NCBI RefSeq assembly: GCF_017310545.1 | Contig: NZ_CP066203.1 | Location: forward strand, 1,550,001-1,614,000 | DNA from: Methylacidimicrobium sp. B4 | Lineage (GTDB): Bacteria > Verrucomicrobiota > Verrucomicrobiia > Methylacidiphilales > Methylacidiphilaceae | Direction of reading: 5' to 3' | Length of the DNA: 64,000 bases | Part shown: piece after piece, positions 1-64,000 of the stretch | How the letters are laid out: the number at the start of each line of letters is the position of its first letter | Position numbering within the stretch: the stretch's first letter is position 1 | Made by a program: the position numbers and the translations under genes | The notes under the pieces: generated by a model | The model's input: only the letters and a program-made list of their open reading frames with translations | What the model was told of the DNA's origin: nothing | The model's database searches: none

Positions 1-1718
1 CGCAGGCGGCCACGATGGGGCCGGAGCCAGCGATGCACGCGGCTTTCCGTGGGGGAGCGGTGACCGGGTTGCTCGTCGTCGGGCTCGCCCTCTTTTCCGT
101 GGGAGCTTTCTATTTGCTGTCAGTCTCCTATCAAGGCTTGCGAGAGACCGTTTCGGCGCTCGTCGGGTTGGCGCTGGGGGCTAGCTTAATCAGCGTCTTT
201 GCACGGCTGGGTGGTGGGATCTACACCAAGGCAGCCGACGTGGGAGCCGACCTGACCGGCAAAATCGAGCAGCGTCTGGAGGAGGACGATCCGCGCAACC
301 CGGCCACGATCGCGGACAACGTCGGTGACAATGTCGGTGACTGCGCAGGAATGGCGGCAGACGTCTTCGAGACCTACGTCGTCAGCCTGATCGGAGCGGT
401 TCTCGTCGCGGCGATCAGCCTGGACGGAAACCCCGCCGCGATGATGTATCCCTTTCTGGTCGGCTGCATTACCATCCTGGGGGCCCTTTGCGGGATCGGC
501 TATGTGAGCTTCTCGAAGGCACCAGCGGGGAAGGCTCTGGTTCAAGGGGTCGTGGCCAATGGGGTCGTTGCATCCGTTCTTTTCCTGCCCCTCTGCTTCT
601 GGCTCTTCCCGGACCGGTGGGCACAAGAATACAGCTGCTCGGTGATCGGGGTGCTGATGACCGCCGCCATGGTCATCATCACCGATCACTATACAAAGAC
701 CACGGCGAAGCCGGTGCAGAAGATCGCGCGTGCCTCTCAAACAGGTCACGCGACGAACATCATCGCGGGATTGGCCTTGGGGATGGAGGCGACCGCCTTG
801 CCCGTCCTCTTCATCGCGATCGCGGTGCTCGCCACCTTCTGGCTCGACCGGCTTTATGGCGTCGCCATCGCCGTTCGCTGCATGTTGAGCATGGCGGGCG
901 TGGTCATCTCGTTGGACAGCTTCGGACCGATCACGGATAACGCGGGGGGAATCGCCGTCATGAGCGGACTGCCGAAGCAGACGCGCCAGGTGACCGACGA
1001 GCTCGACGCGGTGGGCAACACGATGAAAGCGGTTACAAAGGGCTATGCGATCGGCTCGGCGGGGTTGGCAGCCCTGGTCCTCTTTGGTTCCTATGTCGAA
1101 GAGCTCCGCCACTACAGCTCGCAGGCAACCGCCGAGGTCTTGCAGTTCCGGCTCCAGGATCCCAAGGTGATCGTGGGCCTCTTCCTGGGCGCTCTCCTCC
1201 CCTACCTCTTCGCTGCCCGGAGCATGGCCGCGGTCGGGAATGCAGCCGGTGCGGTCGTCGAAGAAGTCCGGAAGCAGATTGCGGAGATCCCGGGCCTCCT
1301 CCAGGGGACAGCCCGGCCTCTCTACGGCCGGTGCGTCGACATCGTGACCAAGGCTGCCCTGCACGAAATGGTCCTCCCCGCGCTCCTCCCTCTGATCCTG
1401 GTGGTCGCCATCGCCGTGATCCCTGGGCTCGGTCCGATCGTTCTTGGAGGCGCTCTCATCGGCACCATCGTCACCGGCCTCTTCGTCGCGATCTCCATGA
1501 CCTCTAGCGGCGGCGCATGGGACAACGCCAAGAAATACATCGAGGAAGGTCATTACGGGGGCAAGGGATCCGAGACGCACGCCGCCTCGGTCACGGGCGA
1601 TACCGTGGGTGACCCTTACAAGGATACTGCTGGGCCCGCCATCAACCCGATGATCAAGGTCGTGAACGTCCTGGCGATTCTGGTGATCGGGATCTTCGCC
1701 CACTACTGGAAACTCTAG
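1..1718 (+). CDS. hppA: K+-independent H+-translocating pyrophosphatase, 5' truncated by window edge
   Basis: Membrane-bound pyrophosphatase that couples PPi hydrolysis to proton pumping. The reading frame is open to the left edge, and the residues before the first visible Met still match the family, so ATG 15 is not the real start and roughly the first 100-150 residues are missing. Visible family motifs are [30 protein letters not shown] and, near the C-terminus, [18 protein letters not shown]. Many hydrophobic segments are present. The segment [17 protein letters not shown] (Lys codon at 1026-1028) has Lys where K+-dependent enzymes have Ala, which marks the K+-independent, H+-pumping class. 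No downstream gene is close on this strand. Confidence 0.95.
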
Positions 1719-1844
1719 GGTGGTCTCGTCCGAGCGGGACGCAAGCCCCGGGCGGATCCGAGAGGTCGACGAAGACGGGGTTTGAACAGTTGATTAATTA
1801 TTTGAGCTTTTTCAATCTTTCTTGTAGATTTTAATTTACAGTGG

Positions 1845-1998
1845 CCATCCTGGACGGCCCTACGGCGAGTTCCGCCGGAAGTCACGCCTGTGGAGAGGAG
1901 CGCTCTAGCTCGGCACGCAAGCGCCGGGTGAAACCAGCCTCGACGAAGCAGGAAGTCAGCTTTGTTCCCGTTTAGGCAGGAATGAGCAAGTCTGACGA
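1845..1998 (+). pseudogene. remnant: C-terminal end of a TnpB (IS200/IS605-type) gene with its right-end motif
   Basis: Read in the frame ending at TAG 1973-1975, the sequence encodes a tail containing HACGEERSSSARKRR and VKPASTKQEVSF. This resembles the (G)ACGE...VK.PS.KQE tail typical of TnpB proteins. It is followed by CCCGTTTAGGCAGGAATGAGC, which resembles the right-end hairpin of IS605-type elements in GC-rich bacteria. No upstream TnpB catalytic core is present: the sequence before about 1845 is AT-rich and non-coding and abuts the end of hppA. I infer a decayed insertion. The match is to a remembered family pattern, not an alignment. Confidence 0.6.
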
Positions 1999-2010
1999 AA
2001 CGGTTGACCC

Positions 2011-2086
2011 GCCCGTGGCAGAACGGATAGCATGGGCGCGAAGGCTCCTCGTATCGCGCGTGCGATAGAGGAGCTAGCCTACGGGC
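2011..2086 (+). ncRNA. candidate structured RNA or leader upstream of transaldolase
   Basis: A closing stem GCCCGT (2011-2016) / ACGGGC (2081-2086) encloses a long inner hairpin. The inner hairpin is GCTCCTCgTATCGC (2044-2057) paired with GCGATAGAGGAGC (2062-2074), a 13-bp helix with one bulged G and a GCGT loop. It lies 33 nt before the transaldolase ATG and just after a TnpB remnant. It could be a 5' leader element, part of the old mobile-element end, or an attenuator. I do not recognise a known riboswitch class. Confidence 0.35.
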
Positions 2087-2119
2087 AGACCGCCCGAAGG
2101 GACCGAACGGCACATCCCC

Positions 2120-3205
2120 ATGAAAGCGACGCAAACACTCCACGAGCTTGGTCAAAGTCTCTGGGTAGACAATATCTCTCGGCAGATGCTCGATGATGGA
2201 CTGCTCGATCGATATATCCGGGAGTATTCCGTTACCGGATTGACCTCGAATCCGACCATCTTCGACCATGCGATCGCGAAAAGCCATTGGTACGACGAGG
2301 CGATTCAGGAGCACGCCTCGCGCGGGCTGGAGGGTGAATCTCTCTTCTTCGGTCTGGCCATGGAGGACCTTCGAAGAGCGGCCGACTTGTTTCGCCCGAC
2401 CTACGAGGCGACCGAAGGGGGCGACGGCTGGGTCTCCCTGGAGGTTTCGCCGCTGTTGGCTTACGATGCGAATCGCACCTTGCAGGAGGCGAAGCGGATT
2501 CATGAAGCCATGGGGCGCCCCAACCTGTTCGTGAAGATCCCCGGTACGCGGGAAGGGCTTCCCGCAATTGCGGAGTCGATCGCCGAAGGGGTCTCCATTA
2601 ACGTTACGCTCCTTTTCTCCGCTGAACATTACGCGGCGGCGGCCGATGCTTATATGACCGGTCTGGAGCGGCGAAAGGCGGCAGGGCTTCCCTTGGGGGT
2701 GGTTTCTTCCGTGGCCTCCGTTTTCATCAGCCGGTGGGACAAGGCGATCATGGGCAAGGTCCCAGAGCGGCTTCGAAACCGGCTGGGGACCACGGTAGCC
2801 AAGCAGGCCTACCGTGCCTATTGCGAAGTGCTGGCTTCGGATCGCTGGCGCTCGCTCGAGGCCGCGGGTGCGCGACCCCAGCGGCTTCTCTGGGCCAGCA
2901 CCGGCACGAAAGATCCACACGCTTCAGACATTCTCTACATTCGCGCCCTTGCCGCCCCAAAGACAATCAACACGATGCCGGAGGAGACGCTGCTGGCCTT
3001 TGCGGACCATGGCGAGATTGGAGAGCTTCTTCCGGCCGATGGAGGGGACGCAAGTGCTCTCCTTGCCGAATTCCATGACGCGGGCATCGATGTGTCGGCT
3101 CTGGCCGCGCAGCTGCAGCGTGACGGGGCGGAAGCCTTCGTCTCCTCCTGGAAAGATCTCCTGCGATCCCTTTCCGAACGAAGCGCGCTTCTGCAGAACG
3201 CCTAG
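2120..3205 (+). CDS. tal: transaldolase
   Basis: 361-residue transaldolase, which transfers a dihydroxyacetone unit between sugar phosphates in the non-oxidative pentose-phosphate / ribulose-phosphate branch. Seen motifs: VTGLTSNPTIF near residues 38-48, and NLFVKIPGTREG with the predicted Schiff-base Lys at residue 139, followed by SINVTLLFS. Length and N-terminus (LGQSLWVDNISR) fit the longer tal type found in actinobacteria and Verrucomicrobia. It is preceded by a structured leader and faces the convergent suhB-like gene. Confidence 0.93.
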   Translation: MKATQTLHELGQSLWVDNISRQMLDDGLLDRYIREYSVTGLTSNPTIFDHAIAKSHWYDEAIQEHASRGLEGESLFFGLAMEDLRRAADLFRPTYEATEGGDGWVSLEVSPLLAYDANRTLQEAKRIHEAMGRPNLFVKIPGTREGLPAIAESIAEGVSINVTLLFSAEHYAAAADAYMTGLERRKAAGLPLGVVSSVASVFISRWDKAIMGKVPERLRNRLGTTVAKQAYRAYCEVLASDRWRSLEAAGARPQRLLWASTGTKDPHASDILYIRALAAPKTINTMPEETLLAFADHGEIGELLPADGGDASALLAEFHDAGIDVSALAAQLQRDGAEAFVSSWKDLLRSLSERSALLQNA

Positions 3206-3250
3206 GGAATATCGCCTTCCGGGCGAGCTCGCCCGAGCAGGCAAGCGGGG

Positions 3251-4042
3251 CTATTCGTCAACCGGCAGTCCGCTCAAGTCAAGCCGGCCGTTGGTCGCCG
3301 TCACGCGGAAAGTGTCTGTACCCGGATTGGGAAATTGGTGCATGTGGCCTCCTGCTTGCTGGAGGAGGAGGACTCCTGCGGCGATATCCCAGAGGTGGAT
3401 TTCCTGCTCCAAGTAAGCGTCGATTCGTCCGGCGGACAGGTAGGCCAGATCAAGGGCTGCCGAACCGGTGAGCCGGACCTTTCGGACGCGCGGGACGAGG
3501 TATTGAACGAGCCGTAGCCCCTGTTCGATTCCCGCTCGGCTTCGGGAAAAGCCGACGACGCAGACCGCTTCGGAAAGGTGAGCTCGCTTGCTTGCGGCGA
3601 TCGGCTTCCCGTTGAGTCGGGGAACGCGACCCCGTTCGGCGGTAAAAAGCTCCTGGCGGATCGGATCGAAGATCACCCCCACGAGCAGCTCTCCCTCCAG
3701 CCGGACGGCGATCGAGGTGCAAAAGTGGGGAATTCCGTAGGTGAAGTTCACCGTCCCGTCGAGCGGATCGACGATCCATTCGACCGCACCGGTGGGCGAC
3801 CCCGCGTTGCCCTCTTCTCCCAAGATGCGATGATCGGGGAAGTCGTGCAGGATCATCTGGGAGATCAACCCCTGGCACTGCCGATCCGTTTCGATCTTGA
3901 TGTCGTAGGCCTTCTCCTCGCAGACGATGACGGGCCCTCCGAAGCTCCGCCGGAGGTGATCTCCGGCAACGAGGGCGGCGTCGACCGCCGTGCGTGCGCA
4001 TCGCGCGGAGAGGGCGGAAAGTTCAGCCGGACGGTGACTCAT
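3251..4042 (-). CDS. suhB: inositol monophosphatase family protein
   Basis: 263-residue Mg2+-dependent phosphatase of the IMPase/FIG superfamily. Metal-site motifs are intact: GEEG (residues 75-78), VDPLDGTVNF (91-100, Asp92/Asp95), and LWDIAAG near the C-terminus. The substrate could be myo-inositol-1-phosphate, another sugar phosphate or PAP; sequence alone does not decide. It is convergent with tal, with a 45-nt gap. The start MSHRPAELSAL is the only reasonable one in frame. Confidence 0.88.
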   Translation of the reverse strand: MSHRPAELSALSARCARTAVDAALVAGDHLRRSFGGPVIVCEEKAYDIKIETDRQCQGLISQMILHDFPDHRILGEEGNAGSPTGAVEWIVDPLDGTVNFTYGIPHFCTSIAVRLEGELLVGVIFDPIRQELFTAERGRVPRLNGKPIAASKRAHLSEAVCVVGFSRSRAGIEQGLRLVQYLVPRVRKVRLTGSAALDLAYLSAGRIDAYLEQEIHLWDIAAGVLLLQQAGGHMHQFPNPGTDTFRVTATNGRLDLSGLPVDE

Positions 4043-4664
4043 AGGCTACTCCGCAGGGCGGGGGTGAGGAAGGCGGGTGGAACGCGAGATTGGTCCAGCG
4101 CCTGCGGGCTCTGCTTGTCCTCATTATGGAAGCCCGGAGGGGTGGTGGAGCGAGTAGATCCGGGACGTACCCCGCTCCGGCATGCTCCCTCCGTAAGCCC
4201 GATCGGCTGCCGCTACGTTAGGGAGATTCTCTCGGAGGATCAAGAACTCTGAAGAGCTCCGAAAAGGAAGGATCAGGCCAGCCGGGGCGCAAGGTCGCTC
4301 CTTCCTCTTCTTCGCCCGGGAATCGCTTGTGCTCGGGGGATGTGTCCATCGCCAACCGGTCCATGCGGTTGCGAAGGTACAGACGCTGATGTGACTGCCT
4401 GTGGTTTTTTTCGGGTTTGGCATGGACTTTTGGGCGTTTGAGTGTCGCCTTGAGGACGCAGCTTCGTGGCAGCTCTGGTTCGCGGAGCTTCCCGAGTTGA
4501 TCCACCGCCGGACGGGATCGCGCCTAGTCGCTGATCTCGCATCTGTCCCTCTGGTCGCTGTGTGCGTTGTGCCACTCTGGAGGCTGCGTGAGATGCTGCT
4601 TGACCGACTGATACCACTCCGAGACCGGCTGCCTTCTCATCTTGCGGAGCTGCTTAGGCGGTAA
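4043..4664. other. intergenic region without an assignable gene
   Basis: No ORF here has a recognisable family. A plus-strand frame 4401-4664 (87 codons) ends in a short amphipathic-looking stretch directly at the 3' end of the convergent pseudogene. A minus frame, 4218-4505, reads 95 codons. Neither has a supporting Shine-Dalgarno or motif. Possibly decayed coding DNA next to the IS256 insertion. Confidence 0.4.
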
Positions 4665-5039
4665 TCAGGGATGATCCCGCATGGATTCTTCTAATCGTCT
4701 GCCCGACTCGTCCACGAGAATTTCGGTTTCCCTGCGCAAGTAATTTGTACGGACAATGCTAGCCCATTCTTTGAGAATGGGTAGTGCATCCGGCGAGATG
4801 TGTCCCGTGCCGGTCCTTGGCAAGTCGGCCGACCCTGAGAGAGTGTGGCGGAATCTGTCGTACCGATAGGATGCGGTCCAGTCTGCGCTTACTCCGCAAG
4901 GAAGCGTGCGGCTTGGCGTCACAGAGAGCGTTGTGAGTGCAACGAAAGCCCCCCAGTGTGTGCGGAGGACCTCCGTCGTGAAAGGTGGAAGTGCAAACAC
5001 GCTTTGTCCAAAAAGGCCCTCTTCAGTTGTGTATCGTCC

Positions 5040-6334
5040 TTTCTGTAAATTCTCTTCCAGCCGCTGGCTGGCTGGTTTGCCCAGCGCAATCATGATGCCA
5101 TGACTTTGACAAAGGAGCGTAACGATCATGGTAATGCGAGTCGAAACAAACCCTTTGGAAGCAGCCTATGCGGTGCTACTCGAGCATGGGCTGGATGGCG
5201 CAGGCGAAGCCTTGCGCATTTTGGTGAATGAAGCGGCCAAAATTGAACGGGTCGAGTTTCTCGGCGCCAGGCCCTACGAGCGCACCGCAGCCCGGCGCGA
5301 CTGGGCCAACGGTTATAAGCCCAAGACGGTGCTGACCAAGCTGGGCGAGCTCACCTTCGAGGTACCGCAAGTGCGTTCTGGCGACTTCTATCCTTCTGCG
5401 CTCGAGAAAGGCACCCGCACCGATCAGGCGGTGAATCTGGCCTTGGCCGAGATGTACGTCCAGGGCGTCTCCACCCGGCGGGTGATCGACGTGTTGCAGC
5501 GGCTCTTGGGGCCGGAGATCAAGCTTTCTTCAGCCCAGGTCAGTCGCGCTGCCGCCAGACTCGATGAAGGGCTCAAGGCCTGGCGGGAACGCCCGTTGGG
5601 CGAGGTGCCTTATCTCTTTCTGGACGCCCGCTATGAGAAGGTGCGCCTGGAAGGACGGATCGTCGATTGCGCGGTACTGATTGCAGTGGGTATCGAGGCA
5701 ACGGGCAAGCGCCGGGTGCTGGGCTGCGAGGTGGCTACATCGGAAGCGGAGATCAACTGGCGCCGCTTCCTGGAAAGCCTCCTTGCCCGTGGATTGAAGG
5801 GGGTCAAGCTCATCGTTGCCGACGACCACGCGGGACTGAAGGCCGCGCGCCGTGCAGTGTTGCCTTCCGTGCCCTGGCAGCGCTGCCAGTTCCACCTGCA
5901 GCAAAACGCCGGTCAGTTTGTCACGCGCCAAGAAGCGAAGAAGACCGTTGCCCGGCAGCTGCGCACGATCTTCAATGCGCCGGATCGAAGCGAGGCCCAG
6001 CGGCTGTTACGGGAGGCGCTTGCGCAATGGCGCACGGAGCATCCCAAGCTCGGGGAGTGGGCTGAGGAAGCCATACCAGAAAGCCTGACCGTCTTCGACT
6101 TCCCTGTCGAGCACCGCGTGCGGCTGCGCACCACCAACGGCCTGGAGCGCATCAACCGGGAACTCAGACGCCGCACCCGGGTGGCAAGCATCTTCCCCAA
6201 TCCCGAATCGTGCCTGCGGCTCATTTCCGCCCTGCTGGCCGAACTCGACGACGAGTGGATGACCGGCAAGGTCTATCTCAACCCCAACCCGTAACCCAGG
6301 CATCATGATCTGCTGCGCGGAAATTTACAGAAAA
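5040..6334 (+). mobile_element. IS256-family insertion sequence
   Basis: About 1.3 kb with one transposase gene. Imperfect terminal inverted repeats are visible: TTTCTGTAAATTCTC at the left (5040-5054) and GAAATTTACAGAAAA at the right (6320-6334). An inner shared motif ATCATGATGCC lies near both ends. No 8-9 bp target duplication is visible outside these ends, so a later rearrangement or a mis-set boundary is possible. Confidence 0.75.
5128..6294 (+). CDS. IS256-family (mutator-type) transposase
   Basis: 388-residue DDE transposase. Catalytic candidates are Asp166 in YLFLDARYEKV, Asp232 in IVADDHAGLK, and Glu340 in TTNGLERINRELRRRTR. The family C-x2-H motif is seen as CQFH. The reading frame is intact, so the element may still be active. 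The ATG is preceded by GGAGCG about nine bases upstream (5115-5120). Confidence 0.95.
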   Translation: MVMRVETNPLEAAYAVLLEHGLDGAGEALRILVNEAAKIERVEFLGARPYERTAARRDWANGYKPKTVLTKLGELTFEVPQVRSGDFYPSALEKGTRTDQAVNLALAEMYVQGVSTRRVIDVLQRLLGPEIKLSSAQVSRAAARLDEGLKAWRERPLGEVPYLFLDARYEKVRLEGRIVDCAVLIAVGIEATGKRRVLGCEVATSEAEINWRRFLESLLARGLKGVKLIVADDHAGLKAARRAVLPSVPWQRCQFHLQQNAGQFVTRQEAKKTVARQLRTIFNAPDRSEAQRLLREALAQWRTEHPKLGEWAEEAIPESLTVFDFPVEHRVRLRTTNGLERINRELRRRTRVASIFPNPESCLRLISALLAELDDEWMTGKVYLNPNP

Positions 6335-6734
6335 GGAGTTGCACCATCCCCTCTTCTTGGCGAAGCGCGGTGTAGATCATATTGCTGACCTCCACCCTCG
6401 TCTGCTCGGTGATCGGCGGACATCCTCCTGGCAGGAACCCCCAAACCCATTCCGCGCCGATCCGGTCGGCACGGCGTTGGGAGGCCCGCCCTGTTGGCGG
6501 TGCTGCGGCGGATTGCCGGATCCGCTCCAGGGTGAAGAGCAGGTCGGAAGGCCGACGGCGAGGAGCATGGGGAGCAGCAGGATTCGCATCGTTGATGTCT
6601 CCTGGGGGAAGGTATTGCGCTTACTTTGGTCTGAATTCGTCAAGCCGATTCTCATGCCCGATGAGCCGATCGAGTGGGCTATTGCCGCTTCCCACCAGCG
6701 GGCGTATTGTCGAAACCGAGGGAAGTAGCTTTCC

Positions 6735-7340
6735 ATGGCAACAGCGGCTCTTGGACCGTACACGCTGAAGGATTGGCTCTCGACTCCCGAGGGAGAACAT
6801 TGGGAGCTCATCCACGGGAATCTCGTCATGACGGGGGAGACGGCAGGCAATAGCAAGCTGGCGCGGAAAATCCTGGTTGCTCTGGACAACTATCTTGAGC
6901 GGCATCCTCTAGGCGAAGCGGCGCACAACACGGCCTTCGGCTTCCCCGGGATCATCGATCTGGACCGTGAGGGCGTCGTTCCCGACCTCTGCTACATCCC
7001 AAACGACCAGCTCTCGAAATGGGATGATGAGGCCAACGTCCAAAAAGGCGTGATCCCGGCTCTCGTGGTCGAAATCCTTTCCCCTTCGACTAGGGAGATC
7101 GACCTTGTGGACAAGGTCGAGATCTACCGCGAGGCGGGCGTCTCGGAGTATTGGATCCTCGATCGCTCCCAGGAGGCGATGCGGATTTGGAGATTCTCGG
7201 AGAATCCGAATGCGCCGATCGCGGTCCAAAGCTTCGCCGAGACCATCACGACTCCACTCCTGCCCGGCTTCGTCCTGGATCTGCCGAAGATCCGGAAGAC
7301 GCTGGTGGTGGGAAGAAAGTGCCCGGACCAGTCGCGCTAG
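6735..7340 (+). CDS. Uma2 family (DUF820) PD-(D/E)xK nuclease-like protein
   Basis: 201 residues. The fold signature is visible: TLKDWLSTPEGEHWELIHGNLVMTG at the N-terminus, then VVPDLCYI, then ALVVEILSPSTREIDLVDKVEIYREAGVSEYWILD, which carries the putative E...D...K metal/catalytic residues. Uma2 proteins are often found in multicopy near mobile DNA, and their cellular role is not established. It stands alone, divergent from the broken lipoprotein gene. Confidence 0.88.
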   Translation: MATAALGPYTLKDWLSTPEGEHWELIHGNLVMTGETAGNSKLARKILVALDNYLERHPLGEAAHNTAFGFPGIIDLDREGVVPDLCYIPNDQLSKWDDEANVQKGVIPALVVEILSPSTREIDLVDKVEIYREAGVSEYWILDRSQEAMRIWRFSENPNAPIAVQSFAETITTPLLPGFVLDLPKIRKTLVVGRKCPDQSR

Positions 7341-7376
7341 GCGTTGGGCGTGTTGCCGCCGCGATCAGCGGCCTCT

Positions 7377-7988
7377 CTATGGACAGTTGATTCCCAGCAA
7401 GCGATAGGCGGTCCTCTGGAGAGGCGCCGAATGAAATTGGCTGTTGGCGACCATGGCCTGGAGAGTGGTCCGCCCCTCGCTGTTCAGCTCGTGCTGAGCC
7501 CAAAGCAGCGCCACGCAGAGGGCCTCGTCCTGAGAAAGGCCGATCTTGGGAAGCTCGGCGTAAGGGCTGGAAAAGGAGAAGTAGTGGAGGAAACGGAACT
7601 CGTTTCCGCTGGTGCCGAACAGAAGGTTGCCGCGCCGCTCGTTTCCTCTCTCGATCACGAAAAAGAAGCCCCGCTTTTCGCACATCGAGGGTCCCACGAG
7701 GGAGTGAGTGCAGTCGAAGGCCAGGTAACTGCGAATCAAGAGTTGGTTGCTCTCCGGTAACGTATCGAGAAAACGGGCGAGCCGCTCCGTCAAGAATGGA
7801 GTCATCGCCGCCCGACGACCCTCCACGGGACCTGGACGGAGAAGCATCAGGAACGCCAGGGAAGCGGCGAACCAGCCCGCGTAACGCAGCTTTCGAAGCG
7901 GAGGCCAGGAGGGCTTTTGACCGGAGCCGGATCGGATGGGGTGACTGTTCATGCGGGACCTGGATCTTTCCTCAACGGGTGATGGCAT
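7377..7988 (-). CDS. hypothetical membrane-anchored or exported protein
   Basis: 203 residues with no family recognised. One hydrophobic segment (AGWFAASLAFLMLL, residues about 37-50) follows a basic N-terminus and suggests a signal anchor. The rest is globular with an aromatic stretch RFLHYFSFSSPY. The start ATG directly follows the stop of the upstream gene (TGAATG), implying translational coupling. A later Met (MNSHPIRS) is an alternative start. Confidence 0.6.
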   Translation of the reverse strand: MPSPVEERSRSRMNSHPIRSGSGQKPSWPPLRKLRYAGWFAASLAFLMLLRPGPVEGRRAAMTPFLTERLARFLDTLPESNQLLIRSYLAFDCTHSLVGPSMCEKRGFFFVIERGNERRGNLLFGTSGNEFRFLHYFSFSSPYAELPKIGLSQDEALCVALLWAQHELNSEGRTTLQAMVANSQFHSAPLQRTAYRLLGINCP

Positions 7989-8795
7989 TCATTGGCCAGG
8001 CACATTCGCGGCCGGCTTGGCGAGACGATAATCGACGAGCTCGATCTGCTGTCGCTCATGCCGAGAAGCGAAGGGAATCCGAACTCGATAATGAAACACG
8101 ACCGTCTTGGGAACATAGCCGAGAGGGATGCGCTGTGCCACATAGGAAAAAGCGAGCCGCTCGAAGCGGACGAGAAACCACGCGACGCTGACCGGCCGGG
8201 CCAGGAATGCGTGCGTTTCCAAGATCGAATAGTCTCGGGCGCTTACGTGCATCTCTCCATGTACTTGGTTGAGAATCTTTTCCAAAGGGGTTCGATAGGG
8301 TTCGTCCGGCTTGCCGGAAAAGCCGATATGATAGGCGGGCTCTCCATGCCAGTCGCCGTGGTCAAGGAGCACGACGCGGAACCGGGGAACCGCCTTTCGG
8401 AAGGAATAGACCGTTTCAATTCCCCGGCGAGCTCGTTTGACCTCTGCCTCCGACATCTCCCTTCTGGCCTTCTCGTCACCACGCACATCCGTGAGGATCA
8501 GTGCATGGCTGTTCGGGAGAACCCGGATCACGAAGTGGGAGCGCTTTCGGGAAAGATTGTCGGATCCGAGCGAATCGACCTCAATCTGCTCGAGAAACTG
8601 ATAGGCATTCAACTCATGAGCCAGCGACTCCTGCCTCTTGACCATCCGATCGACAATCAAAGAGAGTGGCGGAATCGGAGTGGAAGAAGAGGCAGGCTCG
8701 GTCTCCGCCAGCAAGCCCGTTTGCAGGGCGAAGCCCCACAGGCAAAGGAAGAGGGTGGTGCCCCCCCGAAACGGCTTCAAGGGAGGAAGCCGCAT
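7989..8795 (-). CDS. hypothetical exported protein, possibly LolA/RseB-like fold
   Basis: 268 residues. A signal peptide is evident (FRGGTTLFLCLWGFALQTGLLAET). The mature part contains LSLIVDRMVKRQESLAHELNAYQF and two-strand repeats (SHFVIRVLPNSHALILTDVRG; YRVRIPFASRHERQQIELVDYR) that resemble outer-membrane lipoprotein-sorting-like folds. That resemblance is impression only. It is coupled to the next unknown gene (TGAATG) and lies just downstream of ymdB, eight bases after its stop, so the three probably form one transcript. Confidence 0.6.
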   Translation of the reverse strand: MRLPPLKPFRGGTTLFLCLWGFALQTGLLAETEPASSSTPIPPLSLIVDRMVKRQESLAHELNAYQFLEQIEVDSLGSDNLSRKRSHFVIRVLPNSHALILTDVRGDEKARREMSEAEVKRARRGIETVYSFRKAVPRFRVVLLDHGDWHGEPAYHIGFSGKPDEPYRTPLEKILNQVHGEMHVSARDYSILETHAFLARPVSVAWFLVRFERLAFSYVAQRIPLGYVPKTVVFHYRVRIPFASRHERQQIELVDYRLAKPAANVPGQ

Positions 8796-8803
8796 AGGCT
8801 TTC

Positions 8804-9628
8804 CTAGATAGCAAGTTGGATCGGCTCGATCGCAATCGCTCGCCCGGAAGGGTCATCCAGGGTGAGCAAGACTCCGTCGGCCTGAAGGCCCTTGGTAGCC
8901 AAACCAAAGCGCTGGGGAAGAAGGGTGACATACCTCTGGATCACGGGCCCGACTTCTCGCCCGATGACCGAATCGTGTGCACCGCAGAAGCCAACGTCCG
9001 TCAGGTAGGCTGTGCCTCCCGGAAGAATCTTGCCATCCGCCGTTTGCACATGCGTATGCGTGCCCACGACCGCCGACACCTGCCCGTCGAGGTATCGACC
9101 GAAAGCGATCTTTTCCGAAGTCGCCTCCGAATGGAAATCCACAAGAATGCAAGAGGTTTCCCGTCGAATCGCTTCCAAGGCGGGACGAACCGTCAGGAAC
9201 GGGTTGTCCGTTTGCGGTGTCATGAACGTACGCCCGAGCGCACATACGACGCCCAGCTTCTTCCCGTTGCCCTGGACCACGATCGAGCCGCTGCCCGGAG
9301 TGTTCGAGGGGTAGTTGAGCGGACGGAGCAGGCGGGGCTCGTCGGCCAGAAACGGGACGATTTCGCGCTGATCCCAGGCATGATCGCCCAACGTGACCAC
9401 GTCTACGCCATAGCGGAGAAGCTCGTAGGTAATCTTGGGGGTGATTCCACTGCCGCCGGCCGCGTTCTCCCCGTTGACGACGACGAAGTCGATCGTCTTC
9501 TCCTGGCGCAACCGGACGACGGCAATGCGAACCACCTCTCGTCCGGCTTCGCCGACGACATCGCCCAAAAAGAGGACCTTCACCGAGCCAGCGTCGTCTC
9601 TCGCGGACTCCGCCGACAGGGGAAGCAC
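8804..9628 (-). CDS. ymdB: TIGR00282-family metallophosphoesterase YmdB
   Basis: Dinuclear-metal phosphodiesterase; Bacillus and Deinococcus homologues act on cyclic nucleotides and affect biofilm and RNA metabolism. Seen motifs: VLFLGDVVGEAG, VVNGENAAGGSGI, TLGDHAWDQ, LVDFHSEATSEK, and VVGTHTHVQTAD. Core start candidates are the ATG at 9628 or an internal GTG giving VKVLFLGDVVG, the usual family N-terminus. The extra 15 residues (MLPLSAESARDDAGS) are not typical, so the GTG near 9583 is favoured. Confidence 0.9.
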   Translation of the reverse strand: MLPLSAESARDDAGSVKVLFLGDVVGEAGREVVRIAVVRLRQEKTIDFVVVNGENAAGGSGITPKITYELLRYGVDVVTLGDHAWDQREIVPFLADEPRLLRPLNYPSNTPGSGSIVVQGNGKKLGVVCALGRTFMTPQTDNPFLTVRPALEAIRRETSCILVDFHSEATSEKIAFGRYLDGQVSAVVGTHTHVQTADGKILPGGTAYLTDVGFCGAHDSVIGREVGPVIQRYVTLLPQRFGLATKGLQADGVLLTLDDPSGRAIAIEPIQLAI

Positions 9629-9664
9629 GAGAAGAGCGACTGTTCTCCAACATGCGAGAAACGG

Positions 9665-9985
9665 CTAGCGCCGATCCCGCTTACGGAAGCCTCCGGAGCC
9701 GGAGCCAGAGCCAGAGCCGGAGGGCGCGAAACGTTCCTCCTTCGGTTTCGCCTCGTTGACGACGAGACTCCTCCCTTCGACTTTCGTGCCGTGCAGCTTG
9801 TCGATCGCTGCCTTGGCTTCGTCCGGGGTTTCCATCGTAACGAAGGCAAAGCCACGGGACTGGCCGGTCATACGGTCGATGATCAAATTTACCTCGGTGA
9901 CTTTCCCGTACTGGCTAAAGAGCGCGCGCACGTCTTCCTCTCGGTGAGAGAAAGGGAGGTTCCCGACATACAATCTTCTATTCAT
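9665..9985 (-). CDS. RRM-domain RNA-binding protein
   Basis: Small single-RRM protein of the bacterial Rbp type. The start MNRRLYVGNLPF is preferred over the upstream Met (10009) because the RRM begins there. RNP2 is LYVGNLPF and RNP1 is RGFAFVTM; the tail is flexible (repeated SG, then GGFRKRDRR). Such proteins bind RNA and are often cold- or stress-related. Confidence 0.92.
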   Translation of the reverse strand: MNRRLYVGNLPFSHREEDVRALFSQYGKVTEVNLIIDRMTGQSRGFAFVTMETPDEAKAAIDKLHGTKVEGRSLVVNEAKPKEERFAPSGSGSGSGSGGFRKRDRR

Positions 9986-10199
9986 GCAATCTTTCCTCAG
10001 TACAAACACATCCGATCTGCCGGGTCTCCCCGATCGCAGTGGCCATCGGAAGGAGCACGTTCAGCCCTTGCTGTCCGGCCCTCTTTCGCAGACCTCGGTC
10101 ACAATCCCACATCGCGGAAAAGAGTCAAGCGGAAAGCGGCGGACCCAGCTGCGATCCATGACTGGCTTTGCCGTACCGAGGGCCGATGGGCCGGTGCAA

Positions 10200-11264
10200 T
10201 CAAACCTCGTCGTAGAGGCGTCCCGGATTGAGAATTCTTTTCGGGTCGAACGAGGCTTTGAGCCTCCTGTGAAGAGAGAGCAGAGCCGGCTCGAGGGGCT
10301 GCAGGCAGGATCGACCCGCATCGAGCAGAGTGGCATGCCCGCCCCTGGATCGGGCCCACTCCCAGACGGCGGCGGGCTCGAGCGCCCCTCTCCACCAGCG
10401 CTGCGCTCCACTCCAATCGAGGAAGAGGGAGCCTCTGCCTGGCGCAGGAGGGAGGGTCGCCGGAGGGACGGAAAGCCGCCAGAGCGGGCCCGGCCGGGCG
10501 AAAAAAGAATGGGTGCGCTCGCGGACCGACTCCCAAAAGAGCTCTGGATCGACCATGCGATCCCCTCCGATCCGCTGCGCCGCAGCCTGCACTCCCGCTT
10601 TCGAGCCGCACAGGCGCACGAAGAGCCGTTCCCCGTCGTGGCAGGCTGCGCTGATGGGGAAGGGCTCTGCTGCCAGCCGGCAGAGCCGCCGGACCGCCGT
10701 CTCGGGCGCCTCTTCCCATGCGAGCGTTTCCGAGGCGGGCGGCCTCGGGCTCACCTTGAGGCTGATCTCCAGCAAGACCCCGAGAGTTCCTTGCGCTCCC
10801 GTCACGAAGCGTGACACATCGTATCCGGCCACGTTCTTGATGACCTCCCCCCCGAAGCGGAGAATCTCTCCCTTCCCGTTGAGCAGGCGGACGCCGAGCA
10901 CAAAGTCCCGAGCGGCTCCGGTGAAGGGGCGCGCGGGTCCGGAAAGGCCGCAGGCGATCGTGCCGCCCAGCGTCGCGGACGCTCCAAAGGAGGGCGGCTC
11001 GAAGGGGAGCCACTGGCCCTGCGCGGCGAGCAGGCCATGGATCTGGTCCAAGGGTGTGCCGGCGCGGGCGGTCAAGACGAGCTCGGTTGGCTCGTAGCGG
11101 AGGATGCCGCGATGCTCTCCCAGAGGAAGGCGTCGGCCCGTGACGGAGCGGCCCAGGAAGCTCTTGGTCTCACCACCAACGAGGGCGAGCGGAGTTCCCA
11201 AATCATGGGCTCGCCTGACCTCGTCCGCCAAGACGTCCGTAAGATCCTGGTCCTGGTGGCTCAC
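10200..11264 (-). CDS. glcE: glycolate oxidase FAD-binding subunit GlcE
   Basis: 354-residue FAD-binding (PCMH-type) protein. Seen: PLALVGGETKSFLGR, FGASATLGGTIACGLSGPARPFTGAARDFVLGVRLLNGKGEILRFGGEVIKNVAGYDVSRFVTGAQGTLGVL (FAD-binding core) and a C-terminal FDPKRILNPGR. With GlcD and GlcF it oxidises glycolate to glyoxylate, passing electrons to the membrane quinone pool. It is the last gene of glcF-glcD-glcE, 55 nt after glcD. Confidence 0.9.
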   Translation of the reverse strand: MSHQDQDLTDVLADEVRRAHDLGTPLALVGGETKSFLGRSVTGRRLPLGEHRGILRYEPTELVLTARAGTPLDQIHGLLAAQGQWLPFEPPSFGASATLGGTIACGLSGPARPFTGAARDFVLGVRLLNGKGEILRFGGEVIKNVAGYDVSRFVTGAQGTLGVLLEISLKVSPRPPASETLAWEEAPETAVRRLCRLAAEPFPISAACHDGERLFVRLCGSKAGVQAAAQRIGGDRMVDPELFWESVRERTHSFFARPGPLWRLSVPPATLPPAPGRGSLFLDWSGAQRWWRGALEPAAVWEWARSRGGHATLLDAGRSCLQPLEPALLSLHRRLKASFDPKRILNPGRLYDEV

Positions 11265-11319
11265 GCGCTTCTCCTGCCGTGCGATCGGTCGACGGCTCTG
11301 GTGGATCGCTGCTTCGACA

Positions 11320-12930
11320 TCAGTACCGTTCGATCTCGGGGAAGGGTAGCCCGCCGCGGTGGAGGTGCATCGCGCCCAGCTCGGCGCAACGATGGAGCAG
11401 CGGAACCGCCTTGCCCGGGTTGAGGATGCCGTCTGGATCGAACGCCTCCTTGATGCGGTGAAATTGCCTCAGCTCCGGGGCGCGAAACTGGAGGCACATG
11501 GACTCAAGCTTTTCGACTCCGACGCCATGTTCCCCGGTGATGGCCCCACCCAGCTCCACGCAGAGCTCCAGGATCCGGCCGCCGAGGCGCTCGGCTCGCT
11601 GAAGCTCCTGCGGTCGGCTCGCGTCGTAGAGGATCAGCGGGTGCAAGTTGCCGTCCCCCGCGTGGAAGACGTTGGCAACCGGCAGACGGAATTCCTCCGA
11701 AAGCCGGGCGATGCGGAGCAGCGCTTCCGGAAGGCTCCGCCGGGGGATGGTGCCGTCCATGCAATAGTAATCGGGGGCCATCCGGCCGGCAGCGGGAAAG
11801 GCCGACTTTCTCCCCTTCCAGAGCAACTGCCTTTCCTCTTCGGAGGAGGAGAGGCGCAAAAAGCAAGCGCCGCTCTCCCGTAACCGCTTTTCGGCAAGCT
11901 CGATCTGCTCGTCGACCTCCTCGGGTCCCCCGTCGAACTCGCAGAGCAGGAGCGCGGCCGCCTCCACCGGATAGCCGGCATGGACGTAGGCCTCGGCTGC
12001 TCGAATGGCCAAGTTGTCCATCATTTCCAGGCCTGCTGGCGCGAAGCCCTCCCCAATCAGCTTTCCCACCGCTAGGGAGGCTGATTCGACGGAAGGGAAC
12101 CCCGCGACGATCAGACGGGCGAAGGGAGGATTTGGCAGGAGCCGAACCGTCGCCTCCACAACCACCCCCAGTAGTCCTTCGGACCCGATGAAGAGGGCGA
12201 GAAGATCGAAGCCGGCCGCGTCGAACGCTTCCGCCCCAAGGACGAGGAGCTCTCCCTCGGCGGTGAGGATCTTCACCGAAAGGACGTTGTGAACGGTCAG
12301 CCCATACTTGAGGCAGTGGAGCCCGCCCGCATTCTCGGCAATGTTGCCCCCGATGGTACAGGCGACTTCTGACGAAGGGTCCGGAGCGTAGAAGAGGCCG
12401 AAGGGCGATGCGGCTTGCGAGATCGCGCGATTGGTCACCCCGGGTTCGACCCGAGCCGTCCGGTTGAGCGGATCGACAGCAAGGATCTTGCGAAATCGCG
12501 TCATGCTCAGGACCAGCCCTGACCGATTCGGGAGAGTGCCTCCCGACAAGCCGGTGCCCGCCCCGCGGGGAATCACCGGAACGCGAAGCGCACGGCAGAC
12601 GCGGAGGAGCTCTTGGACCTGAGCGACCGACTCCGGGATCGCGACCGCCAAGGGGAGCTGGCGGTAGGCGGTCAAACCATCGCATTCGTACGGTCGCAGC
12701 TCCTCGGGGTCGGAAAGCAAGGGGCAGTCGGGCACGGCACCGCGCAATCGGCGCAAGATCTCCTGAGGGGAGCAGGAAGGGCCTTCCGTTCCCGGCGTCC
12801 CGTACGGGCGATCCGCTTGCTCCCCCCGCTCAGCGCGGAGGCGGCGGAATGAGCCAAGAGACAGAGGAGTCACAAGTGACGATTGCCTGGAAAGGGAGGC
12901 TTTGACAACTCTTCCTATGCCCTGGGGCAC
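11320..12930 (-). CDS. glcD: glycolate oxidase catalytic subunit GlcD
   Basis: FAD-linked oxidase. FAD domain: PVIPRGAGTGLSGGTLP, EPGVTNRAIS, DPSSEVACTIGGNIAENAGGLHCLKYG, IGSEGLLGVVVEATVRLLP. C-terminal oxidase signature: NVFHAGDGNLHPLILYD and GAITGEHGVGVEKL, then FDPDGILNPGK. The annotated GTG start at 12930 overlaps the glcF stop by 16 nt. The first ~50 residues are not conserved in the family, so an internal start close to PQEILRRLRGAV is possible. It belongs to phosphoglycolate/glycolate salvage, which fits a Calvin-cycle organism. Confidence 0.93.
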   Translation of the reverse strand: MPQGIGRVVKASLSRQSSLVTPLSLGSFRRLRAERGEQADRPYGTPGTEGPSCSPQEILRRLRGAVPDCPLLSDPEELRPYECDGLTAYRQLPLAVAIPESVAQVQELLRVCRALRVPVIPRGAGTGLSGGTLPNRSGLVLSMTRFRKILAVDPLNRTARVEPGVTNRAISQAASPFGLFYAPDPSSEVACTIGGNIAENAGGLHCLKYGLTVHNVLSVKILTAEGELLVLGAEAFDAAGFDLLALFIGSEGLLGVVVEATVRLLPNPPFARLIVAGFPSVESASLAVGKLIGEGFAPAGLEMMDNLAIRAAEAYVHAGYPVEAAALLLCEFDGGPEEVDEQIELAEKRLRESGACFLRLSSSEEERQLLWKGRKSAFPAAGRMAPDYYCMDGTIPRRSLPEALLRIARLSEEFRLPVANVFHAGDGNLHPLILYDASRPQELQRAERLGGRILELCVELGGAITGEHGVGVEKLESMCLQFRAPELRQFHRIKEAFDPDGILNPGKAVPLLHRCAELGAMHLHRGGLPFPEIERY

Positions 12931-14195
12931 GCCTTGCGTTCATGCCCATTGGCCTCCCCTCGGGTGCAAGCACCGGGAGAAGCGCGGGCTTGCTCCTGGC
13001 ATTCATCGATCAGCTCGATCCAGTGACGGACCCGGAGCTGGCTCCCGCCCGCAAGATGGAGTTGGCAGCCGATATTGGCCGTGAGAATCTCCGCGGGTGC
13101 CCCCGCTTCCAAGGCGGATAGTTTCTGTGCCCGAATCTGGTGGGAGAGCTTCGGCTGCAGGAGCGCATACGCCCCGGCGGCCCCGCAGCAGGCAGGGGAG
13201 TCGCTCTGCGGAGCCAGGGGGATTCCTAGGTTGCGAAGCAGCGCGTTGAGCAAGCCCGGTTGCTGCGTGCATGGGCAGTGGACCGCAACCGCCCGCTCGG
13301 GCGGGATGATTGGATGGCTTAGTCCCTCGGAAAGGAGCAGATCGGCGGGGTCCTTTACCGCGTCCGCGATCCGGCGGGCACGGTCGGCGTAAGCCGGATC
13401 GCTCGCGAGAAGGTCGGGATACTCGTGGACCATGAGGGCACAGGCGCTTGCGGGAATGAGGAGCGCTTCGGCCCCCGCGTGCAGCTCCGACCACCAGAGA
13501 TCGATGTTTCGCCGGATTTGGCGAAGAGCCGCTTCCTCGGAGCCGAGGTGGTGGAAGAGGGCGCCGCAGCAGCCGGATCCGGGGGAGAGGATGGGCTCAA
13601 TCCGCAGCCGGTCACAGACGCGGGCGAGAGAGAGATGGGTGGCGGGAGAGAGAACCGATTGGGCGCAGCCAGGAAGGAGCAGCATGCGGCGGGGGTGAGA
13701 CCGGAGAGGGTGGGGAGGTGCGGCCGGAGGAGGAGGTGGGGCCGGAAGCTTGACCGCAAGGGAAGCCGGAAGGAGCGGCCGGAGCCGCCGGGCGATGGCG
13801 ACGGCGCGGGAGAGCCGGGCGGGATGGGGGACCACGGCCCGGATCAGCCACCGAAGCAAGCGGTCCCTCAGGCTCCGAGCAGCCTGGGCTGTCAGCAGCT
13901 CCCGGGTCGTTGCAACGAGCCGTCCATATTCGACCCCGGAAGGGCAGGCCCGCTCACAGGCCCGGCAGAGGAGGCAGCGATCGAGGTGCTCCCGGGCAAT
14001 GGCTCCCCCCCGGCCTTCCAGCACCTCCTTGATCAGGTAGATCCGGCCTCGAGGGCTATCGAGCTCATCCCCTAGCAGCTGGTAGGTCGGGCAGGCCGGC
14101 AGGCAGAAGCCACAATGGACACAGGCACGGATCAGCCGCTCCCCTTCCCGGGCCGCAGGCTCGCCTTGCAGGGAATGGGAGAGGCGAACTTCCAT
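12915..14195 (-). CDS. glcF: glycolate oxidase iron-sulfur subunit GlcF
   Basis: 426 residues. Two 4Fe-4S binding motifs occur near the N-terminus, CVHCGFCLPACP and CLLCRACERACP. Two CCG-type domains follow (GSGCCGALFHHLG and DSPACCGAAGAYAL) with HCPCTQQPG between. A proline-rich linker (LPAPPPPPAAPPHP) separates the ferredoxin and CCG parts. It relays electrons from GlcD/E to the respiratory chain. First gene of the glcFDE operon. Confidence 0.93.
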   Translation of the reverse strand: MEVRLSHSLQGEPAAREGERLIRACVHCGFCLPACPTYQLLGDELDSPRGRIYLIKEVLEGRGGAIAREHLDRCLLCRACERACPSGVEYGRLVATTRELLTAQAARSLRDRLLRWLIRAVVPHPARLSRAVAIARRLRPLLPASLAVKLPAPPPPPAAPPHPLRSHPRRMLLLPGCAQSVLSPATHLSLARVCDRLRIEPILSPGSGCCGALFHHLGSEEAALRQIRRNIDLWWSELHAGAEALLIPASACALMVHEYPDLLASDPAYADRARRIADAVKDPADLLLSEGLSHPIIPPERAVAVHCPCTQQPGLLNALLRNLGIPLAPQSDSPACCGAAGAYALLQPKLSHQIRAQKLSALEAGAPAEILTANIGCQLHLAGGSQLRVRHWIELIDECQEQARASPGACTRGEANGHERKACPRA

Positions 14196-14327
14196 GGAGC
14201 GCTATGCGGAGGAAGCTACCCGCTTCGGGTTCTTCTTGCAAAACGATTGTAGTGATTGCGTTCCCCAATGAAAGGGAGCGCACGGGTTGGTACCGCAATC
14301 GACTTACAATGGCTGGGCAAGAGAGGC

Positions 14328-15932
14328 TCACATCCGAGGACCTGCGTCCGCGAGGTCGGCGGGAACATCGGTGCCGAAGCGTGCGAAGTTCTCCCGGAAG
14401 AGAGCGGCGAGCTTGCGGGCTTGGCCGCGATAACGCTCCGGATCGTTCCAGGTTGTCGCGGGAAAGAGCATTGCCGTGTCGACATTCGGGCAGGCGCGGG
14501 GGATCCGGAGGCCGAAAAAGGGCTCTTCGACGCAGTCGGCCTTGGCAAGGGAGCCGTCGCAAATGGCGTGGACGATGGCGCGTGTCGTGGAGAGGGGGAT
14601 TCGCCGGCCTTCTCCATAGGGCCCCGCCGTCCAGCCGGTGTTCACGAGCCAGACATGAGCGCCGTGCTCCTCGAGCTTTTTCTTCAGTAGCTCCGCGTAA
14701 ACCTTGGGAGGATGGACGAGGAAGGGGGCGCCGAAGCAGGTGCTGAAGGTAGCCTCCGGGCTCCGAACGCCAACCTCGGTCCCCGCCACCTTGGCGGTAT
14801 AGCCCGATAAGAAGTGGTAGAGGGCCTGATCCCGGGTGAGCCGGGAAACGGGTGGCAAGATGCCGAAGGCGTCGCAGGCGAGAAAGACGACCTGTTTTGG
14901 ATGCCCTCCCATCCCGTCCTCGACCGCATGCGGCAGGTAGTGTACGGGGTAGGCCGAGCGCGTGTTTTCCGTCAGCGAGGCATCGTCGAAGTCCACGCGG
15001 CGACTGTCGACATCGAGCGAGACGTTTTCCAAGAGGGTGCCGAACCGCTGGCTCGCGGCGAAAATCTCGGGCTCGCCATGGGCGGAGAGGCGAATCACCT
15101 TGGCATAGCAACCCCCTTCGAAGTTGAAGATCCCGGTGTCGGTCCAGCCGTGCTCGTCGTCGCCGATCAGCGTCCGATGCGGGTCGGCGGAAAGGGTGGT
15201 CTTACCGGTGCCGGAAAGCCCGAAAAAAATGGCCGTCTCCTTGGGAGACGCGCCGAAGTTGGCCGAGCAGTGCATCGAGAGGATCCCCTGCGGAGGGAAA
15301 AGATAGTTGAGGATCGTGAAGACCGATTTTTTGATCTCTCCGGCGTAGGCGGTCCCGCCAATCAGCACCAAGCCCTGGCCGAGATGGATCGTAATGAATG
15401 CTTCGGACCGGATCCCATCGACCGCGGGGTCGGCGCGGAAATCGGGTGCGTGCAGGATCGTAAAGGCGGGGTTGGCGTGGGGCAGCTTCGACCGGTCTTT
15501 CTCTCGCACGAAGAGAGTTCGAGCAAATAGGGAGTGGACGGCCCGCTCCGTGATGATCCGCAGGGGGATGCGATGACGCGGGTCGGCGCCGCCGTAGCAG
15601 TCCTGGATGAACAGGTCCTTGCCCTGAAGGTAGGCGAGGAGCCGTCTCCGCAGGAGCTCGAAAGCCTCTGGGGAGAGCGGCTGATTCACGGCTCCCCACC
15701 AGATCTTGTCCCGGGAAGCAGGCTCCTGAACGAGGAACTTGTCCTTGGGGAGCCGGCCGGTGTGCTCTCCCGTCCGGAAGACAAAGGGGCCAAGATGGCT
15801 CACCATTCCCTCGTAACGGCGGATGGCGGCCTCGTAGAGGGCTGGCGTTGTCAGATTCCAATAGACTTCGCGAACGTTCCGGATGCCGAGAGATTCCAGA
15901 CCAGCGGTATAGGCCACGTACCCTCCGTTCAT
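14328..15932 (-). CDS. pckA: phosphoenolpyruvate carboxykinase (ATP)
   Basis: 534-residue ATP-dependent PEPCK (oxaloacetate + ATP to PEP + CO2 + ADP). Seen: RTGEHTGRLPKDKF, GTAYAGEIKKSVFTILNYLFP, the kinase-1a loop FFGLSGTGKTTLSAD, kinase-2 LIGDDEHGW and the adenine-side TENTRSAYPVHYL. The start MNGGYVAYTAG (15932) is chosen because the longer frame upstream is not conserved and overlaps the fba terminus. It lies 62 nt downstream of fba on the same strand, so both are likely co-transcribed for gluconeogenic or C1-derived carbon flow. Confidence 0.95.
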   Translation of the reverse strand: MNGGYVAYTAGLESLGIRNVREVYWNLTTPALYEAAIRRYEGMVSHLGPFVFRTGEHTGRLPKDKFLVQEPASRDKIWWGAVNQPLSPEAFELLRRRLLAYLQGKDLFIQDCYGGADPRHRIPLRIITERAVHSLFARTLFVREKDRSKLPHANPAFTILHAPDFRADPAVDGIRSEAFITIHLGQGLVLIGGTAYAGEIKKSVFTILNYLFPPQGILSMHCSANFGASPKETAIFFGLSGTGKTTLSADPHRTLIGDDEHGWTDTGIFNFEGGCYAKVIRLSAHGEPEIFAASQRFGTLLENVSLDVDSRRVDFDDASLTENTRSAYPVHYLPHAVEDGMGGHPKQVVFLACDAFGILPPVSRLTRDQALYHFLSGYTAKVAGTEVGVRSPEATFSTCFGAPFLVHPPKVYAELLKKKLEEHGAHVWLVNTGWTAGPYGEGRRIPLSTTRAIVHAICDGSLAKADCVEEPFFGLRIPRACPNVDTAMLFPATTWNDPERYRGQARKLAALFRENFARFGTDVPADLADAGPRM

Positions 15933-15994
15933 GTGCGCCGGGCGCCGCTTCTCTGGCGGAGCCTCTTGGCTCGGCCAAGAGCCGAGCCTGGAGC

Positions 15995-16960
15995 CTAGGC
16001 ACCTCGCTGAGCGAGGATCGCCTTGCGCACCGACTCGAGCTGCTTGGCGCAACCCAGCTTTTCGCTCTTGTGTGCGATGAAATTCGCATACTCGGCCATG
16101 TAGGTCCGGCCCGCTCCGCGGAAGTCGAAGTCCTCTGGATGATCGCGCAAATACTCGCGGTGGACGCGCGTCCATACCAGGCGTCCGTCGGTGTCAATGT
16201 TGATCTTGGTGACTCCCAGCCTTGCCGCAGGGAGGTATTCGTTGTCGTCCACGCCACAGGCGCTCGGATCGAGCTTCCCGCCCGCCGCATTGATCCGACT
16301 CACTTCCTCCTGAGGAACGCTCGAGCTTCCGTGCATCACGAGCGGAAAACCGGGCAGGCGCTTGGAGATCGCTTCCAGCACGTCGAAATGGATCGACTGT
16401 CTCCCCTTGAACTTGTAGGCCCCGTGGCTCGTTCCGATCGCGCAGGCGAGGGAATCGCAGCCCGTCCGCTCGACGAACGCCTTTGCCTCTTCTGGGTCGG
16501 TGAGGCAGGCGTGACCCTCTTCAACCTTGATATCCTCTTCGACCCCGCCGAGCATTCCGAGCTCAGCCTCTACGCTCACCCCCTTGGCATGGGCCCGCTC
16601 GACCACGCGACGGGTAACGGCGACGTTCTCCTCGAACGGGTGGTGCGAGGCATCGATCATGACCGAGCTGTAGAAGCCCGAATCGATGCAGTCATAGCAG
16701 GTCTCCTCATCACCATGGTCGAGGTGAACGGCGAAGATGCTTTCCGGATAGATGCTTTCGGAGGCCCGGATGATCGCTTCGAGCATTCGCTTGTCCGCGT
16801 ACTTCCTTGCTCCTCTCGAGATTTGGATGATGAAGGGAGCCTGTGCCTGCGCGCATCCCCGGAAGAGGCCGAGGGACTGCTCCATGTTGTTGATATTGTA
16901 CGCGCCGATCGCATATTTTCCATAGGCGCAACGAAACAGTTCCGCTGTCGTGACAATCAT
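15995..16960 (-). CDS. fba: class II fructose-bisphosphate aldolase
   Basis: Zn-dependent aldolase of 321 residues; also able to make sedoheptulose-bisphosphate in Calvin-cycle bacteria. Metal ligands are visible in VHLDHGDEETCYDCI and IGTSHGAYKFKG plus PLVMHGSSSVP. Other family motifs are ASHHPFEENVAVTRRVVE, VSVEAELGMLGGVEED and ITKINIDTD-like VTKINIDTDGRL. The ATG at 16960 has an AGGAGG eight bases upstream, which fixes the start; the longer frame is spurious. Downstream is pckA. Confidence 0.95.
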   Translation of the reverse strand: MIVTTAELFRCAYGKYAIGAYNINNMEQSLGLFRGCAQAQAPFIIQISRGARKYADKRMLEAIIRASESIYPESIFAVHLDHGDEETCYDCIDSGFYSSVMIDASHHPFEENVAVTRRVVERAHAKGVSVEAELGMLGGVEEDIKVEEGHACLTDPEEAKAFVERTGCDSLACAIGTSHGAYKFKGRQSIHFDVLEAISKRLPGFPLVMHGSSSVPQEEVSRINAAGGKLDPSACGVDDNEYLPAARLGVTKINIDTDGRLVWTRVHREYLRDHPEDFDFRGAGRTYMAEYANFIAHKSEKLGCAKQLESVRKAILAQRGA

Positions 16961-17104
16961 GGCATCTGCCTCCTTTCCCTTGGCTTGCCGGAGCCCATCC
17001 GGCGATCTCTGCTCATGTAGGGTAAGCGCCAGAGTACGTTTCCCTCCATTCCTGAGCAAGCGTGAAGTAGGGGGATCGGCGCAGGCGAGGAGCGGGCAGG
17101 GCGT

Positions 17105-17899
17105 GTGAGCAAGTTCCGCGATCGGGCCCTCGTCCTGGCGGGTCACGGTTCGATGTTCTCTTCCGAATCGGCTCTCCCGGTCTATCGGCATGCCGCGTCC
17201 TTGCGAAGGTCGGAGACATTCGCCGCAGTCTATGAGTGCTTCTGGAAGGAGGAACCTTCCTATCGCACCGCGTTGTACGGAGTGGAAGAGGAGTGCATCT
17301 ATCTCGTTCCCGATTTCCTCAGTCATGGCTATTTCACCCGGGAGATCCTTCCGCGGGAGTTCGAGCTGCTCGGGCCCCTCACCCGACGGGGCTCACGCGA
17401 GATCCGCTATTGCGAGCCGCCGGGGCGCCATCCGCGCATGGCGGAGGCGATCGTGGAGCAGGCGCTGGGGGCGCTGCGGGAAGTCGACTGCCGCGACGTC
17501 ACTCTGCTCCTGGTCGGACATGGAACCGACCGAAACGAGAATTCCGCAGAGACCGCATGGGAGCAAGCCGAGCGCATTCGCGCCTCCGGCCGATTTGCCG
17601 GATGCAGCGTGGCATTCCTGGAGCAGGAACCGTGTGTCTCCCGATGGCGCGAGCTGATGAGCACGCGGGATCTCGCCGTCGTTCCGTTCTTTCTCTCCGA
17701 AGGGAAGCACTCGTATACCGACATTCCTCGGCTGATGGGCTGGACCCGGCATCCGCGGGATCCGGAGTTCTGCCACCCACAAGCGACCGAGGGAGGACGA
17801 CGAGTCTACTATGCCGGAGCGGCGGGAATGGCTTCCATCGTGGATCAGGTCATCCTGGCACAGGTACTCGCATTCGATGAAGCTCACGGACTGGCTTGA
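17105..17899 (+). CDS. CbiX/sirohydrochlorin chelatase-like protein
   Basis: 264 residues with two CbiX-like halves: RALVLAGHGSMFSS near the N-terminus and LLLVGHGTDRNENS in the middle (predicted metal-site His in each GHG). CbiX enzymes insert Co2+, Ni2+ or Fe2+ into sirohydrochlorin; the substrate and metal here are unknown. The start is GTG. Its 3' end overlaps the next gene by 23 nt. In some bacteria the two are a single CbiX-DR2241 polypeptide, which suggests they act together. Confidence 0.8.
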   Translation: MSKFRDRALVLAGHGSMFSSESALPVYRHAASLRRSETFAAVYECFWKEEPSYRTALYGVEEECIYLVPDFLSHGYFTREILPREFELLGPLTRRGSREIRYCEPPGRHPRMAEAIVEQALGALREVDCRDVTLLLVGHGTDRNENSAETAWEQAERIRASGRFAGCSVAFLEQEPCVSRWRELMSTRDLAVVPFFLSEGKHSYTDIPRLMGWTRHPRDPEFCHPQATEGGRRVYYAGAAGMASIVDQVILAQVLAFDEAHGLA

Positions 17900-18452
17900 A
17901 GCTCGGCTTGCGCGGACCCGCTCTCCCTGGATCCTGGGGGAAATTCGGATCTCTCCCGGCTATCTTCTGACACATCGAGAGGACCTTCCGGAAGATGCTC
18001 GGCTGGAGCTCGTATCGAGTGACCAAGCCTTTCTGGATCTGGTCCGCTTCGATGCTTCCGGCCATTTTCGGCCGCTGCGAGGAGCTCCCGGATTGTGCAA
18101 GGGGTGGCGGCGCGGACCGCTTTCGGCCACTCGGCTCATTGCCGACCTCCAGCTTCTCTATCCGGGAGCGGTAGCACTGCTCGCCGCCTGGGAGGAAGGG
18201 AGGCTCGCGCCGACGCCTTTTGCGGAGACGGCCGGTCGCCAGACCGGCCTCTACCAGGGCACACGGCGGCTCTCCTCCGAAGACCTCCCCCCCTTGGTCG
18301 GCGAGATCTGCACGCAGGGCTGCCTGCGCCGACCTCTTTGGCATGCTCCAGAGCTCGGGTCGAATACGGCAGGCACGCTCTCTCTCCTCTGCCCCGAGGC
18401 GTGCCCATTTTTCCTCCACAAGGCTCGCTCACGAGTTAAAGGACCGGCTTGA
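17877..18452 (+). CDS. DR2241-like protein, likely Fe-S partner of the CbiX-like chelatase
   Basis: 191 residues from MKLTDWLEARLART. The C-terminal part carries CTQGC, then LLCPEACPFFLHKAR, giving a Cys set that could bind an iron-sulfur cluster. The fold resembles the domain described next to CbiX in Deinococcus DR2241; I assign it on this pattern and on the overlapping gene order. It overlaps argA convergently by 17 nt. Confidence 0.65.
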   Translation: MKLTDWLEARLARTRSPWILGEIRISPGYLLTHREDLPEDARLELVSSDQAFLDLVRFDASGHFRPLRGAPGLCKGWRRGPLSATRLIADLQLLYPGAVALLAAWEEGRLAPTPFAETAGRQTGLYQGTRRLSSEDLPPLVGEICTQGCLRRPLWHAPELGSNTAGTLSLLCPEACPFFLHKARSRVKGPA

Positions 18453-19716
18453 GGAGAACCTTCGAGCGCCGACCGCTCTGCTCGTAGAGGAGCCGGCGGC
18501 TCGGCGGCAGATCGTCCGGAGTCCCCTCGCGGAACCCGACCTTCTGGGTAAAGAAGTTATACGTCCGGGCCGAGAGCGCGAAGAGCTGCCGGATTCCCTC
18601 CTCGCGCGCGACCGAGTGGGCGAAATGGACGAGCTTTCGTCCGAGCCCTTGGTTTTCGTAGACTCGAGCGACAGAAAGGCAAGCGACTTCGGCCTGCGAG
18701 GAGTCCGGGAAGCGATGGAGGGCCACGCAGCCGACGAGTCCCCGGTCGATCTCCAGTACGTAGTAATCGTCGAGCCGGGCCAGAATGCTCTGTCGGGTGC
18801 GGGGCAGCAGCTCGGCGGCATCCACCGATTGGGAGATGAGCTGGAGGATCGAGCGGACATCCTTTTTCTGCGCCTTTCGGATCGACTCGTACCCCTCGGC
18901 GTAGACCATCGTACCCACCCCCACCTGGGAAAAGAGCTCGGAGAGGAGCGCTTCATCGATCCGAATGTCGAGGAGGTGAATCCGCCGCACTCCGCTCCGG
19001 CAGGCGGCAATCGAGTGGGAAAGCTTGGAAAGCAGGAGCGGGGAGGTCGTGTTCCCATGGCGATGAACGAAGGACTCGGCCTCGCTCACGGAGAGCTGTC
19101 GCGCCAGGTCGCTCTCCTTGGCGTAATCGACTTCACCCGAAAGGTAGATCAGCTTCACCGCACGGACGGCCTCTGCGATGGCGACCGCCACCGCATCGGA
19201 GTTGACCCGGAAGAGATTGCCCTCTCGGTCGGAGCCGATCGGACTGATGATCGGTACGATGCCGCGATCGAGAAGGTCGTGAAGGAAGGCGGTGTCGACC
19301 CGCTCGATCCGTCCGGTCAGCAGGTAGTTGACTCCTCCGACGATCCCGAAGGGGTGGACCACCAGCGCGTTGGGCAGGGCCGCCCGAAGATCGGCGGCTC
19401 CGAATGCGGCGAGAATCTGCTGCGCCACCTGGCAGGATGCGGCCAGGCTCACCTTCAAGGTCGCGGTGTCGGTGGGTCCGGTTCCGTCCGAGGAAGAGAG
19501 AGGGATCGAACGTTCGGCGGCGAGCTCCCGCATCTGGCGGCCGATGCCGTGGACGACGATCACGCGCACGCTCAGGCTGCGGAGAACGGCAAGGTCGAGC
19601 GCGAGATTCGCGAAGTTTTCGTGGGTGACGACTGCCCCGTCGATCGCGATGACGAAGATCTTGTCTCGAAACTCGGGAACATAGGTGAGAATCCCCCGCA
19701 GGTTCGTGAAGTTCAT
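18436..19716 (-). CDS. argA: amino-acid N-acetyltransferase (N-acetylglutamate synthase)
   Basis: 426 residues: N-terminal amino-acid-kinase domain (KIFVIAIDGAVVTHENFANLALDLAVLRSLSVRVIVVHGIG) fused to a C-terminal GNAT domain (LVGCVALHRFPDSSQAEVACLSVARVYENQGLGRKLVHFA, with the acetyl-CoA loop QGLGRK). It makes N-acetyl-L-glutamate, the first step of arginine synthesis. The start MNFTNLRG overlaps the pdxA stop by four bases (ATGA), so the two are coupled. Confidence 0.92.
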   Translation of the reverse strand: MNFTNLRGILTYVPEFRDKIFVIAIDGAVVTHENFANLALDLAVLRSLSVRVIVVHGIGRQMRELAAERSIPLSSSDGTGPTDTATLKVSLAASCQVAQQILAAFGAADLRAALPNALVVHPFGIVGGVNYLLTGRIERVDTAFLHDLLDRGIVPIISPIGSDREGNLFRVNSDAVAVAIAEAVRAVKLIYLSGEVDYAKESDLARQLSVSEAESFVHRHGNTTSPLLLSKLSHSIAACRSGVRRIHLLDIRIDEALLSELFSQVGVGTMVYAEGYESIRKAQKKDVRSILQLISQSVDAAELLPRTRQSILARLDDYYVLEIDRGLVGCVALHRFPDSSQAEVACLSVARVYENQGLGRKLVHFAHSVAREEGIRQLFALSARTYNFFTQKVGFREGTPDDLPPSRRLLYEQSGRRSKVLLKPVL

Positions 19717-20615
19717 CGGCTCTCTCTGGCAGGTTTCCGGCTTCGTCGGGCTTCCACCAAGCGTGTGGCCAGCCGGATCGCCGCAATCATGCTTCTGGGA
19801 TCCGCAGCGTCCTTGCCGGCGATCGGGAATGCGGTTCCGTGATCGGGAGAGGTTCGGATGAGCGGGAGGCCGAGCGTGACATTCACCCCGGTCGCAAAGG
19901 CCACCAGCTTGAAAGGGATGAGTCCTTGATCGTGATAAGCGGCCACGACCCCGGCAAATTCCCCGCGAAAGGCTTGGCGGAAGACGGAGTCGGGCGGCAG
20001 AGGGCCGGAAACGTCCCAGCCTCTCTTCTGCAAGAGAGTTATGGCCGGCTCGAAGAGATCTCGCTCCTCCGATCCGAAGAGGCCGCCCTCTCCGGCATGT
20101 GGATTGAGCCCCGCGACGGCGATCCGCGGAGACGGGCGTCCGAGTCGAGCCAGGAATTCGGCGAGAAGCTCGGCCGAAAGCACGATCTTCTCGGGACGAA
20201 TTGAGGCGATCGCCTCGCGGAGGCTGCAGTGCGTGGAGAGCAAGGAAACCGAGAGCCTTGGATGCCAAAAGCCCATTACGACTCTTCCCATCCCGCACCC
20301 GGTCCGTTCGGCAAAGAACTCGGTCTGCCCGGGATAAGGGAAGCCCGCCGCCTGTAAGCCCGCCTTGTGCACGGGCCCGGTTACGATGGCCTGGATCGCA
20401 CCCTCCTTCCACAGGAGGATCGCCTCCTCCAGCCATTCCCGCGCGGCTCGGGCGGACGAGAGGCTCGGGCTGCCCGGGCGAAATCCCTGGTCGGAGCCGA
20501 TGATGCGATAGTCGAAGCGAGCAGGAAGTCGGCCGGAGCGAACCGCCTTGCGGACCACTTCCGGGCCGATTCCCGTCGGTTCTCCTACGGGGATGCCGAT
20601 GACCCCTGTTTTCAT
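19713..20615 (-). CDS. pdxA: 4-hydroxythreonine-4-phosphate dehydrogenase
   Basis: 300 residues from MKTGVIGIPVGEPTGIGPEV, chosen over the longer frame start at 20663 because this is the family N-terminus. Seen: AIVTGPVHKAGL, FPYPGQTEFFAERTG, VAGLNPHAGEGG, AAYHDQGLIPFK (metal-binding His) and RTSPDHGTAFPIAGKDAADPRSM. NAD-dependent step of the DXP-dependent pyridoxal-phosphate pathway. Coupled to argA by ATGA. Confidence 0.95.
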   Translation of the reverse strand: MKTGVIGIPVGEPTGIGPEVVRKAVRSGRLPARFDYRIIGSDQGFRPGSPSLSSARAAREWLEEAILLWKEGAIQAIVTGPVHKAGLQAAGFPYPGQTEFFAERTGCGMGRVVMGFWHPRLSVSLLSTHCSLREAIASIRPEKIVLSAELLAEFLARLGRPSPRIAVAGLNPHAGEGGLFGSEERDLFEPAITLLQKRGWDVSGPLPPDSVFRQAFRGEFAGVVAAYHDQGLIPFKLVAFATGVNVTLGLPLIRTSPDHGTAFPIAGKDAADPRSMIAAIRLATRLVEARRSRKPARESR

Positions 20616-20723
20616 CTTAGGGCTTCCCGATGAGGATTTCTTCTCTGGAGGCGAAGCCCGCACAGAGCCCGGGCTCGTGTTGGATGGGGGACGGAGAAGG
20701 AGGAAGCGCCTCTGCCATGGAAG

Positions 20724-21863
20724 CTAAAACATCTTGATGAACGCCTTGACTCGCAGGCTGTCGAGCCATTCTTGCTGGCGCTTCTGCCGCTTTTCTTGCA
20801 GGAGCGCGGTCTCGATCTGGGTGCGCACGCTCGAGATCGGCTTGACCCGCTCCCGCCGCTTGTCCTCGAGGTGGAGAAGATAATAGCCATCGGGAGTGGA
20901 GATCACGTCGCTGGTCTGTCCCGGAAACATTGCAAAGGCGGCGTCCGCAATCTCGGGACGCAGCGTGTCCCGGGTCACCCAGCCGAGATCGCCTCCCTCC
21001 TGCTTGCGAGGTCCTTCGGAATAGCTGCGCGCCAAGTCGCCGAAGTTGGCTCCGAAGCGAAGCTTCGTTTCCAGGTCCTTGGCGGTCTCCAGTGGCTGAT
21101 CGTACTCTTCCTCCTGCCCATCGGGTCCAACGCGACGCTCCTTTAAAGCGGACCTTTGGAGGAAGATCAACCGCAGCTTTACGCTCGGGGGCTCGACAAA
21201 AACGGCGAGGTGATCGTGGTAGTACTGTTCGACCTGATAGGGGGAAATCACGATGCTGTCGGAGACGTTCTTCATCCGCATCGCCTGAACGACGATCTGG
21301 TCGAGGAGGTTCTGCTTATACCGCTCTTCGGTCATCCCGCTGGCCTGCAAGGTCCGAATGAAGGCGATGCGGTCCCCGTCGAACTGGCTCCGAATCATGT
21401 CTCGGACGCGCGTTTCAATGAAGGTGTCCGGGATCTGGTAGCCTTTCTTCTTGAAGTCCTGAATGATGAGCTCTCGCTCGATCAGCGCGCGCAGCGCATT
21501 GAGCCGCGCATCCTTGACCCGGTCGACCAACTCTGGGCCTTGATAGGTTTCCCGGAGGACCGCCTCATTCGGCTCGACCTGCTTCTTTACCTCCGAAAAG
21601 GTGATCACCTTGTCGTTGACGATCGCCGCAACCCCGTCGACGCCGGCCTGCGCGAAAAGGCGGCAGGGGATCGCCGCCAGGACGAGCAGCAAGCCGGCGA
21701 AAGACGCCGACCGGCTCACCATCCTGGGCTCGCGCCCGATGGAGAGGCTCCTTGGGCGAAGGCCGAGCCGCCCGGCCCAGAACCGGGACTGGGGCATGCG
21801 CAGCATGGAGGAGTAGGAAATCACCCGACCGCTCAAGGATCTCGTCTCAATCGCGAAGGGCAC
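20724..21863 (-). CDS. surA: SurA-like periplasmic peptidyl-prolyl cis-trans isomerase
   Basis: Up to 379 residues. From Met-48 (nt 21722) it reads as a signal peptide (MVSRSASFAGLLLVLAAIPCRLFAQ) followed by a SurA N-terminal region (GVAAIVNDKVITFSEVKKQV ... ALIERELIIQDFKKKGYQIPD) and one parvulin domain (SVKLRLIFLQ ... FGDLARSYSEGPRKQEGGDLGWVTRD ... PGQTSDVISTPDGYYLLHLEDKR). So the true start is probably 21722. It assists outer-membrane protein folding, consistent with the TonB receptors nearby. Confidence 0.88.
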   Translation of the reverse strand: MPFAIETRSLSGRVISYSSMLRMPQSRFWAGRLGLRPRSLSIGREPRMVSRSASFAGLLLVLAAIPCRLFAQAGVDGVAAIVNDKVITFSEVKKQVEPNEAVLRETYQGPELVDRVKDARLNALRALIERELIIQDFKKKGYQIPDTFIETRVRDMIRSQFDGDRIAFIRTLQASGMTEERYKQNLLDQIVVQAMRMKNVSDSIVISPYQVEQYYHDHLAVFVEPPSVKLRLIFLQRSALKERRVGPDGQEEEYDQPLETAKDLETKLRFGANFGDLARSYSEGPRKQEGGDLGWVTRDTLRPEIADAAFAMFPGQTSDVISTPDGYYLLHLEDKRRERVKPISSVRTQIETALLQEKRQKRQQEWLDSLRVKAFIKMF

Positions 21864-21951
21864 CCGTCAAAGAAACCCGCCGCAACCCACACCTGGAGGC
21901 AACCGGATTGAAAAAACCCGTTGCTCCTGCGGCTCCGATGCGTGGTGGCGC

Positions 21952-24900
21952 CTAGGCAAGGGTCAGGATCCACTTCTTGACCGACGCGAGCTTACTTCCC
22001 GCATCTAGTCCGGTCAAGCGGGGGAATCGGCCGCCGACCATGAGGTAGCTGCCTTTGCGCTGCAAGAGCACCTTCTCTCCTTGCACCTCGATGCGCTCCA
22101 GCGAGCGCTCGCTTCCCAGGATGCGCAGCTCCACCTCCTCCAAGAGGAGGCGTACGGGTTCGGGTAGCGGGCCGAATCGGTCGCGCCAGGATTGCTCGAG
22201 CTCCCGCCGTTCCTCAAGAGACGCCGCTTCCGCAGCCTGACGATGCGCTGCGATCCGTTCTTCGGTGGAGGAGATGTAGGATGCGGGGATACCGGGCCGC
22301 TCGAAAGCGCTCTCGAGAAAGTCGATCGAGACCTTGCAGGCGAGTGGGCTTCGGGCCTTCTTCCCTTGTACCGCGGCAACCGCCTCCCGGAGCAGGCGGC
22401 AGTAGAGCTCGAAGCCGATGGCGGCGATATGTCCGCTCTGGGCTGTTCCCAGCAGATTGCCCGCTCCGCGAATCTCGAGGTCGCGAAGGGCGATGCGGAA
22501 GCCCGCCCCGAGCTGGCTGTATTCCTGCATGGCCCGGATGCGGCGCTTGGCATCGGCGGCAAGGAAGCGGTCGCGGGGCAAGAGGAGATAGGCGAAGGCT
22601 TTTTGGTTGGACCGGCCGACGCGACCCCGGAGTTGATAGAGGTCGGCCAGGCCGAATCGGTCCGCCCGATCGACGATGATCGTGTTCGCGTTGGGAATGT
22701 CGAGACCGTTTTCGATGATCGAGGTGGCCAAGAGAACGTCGGTCTCGCCCGAAACGAATCGCTGCATCACGCTCTCCAGATCCTCTTTGTCCATCTGGCC
22801 GTGCCCGATTTCGACGCGAGCCGCGGGAATGAGCTCCCGAAGACGACGGCAGACCCGGTCGATCGAAGCGATCCGATTGTGCAGGAAGTAGACCTGCCCG
22901 CCCCGAGAAAGCTCCTTTTCGATCGCAGAGCGGATCGTCCGCTCGTCGTAGGGGCAGACCAGCGTTTCGATCGAGAGGCGATTGGAGGGCGGAGTCTCGA
23001 TGAGGCTCAGGTCGCGCGCGCCCGCCAGCGCGAGATAGAGGGTGCGGGGAATCGGGGTGGCGGAAAGGGCGAGCATATCCACGGCCCGAAAGCGCTCCTT
23101 CCAGCGCTCCTTCTGGTGCACCCCGAATCGTTGCTCTTCGTCGATCGCGACGAGTCCCAGACGCGCGAAGCGAATGTCCGGGGAAAGGAGCCGATGCGTG
23201 CCCACGACGACATCACATTCACCGGAGGCGATCGCGGCCAGCACCCGCCGCTCCCCCGCGGCCGAAGCGAGGCGGCCGAGGAAGGCAACTTGAATGGGAT
23301 AGTCCGCAAATCGCTGCCGGAGGGTCTGGTAGTGCTGGTAGGCGAGCACGGTCGTCGGAGCGAGCAAGGCGGCCTGCTTGCCGCCAACGGCGGCTTTGAA
23401 GATGGCCCGAATGGCGACCTCGGTCTTGCCGAACCCCACATCACCGCAGACGAGTCGATCCATGGGCCGCGCCGCTTCCATGTCCGCCTTGGTCTGGGCG
23501 ATGGCGCGGAGCTGATCGGGGGTCTCCCGATAGACGAACGATTTTTCAAACTCTCGTTGCCAATCGGAGTCAGGAGGGCAGGCGCTTCCCGAAAGAACCT
23601 GCCGTTCCGCCTGGATGCGCAACAACTTGGCCGCATAGTCTCGAATTGCACCCTGGGCGACCGCTCGCGCCTTTTGCCATCGGGTCCCTCCAAGCGTGTC
23701 CAGCTTCGGGGCGCGACGAGTACCTCCAATATAGCGTGAGACCAGGTAGCTCTGATCGATCGGCACGAAGAGCTTCGCGGCATCGGCAAATTCCAGGAGC
23801 AGCGCCTCGCCGCCTTCGTCCGGGAGGGTTTCTACGCCCCGGTAGCGGCCGATGCCATGCTGCAGATGCACGACGAAATCTCCAGGTTGCCATTCCGCAA
23901 AGGGCGTTTCGACCGCGCGAACCTCTGCGGCACCCTGCGCCCGCTTTCCCCGCTGGGGGATCGTCTGATAGCGGCCGAAGATCTCGGCGTCGCTCAGAAT
24001 CGCAAGCCGAGCCGCAGGCCAGGAGAAGCCCCGTGTGAGAGCTCCCGAAATCCAGGCAACTCCGTTCGTATCGATCTTCTCCGCCGTCAAGAGCTCCTCG
24101 AGCCGCTTCTCTTCCCCTTCGTTGTTGACGAAGATCCCGACCTCCCACTCCTCGGAAAGCCAACGACGGAGCTCGGCGGCGAAAAGCGTCCAGCGGCCCT
24201 CCCGCATCAGGTGGTCTTCCCTCGGCGTGCCCAGGAAATCGTGTTCCCGAAAATCGGGCTCCGGCTCCAAGGTGTCGCTCTCGATCTCGGCGCAAGCGCC
24301 GTCGATCAGGAAGCGACACGGCGCATCGGGGAGATAGTCCTGCAGGGTGGCAGCCTGCTCCTCGGCGAGCTCGGCCGGGGGGAGGAGAGAGATCGTAGCG
24401 GAGGGGAGGGTGCGCAGGGAACGTTGGGAGATGGGGTCGAATTCCCGAAGGGAAGCCAGGGCGTTCCCTTCCCATTCCGTTCGCAGAGGGCAAGCAGCCG
24501 TCCAGGGGAAGAGGTCGAGGATGCTGCCGCGCAGGCTCATTTGACCTCGGACGCTGACGCGCGGGCAGCGCTCGAACTGGGCGGCCGCGAGTTCCTCCAG
24601 GAAGGTTGCCCGATCCGGTGGGAGCGCGGGAGAGAGCCGGAGGGTGCTTTTTTCCAGGGCCTGTGCCTTGGGCACGGGGTGACGCAGGGCAGCGGGAGTC
24701 GCGATCAGGCCGGGAAGCTCCTTATGGAGAAGGGAGGTGGCGATTTGCAGCCGGGAGGCCGCCAGATCGAGATCGGGAAGAGCGCCTTGCGGCACGGGAG
24801 CGCCTTCCGGAAGAATAGGAATTCGCCGGTCCCATGCTTCCAAGGCGGAGGCCAAGGCGGTTGCCCGCTTCGGAGAGCTGGTAAGGATGAGCAGGAAAGG

Positions 24901-25056
24901 CGAAGAAGCGCAGAAAAGGCCAGAAAGAAGAAAGGCCTGCGCGGAGATCGGGAGCGACGCAAGGCTGTAGGCCCCTCCCGGCCGCGCCTGCGTTCGCCAC
25001 CGATCAAACGGGCTCGCGGCGAACCAGCGCGCCATAGGGTGCGTGCCTTGCGTCAT
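21952..25056 (-). CDS. mfd: transcription-repair coupling factor Mfd
   Basis: 1,034 residues, slightly shorter than the usual 1,100-1,170. Seen: UvrB-like N-terminal module, CarD-like RNA-polymerase-binding domain (PGDFVVHLQHGIGRYRGVE), then an SF2 helicase with Walker A GDVGFGKTEVAIRA, DEEQ in VAIDEEQRFGVHQ, SATPIPRTL and motif VI YQLRGRVGRSNQKAFAYLL. It displaces stalled RNA polymerase and recruits UvrA. Start ATG 25056 or Met-8. Confidence 0.95.
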   Translation of the reverse strand: MTQGTHPMARWFAASPFDRWRTQARPGGAYSLASLPISAQAFLLSGLFCASSPFLLILTSSPKRATALASALEAWDRRIPILPEGAPVPQGALPDLDLAASRLQIATSLLHKELPGLIATPAALRHPVPKAQALEKSTLRLSPALPPDRATFLEELAAAQFERCPRVSVRGQMSLRGSILDLFPWTAACPLRTEWEGNALASLREFDPISQRSLRTLPSATISLLPPAELAEEQAATLQDYLPDAPCRFLIDGACAEIESDTLEPEPDFREHDFLGTPREDHLMREGRWTLFAAELRRWLSEEWEVGIFVNNEGEEKRLEELLTAEKIDTNGVAWISGALTRGFSWPAARLAILSDAEIFGRYQTIPQRGKRAQGAAEVRAVETPFAEWQPGDFVVHLQHGIGRYRGVETLPDEGGEALLLEFADAAKLFVPIDQSYLVSRYIGGTRRAPKLDTLGGTRWQKARAVAQGAIRDYAAKLLRIQAERQVLSGSACPPDSDWQREFEKSFVYRETPDQLRAIAQTKADMEAARPMDRLVCGDVGFGKTEVAIRAIFKAAVGGKQAALLAPTTVLAYQHYQTLRQRFADYPIQVAFLGRLASAAGERRVLAAIASGECDVVVGTHRLLSPDIRFARLGLVAIDEEQRFGVHQKERWKERFRAVDMLALSATPIPRTLYLALAGARDLSLIETPPSNRLSIETLVCPYDERTIRSAIEKELSRGGQVYFLHNRIASIDRVCRRLRELIPAARVEIGHGQMDKEDLESVMQRFVSGETDVLLATSIIENGLDIPNANTIIVDRADRFGLADLYQLRGRVGRSNQKAFAYLLLPRDRFLAADAKRRIRAMQEYSQLGAGFRIALRDLEIRGAGNLLGTAQSGHIAAIGFELYCRLLREAVAAVQGKKARSPLACKVSIDFLESAFERPGIPASYISSTEERIAAHRQAAEAASLEERRELEQSWRDRFGPLPEPVRLLLEEVELRILGSERSLERIEVQGEKVLLQRKGSYLMVGGRFPRLTGLDAGSKLASVKKWILTLA

Positions 25057-25107
25057 CTTCCTGCCAGAGGTCGGATGTTATCGATGGAAAGCCTCGTCTT
25101 CCCGTAT

Positions 25108-25461
25108 CTAGGGGAGGGGCTGCACGCTCAAGCGCCCGGCTTGGGGCTCGAGATGAATTTCCAGCCGTCCATAACGGAGAATCTCGTGATAGCCCATCTC
25201 CTCTTTGGCACTGCCTAAATCGCAGCAGGCCGAGACCCGTTCCGCGAAGGAGACTGACAAGACCACTATGACCCCGCTCCCGCTCTTTCGGATTGCGTCA
25301 ATATGGGCCCGCCACGGCCCGGGCCATCCGCCCTCTTCGCAAAACGACTCGAGCGGAAGCCGCTCGGGCTCCCGTTCCAGGCGATCGAGGATCGCTGGAC
25401 CCAAGGCCTGCTCGTCTCCCGGCAATCCATTCGCGTCGAACCAAACGATCCGTTTCTTCAT
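25108..25461 (-). CDS. small hypothetical protein
   Basis: 117 residues, no family recognised: KKRIVWFDANGLPGDEQALG at the N-terminus, a hydrophobic GVIVVLSVSF strand, and CCDLGSAKEEMG in the middle. It is predicted soluble. Located 51 nt upstream of mfd on the same strand, so it may share its transcript. Confidence 0.5.
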   Translation of the reverse strand: MKKRIVWFDANGLPGDEQALGPAILDRLEREPERLPLESFCEEGGWPGPWRAHIDAIRKSGSGVIVVLSVSFAERVSACCDLGSAKEEMGYHEILRYGRLEIHLEPQAGRLSVQPLP

Positions 25462-25574
25462 TCGCCTTCTTTGGTTCCCCCGGAGACTTCCACAAGCTAA
25501 ACCTGAGGGGAAGGGAAAGAGAAGTCAAACGGCGGCGAGTCCGTCATCCATCCCCACTTTCGAGCGGATCGGCT

Positions 25575-26225
25575 TCACTGCCGTTGCGAGACGAGGCTAC
25601 GGTACGCGATGGCCGTCATGGTGTAGCAGAGGGGAATGCTCACCAGGGTGCCCACGATCAGCAAGGCGCCAATCTCGACCAGGCCGACCACCAGGATGCC
25701 GACCGCCAGTGCCTGGGCATAGTGGGAGACTCCCAGTCGAAACGAGGCGACAAACGCATCGGCCGCTTGAGTCACGGCTCCGTCGGCGATGAGGAACGGC
25801 CCGAACAGGACCAAGGGGAGCAGGCCCAGGACGAGCAATAAGGCGAGCGGAGCCCGCCCCAAGACCAGCAGGACCAGCAGGATGAACGTTCCGACGAGCC
25901 AACCGAAGAGAGTTCCCGCCAAAATCTTCCAGGGAGCGCGGAAGCCATCCAGGAGCTCGCGGAAGTCCGGATCGTTGCCCTCCGACAGGGAGAGGAAGAA
26001 GCGGGCAAGGCCGACGATCAGAATCCCCAGGAGCCCCTGGCAGAGAAGAACGGCGAGGATCACCGAGAACCTGCCGGGCAAGAAGCGAAGGGAAGCAATC
26101 CACTGGAGCCCGAAGGTGAAGGCAAAGTAGGCGGCCCCAACGGTGAGCGAAGGACCCGCCGCTTCGCGGACGCGGGCGAATGCCAACTTCAAACATTCGA
26201 GCGCGAAGCGGAAGGATGGGGCCAT
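25575..26225 (-). CDS. multi-pass membrane protein of unknown function
   Basis: 216 residues with five to six hydrophobic segments (around residues 28-45, 52-75, 98-122, 125-147, 166-200). The pattern resembles DUF975 or glycerophosphodiester-phosphodiesterase membrane-domain proteins with the recurring loop EGNDPDFRELLDGFRAPWKIL. Function is unknown. Monocistronic as far as can be seen. Confidence 0.7.
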   Translation of the reverse strand: MAPSFRFALECLKLAFARVREAAGPSLTVGAAYFAFTFGLQWIASLRFLPGRFSVILAVLLCQGLLGILIVGLARFFLSLSEGNDPDFRELLDGFRAPWKILAGTLFGWLVGTFILLVLLVLGRAPLALLLVLGLLPLVLFGPFLIADGAVTQAADAFVASFRLGVSHYAQALAVGILVVGLVEIGALLIVGTLVSIPLCYTMTAIAYRSLVSQRQ

Positions 26226-26369
26226 GTGCCATTTAGGCTGTGCCGGAAATCCCGGTCAAGGATTTGGGATCGGCGCCGTTCCACAGAGTTGCCTTGGCAA
26301 CAGGAGCTGCCGTTACAGGCTCGTCTGTGTGACATCCAAGCTATAAGTTAGGCTTGGCTAAAAAAAGAC

Positions 26370-28940
26370 TTGTCCATCCTGGGCGACGCCCTACATTTGG
26401 CTCCCATGTCCGTGGGGAGAAGCGTCTCGCCGAAGGGAATGGCCTTCTTCCCCTGGGTGCTTGCCGTTTGCTTCTGCCTCGAAGCGCTTCCGTGCGCTGC
26501 TCAAGAAGAGGCCTCCCCCTCTCCCGCAGCAGCCGGCCTCATCCCCGATGCCGGAACCCCATCCGAGGTGCCTTCTGGTGCTGGGGCGGCAGCGCCCGTT
26601 CTCCCGGCCCAGGAGAATGTCCCTACTCTCTTGCCGGAAGTGGAGGTGACCGAAGGCCTCCCCGGCCCGGCATCGACGCCGACGAGCGCCTACGGCACGG
26701 AGATGAGCATCCTCGATACGCCGCGGGAAGTGACCCCAGTATCGCGAGAGCAGCTCGACACGGTCGCACCCGGGAACCTCATGGGATACGACGACCTTGC
26801 CCCACTCATCCCTTCCCTCACTACGATGGCTCCCGCCGGGGACTATTCGGTGGAGCCCTTCATTCGGGGGCTTCCCGGCACGGTCTTCCGCAATGGGATG
26901 CTGGTTGGCCTGGAAAGCTACGGAACCTCGGGGCCCATGCCCAATTTCTTGGCGTATGAGAACCTCGATGTGGTGCAAGGGCCGGTGGCTGCCGTTTTCG
27001 GCGCCCGAGAGATGGCGGCGGGCTACGTCAACGACGTGACCAAGCAGCCCTACTTCGACCGCTTTCGCGGAGACGCCCAATACAGCATGGGGATGTACGA
27101 TCAGAACCGGTGGAACGTCGATCTCGGGGGACCTTTCGCCGGGGGGAAGGCGGCCTACCGCTTCGACTACTCGGGGCAATACTCGGGCAGCTACTACGAG
27201 GGGGCCTACATGCACAGCCAGGACTTCTACCTGGCCCTCTCCGCCCATCCCTCGGAGAACTACACGATCGACTCCAATTTCGAGCTCGATACCCTCGGCT
27301 TCAACCTGCCGCTCGGGATCAACCGGCCCGATCCGGCGTTGATCGATAGCGATCTCTACCAGAGCGGAGACATGATCGGATGGCTCGGGCCCAACGGCAC
27401 CTTCCATCCCGGAATCGGCAACACCGGGAATGGCATGGTCATTCAGTGGGGACCGCAGGTGCCGATCAGCTTGCGGGACAACCTGGCGAATCTCGCCGGC
27501 TCGGGAAACCGGAGCGAATACGGAGTGGCCCAGGTGATCCAGACCCTCAAGCTTTCGGACGACCTCCGCATCGTCAACAACACGATGTTCGAATATTTCA
27601 GCATGCTCCAGGATCCGCTCGCCAACTCCAACTGGAGCTACACACCGGGTGATTGGCTGATCGAGCATCGGATCGAGGCGCAGGCCAAGGCCGAGACCGG
27701 GCTGGGGGAGCTCTCCCTGGCTCATGAGCTCGACGGAGGGCTCTTCCTCTGGTTCGATAGCCAGGTCGACTATTGCGAAACGAGCCGAATCGCCGATAAC
27801 AACTGGAACATGGCCCAGCCGCTCTCCCGTTCAGGGCTCCTTCCGCCGATCACGATGGCCGAGGCCTTGCGTGCCAACAATATCTATCTCACGGACATTC
27901 CGGTGCCGGGTGTCCCGGGCATGACCTACAACGTGGACAACTTCTCGAGCGCTCGGTCCCAGTTCTTTCAGGTCTCTCCGTTTGTCCAGGATAATATCCG
28001 CCTGGGCGATCATTGGAGCCTGCTCTTGGGAGCCCGCTTGCAATGGTATTCGGTCGCCAACAGCACTCCCCCAGGGACCCCGGCTCTCTTGACGATGCAG
28101 AGCAACTATTCGATCCTGGAGCCGCAGGCGAACGCGAGCCTGAGCTATAAGCCCTACCCGTGGATGAATGCCTACTGCACCTATTCCTATGCGCAGACGG
28201 CGGCCATGGACGTCTTGGGTGCGTTCTGCCCGGAGTTCACGAGCTCCTACTACCACCTCTCAAACATCATGTACGAGTCGGGTGTGAAGTTCAACCTGCT
28301 CCGTGACAAGCTCTTCTTGAGCGCCGAAGGCTTCTACTACTCGACCTTCTTTCCCGTGACGGTCCTCCCGGGAGGCTTTACCCCCATCACCCCAGCCGAC
28401 GTGCTGGGAGCGGAGCTGGCCGGCACCTATCAGCCGGACCGGAATTGGACCTATACCTTCGGCTTCGACTATCTCACCGGCGAGGAGTTTTGGACGCAGA
28501 GCGCAGCCCAAACAGGTCCCACCATCATCCAGAGTTACTCCGCCGCGACCGCGGCACGCTACGGCCTCCCGGTTGATAACTATCCGACCCTTCCGACGGG
28601 TACATACCCGTTCATCGGCTTTCCCCACGAGCATGGGACGGCGATGGCAACCTACAAGTCAGACCAGGGGTTCGGTGCCTCTCTCTGGCTCTGGATCCAG
28701 AGCGGGATGTTCCTCTCCTACGACTACTCGACGCGGATTCCGGTCGACTACACGCTCAACGCGAGCGTCTTCTATGCCACCAAGCGGTGGGAGGCCCGGG
28801 TGCAGATTTATAACTTGACCGATAACCACTACTGGTTCCCCACCGGGACAGGCTTCCAGGGAGACCGGGTTTACAATTACGACAAGGTCCTGATCGGCCT
28901 TCCCTTCTGGGTCATGGGAACCGTCCGCGTCTTCTTTTGA
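26370..28940 (+). CDS. TonB-dependent outer-membrane receptor
   Basis: Up to 856 residues; likely mature start after a signal peptide at MAFFPWVLAVCFCLEALPCAAQ (residues 24-45). Plug domain: SILDTPREVTPVSREQLDTV, IRGLPGTVFRNGMLVGLESYG, YENLDVVQGPVAAVFGA. A 22-strand-type barrel follows, ending with a C-terminal aromatic (VRVFF). It imports a chelated nutrient using TonB energy; the ligand is unknown. Close paralogue of the broken receptor at 29084-39653 (both share GYVN-TKQPYFD-FRGDA and MYDQ). Confidence 0.9.
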   Translation: MSILGDALHLAPMSVGRSVSPKGMAFFPWVLAVCFCLEALPCAAQEEASPSPAAAGLIPDAGTPSEVPSGAGAAAPVLPAQENVPTLLPEVEVTEGLPGPASTPTSAYGTEMSILDTPREVTPVSREQLDTVAPGNLMGYDDLAPLIPSLTTMAPAGDYSVEPFIRGLPGTVFRNGMLVGLESYGTSGPMPNFLAYENLDVVQGPVAAVFGAREMAAGYVNDVTKQPYFDRFRGDAQYSMGMYDQNRWNVDLGGPFAGGKAAYRFDYSGQYSGSYYEGAYMHSQDFYLALSAHPSENYTIDSNFELDTLGFNLPLGINRPDPALIDSDLYQSGDMIGWLGPNGTFHPGIGNTGNGMVIQWGPQVPISLRDNLANLAGSGNRSEYGVAQVIQTLKLSDDLRIVNNTMFEYFSMLQDPLANSNWSYTPGDWLIEHRIEAQAKAETGLGELSLAHELDGGLFLWFDSQVDYCETSRIADNNWNMAQPLSRSGLLPPITMAEALRANNIYLTDIPVPGVPGMTYNVDNFSSARSQFFQVSPFVQDNIRLGDHWSLLLGARLQWYSVANSTPPGTPALLTMQSNYSILEPQANASLSYKPYPWMNAYCTYSYAQTAAMDVLGAFCPEFTSSYYHLSNIMYESGVKFNLLRDKLFLSAEGFYYSTFFPVTVLPGGFTPITPADVLGAELAGTYQPDRNWTYTFGFDYLTGEEFWTQSAAQTGPTIIQSYSAATAARYGLPVDNYPTLPTGTYPFIGFPHEHGTAMATYKSDQGFGASLWLWIQSGMFLSYDYSTRIPVDYTLNASVFYATKRWEARVQIYNLTDNHYWFPTGTGFQGDRVYNYDKVLIGLPFWVMGTVRVFF

Positions 28941-28994
28941 GGAACCACCCCGGCTTGACGGCGGAGGGAAAATCGCTCAGCCTGTACCCTTCCG

Positions 28995-29068
28995 GCACCC
29001 ATAGCTCAATCGGATAGAGCACCGGGCTTCGGACCCGGGGGTTGGGGGTTCAAATCCTCCTGGGTGCA
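28995..29068 (+). tRNA. tRNA-Arg (anticodon TCG)
   Basis: Clover-leaf seen by eye: acceptor GCACCCA/TGGGTGC, D arm GCTC...GAGC, anticodon stem CCGGG/CCCGG with loop CTTCGGA (anticodon TCG), T arm GGGGG TTCAAAT CCTCC, discriminator A. The 3' CCA is not encoded. It sits just after the TonB receptor and before the mobile-element cluster. Confidence 0.95.
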
Positions 29069-29083
29069 ACTGACGCTCTTCGG

Positions 29084-29169
29084 TTAAAACTTCCAGGTCA
29101 CGGTTCCCTCGATCCAAAAAGGCCACCCCGGGTAGATCGTGTCGAGGTTGAGGGTGCGCACTCGGCTAA
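29084..29169 (-). pseudogene. C-terminal fragment of disrupted TonB-dependent receptor
   Basis: Encodes RVRTLNLDTIYPGWPFWIEG then TVTWKF and a TAA at 29086-29084. This matches the barrel end of the intact paralogue (LIGLPFWVMGTVRVFF). It is cut off from the rest of its gene by the IS1380 element; the target duplication CTAA lies at 29166-29169. It is too short to appear as an ORF by itself. Confidence 0.92.
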
Positions 29170-29302
29170 CCGCCATTTCTCACGAAGGCCGACCAAAACG
29201 GGAAGCAAAAAGCCTGCAAAAGAGCATAGGAAAGGCCGCCTTTCCCTGGTATAAAGTGCGTGAACGATACGTAATTACAACCAGGAAGGAAAGCGGCCTT
29301 CG

Positions 29303-30368
29303 ATGACAGAGTGTAGCCAAGAGACTTTTGGATTTACAGCCCATTTTTCGCGTCGGGTGGAAGCGGGATTTACCGCGGGTCGGGTTTCGAGTGATGGGGG
29401 CGCGATCCTCTTACGAGAAGCGGATCGGAAGATCGGGTTGTTAAGACGGCTGGAGCGTTGCTTCCGGGATCGACGCCATCCGGGGCGCATTGTGCATCGG
29501 GTGCGGGAGATGCTAGCGCAGCGCATCTTCGGGATTGCGCTGGGCTACGAGGATCTCAATGACCACGAGCAGCTGCGTACCGATCCTTTGGTGGCTCTCC
29601 TAAGCGGTAAAAGGGATCTGGAAGCGGATCTGGCGGGCAAGAGTACGCTCAACCGCCTGGAACTGGTAGGTCGAAGCGAACGCTACCACAAGATCGACTA
29701 CTCGGCCGAAGCGATCGACCGGCTGTTGGTCGATCTCTACCTTGAATCGCATCCCCAGGCTCCCAAGGAGGTGGTGCTCGATCTGGATGCGACCGACATC
29801 CCTCTTTACGGCCATCAGCCCGAGCGCTTCTTCCATGGCTATTATGATGCGTATTGTTATTTGCCGCTCTACATCTTCGCCGAAGATCAGCTCCTCGGCG
29901 TGCGGCTTCGGCCATCGAACCAGGATGCGGCGGAGGGATCCCTTGCCGAGATCATCCGGATCGTGGGACAACTCCGCACCCATTGGCCCGAGGTCAAGAT
30001 CGTGCTCCGGGCCGACTCGGGCTTCTGCCGGGAAGAGATCATGGCCTGGTGCGAAGCCAATCAGGTCGACTTCCTCTTCGGCCTGATTCGCAACGAGCGC
30101 TTGTGCCGACCCATTGAGGCGTCGATGAAGCAGGCCCGTCGTCTGCACGAGTCCACGGGCAAACCGGCTCGCGTCTTTTCCGAGTTTGCCTATCGCACCT
30201 TGAGTAGCTGGTCGAGGGAGCGCCGAGTGGTCTCCAAAGCTGAGTACTTGGAGAAAGGAAAGAATCCGCGCTTTGTCGTCACCTCTCTCTCCACCGAGGA
30301 GTGGCCCGCCCAGGCCCTCTACGAGAAGCTCTACTGCGCGCGCGGAGAGATGGAGAATCGGATCAAGG
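29303..30368 (+). CDS. IS1380-family transposase, exon 1 (interrupted by group II introns)
   Basis: 355 codons plus one base. DDE group-1 features are visible: GGAILLREADRKIGL, VLDLDATDIPLYGHQ (first Asp), VLRADSGFCREEIMAW (second Asp) and the C-terminal CARGEMENRIK that contains the catalytic Glu. At 30369 the frame runs into the GTGCG intron start. Joined to exon 2 (34185-34468) it gives a continuous 449-residue protein, reading ...MENRIK-E-QLYLFAERL... across the junction. Confidence 0.93.
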
Positions 30369-32276
30369 GTGCGCCGGCAAAACCGGCGAAGAGTAGGTGG
30401 TGCAAGTCCACTACACTGAAGAAATAGCGAATCACAGTGGCCCTGAGTCATGCGCCGTTGACCGTGAGGACAACGGTGAAGCGTTGACAAGGGTACGCAC
30501 AGGCCAGCCATGGAGCCGCGAAAATGGTTTATGTTCCGAACGCTGACACGGTCTTTGACGTGGAAGGCAACACGGCCGGAGGCGATAACGCGAGCCTTCG
30601 ATCGGTTCGGCGTGGTCTTTAGAACCTGGCATGTGCGCACGCTCTTCGTACGGGAACCGGGAGATCTTGGGCCTGACCGGCAAGCACTACCGGTCCGCAT
30701 CGGGAAGGTGAGGAGCCAAAGCCGATGATGAACGGACCCAAGAAGTCTGACCTCGCCATAGTAGCTGAGAAGCCGACGAACAAGGCCGGGAAACCGGCGG
30801 CGGAGCCGGTGGAGCCAAGGGCGAGGACCGAGGGGAACACGCATCAGCAAAGCACGGACCGGACTCAGGGCCGGGTTCGCGTGTCACAGGCGCTGGAGCG
30901 TGTACGGCAAGTAGCAAAGGCGAGGAAGAAGGAACGGTTCACTGCGCTGCTCCACCATATCAGCGTCGATCTACTCCGTCAGTCGTTTTACGCACTCAAG
31001 CGCAACGCGGCTCCCGGAGTGGACGGGGTGAGATGGTCGGACTACGAGGCAAACCTGGAGAGCAATCTGCAAGGTCTGCATGATCGGGTTCGTCGGGGCG
31101 CGTACCGGGCACTGCCCAGCCGGAGGAAGTACATTCCAAAGCCGGATGGGCGGCAGCGGCCGTTGGGCATCGCGTCGTTGGAGGATAAGCTCCTCCAGCG
31201 GGCGGTGGTGGCGGTGCTGAATGCGATCTACGAGGAAGATTTCCTCGGGTTCTCGTATGGATTCCGGCCGAAGCGCAGTCAGCACGATGCGCTGGATGCT
31301 TTGGCAACCGGCATTCAACGACGGAAGGTGAACTGGATACTCGACGCAGATTATCGAAGCTTTTTCGACACGGTGAGTCATGAATGGCTTATTCGTTTCC
31401 TGGAGCATCGAATCGGCGACGAGCGCATCCTCCGTCTGATCCGCAAATGGCTGAAGGCGGGAGTACTGGAGGCGGAGGTTGTCACGGAGAGCGAAGCAGG
31501 CACGCCTCAGGGTGCGACGGTGTCGCCCCTGTTGGCCAACGTCTATTTGCATTACGTGTTCGATCTCTGGGCGCAACAGTGGCGGAAACGCCACGCCCGC
31601 GGGGACATGATCGTAGTGCGCTACGCCGATGATAGTGTCCTCGGCTTTGAGTATGAAGCCGATGCCCAGCGGTTTCTGGCGGAGATGGGGACGCGGTCGA
31701 AGGCATTCTCGCTGCAACTGCATCCGGACAAGACACGGATCATTCGGTTTGGCCGTTTTGCGGCTCTCAATCGAAAAGAACGTGGTCGGGGCAAACCGGA
31801 GACCTTCAACTTTCTCGGCTTTACCATGATCTGTGGCCAGAAGCGCACGGGTGGCTTCCAACTTCTGCGAAGAACCCGCCGCGACCGTCTGCAGCGCACG
31901 ATACAGCGCGTGAAAGAGGAATTGCAGCGAAGGCGGCACCAGCCGATTCCTGATCAAGGAAAATGGCTGGCGCAGGTGGTCAGGGGCTTTTATGCATACC
32001 ACGCAGTGCCGACGAACTATCCGGCGCTGCGGCTGTTTCGGGTTCGCATTGCACAGCTCTGGAAGCGCGCGTTGTCACGGCGTGGCCAGCGCGGTCAGTT
32101 GACCTGGAAGCAAATGCCCAAACTCGTTGATGCCTGGCTGCCACCACCGCGTATTCTGCATCCTTGGCCCGAGCGTCGCTTCGCCGTCAAGCACCCAAGG
32201 TGGGAGCCGTGTGCCTGAATCGGGCTTGCACGGATCTGTCCGGGGGGCGTTCCGCAAGGAGCGTCCCTACCGGGAA
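30369..32276 (+). mobile_element. group II intron, copy 1 (intact reverse transcriptase)
   Basis: 1,908 nt. Starts with the group II 5' consensus GTGCG. Domain V is visible at 32204-32238 (GAGCCGTGTGCC..., catalytic AGC triad, return strand GCACGG). Domain VI follows as a GCAA-capped hairpin (GGGGCGTTCC/GGAGCGTCCC). A candidate branch-point A is in CTACC seven bases before the 3' end. The end is set at CCGGGAA, because the second copy begins immediately after it; a few bases of uncertainty remain. Inserted in the IS1380 transposase gene, sense orientation. Confidence 0.9.
30725..32218 (+). CDS. ltrA: group II intron reverse transcriptase/maturase, copy 1
   Basis: 497 residues. RT domain: NAAPGVDGVRWSDYEANLE, KPDGRQRPLGIASLEDKLLQ, GFSYGFRPKRSQHDAL, AGTPQGATVSPLLANVYLHY, and the catalytic box VRYADDSVLGF (YADD at residues 300-303). 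A thumb/maturase domain follows (WLAQVVRGFYAYHAVPTNYPALRLFR) and a tail PPRILHPWPERRFAVKHPRWEP. No HNH endonuclease is seen. The stop codon lies inside intron domain V, as in several bacterial classes. It aids splicing and reverse-transcribes the intron for homing. Confidence 0.95.
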   Translation: MMNGPKKSDLAIVAEKPTNKAGKPAAEPVEPRARTEGNTHQQSTDRTQGRVRVSQALERVRQVAKARKKERFTALLHHISVDLLRQSFYALKRNAAPGVDGVRWSDYEANLESNLQGLHDRVRRGAYRALPSRRKYIPKPDGRQRPLGIASLEDKLLQRAVVAVLNAIYEEDFLGFSYGFRPKRSQHDALDALATGIQRRKVNWILDADYRSFFDTVSHEWLIRFLEHRIGDERILRLIRKWLKAGVLEAEVVTESEAGTPQGATVSPLLANVYLHYVFDLWAQQWRKRHARGDMIVVRYADDSVLGFEYEADAQRFLAEMGTRSKAFSLQLHPDKTRIIRFGRFAALNRKERGRGKPETFNFLGFTMICGQKRTGGFQLLRRTRRDRLQRTIQRVKEELQRRRHQPIPDQGKWLAQVVRGFYAYHAVPTNYPALRLFRVRIAQLWKRALSRRGQRGQLTWKQMPKLVDAWLPPPRILHPWPERRFAVKHPRWEPCA

Positions 32277-34184
32277 GTGCGCCGGCAAAACCGGCGAAGA
32301 GTAGGTGGTGCAAGTCCACTGCACTGAAGAAATAGCGAATCACAGTGGCCCTGAGTCATGCGCCGTTGACCGTGAGGACAACGGTGAAGCGTTGACAAGG
32401 GTACGCACAGGCCAGCCATGGAGCCGCGAAAATGGTTTATGTTCCGAACGCTGACACGGTCTTTGACGTGGAAGGCAACACGGCCGGAGGCGATAACGCG
32501 AGCCTTCGATCGGTTCGGCGTGGTCTTTAGAACCTGGCATGTGCGCACGCTCTTCGTACGGGAACCGGGAGATCTTGGGCCTGACCGGCAAGCACTACCG
32601 GTCCGCATCGGGAAGGTGAGGAGCCAAAGCCGATGATGAACGGACCCAAGAAGTCTGACCTCGCCATAGTAGCTGAGAAGCCGACGAACAAGGCCGGGAA
32701 GCCAGCGGCGGAGCCGGTGGAGCCAAGGGCGAGGACCGAGGGGAACACGCATCAGCAAAGCACGGACCGGACTCAGGGCCGGGTTCGCGTGTCACAGGCG
32801 CTGGAGCGTGTACGGCAAGTAGCAAAGGCGAGGAAGAAGGAACGGTTCACTGCGCTGCTCCACCATATCAGCGTCGATCTACTCCGTCAGTCGTTTTACG
32901 CACTCAAGCGCAACGCGGCTCCCGGAGTGGACGGGGTGAGATGGTCGGACTACGAGGCAAACCTGGAGAGCAATCTGTAAGGTCTGCATGATCGGGTTCA
33001 TCGGGGCGCGTACCGGGCACTGCCCAGCCGGAGGAAGTACATTCCAAAGCCGGATGGGCGGCAGCGGCCGTTGGGCATCGCGTCGTTGGAGGATAAGCTC
33101 CTCCAGCGGGCGGTGGTGGCGGTGCTGAATGCGATCTACGAGGAAGATTTCCTCGGGTTCTCGTATGGATTCCGGCCGAAGCGCAGTCAGCACGATGCGC
33201 TGGATGCTTTGGCAACCGGCATTCAACGACGGAAGGTGAACTGGATACTCGACGCAGATTATCGAAGCTTTTTCGACACGGTGAGTCATGAATGGCTTAT
33301 TCGTTTCCTGGAGCATCGAATCGGCGACGAGCGCATCCTCCGTCTGATCCGCAAATGGCTGAAGGCGGGAATACTGGAGGCGGAGGTTGTCACGGAGAGC
33401 GAAGCAGGCACGCCTCAGGGTGCGACGGTGTCGCCCCTGTTGGCCAACGTCTATTTGCATTACGTGCTCGATCTCTGGGCGCAACAGTGGCGGAAACGCC
33501 ACGCCCGCGGGGACATGATCATAGTGCGCTACGCCGATGATAGTGTCCTCGGCTTTGAGTATGAAGCCGATGCCCAGCGGTTTCTGGCGGAGATGGGGAC
33601 GCGATCGAAGGCATTCTCGCTGCAACTGCATCCGGACAAGACACGGATCATTCGGTTTGGCCGTTTTGCGGCTCTCAATCGAAAAGAACGTGGTCGGGAC
33701 AAACCGGAGACCTTCAACTTTCTCGGCTTTACCATGATCTGTGGCCAGAAGCGCACGGGTGGCTTCCAACTTCTGCGAAGAACCCGCCGCGACCGTCTGC
33801 AGCGCACGATACAGCGCGTGAAAGAGGAATTGCAGCGAAGGCGGCACCAGCCGATTCCTGATCAAGGAAAATGGCTGGCGCAGGTGGTCAGGGGCTTTTA
33901 TGCATACCACGCAGTGCCGACGAACTATCCGGCGCTGCGGCTGTTTCGGGTTCGCATTGCACACCTCTGGAAGCGCGCGTTGTCACGGCGTGGCCAGCGC
34001 GGTCAGTTGACCTGGAAGCAAATGCCCAAACTCGTTGATGCCTGGCTGCCACCACCGCGTATTCTGCATCCTTGGCCCGAGCGTCGCTTCGCCGTCAAGC
34101 ACCCAAGGTGGGAGCCGTGTGCCTGAATCGGGCTTGCACGGATCTGTCCGGGGGGCGTTCCGCAAGGAGCGTCCCTACCGGGAA
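32277..34184 (+). mobile_element. group II intron, copy 2 (tandem, directly abutting copy 1)
   Basis: A second 1,908-nt unit in the same orientation with no spacer: ...CCTACCGGGAA then GTGCGCCGG at 32277. By eye about eleven substitutions distinguish it from copy 1, mostly transitions, including a nonsense change in the RT gene. Domains V and VI at its 3' end appear unchanged, so its ribozyme core may still work if maturase is supplied by copy 1. After its 3' end (34184) transposase exon 2 begins at AACAGCTC. Confidence 0.9.
32633..34126 (+). pseudogene. group II intron reverse transcriptase/maturase, copy 2, nonsense-mutated
   Basis: Same gene as copy 1, but codon 116 is TAA (32978-32980) where copy 1 has CAA (31070-31072). 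The frame reopens at ATG 33071 and reads to the normal stop, still containing the YADD box. The product would be a 115-residue N-terminal fragment and possibly a separate 351-residue piece lacking the N-terminal RT motifs. Missense differences include Gln-to-His in VRIAHLWKRA and Gly-to-Asp in ERGRDKPETF. Confidence 0.92.
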
Positions 34185-34468
34185 AACAGCTCTACCTCTT
34201 TGCCGAGCGCCTCTCGACCGCGCAAATGGCCAGCAATCAGCTTCGCCTCTACTTTTCGGCTTTGGCCTATGCCCTGGTCGAAGCGCTGCGACGGCTGGCT
34301 CTGCAAGGAACGGAGTGGGCCAACGCCCAGGTCGACACCCTCCGGCTCAAGCTCGTCAAGATCGGCACGCTGGTCCGTGTCAGCGTCCGACGCGTCCTCT
34401 TGTCGATGAGCAGCGCCTATCCTTGGAAGCACCTCTTCACCCACGTCTTCCAGATGCTGCGTTGCTGA
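34185..34468 (+). CDS. IS1380-family transposase, exon 2
   Basis: Continues the transposase after the introns: QLYLFAERLSTAQMASNQLR ... ALRRLALQGTEWANAQVDTLRLKLVKIG ... YPWKHLFTHVFQMLRC and TGA. It needs splicing of both introns to be joined to exon 1. The 226 bp between its stop and the right terminal repeat hold no other gene. Confidence 0.9.
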
Positions 34469-34694
34469 GCATCCCTGAAAACCAGAGCGCTTCCCCCTGC
34501 AGTAGAGCCTCCCATCGGGCGGAGCCTTGTTCCCAAAGCGGATTTTTGCCCTTTACAGAGCTCGCATTAAGCCAAATCGAGCAAAAATCTTGCTCCATCC
34601 CCACTCACGAAGACCCTTTCCTCGCCGAACATCCTCGCAATCGACTCGGCCCTTCCTTTCTTGCGCGAAAGCTCGCGTTGGTGAGAAATGGCGG

Positions 34695-36603
34695 CTAAAG
34701 GCAAAGCCGTTGGGCAGCCAGTAGTGCTCATTGGTGAAGTTGAAGAGGTAGAGACGCGCCTCCCAGCGGGGCCGAGCGTAGAATGCCTGGGCGTTGAGCA
34801 CGAATTCTGGGGGAATCCGCACCTGGTGCTCGTAGCCCAGATACATATCGCTCAAGAAGAGCCCTCCAACGGTCGCCCCTAGGCCGTTGTCGAGTTGGTA
34901 GGTTGCCATGCCCGAGACCGTCTCTTCCGGCCAACCGATCAGCGCGTAGCTCCCCGGCGGGAAGCTCCCCGAGTTGTCGAGGGGCAGGCCGAGCCGATCC
35001 GCCTGCGCGGTCGAATAGGTCTGCACAAGCGGCGGCCCGTAGGGCGAAGCGCTCCAGTTCTCGACTCCGCTCATGAAGAGATAGTTGGCGCGGATCCAGA
35101 AGCTTTGGTTTGGCTGGTAGGTCGCGGTCGTTTCAAACCCGTTGATCTGCGCAGGGTTGGCTGGCTCCAGGTAGTTGAAGAGGTAGGTGTCTTCGTGGAA
35201 GACGTCCGCGGAGAGGAAAAGCCGGTTCCGAGCGAGGCTCAACTTTACCCCCAGCTCCTCGAGCTCGTTGAGGAGATGAAACGCCTGGTTCGTGAATGTC
35301 GGCGAGTAGCCGCCTCCGCCGCCCACGTCGGTCGCCTGGGCCCAGTTGAAGTTGAAGTAGGTGGTCATCCAGGGAAAAGGCTTCCAGGTGGGACTGGCGT
35401 TGAAAAGGGGTAGCGCTTGGGTTGTGTTGAGCTGCTCGAAAAGCACGGCGGGCGTACCGGGGGGTGTCTCGGCCGAGATCAGGTAGAGGTCGAGCCGTGC
35501 GCCCAGGATGAGCGAGAGCGTGTCCGTGAGCTGAATCGTCTGCTGCCAGAAGGGGGAAGCCTTCCCATAGCGCGTGAAATTGGTGCCGGTGGCGCCATTG
35601 AGCGGCTCGAAGTAGAAGGGATAGGGCCCACCGGGAACCAACCACTCGCCTCCACCGGGGGCCGAAGGATTGCCGACCAGGGTTTGGAAGTAGGGGGAAA
35701 AGGCGCCGTTGCGGAGATTGGGATTCTCGAAGACGCTCCACTGGTTCGGGACCGTAAACTCGAGAGAGTCGTAGGCGAGCACGTACTGGTAGCGCCATTC
35801 GACTCCCACATCCAGGAAGTGCTTCATCGGTCCGAAGAAGCCCGGAGTCGTGAACCTCTCTCTGAGCTCGGTGCGGTTGTCGATTTCGTAGCAGCCCTTC
35901 CACGCCTCTTGAAAGAAGATCTCGTCCTCGCTCGCGAGATGATCCGCGTACCAGAAGAGGGTGTTGTTGACCAATTGCAGGTCATCGCTCATCTGGACCG
36001 ATTGAACGAGCTGCGCCATGCCGGTGATCGCCCGTCCGAGGTCGCCGGGATATTTGATCGTCTGCCGGGGGCTCACCGGAACGGGGGTGCCGAGGAAGGT
36101 GTTTGCTGGCGGGGGCGTTGGGGAACCTACCTGAGAAAGCGGCGGATAGCCCGGATAATAGAGGCCGTCTTGGATCAGGGATTCCGTCGGACGGTTCATG
36201 AGCACGTCTTCGAGCATATACGAGTAAGTGCCGAAGTCGGCAAAAAGGTCGGCATGATAGCGGTCGTTTGGGTGCCAGCCGATCGCGCCGTAGAAGTTCT
36301 CCTGCTGATCGAAGATCGAGTCGTAATAGCTGCCGTTATTCATGCCCAGGTAGCTCAACCGGTAGCCGAGCGTGGAGGACTGGCCTGCGCTCGGATGGTC
36401 GATCGGTCCGCCGACCTCGGCACCCCACAGATACTGATCGTACATCCCGATCGTCGCCCAGGCGTCGCCGCGGAAGCAGTCGAAGTAGGGCTGCTTGGTA
36501 ATATAATTGACGTAGCCGTTGGAAGGCTGGGTCGCTCCAAAGACGGCACCCGGCGGACCTTCCACAAGATCCATGCTTTCCACCATGTTGAAGTTCCAAG
36601 GAA
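34695..36603 (-). pseudogene. middle fragment of disrupted TonB-dependent receptor
   Basis: Encodes the end of the plug and most of the barrel: WNFNMVESMDLVEGPPGAVFGA, GYVNYITKQPYFDCFRGDA, GMYDQYLWGAEVGGP, down to LFNFTNEHYWLPNGFAFS. At its 5' side it is cut by the IS1595 element (duplication CAAGGAA at 36597-36603), and at its 3' side by the IS1380 element (CTAA at 34695-34698). A longer open frame runs on into both elements, but those extensions are element sequence. Confidence 0.93.
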
Positions 36604-36621
36604 GGGTACTATCGCGTTGAC

Positions 36622-38184
36622 TCAGGCAGCCACAAGGGCTGGAGGATCGGGCGATTTCATGGACGCCTCGCGGCGTTCGGATGACCTCACCACGGTCGAC
36701 GGCACTCCACCGAAGTAGGGATTGGTGGATCGTGGGTCGGCGGGGGCACCCCGGCTCCCGGTTCTGCCCAGGCCCAGCGCCCGGACAGGTCGCTCCCCGA
36801 ACTCGCGCACGAGCTCGGCAAGGACCGCAGCCTTCCCCTGGAAGAGCCAACCATTGGGGCGCGCACGGCGCGCTTCGATGTTGGCCGCCGCATTGAGGTC
36901 GGCGTGCATTTGGTGACCGCACCAAAGGCAGACGAAGGTCTTCTGGTCGCGGCGGTTCCGCTTGTCCACATAGCCGCAACTCGAACATGCCTGAGAGGTG
37001 TATGCGGCGTTGACCTCGGCGGAGGGGATTCCGAACCGCTCCTCCAGGTCGCGCAACTTCTCCTGGACGATCGAGCGTCCGCAGTTGCGCAGGATCGCGT
37101 TGAGCCGCCTTGAGAGGTCGGAGTGGCGGAAGTCGAGCCGCTCCAGCACCAACTCCTTGGGCTTGCCCTGCTCGACAAGGCGGTTGAGCACGCGGCCAAC
37201 CTCGGTGCGAAGGAAGCCGCGCACATCCTCCACTAGCGCCCGATACCGCTGGCTCTCCCGCGGCCTGCGTCCGGCACGCTGCTGGCTGGCCGCGATCAAG
37301 GCAAGCAGCGCGTCGTACCGCTTGAGCCGCTTGAGCCAGCCCTGGCCGAGCAGCCGGCCATCGGATGTGGCCAAGAGCGTGGACAGCCCAAAATCAAGCG
37401 CCAGCGCGCCGTGGCCGTCGTAGGCGGCGCGGCTTTTGGCGCAGACCTCGCCCATGTCGGTCACCACGCCGAAGCTCAGGCGACCCTCGCGCTCGTTCAC
37501 CTGGATGCCGTTGGTCACGCGGCCAGGGCGCTTGGCATGGTAGTCGTAGGTGAGCAGCGGGATGGCGATCTTGCGCCCCTTCTCGAGCGTGGAGAGGCTC
37601 ACCCACCAGCCGACCCTGCCGCGCTGCGTCGCCTGGATGGGGCGGGCGATGCTCCCCGCGCGGTGGTCGAGGCGCATGGAGATGCGCGAGAGGTCCGGGC
37701 GGCGATGCCGCGCCATGCAGTGGCGCATCATGGCGCGCGCCAACCGTCGCACGGAAACCGGAATCACCTCGCCCGTGTCTCTCCTCGCCACCTCGCCGCG
37801 CCAGAACCACGCGCCCAGGCCGTTGATGGCGTGGAGCATCTGCTTGGTGGCGGGTGCCAGCGTGCTGTGGTTGACCATGTCTCGAAACTCATTGGCCCGG
37901 TTGCGGATCCAGCCCTGGAGCTGCCCGACGACCTGCCAGCGGGCCATCTGGACGCGGTTGGCCGCGCCGATGACGGCGGCGAAGGTGACCTTGTCCACGT
38001 CGTGGTTCTTCTCCAAGCGGCCCGTCTCGAAGAAGAGCCGCCACTGTTCCCGGCCCAGCAGCACCGCACCCCGGCGGTAGGCTCTAAGCAGCGCGCGCAC
38101 GGCCGCCTCTTTGCTGGCCGTCAGGTTCGACGGCAGCAGGTCGGTCCGATGGACGGGCGGATGCTCGGGCTTGGTGCGGGCCAT
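36622..38184 (-). CDS. tnpB: TnpB-type RNA-guided endonuclease carried by the IS1595 element
   Basis: 520 residues from MARTKPEHPP. RuvC-like catalytic residues are all present: Asp264 (LALDFGLSTLLATSDG), Glu348 (ELVLERLDFRHSD), Asp429 (HADLNAAANIEARR). The zinc finger has Cys400/403 (CSSCGYVDKRNRRD) and Cys419/422 (CLWCGHQ). TnpB uses a guide (omega) RNA from the element's right end to cut matching DNA. No TnpA is present. The ATG overlaps the transposase stop (TGATG), so translation is coupled. Only 18 nt separate the stop from the element end, so any omega RNA must lie within the 3' coding part. Confidence 0.9.
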   Translation of the reverse strand: MARTKPEHPPVHRTDLLPSNLTASKEAAVRALLRAYRRGAVLLGREQWRLFFETGRLEKNHDVDKVTFAAVIGAANRVQMARWQVVGQLQGWIRNRANEFRDMVNHSTLAPATKQMLHAINGLGAWFWRGEVARRDTGEVIPVSVRRLARAMMRHCMARHRRPDLSRISMRLDHRAGSIARPIQATQRGRVGWWVSLSTLEKGRKIAIPLLTYDYHAKRPGRVTNGIQVNEREGRLSFGVVTDMGEVCAKSRAAYDGHGALALDFGLSTLLATSDGRLLGQGWLKRLKRYDALLALIAASQQRAGRRPRESQRYRALVEDVRGFLRTEVGRVLNRLVEQGKPKELVLERLDFRHSDLSRRLNAILRNCGRSIVQEKLRDLEERFGIPSAEVNAAYTSQACSSCGYVDKRNRRDQKTFVCLWCGHQMHADLNAAANIEARRARPNGWLFQGKAAVLAELVREFGERPVRALGLGRTGSRGAPADPRSTNPYFGGVPSTVVRSSERREASMKSPDPPALVAA

Positions 38185-39137
38185 CAGGCGGTTCCCGTGA
38201 GAAAGCGGTAAGGCAGCGTGCGCCCAACGCCGCCCCGGACGAGCAGGGCCATGCGCTCCAGGCAGGCGTCGGCCTTGCGGTTCCAACGGAAGGCGGCTTC
38301 GCTGGCGTAGCGTCCGAGATGCTTGGGCGAGACGAAGTGGAAGACGCCGACCACCGCGCGTCCCAGGAACCCGTTGAAGGATTCGACGCGGTGGCCGGTC
38401 GCGGAGTCGGTGCGGACGTACTCCCGTTGGCTCTGGTTGACGGACAAGTGGGTGCGTTCCGCGCCCAGGTGCCTGTAGACCGGGAGACCATCGGTCATCG
38501 CCAGCGCATCGGCGGAGAGCACGCCGTCCAGAGCCCGGGCGACGGGGGCCTTGCCGTGGGTTGGAATGACCTTGGTTGCCACCTCGCCGCCACGCTCTGC
38601 GGCGACCAGCAGCAGCGGACGTTTGGTGCCGCGCCCCTCGGGGTTGGGCGGAGGCGGGTCGCAGTCGTCGTCCGCGCGTTCCGGCTTGGCGCGCTTGCGC
38701 GGCGTCGCTTCGGCATGGGTCTTGTCGATCTCGGCGAGGTTGGACAGCAATGGGCTATCCTCGGCCATCATGGCACGGATGCGGTGGCCGAGGTGCCACG
38801 CCGTCTGGTAGGATACGCCCAGGATCTCCGAGAGCTTCACGGCGGAGATGCCCTTGCTCGACGCGACGATCTGGTAGATGGCCTGCGCCCAGGTGAGCAT
38901 CGGCAGGTGGGTGCGGTGCATCGGCGTGCCAGCGGTGACCGAGAACTGTCGGTGGCAGGCGGTGCATTCCCAGCGGCGGATCGTCCGCAGCCAGGAAGCG
39001 TGGTTGACGCATCCGCACACCGGGCAGATCGGGCCGTCCGGCCAGCGGGCGCGCTCAAACCACGCCCGCGCGGCGTTCTCGTCCGGGAAGAGATCGTGGA
39101 AGGCGCGGAGCGTAAGGGCGGTGCCGGACATGATCAA
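38184..39137 (-). CDS. IS1595-family (ISXO2-like) transposase
   Basis: 317 residues. N-terminal zinc ribbon (Cys38, Cys41, Cys58, Cys61 in CPVCGC...WECTACHRQF), a helix-turn-helix-like KLSEILGVSYQTAWHLGHRI, then the DDE-type core: Asp138 (LAEIDKTHAEA), Asp216 (LAMTDGLPVYRHL), Glu252 (HRVESFNGFLGRAVVGVFHFVSPKHLGRY). The insert between the first two Asp is rich in charged residues and Pro. The frame is intact. Translationally coupled to tnpB downstream. Confidence 0.92.
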   Translation of the reverse strand: MIMSGTALTLRAFHDLFPDENAARAWFERARWPDGPICPVCGCVNHASWLRTIRRWECTACHRQFSVTAGTPMHRTHLPMLTWAQAIYQIVASSKGISAVKLSEILGVSYQTAWHLGHRIRAMMAEDSPLLSNLAEIDKTHAEATPRKRAKPERADDDCDPPPPNPEGRGTKRPLLLVAAERGGEVATKVIPTHGKAPVARALDGVLSADALAMTDGLPVYRHLGAERTHLSVNQSQREYVRTDSATGHRVESFNGFLGRAVVGVFHFVSPKHLGRYASEAAFRWNRKADACLERMALLVRGGVGRTLPYRFLTGTA

Positions 39138-39180
39138 AATCTAGGGATTGTGGCGGTCTGCGTCAAGCTGATAGGCCCGT

Positions 39181-39653
39181 CAAGGAATATCCTGGAGGCC
39201 GAAGTTGACGTTCTCCTCGATTCCGTTGAGGAAGGTCAGGCCCTGCCGCCCGCGGATATCAGGGGCAGAAGCGCAGGCGGCTTGCGAGGGATCGACCATC
39301 GCTGCGGGGTTGAGGTAAGTGATCGAAAGCGGGTCCCATTTTCCCCACTGTCCGATTCCGGCCGCTTCCATGAGCGTCTTCGAAACCGGAGTAACCGCCC
39401 TGGGCGTATCGACGACATCCATGGGAATGGCGTAGGCGGAGGAGCAGCTTCCCGGAAGGATGCCGCCCGTGCTTGGGACCGCCTCCACGATGACTGGCGA
39501 GAGCGTGGTCGTCTCGTCCGCACCTTCATTCCCGACTTCTGCTGCTCGTCCGGGAACGGGACGGAATGCGAGGCACGCAAGGAAAACCGCCAAAGGAGCT
39601 GAGACGCCGCGCGCCATGCAGAGAATCGATAATCGAATATCATATATAAGCAA
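39181..39653 (-). pseudogene. N-terminal fragment of disrupted TonB-dependent receptor
   Basis: Signal peptide from Met-13 (nt 39617; MARGVSAPLAVFLACLAFRP) and plug-domain start: VVDTPRAVTPVSKTLMEAAGIG, PDIRGRQGLTFLNGIEENV. The frame ends within two codons of the IS1595 boundary. Joining 39653-39181, 36596-34695 and 29165-29084 gives exactly 2,457 nt, an uninterrupted 819-codon frame, with junctions reading QDIP-WNFNM and GFAFS-RVRTL. Confidence 0.93.
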
Positions 39654-39674
39654 AGAAGAATCGGGAAGCAGGAC

Positions 39675-39716
39675 AAAAAAGCGGGCCTCCTCGACTCGGA
39701 GGAAGCCCGCTTCTTC
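39675..39716 (-). terminator. Rho-independent terminator of the SYLF gene
   Basis: On the minus strand GCGGGCTTCCTC-CGAGTC-GAGGAGGCCCGC is followed by TTTTTT. It lies 38 nt after the stop of the SYLF-domain gene and also insulates it from the broken receptor. Confidence 0.85.
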
Positions 39717-39754
39717 TCCTCTGAAAGGTACGAATGCGCGTCTCTGTCGGGGCC

Positions 39755-40432
39755 CTACTTGCGATACGGCGCTTCGAGCGCGCGGATGAGTTCCTTGGCC
39801 CCCGCCGGAGGGAGCACCTTGCGCTCCAGGATCTCCCGGGTCGTGACCGCCTTGCCGTAGTACTCCTTGTCGGTTCCCCGATCCGGTTCCACGCTGCTCT
39901 CCTTGAGGGCGATGGCGGTCCAGAACCCTTTCTTCCGGGTGTAGACATAGACCGGAGCGACCTTGTGGTGCTTGATTTCTTGCTCCGAGGTGGGGCCTGC
40001 CGTCATGGCGAGATCCGCGCCGAGCTTGAATTTATGCCCCTTGGCGAAGTGCTCGACCGCTTCCGCAGTGTTCAGGATAAAAAGAAGCTGCTCCGTCTCT
40101 CCCCCGACTTCGAGGCCGAAGCTCATTCCGCCGCTCTTCATCGCCGCAGGGCCAGACCAGCCGTGGGCCGTCTTCGCCATGACCAGGCCCTTTCCGGAGG
40201 AGAATCCGAGGATGAAGCCCTCCTCCTGCTTCCGGAGATAAGCGATTCCTTTGGCATGCTCCAGCACGGACCGAGGGATCGTGTGGTCGCTCCGGCCCTT
40301 AAAGTGCCGGACATCCTTGGTGGCCCGGTTGACCGTGTCTTGCAGATCCCATGCGGCCCATCCGGAGGTGGTGATGCCGAGAAAGCCCAACACCGCGACC
40401 GCTAACGCAAGAATTCGTGTAGAGTGTTTCAT
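39755..40432 (-). CDS. SYLF (Ysc84)-domain exported lipid-binding protein
   Basis: 225 residues from MKHSTRILALAVAVLGFLGITTSGWAA, a clear signal peptide that sets the start; the longer frame (to 40564) is unsupported. SYLF signature: IPRSVLEHAKGIAYL, GFILGFSSGKGLVMAK, WSGPAAMKSGGMSFGLEVGGE, LGADLAMTAGP. SYLF proteins bind phosphoinositides or other lipids; the bacterial role is unclear. Monocistronic with its own terminator. Confidence 0.9.
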   Translation of the reverse strand: MKHSTRILALAVAVLGFLGITTSGWAAWDLQDTVNRATKDVRHFKGRSDHTIPRSVLEHAKGIAYLRKQEEGFILGFSSGKGLVMAKTAHGWSGPAAMKSGGMSFGLEVGGETEQLLFILNTAEAVEHFAKGHKFKLGADLAMTAGPTSEQEIKHHKVAPVYVYTRKKGFWTAIALKESSVEPDRGTDKEYYGKAVTTREILERKVLPPAGAKELIRALEAPYRK

Positions 40433-40566
40433 TGCATGACGTTGATAGCAATCGGTGCGAAAAACGCAAGCGCTACGGAAGAAAAGTTGCCGGAAGGGGG
40501 GCGTCGGGAACTTTGTCTTGACGGCGTTCCAGATTCCCGCTCTCTTATCGAGATCGAGGACCAAGG

Positions 40567-41973
40567 TTGATAGCGCCGTCTTCCTCGCACCTACCGTTCG
40601 TGAAATTTACCAATTTGACTCGCGCCAACGAGATTGGCGCAAACTCGTACCTTCTTGAGTTTGATGGCGAAGGACGGATCGTTCTCGATGCGGGGCTGCA
40701 TCCCCGGAAGGAAGGGGAGGAGGCGACGCCAAACTTCGGAGCCGTGGGAGAGCGGCCCGCGGATGCATTGATCGTGAGCCATGCTCATCACGATCATATC
40801 GGGGCGCTCCCGCTTTTTGTCCGTCGCCGGGAAAAGATGCCCGTCTACTTGAGCGAGGCGACCTGCCTTCTCGCGGAGCCGCTCTTGCACAATTCGGTCG
40901 AGGTCATGCTCAAGCAGAGGGCGTCATTGGGGGTCACGAGCTATCCGCTCTTTACTCACAAGGAAGTCGATCGGTCGGCGAAAGCCTACCGGATCTGTCG
41001 GCCCGGACAGGAGTTCTCGATTCAGGAAGATTCCGATCCAAAGGGTGAGCCGCTCAGCTTCCGGCTCTACCCGGGCGGGCATGTTCTTGGGGCCGTAGGA
41101 GTGCGCTTCCGCCACCGGGATCGCCAGATCTTCTACACCGGAGATGTGAGCTTCCAGGAGCAGACCCTCATGCCGGCCGCGGATTTCCCTCTCGATGGGA
41201 TCGACACGCTCATCATCGAGGCGACCCGAGGAGGCAAGGAGACACCGGAGAACCAGAGACGACCGAGGGAGATCGAGCGGCTGATCTCCTCGATCGAGTC
41301 AACGTTTCGGCGGGGAGGGGCTGTCCTCATCCCGATCTTTGCTCTCGGGAAGACTCAGGAGCTTTTGGCGACCCTCCATTTGGAGCAGAAGGCGGGCCGC
41401 CTTCGCCGCTGCCCGATCACGATCGGAGGCTTGAGTCGGAGCTTCACGCAGATCTACGACCGGCTGGCAAAGCGCTCCTTTCGCCGACATCCGGGGCTGA
41501 GCCTCCTGGGGGATGTCGCTCCCACGGTGCTCGACGGACGCAGCGTCCGCCAACTCTCGCCCAAGCCGGGGGAGCTCTACCTGATCTCCTCGGGGATGAT
41601 GACCGAGCGCACTCTCTCGAACATTCTCGCGCGGCGCTTCCTTTCGGAGGAAGGGCATTCGATCTTCATCGTCGGCTATTGCGATCCGAACTCGCCTGCG
41701 GGACATCTCTTGCAGACCTCACGAGGCAACCTGGTCGCCCTCGATTCCGAGCTGCCTCCCCAGCCGCTTCTCTGCGAGGTGGACCAGTTTGATTTGACCT
41801 CTCACGCCATTCGCGAGGACCTGCTCGCTTATATTTTGCGAGTGAATCCGCGGCTCTGTGTGCTTGTTCACGGCGATCCTCCCGCCCTTGCCTGGTTCCA
41901 GGAGCGGCTCCGCGAAGAAAGGCCGGGCCTGGAAGTAGTCGTGCCCCCGCCAGGCGAGACGCTGGAGTTGTAA
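40567..41973 (+). CDS. MBL-fold RNA-processing-type hydrolase (RNase J/CPSF-like)
   Basis: 468 residues. Metallo-beta-lactamase motif HAHHDH at residues 72-77, further ligand region YPGGHVLGAVGVRF, FYTGDVSFQEQTL, then a beta-CASP-like domain (GAVLIPIFALGKTQELLATL) and a RNA-specificity C-terminus (LISSGMMTERTLSNILARRF ... VDQFDLTSHAIREDLLAYI ... VLVHGDPPALAWF). Likely an RNA nuclease. The start is TTG; the internal GTG at 40600 (VKFTNLTRA) is an equally good choice. Confidence 0.85.
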   Translation: MIAPSSSHLPFVKFTNLTRANEIGANSYLLEFDGEGRIVLDAGLHPRKEGEEATPNFGAVGERPADALIVSHAHHDHIGALPLFVRRREKMPVYLSEATCLLAEPLLHNSVEVMLKQRASLGVTSYPLFTHKEVDRSAKAYRICRPGQEFSIQEDSDPKGEPLSFRLYPGGHVLGAVGVRFRHRDRQIFYTGDVSFQEQTLMPAADFPLDGIDTLIIEATRGGKETPENQRRPREIERLISSIESTFRRGGAVLIPIFALGKTQELLATLHLEQKAGRLRRCPITIGGLSRSFTQIYDRLAKRSFRRHPGLSLLGDVAPTVLDGRSVRQLSPKPGELYLISSGMMTERTLSNILARRFLSEEGHSIFIVGYCDPNSPAGHLLQTSRGNLVALDSELPPQPLLCEVDQFDLTSHAIREDLLAYILRVNPRLCVLVHGDPPALAWFQERLREERPGLEVVVPPPGETLEL

Positions 41974-43412
41974 GCTCCGTCCGGACCGCTGAGGAGCCAG
42001 AAACGGAAATACTCGATCCGTTGGCCGTTCCATTGCCTCCAAGCTCCGCCGAGGTATCGGGCCTTCGGAAACTCACCAAGCAACCTCGTGGGCACGATCC
42101 CCTCGGTTTCGCTGGAGATGTAGAGGGCGCGGCTGCCCGGAGTGGGGCGGTAGCCGGGCCAGAGGGCAAACTGGGTGCCCTCCCTCCGGAAGTTCGGCAC
42201 GAAGACCTCTCTCCTGTGGGCGTAGAAGGCGATCTCGCTCGCTACCGCATAATCGTTCGCAATCCAGAAGTCCGGATGGCTAAGCAACGCATACCCCTCG
42301 GCTTCCCGGCCGATCTCTGCCCATCCGCGAGCACGGAGGAGCGGGTTTTTCGGGCCGAGCAGGCCGGAGCCCAAACCGTGCAGGAAAGCGGTCTCGATCA
42401 GGGCCAGCGTCAGAGCAGAACCGACCAGGAGTCGAGCCCATGAGGAGCGGCGAGCGCGCTCGCCCCAATAGGCCACCGTTACAAGAAGCGCGGCCGAGGA
42501 GCCGGTGACGGTCCAGTTGGCTTTAGCGGCCTGGTGCAGGCTCAAGATCGCGTAGAAGAGGAAGACGGGAAAGAAAAGCGTGGCCAGGAAGAGGGAAGGG
42601 GCGGTGGGCGACCGGTCTCGAAGGCCGACCGCAGCCGCCCAAAGGAGGGCGAGGAAGACGAGCGGCGAAAGAGAGAGCGCCTGTTCGATCCAGAATTGCT
42701 CGATCTCCTTCGGTTGGAGGGTGAATGGCTCGCGCAACCCACCCCGGTGCAGGAGGTGATCGACCGTCACCCCCCCATGCGCGGCATTCCATGCCAGGAA
42801 GGGGAGGAGGCCCAAGGCGGCTGAGCCAAGCAGGAGCAGGAAGCGGCTCGAAAAGAGGTTGGATCGTGCCCTTCGGCTGTGCAGCAGGAAGAGCGCAAAG
42901 GAGAGCGGCTCGAACCAGTTGACGAATTTGGCCGCGAATCCTGCGGCCACCGCCAAGCCTGCCGCCGCCCAAGGCCACCCGGACGCGTTCTCGCGTCCCT
43001 CCCAGAAGAAAGCGGCCGCGAGCAGCCAGAAGAAGACCGACGGCGCGTCGATGGTCATCAGGACCGATCCCACCGCAAAGATGGGCAGGATTGCGGCGAC
43101 CGCGGCGGTGGCTACGCCGCACCAGGAAGAGAAGAGCCGCTGCCCCAGCCGGTAAAAGAGCCAGCCAGTTCCGACGGAAAGCAAGACGCTGGGGAGGCGC
43201 ACTCCCAGGACGGTATCTCCAAAGAGGGTCGTGCCGAGCCCGATCAGCCAAGCCACGATCGGCCCCTTGGTGACGTAGGATAGCGCCGGGTGCTGGGCCC
43301 AGAGCCAGTAGTGCGCTTCGTCGGGGAGCAGATCGAGGGTCACCGCATAGCGGAGCCGGCAGAGTGCGACGACCACCAGGCCGGCGGCCATGGCCCAATC
43401 GAGCCGGGTCAT
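41868..43412 (-). CDS. ArnT-like glycosyltransferase, 11-13 membrane segments
   Basis: 514 residues from MTRLDWAMAAGLVVVAL. GT-C/PMT-type features: DLLPDEAHYWLWAQHPALSY (the Asp-Glu of the first periplasmic loop), KGPIVAWLIGLGTTLFGDTVLGVRLPSVL, then many hydrophobic segments and a soluble C-terminal domain. It would transfer a sugar from a polyprenyl-phosphate carrier to lipid A or protein. Its 3' end overlaps the convergent MBL gene by 106 nt. Confidence 0.82.
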   Translation of the reverse strand: MTRLDWAMAAGLVVVALCRLRYAVTLDLLPDEAHYWLWAQHPALSYVTKGPIVAWLIGLGTTLFGDTVLGVRLPSVLLSVGTGWLFYRLGQRLFSSWCGVATAAVAAILPIFAVGSVLMTIDAPSVFFWLLAAAFFWEGRENASGWPWAAAGLAVAAGFAAKFVNWFEPLSFALFLLHSRRARSNLFSSRFLLLLGSAALGLLPFLAWNAAHGGVTVDHLLHRGGLREPFTLQPKEIEQFWIEQALSLSPLVFLALLWAAAVGLRDRSPTAPSLFLATLFFPVFLFYAILSLHQAAKANWTVTGSSAALLVTVAYWGERARRSSWARLLVGSALTLALIETAFLHGLGSGLLGPKNPLLRARGWAEIGREAEGYALLSHPDFWIANDYAVASEIAFYAHRREVFVPNFRREGTQFALWPGYRPTPGSRALYISSETEGIVPTRLLGEFPKARYLGGAWRQWNGQRIEYFRFWLLSGPDGAYNSSVSPGGGTTTSRPGLSSRSRSWNQARAGGSP

Positions 43413-43575
43413 GGGAAGGAAGAGAGGGGGAGAGGAAGATTCGCCCTGCACTGCCCCTGAATGTGCATCCACCTTCGCTCTTCCCCCTACCTCGCCCCTC
43501 TCTCTGCGGGAGCGGCTGGCGAGAGGCGGAGGCGAGAGCAGAGCAGGCGCATGCCGATCGCGCGAAAACCGGGGC

Positions 43576-44175
43576 TCAATCTTTTCGGGAGAAGAGCCGA
43601 AGAATCTCTTCGCCCTCTCTTCCCGGATAGCACTGCCCGGGCAGCCATTCCGCTTCGAGGAGAAAATGGGATCCGAAAAAGAAGTCGAGCTCCTCAAGGG
43701 TGAAACAATAGGGCGGGGGATCGAGAGGGCCCGTCCGGAGAAAGAAGACGCCAAGAAGCTTTCCACCCGGCCGTAGCGCTCCGTGGGCCGACCGCACGTA
43801 ATCGTGCCGGCGCTCCGGCGGGATGGCGCAGAAGCAGGTGTGTTCCCACACCAAGTCAAACGCACCGCGGAGCCAGTCTGGCAGGGTGAGGAAATCGGCT
43901 TCCTCGTACGCGAGGTTCGCTGGCTCCCCATGGCGTCGAGCCTGCGCAAGGGCCTCCGGCGCGAAGTCGATGCCCACCGCTTCCCAGCCTCGGGTGGCCA
44001 GCAGCCGGACATCGTGACCGCATCCGCAGCCCGGGATGAGTGCGCGGCCGGGCCGCGACAGGCGCAGAAGGGCTTCCTCCAGGGCGGGAGAGTGGCTCCC
44101 TCGATTCCAGGGCGCGTCTCCTTGCCGGTAGCGGCTGTTCCAATAGTCGGGGTTATCGAGCGGCGCTATGGACAT
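43576..44175 (-). CDS. thiopurine S-methyltransferase-like SAM methyltransferase
   Basis: 199 residues from [27 protein letters not shown] motif [20 protein letters not shown], acidic [13 protein letters not shown], motif [22 protein letters not shown] typical of the TPMT/halide methyltransferase group. The start overlaps the end of purQ by 23 nt, so it is the last gene of the purB-purS-purQ operon. Its substrate is unknown. Confidence 0.82.
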
Positions 44176-44884
44176 GGGCAGTTCTAGCCTCTGCGCCGAA
44201 AGGCAGAGAGCCGACGGAGAGAAAGAGCCTGAGCCCGTCGGTCGAGGCGAGCAAAGGTTCGCAGGCGCGCTCCGGATGGGGCATGAGCCCGACCACGTTC
44301 CCTTCCTCGTTGGAAATTCCGGCAATGTTGGCCAGTGACCCGTTCGGGTTGGATTCGAGGGTGGTCTCGCCTCGGGCATCGCAATAGCGGAAAAGGATGG
44401 AGCCCGACCTTTCGAGTCGATCGAGCGTCGACGGGTCGGCGTAGTACCGTCCCTGGCCGTGCGCGATTGGCATTCGGACCACTTCCCCGGAGGCATAGCC
44501 CCGGGTAAAGACGCAGCAGCTACTTTCGACACGCAAGCAAGCCGGATGGCAATGGAAGAGGCCGTCGACGTTGGTCAGCAAAGCGCCGGGGAGGAGCCCC
44601 GCTTCGCAGAGAATCTGAAATCCGTTGCAGATCCCAAGGACGGGCAAGCCGTTACGAGCCGCCCGCGCCACCGCCGCCATGACGGGAGAAAAGGCGGCGA
44701 TCGCCCCGGACCTCAGATAGTCGCCGTAGGAGAATCCTCCCGGAAGCACGACGGCATCGACGGTCGGCAACACCCGCTCGTCGTGCCAGATTGCCACCGC
44801 CTCATGGCCAAGGACGCGCTGCAGCACGGCAAGGCAGTCGCGATCGCAGTTCGAACCGGGAAAGACGACGACGCCCCATCTCAT
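44153..44884 (-). CDS. purQ: phosphoribosylformylglycinamidine synthase, glutaminase subunit
   Basis: 243 residues, class I glutamine amidotransferase. Catalytic Cys in [20 protein letters not shown] and His/Glu in [13 protein letters not shown]-terminus [15 protein letters not shown] and [19 protein letters not shown] are family signatures. It supplies ammonia to PurL with PurS. ATGA overlap with purS. Confidence 0.95.
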
Positions 44885-45141
44885 GGAACCGCTTCGATGT
44901 GGAGCTCGAACTCCTCGACGACGGGGTTGGACAGAAAATCGCGGGCGATCGCTTCCAGCCGGGGGCGTATTGCGGCCAGGTCACCCTCGCCCGGAATCTC
45001 CAACTCGATTTCCTTGCCGACGCGCACCCTTTCCACAGAGGCCAGCCCGAAGTGGGCTAACGCGTGGCGAACGGTCTCTCCTTGGGGATCGAAGACGGAG
45101 CGTTTCGGCAGAATCGATACGCGGGCTCGGATCATCGCCAT
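44881..45141 (-). CDS. purS: phosphoribosylformylglycinamidine synthase subunit PurS
   Basis: 86 residues. Typical PurS small subunit: [42 protein letters not shown]. It bridges PurQ and PurL in the three-subunit FGAM synthase. It starts six nt after the purB stop and overlaps purQ by four bases, so the three are co-translated. purL is not in the window. Confidence 0.93.
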
Positions 45142-45147
45142 CGCAAT

Positions 45148-46455
45148 CTACGGTTCCGGTGCTTCCAAGCCAACTCTTTTGAAGGTCTCCCCGACATGGC
45201 GGCAATAGGTCTTCCAATCGCACGCATGCTCGATCTCCTCGGGGGAGAGAAGCCCGGCGATCCTCGGCGTGTCGTGCAGGTAAACGGCAAAGGGCTCCTT
45301 CCCTCGCCAGCATCGCATCGCCGCCTCCTGAACCAGCTCGTAGGCATCCTTGCGCGACAAGCCCTTTCGTACCAGGGCGAGAAGAATGCCCTCCGAGGCA
45401 TAGAGTCCCTTCGATCGTGCCAGATTCTCAGCCATCCGCTCGGGATAGACCGACTGATCGGCTACGAGGCGGTCCAAAATGACGAGCATATAATCGAGGG
45501 TCGCGGTGGCGTCGGGAAAGAGCACCCGTTCGGCGGAAGAGTGGGAGATGTCGCGCTCGTGCCAGAGCGGCACATTCTCCATGGCGGCCAGAGCGTAGCC
45601 GCGCAAGAGGCGCGCAAGGCCGCAGAGCCGCTCGGAAAGGATCGGATTCCTCTTGTGAGGCATGGCGCTGCTCCCCTTTTGTCCCTTCGCGAAAGGCTCC
45701 TCCACCTCGAGGACCTCGGTTCGCTGCAAATGGCGAAACTCGATCGCCCACCGCTCGATGCTCGCGCCAATCAGGGCGAGGGTCGTAGCCAGGTTGGCAT
45801 GGCGGTCTCTCTGAATGATCTGGTTGGAAGCGGGGGCGGGGGTGAGGCCGAGCCTGCGGCACACCTCTTCTTCCACCGCGGGGTCCAGATGGGCGTAGGT
45901 CCCAACCGCACCAGAGAGCTTCCCGACCGAAATTTGCTCCCGAGCAGCGAGAAGCCGGTCGGTAGCGCGGCCGAACTCATCATACATCAGGGCCAGCTTG
46001 AGGCCGTAGGTGACCGGCTCGGCATGGACACCATGGGTCCGGCCGATCATCGGCACGAAAGCGTAACGGCGTGCCTGCTCACCAATGGTCATGCGGAGGG
46101 CGAGCAGGTCTTGGTGAAGCAGGTCGCAGGCCGCCCGAAGCTGAAGGGCAAGGGAGGTATCGAGCACGTCCGAGGAGGTGAGGCCATGATGGAGCCAGCG
46201 ACCCGCCGGCCCCGCATGGGAGGCGACCTCCTCCAGGAAGGCGAGGATTTCGTGTTGGGTCTGCACTTCCCTCTTCTCGATCTCATCCGGAGAAAAGCTC
46301 ACGCGCTCGCGAATCTGGGCAGCCTCGTCGGCGGGAACGCGGCCCAGGCGTGCCATCGCCTCGACGGCGAGCAGCTCGATTTCCAACCAGAGCTCGAGGC
46401 GACGCTCTTCGCGCCATATGGCGCGCATGGGCTCGCGACTATATCGTGCCAGCAT
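45148..46455 (-). CDS. purB: adenylosuccinate lyase
   Basis: 435 residues from MLARYSREPMRAIW (46455; Met at 46428 is an alternative). Fumarase/aspartase superfamily: LHHGLTSSDVLDTSLAL, IGRTHGVHAEPVTYGLK, LSGAVGTYAHLDP, and the signature GSSAMPHKRNPILSERL. It acts in both AMP synthesis and IMP synthesis. First gene of purB-purS-purQ-methyltransferase. Confidence 0.95.
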   Translation of the reverse strand: MLARYSREPMRAIWREERRLELWLEIELLAVEAMARLGRVPADEAAQIRERVSFSPDEIEKREVQTQHEILAFLEEVASHAGPAGRWLHHGLTSSDVLDTSLALQLRAACDLLHQDLLALRMTIGEQARRYAFVPMIGRTHGVHAEPVTYGLKLALMYDEFGRATDRLLAAREQISVGKLSGAVGTYAHLDPAVEEEVCRRLGLTPAPASNQIIQRDRHANLATTLALIGASIERWAIEFRHLQRTEVLEVEEPFAKGQKGSSAMPHKRNPILSERLCGLARLLRGYALAAMENVPLWHERDISHSSAERVLFPDATATLDYMLVILDRLVADQSVYPERMAENLARSKGLYASEGILLALVRKGLSRKDAYELVQEAAMRCWRGKEPFAVYLHDTPRIAGLLSPEEIEHACDWKTYCRHVGETFKRVGLEAPEP

Positions 46456-46502
46456 CCCTTCTTCCGTACGGGCTTCTCTGGGAAAATACAAGAGGAGTTC
46501 GA

Positions 46503-47063
46503 CTAGGCGGGCGTTGGCAGAGCCCAGGAGGCGAGCAGGGTGTAGCGGCTGCCCTCGGGCCGCGTCTCCGAGGAGACCAGCGCCAGCTCCCGCACCGCCC
46601 AGTCGATCGGCGGCTCGAGGCGGTGGAGCAGAACCGGCTGCCGCCGGCTGCTCCGTGGTCGGCACGGCAGGACTGCGCGGCGTGCCAAGGTGATGTGAGG
46701 GGAGAAGGAGCGTCCAAACGATAGAGGGCAGCCCATGGCGCGGAGCCGTGCCCGCAAAGATTCGACCAGATGCGCCAGCCCGGAGTGACCGCTCGGAACG
46801 AGCCAGAGGAGCCCCTCGCGCCCGGCGGGCTGGAAGAGTAGCCGGTCGAGCCGGAGGAAGATGTTGGGGAGAAGAGAGCGGTCCACCAGAGAAAAAAGGG
46901 GACCGGTTCGCTCCTCGTCCACGGAAGGCAGAAAGAGGAGGGTGAGATGAAGGTTCTCCCGCGCGATCCAGCGGCCGGAAACGATCGGCACCAGGTCGCG
47001 CGCGGCGTCTCGGAAGCGCATTTGCTCTTCCATGGTGGGCCAGAGTGCAAAAAAAAGTCGCAT
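46503..47063 (-). CDS. thpR: RNA 2',3'-cyclic phosphodiesterase / 2'-5' RNA ligase family
   Basis: 186 residues. Two H-x-T motifs, HLTLLF (near 38-43) and HITLAR (near 123-128), mark the 2H phosphoesterase fold; N-terminus MRLFFALWPTMEEQ is typical. Acts on RNA or nucleotide 2',3'-cyclic phosphates. It lies 47 nt upstream of purB on the same strand. Confidence 0.9.
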   Translation of the reverse strand: MRLFFALWPTMEEQMRFRDAARDLVPIVSGRWIARENLHLTLLFLPSVDEERTGPLFSLVDRSLLPNIFLRLDRLLFQPAGREGLLWLVPSGHSGLAHLVESLRARLRAMGCPLSFGRSFSPHITLARRAVLPCRPRSSRRQPVLLHRLEPPIDWAVRELALVSSETRPEGSRYTLLASWALPTPA

Positions 47064-47191
47064 GCGGCTCAGCTATGTTCCTTCTCCGCTCTCTTTGGGG
47101 AGCCTGCCGAGCGCCCCCACGCAGGGAAAAGAGAAAAAACGTGCTTCCCCCATAGGAGGCTTCCTCGTAGGGTAGGTCGCCGGAGCTTGTC

Positions 47192-47569
47192 ATGAATCTC
47201 GAGTACGTCCCAGTCTTGTTCCAGATGGTGATCGCGGTCGTCGTTGCCGTCTCGATGCTCGGAGGAGCGATCTTGATCGGTCAGCGGGGACGGAGGACCC
47301 CGGCCAAGGACATCCCCTACGAGTGCGGGAAGGATCCGATCGGTCCGACCAATCCCCGCTTCTCGGTGAAGTTTTACATGGTGGCGATGCTCTTCATCCT
47401 CTTCGACATCGAAACGGTCTTCTTTTTTGTCTGGGCGGTCGTCTATCGTCAGGAGCTGGCCTACGGCCTCCGGATTCTTTTCGCCATGCTTTTCTTCTTG
47501 GCCGTGCTCGGCGTCGGCCTCGTCTACGAGCTGCGGAAAAAGGCGCTCGACTGGACCAGGCAGGGATAG
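47192..47569 (+). CDS. nuoA: NADH-quinone oxidoreductase subunit A
   Basis: 125 residues with three membrane segments. Family signatures: PYECGKDPIGPTNPRFSVKFYMVAMLFILFDIETVFFFVWAVVYR, including the conserved F-D-x-E. It stands alone: no nuoB follows on this strand, and the next gene is convergent four bases later. The rest of complex I must be encoded elsewhere. Confidence 0.95.
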   Translation: MNLEYVPVLFQMVIAVVVAVSMLGGAILIGQRGRRTPAKDIPYECGKDPIGPTNPRFSVKFYMVAMLFILFDIETVFFFVWAVVYRQELAYGLRILFAMLFFLAVLGVGLVYELRKKALDWTRQG

Positions 47570-47573
47570 CGGG

Positions 47574-47900
47574 TCAACCTCGGACGGACTGGAGGGCGGC
47601 GACCCCCACGATGATGCAGGCGATGCCGAGGATCTTCTGCCAGTGGAAGCCTTCGCCCAGGAGCAGGATGCCGATCGTCGCCGTTAGGGCGGTGCCCGTT
47701 CCCGCCCATACCGCGTAGGCGACCCCCATCTCGAGGCCCTTCATCGCGCGCGCAAGGAAGACAAAGGCTCCGGCGTAAAAGACGATCACCAAGCCGGCGG
47801 GAAGGGCGCGGGTGAGCCCATGGGAGATCTTCAAGCAAGTCGTGCCCGCTACCTCGAGGAGAATCGCACCGGACAATAACCACCAACAGAGCGAGCTCAT
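47574..47900 (-). CDS. small multidrug resistance (SMR) family transporter
   Basis: 108 residues, four membrane segments. The essential Glu is in LLSGAILLEVAGTTCLKISHG, then GVAYAVWAGTGTALTATIGILLLGE. The sequence is of the QacE/EmrE-Gdx type; the exported cation (quaternary amine or guanidinium) is not resolvable. No guanidine riboswitch is seen upstream. It is convergent with nuoA. Confidence 0.9.
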   Translation of the reverse strand: MSSLCWWLLSGAILLEVAGTTCLKISHGLTRALPAGLVIVFYAGAFVFLARAMKGLEMGVAYAVWAGTGTALTATIGILLLGEGFHWQKILGIACIIVGVAALQSVRG

Positions 47901-47915
47901 TCGGGGAATCCTTCC

Positions 47916-48461
47916 TCAAGGCCGGACGGCAGGGGTATGCCGCAGATCCTCTGGCAGCTGGTCCGCGGAGAAGACCTCGATCGGCAACCGGAGAAGGGAA
48001 AAGAAGGGGACGCCGAAATCGATCGGCTCCGGGCTCCGGTCGACCAGGCAGGCGATCCCGACGATCCGTCCCCCCGCGCGCCGGGCGGCTTCCACCACCT
48101 CCCGGACCGCTCCTCCGGTCGTTACCACGTCTTCGGCAACGAGCAGCGCTTCGCCCGGAGCGATCGTAAACCGTTTCAAAAAAAGCCGATCCCCTTCCTT
48201 TTCCGTGTAGATATGCCGCCGGTCAAGCTGGCGGGCCAATTCCTGCCCGAGGGGAATGCCTCCCAACGCCGCCGAAATCACCGTGGGGAACGAGAGGTTC
48301 CGGACGCGCCCGGCGAGCAATTCGCAGATTTTCGAGGCCAGCCGGGCGTGCTGGAGGAGGAGGGCGCACTGGAGAAATTGGCGGCTGTGCAAGCCCGAGC
48401 GAAGGAGGAAGTGTCCTTCCAGGAGCGCTCCCGTGGCGCGCAGTTGGTCGAGAAGGTCCAT
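47916..48461 (-). CDS. pyrE: orotate phosphoribosyltransferase
   Basis: 181 residues. PRPP-binding loop LLVAEDVVTTGGAVREVVEAARRAGG; SGLHSRQFLQCALLLQ at the N-terminus and YTEKEGDRLFLKRFTIAPGE before the loop. Converts orotate to OMP. It lies six nt downstream of ridA, sharing its transcript. Confidence 0.93.
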   Translation of the reverse strand: MDLLDQLRATGALLEGHFLLRSGLHSRQFLQCALLLQHARLASKICELLAGRVRNLSFPTVISAALGGIPLGQELARQLDRRHIYTEKEGDRLFLKRFTIAPGEALLVAEDVVTTGGAVREVVEAARRAGGRIVGIACLVDRSPEPIDFGVPFFSLLRLPIEVFSADQLPEDLRHTPAVRP

Positions 48462-48467
48462 GAGCGT

Positions 48468-48848
48468 TTAGCGGTGGGCAATCGCTTCGATCTCGATCCG
48501 GCTTCCTCGGGGGAGCCGGGAGACCGCGACGACGGTACGAGCAGGTCGCGGTGCGGGAAAGTGCCGCGCGTAGATCTCGTTCATCGCCGGGAAATCGTCG
48601 AGATCGCTCAGGAAGAGCGAGACTTTGACGACATGGGCCAAGCTGAACCCTTCTTCGCTCAGCACGGCCTCGAGGTTGCCGATCGCCCGCTCGGTCTGCG
48701 CTTCGATCCCTTCGGGAATCGGCCCGCCATCGAGAGGCAGCGGGAGCTGACCGGAAACAAAGCAGAATTCCCCAATGACGACTCCGGGCGAATAGGGGCC
48801 GATCGGAGCAGGGAGTCCGGGGGGGATGATAGCCTTCTTAACAGCCAT
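48468..48848 (-). CDS. ridA: RidA family enamine/imine deaminase
   Basis: 126 residues. Signature PIGPYSPGVVIGEFCFVSGQLPL, the active-site Arg in RTVVAVSRLPRGSRIEIEAIA, and E near the C-terminus. It clears reactive 2-aminoacrylate formed by PLP enzymes. Upstream of pyrE. Confidence 0.93.
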   Translation of the reverse strand: MAVKKAIIPPGLPAPIGPYSPGVVIGEFCFVSGQLPLPLDGGPIPEGIEAQTERAIGNLEAVLSEEGFSLAHVVKVSLFLSDLDDFPAMNEIYARHFPAPRPARTVVAVSRLPRGSRIEIEAIAHR

Positions 48849-48939
48849 GGCGACTATTGAGGCTCAAGGACCTTGGGTTGACAAGGAATTGCTGCTTGCG
48901 GTTGAAGGGTGGCTTGGCCAGAGTTCACGAGTCGGATCC

Positions 48940-49581
48940 ATGGAGGGGCTCACCACACAGAAACTCGGGCAGGATGTCTTGATCTTCTTTGCGACGATCA
49001 ACCCCGTGGCCACCCTGGGCTTCTTTCTCCAGCTGACCCCGGGTTTTTCCGATCGCGAGCGGGCTTCGGTCGCCCGGCGGGCGGTCCTCTACGCGACGCT
49101 GGTCTTAGTCGGGGCCCTCGTCCTCGGCCAGCTCTTGCTCGAGGCGATGCATGTGAGCGTGGCCTCGTTTCAAGTTGCCGGGGGGGTCGTCCTCTTCCTT
49201 TTCGCCTTGCAGATGATCTTTGCCCACCATGAGGACCCGAAAGGAGCCAAAGGCCAGGACCCGGCGATCTTTCCTTTGGCGATGCCGGTGATTGCGAGCC
49301 CGGAGGCCATCCTGGCCGCCGTCTTGCTGACGGACAACCACGTCTATCCGATTCCGGTCCAAGCGATCGATGCCGGCTTGATGCTTGGCGTCCTCTTGCT
49401 CACCTATCTTGTCCTGCGCGGGGGAGCCCGCATCTCTCGGCTGCTCGGACAGGGCGGGATCGCGCTGCTCGTACAGATCACGGGGCTCATCCTCGCCTCT
49501 CTTTCCGTCGAGATCGTTGCCCACGGGGTCTTGGCCCTCGTCGCATCCAAGGGTGCTACGTCCGTCCACACCTCATGGTAA
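48940..49581 (+). CDS. MarC family integral membrane protein
   Basis: 213 residues from MEGLTTQKLGQDVLIFFATINPVATLGFFLQLT; the longer frame start at 48826 overlaps ridA and is unlikely. Six membrane segments, with the family motif FFATINPVATLGFF and PLAMPVIASPEAILAAVLL. Function of the family is unknown (not multiple antibiotic resistance, despite the name). Confidence 0.85.
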   Translation: MEGLTTQKLGQDVLIFFATINPVATLGFFLQLTPGFSDRERASVARRAVLYATLVLVGALVLGQLLLEAMHVSVASFQVAGGVVLFLFALQMIFAHHEDPKGAKGQDPAIFPLAMPVIASPEAILAAVLLTDNHVYPIPVQAIDAGLMLGVLLLTYLVLRGGARISRLLGQGGIALLVQITGLILASLSVEIVAHGVLALVASKGATSVHTSW

Positions 49582-49593
49582 GCCTCGCCGACG

Positions 49594-50757
49594 GTGAGCG
49601 CAGGACCCATGAATCCAGACGATGAGCTTGGCGTTGTTCCGCTCTGGGGACGGGGGAGCGGATATCTCCTGGCGGAAGAGCCCGTGGAGATCGTTCGGGG
49701 TAGAGGCGAGGAGTGGGAGCGACTGCGGGAGGCCTACCTGGCCCATGCGGGAAGCGGCCCCTTCGGTTCTTCTGGCGGGCTGCTCGGCACGGTCTCCTTC
49801 ACTGGCGACTTTCGCTTCGGCATCTACCGGACTTGGCACAGGAGTGCTGCGCCCTGGCGGGAAGAATCCTGGCGCCGGAGGAGTCCCGGGCATCGGGTCT
49901 TTCCTCGGCCGCTTCCCGCCGCTTCTTCTCGAACAGGGCGCGAGAGGTTCGTTGCGATGGTCCGGGAAGCCCAGGAGTATATCCGATCGGGGGACATCTA
50001 CGTGGTCAACCTCGCCCGGCGGCTCTGGTGGGAAGTTGCGGCCGATCCTTTTCGCCTCTGGGAGTGCCTGCTCGCGCAGGATCGTCCCCCAGGCAGGGGC
50101 TTCCTCAGGACCGAGAACGGATGGCTTCTCTCCGCTTCCCCAGAGCTCTTCCTGCGGATCCGAGGCAGGCGCATCGAGACACGACCCATCAAGGGCACTC
50201 TGCGCCGCTCCCTGCGCGCTGAGGTCGATTCTCCCCTGGCGCTCCAGGCAAATCCGAAGGAGCGAGCGGAGCTGCTCATGGTCACCGACATCGAGAGAAA
50301 TGATCTCGGGCGGGTCTGCCGGTTTGGGACAGTGCGAGTCAGACGGTTTGCGGCGACGACGCGTCATGCCCATCTTTGGCATCTCTATTCTTCGATCGAA
50401 GGGATCCTTCGTCCGGACATCGATCCGGTGAGCGCCCTCTTTGCCTGCCTGCCCGGCGGATCGATCACCGGGGCACCCAAGCGGCGGGCCGCCGAGATCC
50501 TCTCGCGTCTCGAATCCGAGCCCCGGGGACTCTACACAGGGGTTTTCGGATATATCGCCTTTTCCGGAGATGCGGCTTTTACCATGACGATCCGTTCCTT
50601 GGAGGTGACCTCCGAAACGGTTTCCCTAGCGATCGGCAGCGGGATTACCATCGATTCGGACCCCGTCGCGGAATACGAGGAAACCTGCCTGAAGGCGAAA
50701 GCCGGGGAGGAGGCGCTCCGTGCATACGCGGCGGGAGAGAGGAGGGTATGGGGATGA
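49594..50757 (+). CDS. pabB: para-aminobenzoate/anthranilate synthase component I (PabB-like)
   Basis: 387 residues (GTG at 49594; Met-6 at 49609 is an alternative). Chorismate-binding signatures: YIRSGDIYVVNLARR, RPIKGTLRRSLRAE, VTDIERNDLGRVC, CLPGGSITGAPKRRAAEIL, GIGSGITIDSDP-like AIGSGITIDSDPVAEYEET. The length is short for TrpE, and the IKGT lysine suggests aminodeoxychorismate synthase for folate. It overlaps hprK by four bases (ATGA). Confidence 0.87.
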   Translation: MSAGPMNPDDELGVVPLWGRGSGYLLAEEPVEIVRGRGEEWERLREAYLAHAGSGPFGSSGGLLGTVSFTGDFRFGIYRTWHRSAAPWREESWRRRSPGHRVFPRPLPAASSRTGRERFVAMVREAQEYIRSGDIYVVNLARRLWWEVAADPFRLWECLLAQDRPPGRGFLRTENGWLLSASPELFLRIRGRRIETRPIKGTLRRSLRAEVDSPLALQANPKERAELLMVTDIERNDLGRVCRFGTVRVRRFAATTRHAHLWHLYSSIEGILRPDIDPVSALFACLPGGSITGAPKRRAAEILSRLESEPRGLYTGVFGYIAFSGDAAFTMTIRSLEVTSETVSLAIGSGITIDSDPVAEYEETCLKAKAGEEALRAYAAGERRVWG

Positions 50758-51719
50758 CGAGGCCAAAAAGCACGGTCGGCTCGGTGCCGAGAGTTACGGC
50801 AAGAGAGTTCTTTGCGCAGCACGAGGAAGCCCTGCAAGGAAGGCTCGTTGCCGGCCGCTCCGGCTTGGGGCGGATGATCCTGGAAGGCTCCGTGAACCGG
50901 CCGGGCCTCCAGCTTTCGGGATATTTGAAGAACTTCGCCTGGCAAAGGGTCCAGATCATCGGCGCAGGGGAAACTTCCTACTTGAAGAGCCTGGCGACGG
51001 AGGAGGCTCGGGCCAGAGTGCGCGCGATCTTTCTGCGGAAGATCCCCTGCCTGATCGTCTCGCGCGGGATCGTGCCCCCCGACTTTCTGATCGAGGAAGC
51101 GGAGGAGACCGGAACCCCACTCTTCCTTTCGAGCTTGCACACCATGCGCCTGATCAACACGGTGACGATCTGCCTCGAGATGGATTTCGCTCCTCGGGTC
51201 AACGAGCAGGGCAGCATGGTCGATATCCAGGGGATTGGCGTCCTGCTCAAGGGGGCGAGCGGGGTCGGGAAGAGCGAGTGCGTCCTCTCTCTGATCGCCC
51301 GAGGGTATTCCCTGGTTGCGGACGACATCACGACCATCTTTTGCCTGGAGGGGAGAGAGCTGGTGGCCCGTGCCCCCGATATCAGCCGGTTTTACATGGA
51401 GGTCCGAGGAATCGGCATCATCGACGTGACGAGCCTGTTCGGCTTGCGCGCCATTCGGATCGAAAAGCGGGTGGATCTCGTTGCCACCTTGCGCGAGTGG
51501 GAGCCGGGCGACGAGATCGAGCGGGTTGGCCTCGATCAGGACGAGTACGAGATCTTGAATATCCGGATTCCCCATGTTATGATTCCCATTCGTCCTGGCA
51601 GAGACTTGGCAACCCTGGTCGAGGTGGCGGCCCTCGATCAAAAGCTTCGATCGATGGGGCATAATGCCGCTCAGGAATTCAATGAGAAGCTAACGAAGCT
51701 CACCAAGAGAAAGCAATAG
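50754..51719 (+). CDS. hprK: HPr kinase/phosphorylase
   Basis: 321 residues. Walker A GASGVGKSE at 167-175, HPrK/P signature EVRGIGIIDVTSLFGLRAIR, capping region VADDITTIFC. It phosphorylates and dephosphorylates Ser of HPr in response to ATP, phosphate or glycolytic intermediates. The start ATG at 50754 has GGAGGG upstream and overlaps the pabB stop; ATG 50748 is also in frame. Followed 15 nt later by ptsH. Confidence 0.95.
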   Translation: MTRPKSTVGSVPRVTAREFFAQHEEALQGRLVAGRSGLGRMILEGSVNRPGLQLSGYLKNFAWQRVQIIGAGETSYLKSLATEEARARVRAIFLRKIPCLIVSRGIVPPDFLIEEAEETGTPLFLSSLHTMRLINTVTICLEMDFAPRVNEQGSMVDIQGIGVLLKGASGVGKSECVLSLIARGYSLVADDITTIFCLEGRELVARAPDISRFYMEVRGIGIIDVTSLFGLRAIRIEKRVDLVATLREWEPGDEIERVGLDQDEYEILNIRIPHVMIPIRPGRDLATLVEVAALDQKLRSMGHNAAQEFNEKLTKLTKRKQ

Positions 51720-51733
51720 TACGAGCAAGCGCC

Positions 51734-52057
51734 ATGGAGAAACCGGCTGCCGGCAACGCGAACGGAACGGAGAAGGCTGCTGTAGGAGAAGCTGAGGCGG
51801 AGGTCATGATCCGCAACAAGCTTGGGCTCCATGCGCGTCCAGCGGCCATGTTCGTCAAGGTCGCGAACCGCTTCGTCTCGAATATTCAGGTCGAAAAGGA
51901 CGGGGAGGTCGTTAACGGCAAGAGCATCATGGGGATCATGATCCTCGCCGCGAATCAAGGATCCCGCTTGAAAGTATCCGCAAAAGGGCCCGATGCGGCG
52001 GCCGCGGTAATCGCACTGTGCGATCTGGTCCAGAAAAATTTCGATCCGGAGCCTTAG
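51734..52057 (+). CDS. ptsH: phosphocarrier protein HPr
   Basis: 107 residues, about 20 longer than usual at the N-terminus (an Ala/Glu-rich MEKPAAGNANGTEKAAVGEAE). Phosphorylatable His33 is in GLHARPAAMFV; the regulatory Ser64 targeted by HprK is in VVNGKSIMGIMIL. Both sites are present, so both EI- and HprK-dependent phosphorylation are possible. Confidence 0.95.
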   Translation: MEKPAAGNANGTEKAAVGEAEAEVMIRNKLGLHARPAAMFVKVANRFVSNIQVEKDGEVVNGKSIMGIMILAANQGSRLKVSAKGPDAAAAVIALCDLVQKNFDPEP

Positions 52058-52157
52058 CCGGACGTTCCTTTTCGGGGCGCCGGGACTGTCGCGTCCTCCC
52101 ATTTCCAGCTCTTGCCTCTGGCCGGAAACCGCTTCCCTTCCTCCAACGAGTCTCTTC

Positions 52158-53912
52158 ATGAGCGGCAGAGCGGAAGAATGCTTTGCGGGCGTGGCGGCCG
52201 CGCCGGGCATCGGGATCGGGCCGGCGCTAGCGGTTCGCGGAGATTACGAGTTCGTCCGTCGACGGCCCATCACGGCCGCGCAGGTCCCGGAGGAGCTCGA
52301 CAGGCTCGAGAGCGCGTTGCTCAAGACTCGGGGAGAGCTCTTGCAGGCCAAGGAAGAGCTGGTCCGCTCCTGGTCCCAGGCAAGCGATTCGCTATTCGAG
52401 GCCTATCTGCTGGCGGTCGACGATCCCACGATCCTCGAGGCGGTGAGAAGGCGGCTCGAGTCGGAGAAGGTCTGCGTCGAGGCCGCCTATCAGGACGTGA
52501 TTCGTTCCTTCGTGGCGCAGATGGAGCGGATCGATGATGCCTATCTTCGGGAAAGGGCGCTTGACGTTCGCGATGTCGGAAAGCGGGTGCTCCGAAACTT
52601 GCGGGGGGGCGAGGAGGAAGGTTTTGAACTCGACAAGCCCCGCGTCGTCGTGGCTGACGCTCTGCTGCTTTCCGATCTCGTCTCCCTCGATCGTCGCCTG
52701 CTCTTGGGAATGGTGACCGAGGAGGGGAGTCAGACCTGCCATGCGGCGATCCTGGCGCAATCGCTGAACATCCCCGCCGTCGTGGGCGTTCGCGGCATTC
52801 TCGATCGGATCGATGAGGAAGCGGAGGTCTTGGTGGACGGCTTCGCCGGCGTCGTGATTCTCCGCCCATCGGAGCAGAGGAAGTTCCAGGCGCGGGCCGA
52901 CCAAGCCCGCTTCTTCGCCCAGACCCGGGCGGCCCGAGAAAAGCGAGGGCCGGCGGCCACGAGCGACGGGCAGCGGATGCGGATCTCGGCCAACGTGGAG
53001 CTTCCGGAGGATCTGCCCCTCATCCGCGAAAACGACGCCGACGGGGTCGGGCTCTACCGTACCGAGTTTCTCTTCCTTCGCTCCGAGAATGGGCCTTCCG
53101 AGGAAGAGCAACTGGCCGTCTATCGAGAGGCGGCCGAATGGGCGAAGCCTCATCGGCTCGTGATCCGCACGCTCGATGTGGGCGGAGACAAGCTTCTTCC
53201 TTGGCTTGCCGTCAGGCCGCTGGAAAGAAACCCGACCCTGGGTTTCCGCGGGATCCGCCTTTCCTTGGAAAGACAGGAGATCTTTCGTACGCAGCTTCGC
53301 GCGATCCTTCGCGCGTCGAGCCAAGGCAATGTTTCGCTCATGTTCCCGATGGTGACCGACGTCGGCGAATTTCGCCGCGCCCGCGCGCTGTTGCAGGAGG
53401 TTCGCCAAGAGCTCGTGGCGGAAGGACATGACCTTCGGGATATACCTTGCGGCGTCATGATCGAAACGCCGGCCGCCGCCCTCATGGCCGATCTGCTTGC
53501 CGAGGAAGCGGATTTTTTTAGCATCGGAACCAACGACTTGGAGCAATATACGCTGGCCGTCGATCGGCTCAACGACCGGGTTTCCTCCCTCTATCCGACT
53601 CCGCACACGGCGGTGCTCCGGTTGATCCAGGGCGTCGTGGGCCAGGCGCACAAGCTTGGCCGTTCGGTGAGCGTCTGCGGGGAGATGGCCAGCAATCTGG
53701 CGCTGCTGCCTTTTTTTATTGCGCTCGGCGTGGAAGAGCTAAGTATGGGCTCCGTTCTCATTCCTCGGGTAAAGACCGCCGTCCGGAGCGTTTGCGCCGC
53801 GGACGCCCGTGACGGGGTGTCGGCCGCCCTCCTCCGGAAAGAGGCCTCCGAGGTGTTGGAGGAGCTGAACCGGCTGGCGGAGCGCTTTTATCCCGAGCTG
53901 CTCGCCCGGTAG
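52158..53912 (+). CDS. ptsI: phosphoenolpyruvate-protein phosphotransferase (enzyme I)
   Basis: 584 residues. Active His195 is in EEGSQTCHAAILAQSLNIPAVVG (Cys precedes the His where Ser is commonest). PEP-binding barrel: DGVGLYRTEFLFL, RTLDVGGDKLLPWL, NPTLGFRGIRL, MIETPAAALMAD, GTNDLEQYTLAVDR, VSVCGEMASN. It transfers phosphate from PEP to HPr. No EIIA/B/C components are in the window. Confidence 0.95.
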   Translation: MSGRAEECFAGVAAAPGIGIGPALAVRGDYEFVRRRPITAAQVPEELDRLESALLKTRGELLQAKEELVRSWSQASDSLFEAYLLAVDDPTILEAVRRRLESEKVCVEAAYQDVIRSFVAQMERIDDAYLRERALDVRDVGKRVLRNLRGGEEEGFELDKPRVVVADALLLSDLVSLDRRLLLGMVTEEGSQTCHAAILAQSLNIPAVVGVRGILDRIDEEAEVLVDGFAGVVILRPSEQRKFQARADQARFFAQTRAAREKRGPAATSDGQRMRISANVELPEDLPLIRENDADGVGLYRTEFLFLRSENGPSEEEQLAVYREAAEWAKPHRLVIRTLDVGGDKLLPWLAVRPLERNPTLGFRGIRLSLERQEIFRTQLRAILRASSQGNVSLMFPMVTDVGEFRRARALLQEVRQELVAEGHDLRDIPCGVMIETPAAALMADLLAEEADFFSIGTNDLEQYTLAVDRLNDRVSSLYPTPHTAVLRLIQGVVGQAHKLGRSVSVCGEMASNLALLPFFIALGVEELSMGSVLIPRVKTAVRSVCAADARDGVSAALLRKEASEVLEELNRLAERFYPELLAR

Positions 53913-53925
53913 AATGGGAGGGACG

Positions 53926-54672
53926 ATGCGTGTACTGATTCTGGCGGCTGGCTATGCAACCCGGCTTTATCCCCTCACGCAGAACCAGCCTAAGCCGCTT
54001 CTGCCCATCGCGGGGCGTCCCATCCTCGAGCACATTCTCGACCGGGTCCGCTCGCTGGGCGGCCCGGTTGAATGCCTGATCGTCACGAACCACCGCTTCG
54101 CGGAAGCCTTCGAGGAATGGGGTCAACGCTACCGAATAGAGCAGCCTGGGCTTGATCTCAAGATCTTGGACGACGGCTCCACCTCGGAAGCGGACCGTCT
54201 GGGTGCCATCGGCGATCTCGCCTTCGTGATCGAGGAGGAGAGGATTTCCGAAGAGCTCCTGGTCATTGCAGGAGACAACCTCTTCGATGCGCCGCTCGGC
54301 GATTTCGTAGCTTACGGACGAAAGATCGGCAAGCCCGTCGTCGGAGTCTACGACGTGGGCGATCGGGAGGCGATCCGTCGATACAACCACATCCGGCTCG
54401 ACGGGGAAGGACGCATCGTCTTCTTCGAGGAGAAGCCGAAGAATCCCGAAGGGACCCTCACGGCCATCGCCCTCTACTACTTTCCTTCGGAGGCATGGAC
54501 TTACCTCCGTCAATATCTGGCCGAAGGAGAGAGTCGGGATCAGCCCGGCCGATTCATCGAATGGCTCTATCGGCGTCACCCCGTCTTTTCCTGGCGGCTT
54601 CCGGGAAGATGGTTCGATATCGGCGACTTTCCCATGCTCGAGCAGGCGGATCGCGCTTTTGCCGAAGGTTGA
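53926..54672 (+). CDS. sugar-phosphate nucleotidyltransferase
   Basis: 248 residues from MRVLILAAGYATRLYPLT (53926; GGGAGG five bases upstream; ATG 53914 is a less likely start). N-terminal nucleotide-binding motif is a variant of LxxGxGTR (LAAGYATRLYPLTQNQPKPLLPIAGRPIL), then VIAGDNLFDAPL and FFEEKPKNPEG. Likely uses dTTP, UTP or CTP with a sugar-1-phosphate; the sugar is not known. It lies between ptsI and murL. Confidence 0.85.
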   Translation: MRVLILAAGYATRLYPLTQNQPKPLLPIAGRPILEHILDRVRSLGGPVECLIVTNHRFAEAFEEWGQRYRIEQPGLDLKILDDGSTSEADRLGAIGDLAFVIEEERISEELLVIAGDNLFDAPLGDFVAYGRKIGKPVVGVYDVGDREAIRRYNHIRLDGEGRIVFFEEKPKNPEGTLTAIALYYFPSEAWTYLRQYLAEGESRDQPGRFIEWLYRRHPVFSWRLPGRWFDIGDFPMLEQADRAFAEG

Positions 54673-54680
54673 GTGGATCG

Positions 54681-56027
54681 ATGTCGAGCCTGTCGAGAAC
54701 GAGTTGGCGGCGCTGTGAAGAGCTTTGCTACGAAGGCTTTCGCTACTGGCTGCATAAGAACCGGATCTCCGTGCTCTTTTCCTTCCGCCTCGGCGATTCC
54801 CTGGTGTTTCGTCCACGCAGCTCCTTCCCCGTCGCTCCCCCCCTTCCGGGCAAGGAGATGCTCGACCCGCTGATTTTTAGCCTGGGCCTCATCGAGCTCG
54901 TCAGCTACTGGAAGGCGGCTTGCCCGCCGCGGATTCGCATCCAGGCGGGGCGGTTGAGCGACGAGCAGATCGCCTGGTGGAAGCGGCTCTATTTCCGGGG
55001 GCTGGGCGAGTTCTTCTTTCGCAATGGCCTTGCCGTCACCGAGGACGAGTTCGCCGAAATCCAGGCCTCGGGACCCCGCTTCGCTCCGTTCGAGCGGCGC
55101 GACTGCACCGGAACCCTCGTTCCGGTGGGTGGCGGAAAGGACTCGTTTGTGACCCTCGACCTTCTTCGCGCAGGGGAGGCGCCCGTGACCCCCTTTCTGC
55201 TCAACTCCTCTTGGGAGCAGCGAAGCACCCTTTCCGCCTTTGGCTTTTCCCTCTCGCGTACCGCAATCGCGAAGCGAACGATCGATCCCCTGCTTTTGGA
55301 TCTCAACCGGCGAGGGTTTTGGAACGGACATACGCCATTTTCCGCTCTCCTGGCGTTTGCCGCCCTCTTGACCGCCGCAACACTGGGCAAACGGTGGATT
55401 GTGCTCTCCAACGAAGCGAGCGCTGAGGAGCCGACCATTTTGGGAAGCCAGATCAACCATCAATATTCGAAGAGCTTCGCCTTCGAGCGTGACTTCGCGA
55501 GCTATGCGGCCCGCTGGATTACGCCAAGCGTGGGCTACTTCAGCCTCTTGCGTCCCTGGAACGAGCTGCAGATCGCCGCGCGATTTGCCCGCATCCCGGG
55601 AGCGCTCGGACGGTTTCGGAGCTGCAGCTCTCCCGGCCGGAGCTGGTGCGGTCGCTGCGCGAAATGTCTCTTTGTCGCCCTGATTCTCTCCCCTTTTGTG
55701 GAAAGACGGAGGATAGAGGAGATTTTCGGCCGGGAGTTGCTCGAGGATGTTTCCCTGGCTCCATTCTTTTTTTCCCTTCTGGGCGGAGAGAAGAGCAAGC
55801 CATTTGCCTGCGTGGGAACGCTCGCCGAGTGCCGGGCGGCGGCGGCTCTGCTCGCCCGTCGCCCTGCCCCTCCTCTCTTGGTGAGGCTCGCCAAAGAGCG
55901 GGGCCTCCTGAAAGCTGCCGATCCCTCGGTCGAAACGCTGCTGGCTTCCTGGAATTCCGATCATGGTCTTCCCTCGGAGTTCCTTCCGCTGCTCGATCCC
56001 TTTGGGCCGGCTTCCTTCTTCGCATGA
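54681..56027 (+). CDS. murL: UDP-N-acetyl-alpha-D-muramoyl-L-alanyl-L-glutamate epimerase
   Basis: 448 residues. Resembles MurL: YEGFRYWLHKNRISVLFSFRLGD, DPLIFSLGLIELVSYWKAACP, GGGKDS at 150-155 (LVPVGGGKDSFVTLDLL), SNEASAEEPTILGSQINHQYSKSFAFERDF, and the CGRCAKCLF cysteines. MurL epimerises the L-Glu of UDP-MurNAc-L-Ala-L-Glu to D-Glu after MurD2 has added it. The ATGA overlap with the following murD-like gene supports the assignment. The name rests on motif and context, not an alignment. Confidence 0.82.
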   Translation: MSSLSRTSWRRCEELCYEGFRYWLHKNRISVLFSFRLGDSLVFRPRSSFPVAPPLPGKEMLDPLIFSLGLIELVSYWKAACPPRIRIQAGRLSDEQIAWWKRLYFRGLGEFFFRNGLAVTEDEFAEIQASGPRFAPFERRDCTGTLVPVGGGKDSFVTLDLLRAGEAPVTPFLLNSSWEQRSTLSAFGFSLSRTAIAKRTIDPLLLDLNRRGFWNGHTPFSALLAFAALLTAATLGKRWIVLSNEASAEEPTILGSQINHQYSKSFAFERDFASYAARWITPSVGYFSLLRPWNELQIAARFARIPGALGRFRSCSSPGRSWCGRCAKCLFVALILSPFVERRRIEEIFGRELLEDVSLAPFFFSLLGGEKSKPFACVGTLAECRAAAALLARRPAPPLLVRLAKERGLLKAADPSVETLLASWNSDHGLPSEFLPLLDPFGPASFFA

Positions 56028-57358
56028 CTCCCCATCTAGAGCTGGTCCGCTTTCTCGAAGGGAAGAAGATCCTCGTCTGGGGCTTGGGTCGGGAGGGCAA
56101 GGCGACTGTCAATCTCCTCCGGCAGCTTCTCCCCGGGCAGCCCTTTGTGGCCGCAGATCGGAGCTTGGCTGCTCTGGAAGCCACCGAGCTCGTCCCGCTC
56201 CCGGTCGATCGGATTCCGGAATCCGAAGCGCTGCGGCGGCTTCCGGAATTCGACCTCGTTTTCAAGGCGCCGGGCATTCCGACGCGCCAGCTCGCTCTCG
56301 ACGGCCAGGCGGGAAAGATCGCCTGCCAGGCCGATCTTTTTCTCCAATTTGCCCCTTGCCCGATCGTTGGCGTCACCGGAACCAAGGGCAAGAGCACGAC
56401 CGCAACCCTCTTGGCGCATATCTGTCGGTGCGCGGGCCGGCAGACCTTCCTTGTCGGCAACATCGGCATTCCGCCCTTTACCGTCTGGAGCGATCTCCGG
56501 CCCGAATCGGTCGTGATTTGCGAGCTCTCCTCCTATCAGCTCGAGCTTGCGCGAAGCTCCCCCCACATCGCTCTTTGGACCAATCTCTATCCCGAGCACC
56601 TCAACTTTCATGGAAGCTTCGCCGCCTACGGGCTGGCCAAGAGCCGGATTGCTCGTTGGCAATCCGCGGATGACGTCCTGATCTACTCGGGTGAGGACGT
56701 CAGGATTGCCGACCATCTCCGGATCGAAGGGGGAGCCGCTCGGAGAATTCCCTATCAAGGTCCGGAGGATCTGCCGGAGATCGATTTTTCCCGCTTCCAG
56801 CCACTCGGGGGGCATAACCGGAAGAATGCGGCGGCCGCGCTGTTGGCCGCAAAGGTCTTGGGAATCCCGCCATCGGCGATGCAGGAGGCGATCGACTCCT
56901 TTTCGCCCTTACCCCATCGGCTGGAGCCGGCGGGCTCTGTCCGGGGGATTGCTTTCTACAACGACTCGATTTCGACCGTTCCCGAGTCCGCTCTGGTGGC
57001 GCTTGCCGCCCTTCCCCACGCCCGGACCCTGATCGTGGGAGGGCAAGACCGGGGGCTACCGCTCGAAGGCTTTGCGCGTTCCCTGGCGGCTTCTCCTGGC
57101 TTGCGGTCGATCATCCTTCTCCCGGAGACCGGTTCCCGGCTCGGGAATCTCCTGCGGGGAGCCGACGTCTCGTTCTCCGGAAAGCTTTTCTTCGTGGAAA
57201 CGCTCGAGGCTGCGGTTCGTACGGCGATGGCCCAGACTCCGGAAGGGACATGCTGCCTCTTCTCTCCGGCCGCTCCCAGTTATAACGCCTACCGCAACTT
57301 CGAAGAGCGTGGCAACCATTTCCGGGCCCTGATTTGCCGGGCGCAAGGCGAGGCCTAG
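56024..57358 (+). CDS. murD2: Mur ligase, probably MurD2 (UDP-MurNAc-L-Ala--L-Glu ligase)
   Basis: 444 residues. ATP loop GVTGTKGKSTTATLL (116-130), NIGIPPF, VVICELSSYQLELARSSPHIALWTNLYPEHLNFHGS, HRLEP and the C-terminal NDSISTVPESALVALAAL. MurD-type, but because murL is fused in the operon it more likely joins L-Glu than D-Glu. The family distinction is inferred from neighbours. The four-base overlap implies coupled expression. Confidence 0.85.
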   Translation: MTPHLELVRFLEGKKILVWGLGREGKATVNLLRQLLPGQPFVAADRSLAALEATELVPLPVDRIPESEALRRLPEFDLVFKAPGIPTRQLALDGQAGKIACQADLFLQFAPCPIVGVTGTKGKSTTATLLAHICRCAGRQTFLVGNIGIPPFTVWSDLRPESVVICELSSYQLELARSSPHIALWTNLYPEHLNFHGSFAAYGLAKSRIARWQSADDVLIYSGEDVRIADHLRIEGGAARRIPYQGPEDLPEIDFSRFQPLGGHNRKNAAAALLAAKVLGIPPSAMQEAIDSFSPLPHRLEPAGSVRGIAFYNDSISTVPESALVALAALPHARTLIVGGQDRGLPLEGFARSLAASPGLRSIILLPETGSRLGNLLRGADVSFSGKLFFVETLEAAVRTAMAQTPEGTCCLFSPAAPSYNAYRNFEERGNHFRALICRAQGEA

Positions 57359-57390
57359 GAAAGAGAAAAAGGATGCGCCAGAGACGAACC

Positions 57391-57462
57391 TGGGCAGGCA
57401 GGGATTCGAACCCTGAACCAAGTGCTTAAAAGGCACCTGCTCTGCCGTTGAGCTACCTGCCC
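57391..57462 (-). tRNA. tRNA-Lys (anticodon TTT)
   Basis: Minus-strand clover-leaf: acceptor GGGCAGG/CCTGCCC, D arm GCTC...GAGC, anticodon loop CTTTTAA (TTT), T arm CAGGG TTCGAAT CCCTG, discriminator A. CCA is not encoded. Lies between murD2 and folE2, opposite in direction to both. Confidence 0.95.
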
Positions 57463-57587
57463 ACGGGTACGCTAGCGAAGGGGGAAGGCCCCTCCAAGTG
57501 AAAAGCGTGCGTTTGCGCGCGGAGGGCGGGGACAAACACGCTTTGCAGCGGGTGACCGAATGGATATGCTGAGAGACTTTCTCTCCC

Positions 57588-58409
57588 ATGAACAGCAAGA
57601 GCCAAGGAATACTTCTCGCCGATTGCCAAAGCCAGCAGGACCATCGCCGCATCCGGATCGATCGCGTTGGCGTCAAAGGGCTGCGCCATCCGATCGAGGT
57701 TCGCGACCGGAGCTTCGCCACACAGTCAACCGTGGCCACGGTGAGCCTGCTCGTCGATCTGCCGCACCATTTCAAGGGAACGCACATGAGTCGGTTCGTC
57801 GAGGTGCTCAACGCCCATGGGCGGCTCATTCACGTCAAGAACCTGTTTTCCATGGTTCACGCGCTCCAGAAGCGACTCGATGCCGAGGTGGCACACTTGA
57901 TCATGGAGTTTCCTTATTTTCTTGAGAAGAGGGCCCCCGTGACCGCCGCGACAGGGCTGGTCGACTATCAGGTGCGCTTTGAAGCTGCCGCCTGCGGCCC
58001 GGAGACTGACTTCGTGATGACCGTGATTGTGCCGGTCACGACCCTCTGTCCGTGCTCCAAGGCGATCAGCGACCGGGGCGCTCACAACCAACGGGGATAT
58101 GTGACCTCCTCGATCCGGTCGGGTGAGCCGATCTGGATCGAGGAGGTCATCGACCTCGTCGAGGGCTCGGCGAGCAGCCCCATCTATTCGCTCCTCAAGC
58201 GACCCGACGAAAAGTTCGTGACCGAGCAGGCCTATGACCATCCGGTCTTTGTCGAGGACTTGGTGCGCAATGTAGCTGTCCGCTTGAACGCACGCAGCGA
58301 TATCCTCTGGTATCGGGTGGAAGCCGAGAACATGGAGAGCATCCACAACCATGCGGCCTATGCCCTGATCGAGAAGCAGCCGGGGCCCAACGGCTCACTC
58401 TCCTCTTAA
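57588..58409 (+). CDS. folE2: GTP cyclohydrolase FolE2
   Basis: 273 residues. Seen: HFKGTHMSRFVEVL, VTTLCPCSKAISDRGAHNQRG (metal-binding Cys and His) and VEAENMESIHNHAAYA. Makes dihydroneopterin triphosphate from GTP for folate or queuosine synthesis, and works with varied metals when zinc is low. No classical folE is in the window. Confidence 0.93.
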   Translation: MNSKSQGILLADCQSQQDHRRIRIDRVGVKGLRHPIEVRDRSFATQSTVATVSLLVDLPHHFKGTHMSRFVEVLNAHGRLIHVKNLFSMVHALQKRLDAEVAHLIMEFPYFLEKRAPVTAATGLVDYQVRFEAAACGPETDFVMTVIVPVTTLCPCSKAISDRGAHNQRGYVTSSIRSGEPIWIEEVIDLVEGSASSPIYSLLKRPDEKFVTEQAYDHPVFVEDLVRNVAVRLNARSDILWYRVEAENMESIHNHAAYALIEKQPGPNGSLSS

Positions 58410-58522
58410 ATTTTCAATTCATCTCCGATCGAGCTCCCCGACGCCCCCCCTCTTTCCCTGGCGGGATCTGTACCGCTGCGCGATTGCAAATGGGCGAAGA
58501 TCGGTTAGGATCTACCGCATAC

Positions 58523-60623
<2,101 letters not shown>

Positions 60624-60766
60624 TCTCGTCCTCCGAGCGGGGAGCGGGCTCGGGGAATCATGTTGAAAAGCCTTCTCTCCGACGCTACCTTCGGCTTGGC
60701 CCTGGCTGGGGCCGAGGCAGGCAGCAGAAATAGCAAGACCCTTCTCTCCAGCCGTCGCTTCTCGCT

Positions 60767-63532
60767 ATGACTACACTTCCGCCACGCGCGGAGCGCCCGT
60801 TGGCACTGGATGGCGCGTCGCTCGTCTATAACGGCGCCCTGATCGAGGCGTATTACGCCCAATGGGTTCAGGATCCCGCTTCGGTTGACGCGAGTTGGCG
60901 CCGCCTCTTTGAGAGCTCGACCCGCAGCGGCTCTCCGTTGCCGTCCGGCCCGGAGGCCAGCAGACGACCCTCCCCGCGGGCGGAAGGCAGTGCCTTGGCC
61001 AAGCAGCGGGGGGTCTACGAGCTGATCTTCGCTTATCGTACCCTGGGTCATTTCGTCGCCAATCTCGATCCGCTTGGTTTCAATCGCTATGCCTTCGACG
61101 ACCTGGAGCTCGAACGGTTCGGACTTGGGGAGGAAGACCTGGAGGTCGTGTTCGATTCCGCATCGCTGGCGGGGGGAGGCCTGCGGACCCTGCGGGAGAT
61201 TCTCGAAATCCTCCGCGAAACGTTTTGCGGGACCCTGGCCGTCGAATTCATGCATATGCACTCCTTTGCCCAAAGGCGGTGGATTGCTGAGCGGCTGGAG
61301 GGAGTCTCCATCCCGAAAAGCTCTTCCGGAGAGGAACGGCGCCGTGTCCTGCAGGCGATTTTACGAGCGGAGGAATTTGAAGCGTTCCTCCATACCCGCT
61401 ATGTCGGCCAGAAGCGCTTTTCCTTGGAAGGCAACGAGACCCTGATCCCCATGCTCGATGCGGTCGTGGAAGCCTGCCCTCTTCACGGAGTCGATCGCAT
61501 CGTGATGGGGATGGCGCACCGCGGGAGGCTCAATGTCCTGGCGAACGTGCTGCAGCAGGATTTTAAGACCATTTTCGACGAGTTCTCGGAAAACTATTTT
61601 CCGGAGGGCGTCTTGGGCGACGGCGACGTTCGCTACCATTTGGGGTTCGAAGCGGTCCGTAAGACCGCTTGCGGATCGGTCGTCACCATCGGGCTCGCTC
61701 CCAACCCGAGTCATCTGGAGGCGGTCAATCCTGTGGTCGAGGGGAAGGCAAGGGCCTGGGAAAGAAGGCTGGGAGACACGGCGGAGCGCCGCAAGGTGCT
61801 CCCCCTTCTCATCCATGGCGACGCTTCCTTCATGGGGCAGGGGATGGTGCAGGAGACGCTCAACCTCTCCCAGCTTCAAGGCTACCGGACCGGAGGCACG
61901 CTCCATATCGTGATCAATAACCAGATCGGGTTTACCACATTGCCCCAAGATGCTCGATCGACTCATCACTGCACGGGCATTGCGCGGATGCTCGGGATCC
62001 CGATTTTTCATGTCAACGGCGACGACCCGATGGCGGCCGTCTTCGCGATCCGGCTGGCTTTCGAATATCGTCAGCTCTTTGCGCGAGACGTGGTCGTCGA
62101 TCTGTTCGGCTACCGGCGGCACGGGCACAACGAAGGCGACGAGCCGAGCTTTACGCAGCCGACCCTCTATCAGGAGATCGCCGCGCATCCGAAAATCAGC
62201 GAGGTCTTTCTCGAGCGTCTGGTCGCTTCCGGGGAAATGAGCCGGGACGAAGCACAGGCCTACCGCAAGGCATTCGTGGAGCAGCTCGCCGCGGACATGG
62301 CGCAGTCGAAGCAGTGGGCAACCCAAGCCAAGCCGAAGCTCCGAGAACGACTCTCCTGCCCACGGCTCTTGGAACCCGTCCGTACCGCCGTGGTGGAGGA
62401 AGAGCTGCTCGCGATCGGCCGGGCGATCACGCAAGAACCGCCGGACATTAGCCTCAATCCCAAGATCGCCCGAATGCTGCAGGATCGCCGAGCGGTCTTG
62501 GAGAACAAGGGTCCCATTCTCTGGCCGCTGGCGGAGGCGCTCGCGTTTGGCTCTCTGCTCAAGGAGGGAGTGCCGGTCCGGCTTTCGGGGCAGGATAGCC
62601 GGCGCGGTACCTTCAGCCAAAGGCACGGGGTCCTGTATGACATCCATTCCCGGGCGAGGTATGTCCCCCTCGACCATGTCAGCCCGGATCAGGCGATCTT
62701 CTGCATCTACAATAGCCCGCTTTCGGAGAATGCCGTGCTCGGGTTTGATTTCGGCTACTCTCTGGACTATCCCGAAGCCCTGATCCTCTGGGAGGCGCAG
62801 TACGGTGATTTTGCGAACGGGGCGCAGGTGATCATCGACCATTACCTGTCGAGCTCGGAATCGAAATGGGGCACGGTGGCCAACCTGGTCGTCCTTCTCC
62901 CTCACGGCTACGAAGGCCAAGGGCCGGAGCACTCGACCGCGCGCATCGAGCGCTTCCTGCAGCTCTGCGCCGAGGACAACATGGTCGTGGCCCAATGCTC
63001 GACTCCGGCCAACTACTTCCATATCCTGCGCCGTCAGGCCCTTCGAGGCTTTGTGAAACCCCTGGTGCTCTTCACGCCGAAAAGTCTCTTGCGCGATCCA
63101 CACTGTTCCTCGCCGCTTGCCGATTTCTCGCAAGGCGGCTTCGAGGAGATTCTCCCGGATCCGGCCCGACCGGAAGGGGCGCGGCGAGTTCTCTTCTGCT
63201 CCGGCAAGATCTACTACGATCTGGTCGCCCATCGGGAGAAACTCGGGGAGAGCGACACCGCCATCCTTCGGCTCGAGCAGTTCTACCCGCTCCATCGGGA
63301 AAAGCTCTCCCGCTTGCTCGCGGGTCACCGCGCGGAAGATCTGGCTTGGTGCCAAGAGGAGCCCGAGAACATGGGCGGGTGGCATTATATGGAAAGGCGG
63401 CTGCGCGCGCTCCTCGGTCGGGAGATCCGTTACGTGGGTCGCGAGGCTTCCGCGAGCACGGCGGCCGGAAACCTCGGAGTCCACCGCTTGGAACAGGAAC
63501 GGATCTGCCGGCAGGCCTTCGGGGAGGGCTAG
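60767..63532 (+). CDS. sucA: 2-oxoglutarate dehydrogenase E1 component
   Basis: 921 residues. Thiamine-diphosphate domain: MGMAHRGRLNVLANVL, HLGF, NPSHLEAVNPVVEGKARA, GDASFMGQGMVQETLNLSQLQGYRTGGTLHIVINNQIGFTT, NGDDPMA, YRRHGHNEGDEPSFTQP. C-terminal half: GQDSRRGTFSQRHGVLYD and LPHGYEGQGPEHSTARIERFLQLCAEDNM. Decarboxylates 2-oxoglutarate in the TCA cycle. sucB starts eight nt later. Confidence 0.96.
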   Translation: MTTLPPRAERPLALDGASLVYNGALIEAYYAQWVQDPASVDASWRRLFESSTRSGSPLPSGPEASRRPSPRAEGSALAKQRGVYELIFAYRTLGHFVANLDPLGFNRYAFDDLELERFGLGEEDLEVVFDSASLAGGGLRTLREILEILRETFCGTLAVEFMHMHSFAQRRWIAERLEGVSIPKSSSGEERRRVLQAILRAEEFEAFLHTRYVGQKRFSLEGNETLIPMLDAVVEACPLHGVDRIVMGMAHRGRLNVLANVLQQDFKTIFDEFSENYFPEGVLGDGDVRYHLGFEAVRKTACGSVVTIGLAPNPSHLEAVNPVVEGKARAWERRLGDTAERRKVLPLLIHGDASFMGQGMVQETLNLSQLQGYRTGGTLHIVINNQIGFTTLPQDARSTHHCTGIARMLGIPIFHVNGDDPMAAVFAIRLAFEYRQLFARDVVVDLFGYRRHGHNEGDEPSFTQPTLYQEIAAHPKISEVFLERLVASGEMSRDEAQAYRKAFVEQLAADMAQSKQWATQAKPKLRERLSCPRLLEPVRTAVVEEELLAIGRAITQEPPDISLNPKIARMLQDRRAVLENKGPILWPLAEALAFGSLLKEGVPVRLSGQDSRRGTFSQRHGVLYDIHSRARYVPLDHVSPDQAIFCIYNSPLSENAVLGFDFGYSLDYPEALILWEAQYGDFANGAQVIIDHYLSSSESKWGTVANLVVLLPHGYEGQGPEHSTARIERFLQLCAEDNMVVAQCSTPANYFHILRRQALRGFVKPLVLFTPKSLLRDPHCSSPLADFSQGGFEEILPDPARPEGARRVLFCSGKIYYDLVAHREKLGESDTAILRLEQFYPLHREKLSRLLAGHRAEDLAWCQEEPENMGGWHYMERRLRALLGREIRYVGREASASTAAGNLGVHRLEQERICRQAFGEG

Positions 63533-63540
63533 GGAGGGAC

Positions 63541-64000
63541 ATGGCGGTCGAGGTGAAAATGCCCTTCCTGGGCGAGTCGATCCAGGGAGGTGTGCTGGGA
63601 AAGTGGCTGAAGAGCAAGGGGGATCGAGTCGAGCCGGGAGACGCTCTCGGTGAGATCGAGACCGAAAAGATCACTTCGGAGATTTATGCCGAGGTCGCTG
63701 GTTCCTTTACCCCGCTGGTCGAACCCGGGACGAAGGTCGAGATCGGACAGGTCGTAGCGCAAATCGAGGAGAGTCCGGGCCCGGGCGACGGGGAGAATCG
63801 GCCGAGCCGCCCACCCGCAGCCTCGGCGCAGAGGCTCCCTCCGATGGTCGAAGCCCGACCCGTTCCTGTGGAGGCGCCGGGTGCTGCGGAAGCCCGCAGG
63901 GAAGCATCCGCAGCTCTTCCGGTCGCACCAGAGCCTGCGCCGCCGTTCCGGCCTTCCGGCGGCGGACGGGTGCTGCGGGAGGAAGAGTGGCAAGGGTTTG
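63541..64000 (+). CDS. sucB: dihydrolipoyllysine-residue succinyltransferase (E2), 3' truncated by window edge
   Basis: 153 residues visible. N-terminal lipoyl domain: VKMPFLGESIQGGVLGKWLK, the lipoylated Lys in IETEKITSEIYA, and AEVAGSFTPLVEPGTKVEIGQ. A Pro/Ala-rich linker and the beginning of a peripheral-subunit-binding domain follow. GGGAGGG stands five bases before the ATG. It is co-transcribed with sucA; the catalytic domain lies beyond the window. Confidence 0.93.
   Translation, partial: MAVEVKMPFLGESIQGGVLGKWLKSKGDRVEPGDALGEIETEKITSEIYAEVAGSFTPLVEPGTKVEIGQVVAQIEESPGPGDGENRPSRPPAASAQRLPPMVEARPVPVEAPGAAEARREASAALPVAPEPAPPFRPSGGGRVLREEEWQGF

Follow-up and report, generated by a model that had tools for sequence, protein, structure and literature searches.

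A predicted MurD2-MurL route to peptidoglycan D-glutamate in Methylacidimicrobium and its order, with a QueC-like predicted fold for MurL

Wall synthesis universally requires a supply of D-glutamate (D-Glu). The MurD2-MurL route to this residue has been known since the work of Feng et al. (2017) on Xanthomonas, as described in two reviews. MurL is reported to use one ATP, release AMP and work in one direction only, and adenylation of the alpha-carboxylate was proposed for it without a known domain (PMC8788868). According to the same 2021 paper, only a fairly small number of genera have the route and MurL is free of known domains; in the text available to us, it lists the pair for Gammaproteobacteria, Alphaproteobacteria and rare actinobacteria only. 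A 2018 review, in its available portion, also mentions orthologs of low similarity from cyanobacteria, one fungus and one amoeba. Residues that govern the chirality of the ligase are also described. Glu197 and Arg358 of Xanthomonas oryzae MurD2 (equivalent to Asp182 and Lys348 of Escherichia coli MurD) set the use of L-Glu, and changing both switched the enzyme to D-Glu; E. coli MurD K319T accepts L-Glu; and published mutants at the Pro and Phe that occupy the positions of E. coli A414 and L416 had no effect on stereospecificity (PMC8788868).

Here we analyze a window, meaning a whole stretch of 64,000 nucleotides, from Methylacidimicrobium sp. B4 (NZ_CP066203.1, positions 1,550,001 to 1,614,000). 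Two adjacent genes in this window very probably encode a MurD2-MurL route to peptidoglycan D-Glu that replaces MurI and canonical MurD in this genome. MurD2 would attach L-Glu to the wall precursor and MurL would then flip the attached L-Glu to D-Glu in place, with the chirality of both reactions assigned by analogy to the published Xanthomonas pair. The route is supported, by sequence, by homology, gene linkage, a residue signature, the missing alternatives and a QueC-like PP-loop fold. The features of the locus are as follows.

50745..51719, plus strand: HPr(Ser) kinase/phosphatase, start codon provisional (TIGR00679 over cut-off)
51734..52057, plus strand: HPr (TIGR01003 over cut-off)
52158..53912, plus strand: PTS enzyme I, PEP-protein phosphotransferase (TIGR01417, 520 bits, over cut-off)
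53914..54672, plus strand: sugar-nucleotidyltransferase (PF00483), 8 bases upstream of murL and kept as its neighbor in Methylacidiphilaceae
54681..56027, plus strand: murL, 448 aa (NF041275, E 2.2e-76; AlphaFold pLDDT 92.3), with GGGKDS at residues 150-155 and cysteines C315, C323, C326 and C329
56024..56027, plus strand: ATGA overlap of the murL stop (TGA) and the murD2 start (ATG), read from the sequence
56024..57358, plus strand: murD2, MurD-type ligase predicted to add L-Glu, 444 aa (TIGR01087, residue alignment, tree)
57390..57463, minus strand: tRNA-Lys(ttt), convergent, the downstream border of the gene run (ARAGORN)

The order on the plus strand is thus a pabB-like gene, HPr kinase, HPr, enzyme I, nucleotidyltransferase, murL and murD2, followed by the convergent tRNA-Lys gene. 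A sequence-only reading of this DNA had described a GGGKDS protein of MurL length that overlaps by ATGA with a MurD-type ligase, embedded in an operon with HprK, HPr, enzyme I and nucleotidyltransferase genes. NF041275, TIGR01087 and the sequence itself confirm the pair, and the upstream genes are as claimed, with the pabB-like gene in addition. MurU, a wall recycling enzyme, was considered as an identity for the nucleotidyltransferase and rejected: two MurU models, with cut-offs of 250 and 370 bits, reach only 45 and 42 bits and are outscored by other sugar nucleotidyltransferase models, so we do not claim this identity.

The window pair resembles the MurD2-MurL pair of X. oryzae (XOO_1320-XOO_1319) in the adjacency of its genes, a near-full-length MurL match, the E and R residues of the ligase with Pro at the third position, and a genome without MurI or a recognized D-amino-acid transaminase. 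It differs in belonging to another phylum, in its linkage to genes for HPr kinase, HPr and enzyme I, and in a ligase with Tyr rather than Phe at the fourth position. The Xanthomonadales MurL model, NF041275, spans residues 30-437 of the window protein (91% of its length) at 257 bits, below its own equivalog cut-off of 700, a score that is expected because the model was built on one order.

At least 588 MurL relatives were found in a contig scan, and the best 80, mostly from Bacteroidales and Clostridia, were kept. In 77 of these 80 loci from other genomes murL and a murD gene lie side by side, and in 2 more they are fused, which excludes chance pairing; no MurD frame was found beside MurL in the remaining one (L079). 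The two natural fusions encode proteins of 924 and 937 aa (L042:3938-6712 and L101:3887-6700), and G406, G434 and G508, in which MurL lies in open frames of 885-949 aa, may hold further examples. The MurL of the nearest named relative, a Candidatus Methylacidiphilaceae metagenome-assembled genome (MAG; L033), is 79% identical to that of the window and has the same neighbors.

The window ligase scores 283.6 bits against TIGR01087 (cut-off 212). It shares with canonical E. coli MurD the Mur ligase architecture and the catalytic residues (P-loop lysine, H183, K198, R302 and D317), but it carries E, R and I in place of D182, K348 and K319 (E. coli crystal numbering; reference residues from PMC8788868 and the E. 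coli MurD sequence), and its gene lies outside the dcw cluster, beside murL. The predicted chirality-determining residues of the window ligase are those published for MurD2. It has Pro at 414, as in MurD2, and Tyr instead of Phe at 416; in other MurL-linked MurDs, Ala or Ser predominates at the first of these positions and Tyr at the second. Among MurL-linked MurDs, E182 and R348 were found together in 84 of 88 (three have D182, and one, A_L080, is truncated, unreadable in the residue alignment and left out of the tree), and Ile319 in all 87 that could be read. Unlinked verrucomicrobial MurDs had E182 in 0 of 40 and both K348 and K319 in 40 of 40, in a control set that leans to canonical MurDs because its members were hand-picked from the best-scoring places, 20 from genomes with MurI over cut-off and 20 from genomes without MurI and MurL; MurD was matched in 259 of the 288 genomes of the phylum. 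A tree of 147 MurDs likewise places the 87 MurL-linked proteins, including the window ligase, on one side of a branch and the other 60 on the opposite side (SH-aLRT 99, quick method). The three residues at 182, 348 and 319 would constitute a signature that separates predicted L-Glu ligases from D-Glu ligases. R348 alone was rejected as a marker of L-Glu use, as Streptococcus mutans MurD naturally has Arg there (PMC8788868), and E182 and I319 are the better discriminators.

The genome of the window (2.37 Mb in one contig, 99.96% complete) was searched for other sources of D-Glu. No PF01177 (Asp/Glu-racemase family) protein was found in it, using a search that was positive in 10 of 14 control genomes, and no D-amino-acid transaminase scored over cut-off; both absences had been proposed as checks by the sequence-only reading. 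The genome contains two class-IV aminotransferases. The longer one scores 451 bits with the branched-chain model (cut-off 363) and 208 bits with the D-amino-acid transaminase model (cut-off 277), and the second, of 247 aa, matches only aminodeoxychorismate lyase models up to E 1e-20, all under cut-off. The single MurD over cut-off is the window ligase, and the dcw cluster (murE, murF, mraY, ftsW and murC-murB) has no murD, with a LysM protein between mraY and ftsW. Because there is no PF01177 protein, only one MurD and no murD in the dcw cluster, the combination of murI and a second canonical murD, which would have spoken against the route, is absent. The E/R/I residues, the missing MurI and transaminase and the single MurD all favor the earlier proposal that L-Glu would be added first and then epimerized, replacing glutamate racemase. 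While the genome is without a recognizable glutamate racemase or D-amino-acid aminotransferase, a promiscuous IlvE-like enzyme or DapF might still be a source. In the same genome, MurC and MurB matches fall in one open frame (L019:13519-16740), a fusion type reported for Verrucomicrobium spinosum (PMC4803751).

One alternative interpretation is that DapF doubles as the glutamate racemase, that the window MurD uses D-Glu and that the MurL homolog has another function. Chlamydia trachomatis DapF has been shown to have glutamate racemase activity, and the same was proposed for bacteria of the PVC superphylum that lack MurI (PMC5885031); among 288 Verrucomicrobiota genomes, no more than 76 have MurI over cut-off. 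Since MurI is so infrequent in the phylum, its absence is weak evidence alone, and we rejected it as stand-alone proof of the route: 212 of the 288 genomes are without MurI over cut-off and only 10 have any MurL match. Nevertheless, we consider the DapF explanation very unlikely for the window. The 20 sampled MurDs of genomes without MurI and MurL, to which the DapF idea could apply, keep K348, K319 and D or N at 182, whereas the MurL-linked MurDs differ, and the dcw murD has been lost in the window genome. Moreover, DapF was offered for Xanthomonas too (PMC5885031), where MurL-MurD2 is the demonstrated route (PMC8788868). These observations narrow the DapF proposal as it applies to PVC bacteria that lack MurI. 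Both MurI and MurL are missing from approximately two thirds of the 288 Verrucomicrobiota genomes, with canonical-type MurDs in 20 of 20 sampled, and DapF is the published proposal for D-Glu in such bacteria (PMC5885031).

Alternatively, the pair could act on another peptide or wall modification, with wall D-Glu made by some promiscuous aminotransferase, for instance the IlvE-like protein. The score of 208 bits of that protein with the D-amino-acid transaminase model and the coexistence of canonical MurD with MurL in 19 of 40 other genomes, described below, could be read in this way. Against this stand the lack of a second MurD in the window genome to use free D-Glu, the lack of any transaminase over the D-amino-acid cut-off in the 48 genomes tested, and the mutual exclusion of MurL and MurI in 198 genomes, and we give this explanation even less credence than the previous one.

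The distribution of MurL also favors the MurD2-MurL route. MurL is present in all 8 sampled genomes of the window's order, Methylacidiphilales, and MurI is over cut-off in none of them (G078 has a 28-bit match). The 10 MurL matches among the 288 Verrucomicrobiota genomes comprise 7 of 7 genomes from the family, the single further genome sampled from the order, and two weak relatives in remote genomes. One of these two, G216, lacks the four cysteines, has a linked MurD with D182 and lies on a 4.7-kb contig; the other, G126, runs to a contig edge and has no MurD there. Outside the phylum, 198 genomes of a Bacteroidales order (that of G289) contained full-length MurL in 67 cases, MurI in 120, both in 0 and neither in 11 (Fisher p 1e-41, uncorrected for relatedness); G379 (a contig-end fragment, 101 bits), G402 (29 bits) and G513 (21 bits, with MurI) were not counted as having MurL. 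In the class of G314 (Mordavella), 13 of 291 genomes have MurL. MurI was over cut-off in 1 of 40 MurL genomes (G324), with weaker matches in 13 more; these are 40 of the best 80 and lie outside the sampled Verrucomicrobiota set, L033 being a member of Methylacidiphilaceae. The MurI of G324 sits on a 4.9-kb contig (L184), and so may reflect a binning error.

The same gene pair thus appears to occur in many gut and environmental bacteria in which it was previously undescribed and the usual glutamate racemase is missing. In the available text of the papers retrieved by our literature search, the route was not described for Methylacidiphilum, Methylacidiphilales or Bacteroid- groups. New here are the finding of the route in each of the 8 sampled genomes of an order for which DapF had been proposed as the D-Glu source, and its occurrence across Bacteroidales and Clostridia, which goes beyond the groups listed in the literature. 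These results extend the route to a further phylum and to two large groups with many gut members, and quantify the exclusion of MurI.

The predicted structure of MurL may explain how it works. The AlphaFold model (pTM 0.93) has its best PDB match in QatC (Foldseek E 3.8e-5; VIA-align Z 19.1, 3.6 A, 319 aligned), followed by QueC (Z 12.9 and 12.6) and Cap9 (Z 12.3), with other PP-loop enzymes at 8.7 or less; only matches, never absences, in Foldseek and VIA-align were counted as evidence. Sequence identity to QatC, QueC and Cap9 in these alignments is 12-18%. The model and its matches indicate a PP-loop fold with an SGGxDS-type loop, and a TtuA profile matches the region around GGGKDS (E 5e-4). 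In an alignment of 64 MurL rows (63 of the 77 unfused frames plus P0001), GGGKDS and the four cysteines are invariant in 64 of 64, the first cysteine spacing being 7 in 2 rows and 9 in 62. The hallmark motifs of QueC are SGGxDS and Cx8CxxCxxC (PMC13329287), and the E. coli QueC sequence holds both. The Cx7-9CxxCxxC of MurL is close to the latter, and the motif suggests a zinc site. The Pfam QueC profile (PF06508) has no match in window MurL and matches 13 of 64 MurL relatives weakly (best E 0.0029); because the window match is absent, we describe MurL as having a QueC-like fold and do not call it a QueC.

In the QueC reaction, ATP serves to activate a carboxylate (PMC13279940), and a QueC-like scaffold would therefore be a natural basis for the adenylation proposed for MurL. 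QueC, QatC and Cap9 share with MurL the predicted fold, the loop (GGGKDS for SGGxDS) and the proposed use of ATP on a carboxylate, and the cysteine motif of MurL is close to that of QueC; QueC differs in forming an amide rather than epimerizing, and in acting on a deazaguanine rather than a peptidoglycan precursor. The acyl-adenylate that MurL would form is a hypothesis already published; the QueC-like predicted fold with a cysteine motif close to the zinc motif of QueC, which would fit carboxylate adenylation, is new. The available text of the two QueC papers (PMC13329287 and PMC13279940) does not mention MurL, and our literature search found no paper linking MurL with QueC. We think it probable that MurL is a repurposed QueC-type PP-loop enzyme in which an acyl-adenylate makes the alpha-proton acidic and allows one one-way inversion per ATP, and that, with an L-Glu ligase, it constitutes a major bacterial D-Glu route (8 of 8 genomes of this order and a third of the Bacteroidales order, where it excludes MurI). 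If true, this would overturn the DapF suggestion for Methylacidiphilales. A role of MurL in defense, like that of QatC, was considered and rejected, as PADLOC gave no match up to E 1. Pfam PF19932 (DUF6395) is weakly matched by 56 of 64 MurL relatives (best E 5e-5) and may represent a further MurL-like group.

The sequence-only reading also suggested that the HPr kinase/HPr/enzyme I operon couples wall synthesis to PEP-dependent phosphorylation. The gene order itself stands: the run from pabB through hprK, HPr, enzyme I, nucleotidyltransferase, murL and murD2 is kept in 4 of 4 family genomes with a wide locus (G265, G072, G008 and G042), the narrower loci of G054 and G152 show enzyme I to murD2, and L033 has hprK through murD2. 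However, murL of G078, which belongs to the same order, has no PTS genes around it, and HPr, enzyme I and hprK had no match in the other 79 loci, with flanks of at most about 4 kb; in L037, from Bacteroidales, the murL neighbors include an AlgH-like gene and one for a SpoU-type methylase. Shared transcription is not equal to regulation. Conservation in one family is the only support found for the signaling link, which we consider unlikely, and the arrangement counts as evidence of synteny, not of regulation.

A simple replacement of MurI and MurD does not account for all MurL genomes. A full canonical MurD, without MurI over cut-off, is also present in 19 of 40 (L158-L176), and these MurDs have D182 in 18 cases and N182 in 1, with K348 and K319. 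The simple replacement story leaves these 19 unaccounted for; the retained enzyme may use salvaged D-Glu or be on its way out. The window genome, with MurD2 alone, is the end state. In another 6 of the 40 genomes, all Bacteroidota, a stand-alone C-terminal MurD domain of 182-204 aa takes the place of the dcw murD between mraY and ftsW (L177:6110-6658, L178:4134-4682, L179:2415-2963, L180:2248-2796, L181:2320-2868 and L182:2505-3119). Five of the six domains are 182 aa long with the same start, and because the frame is open and conserved, the domain may have a function of its own.
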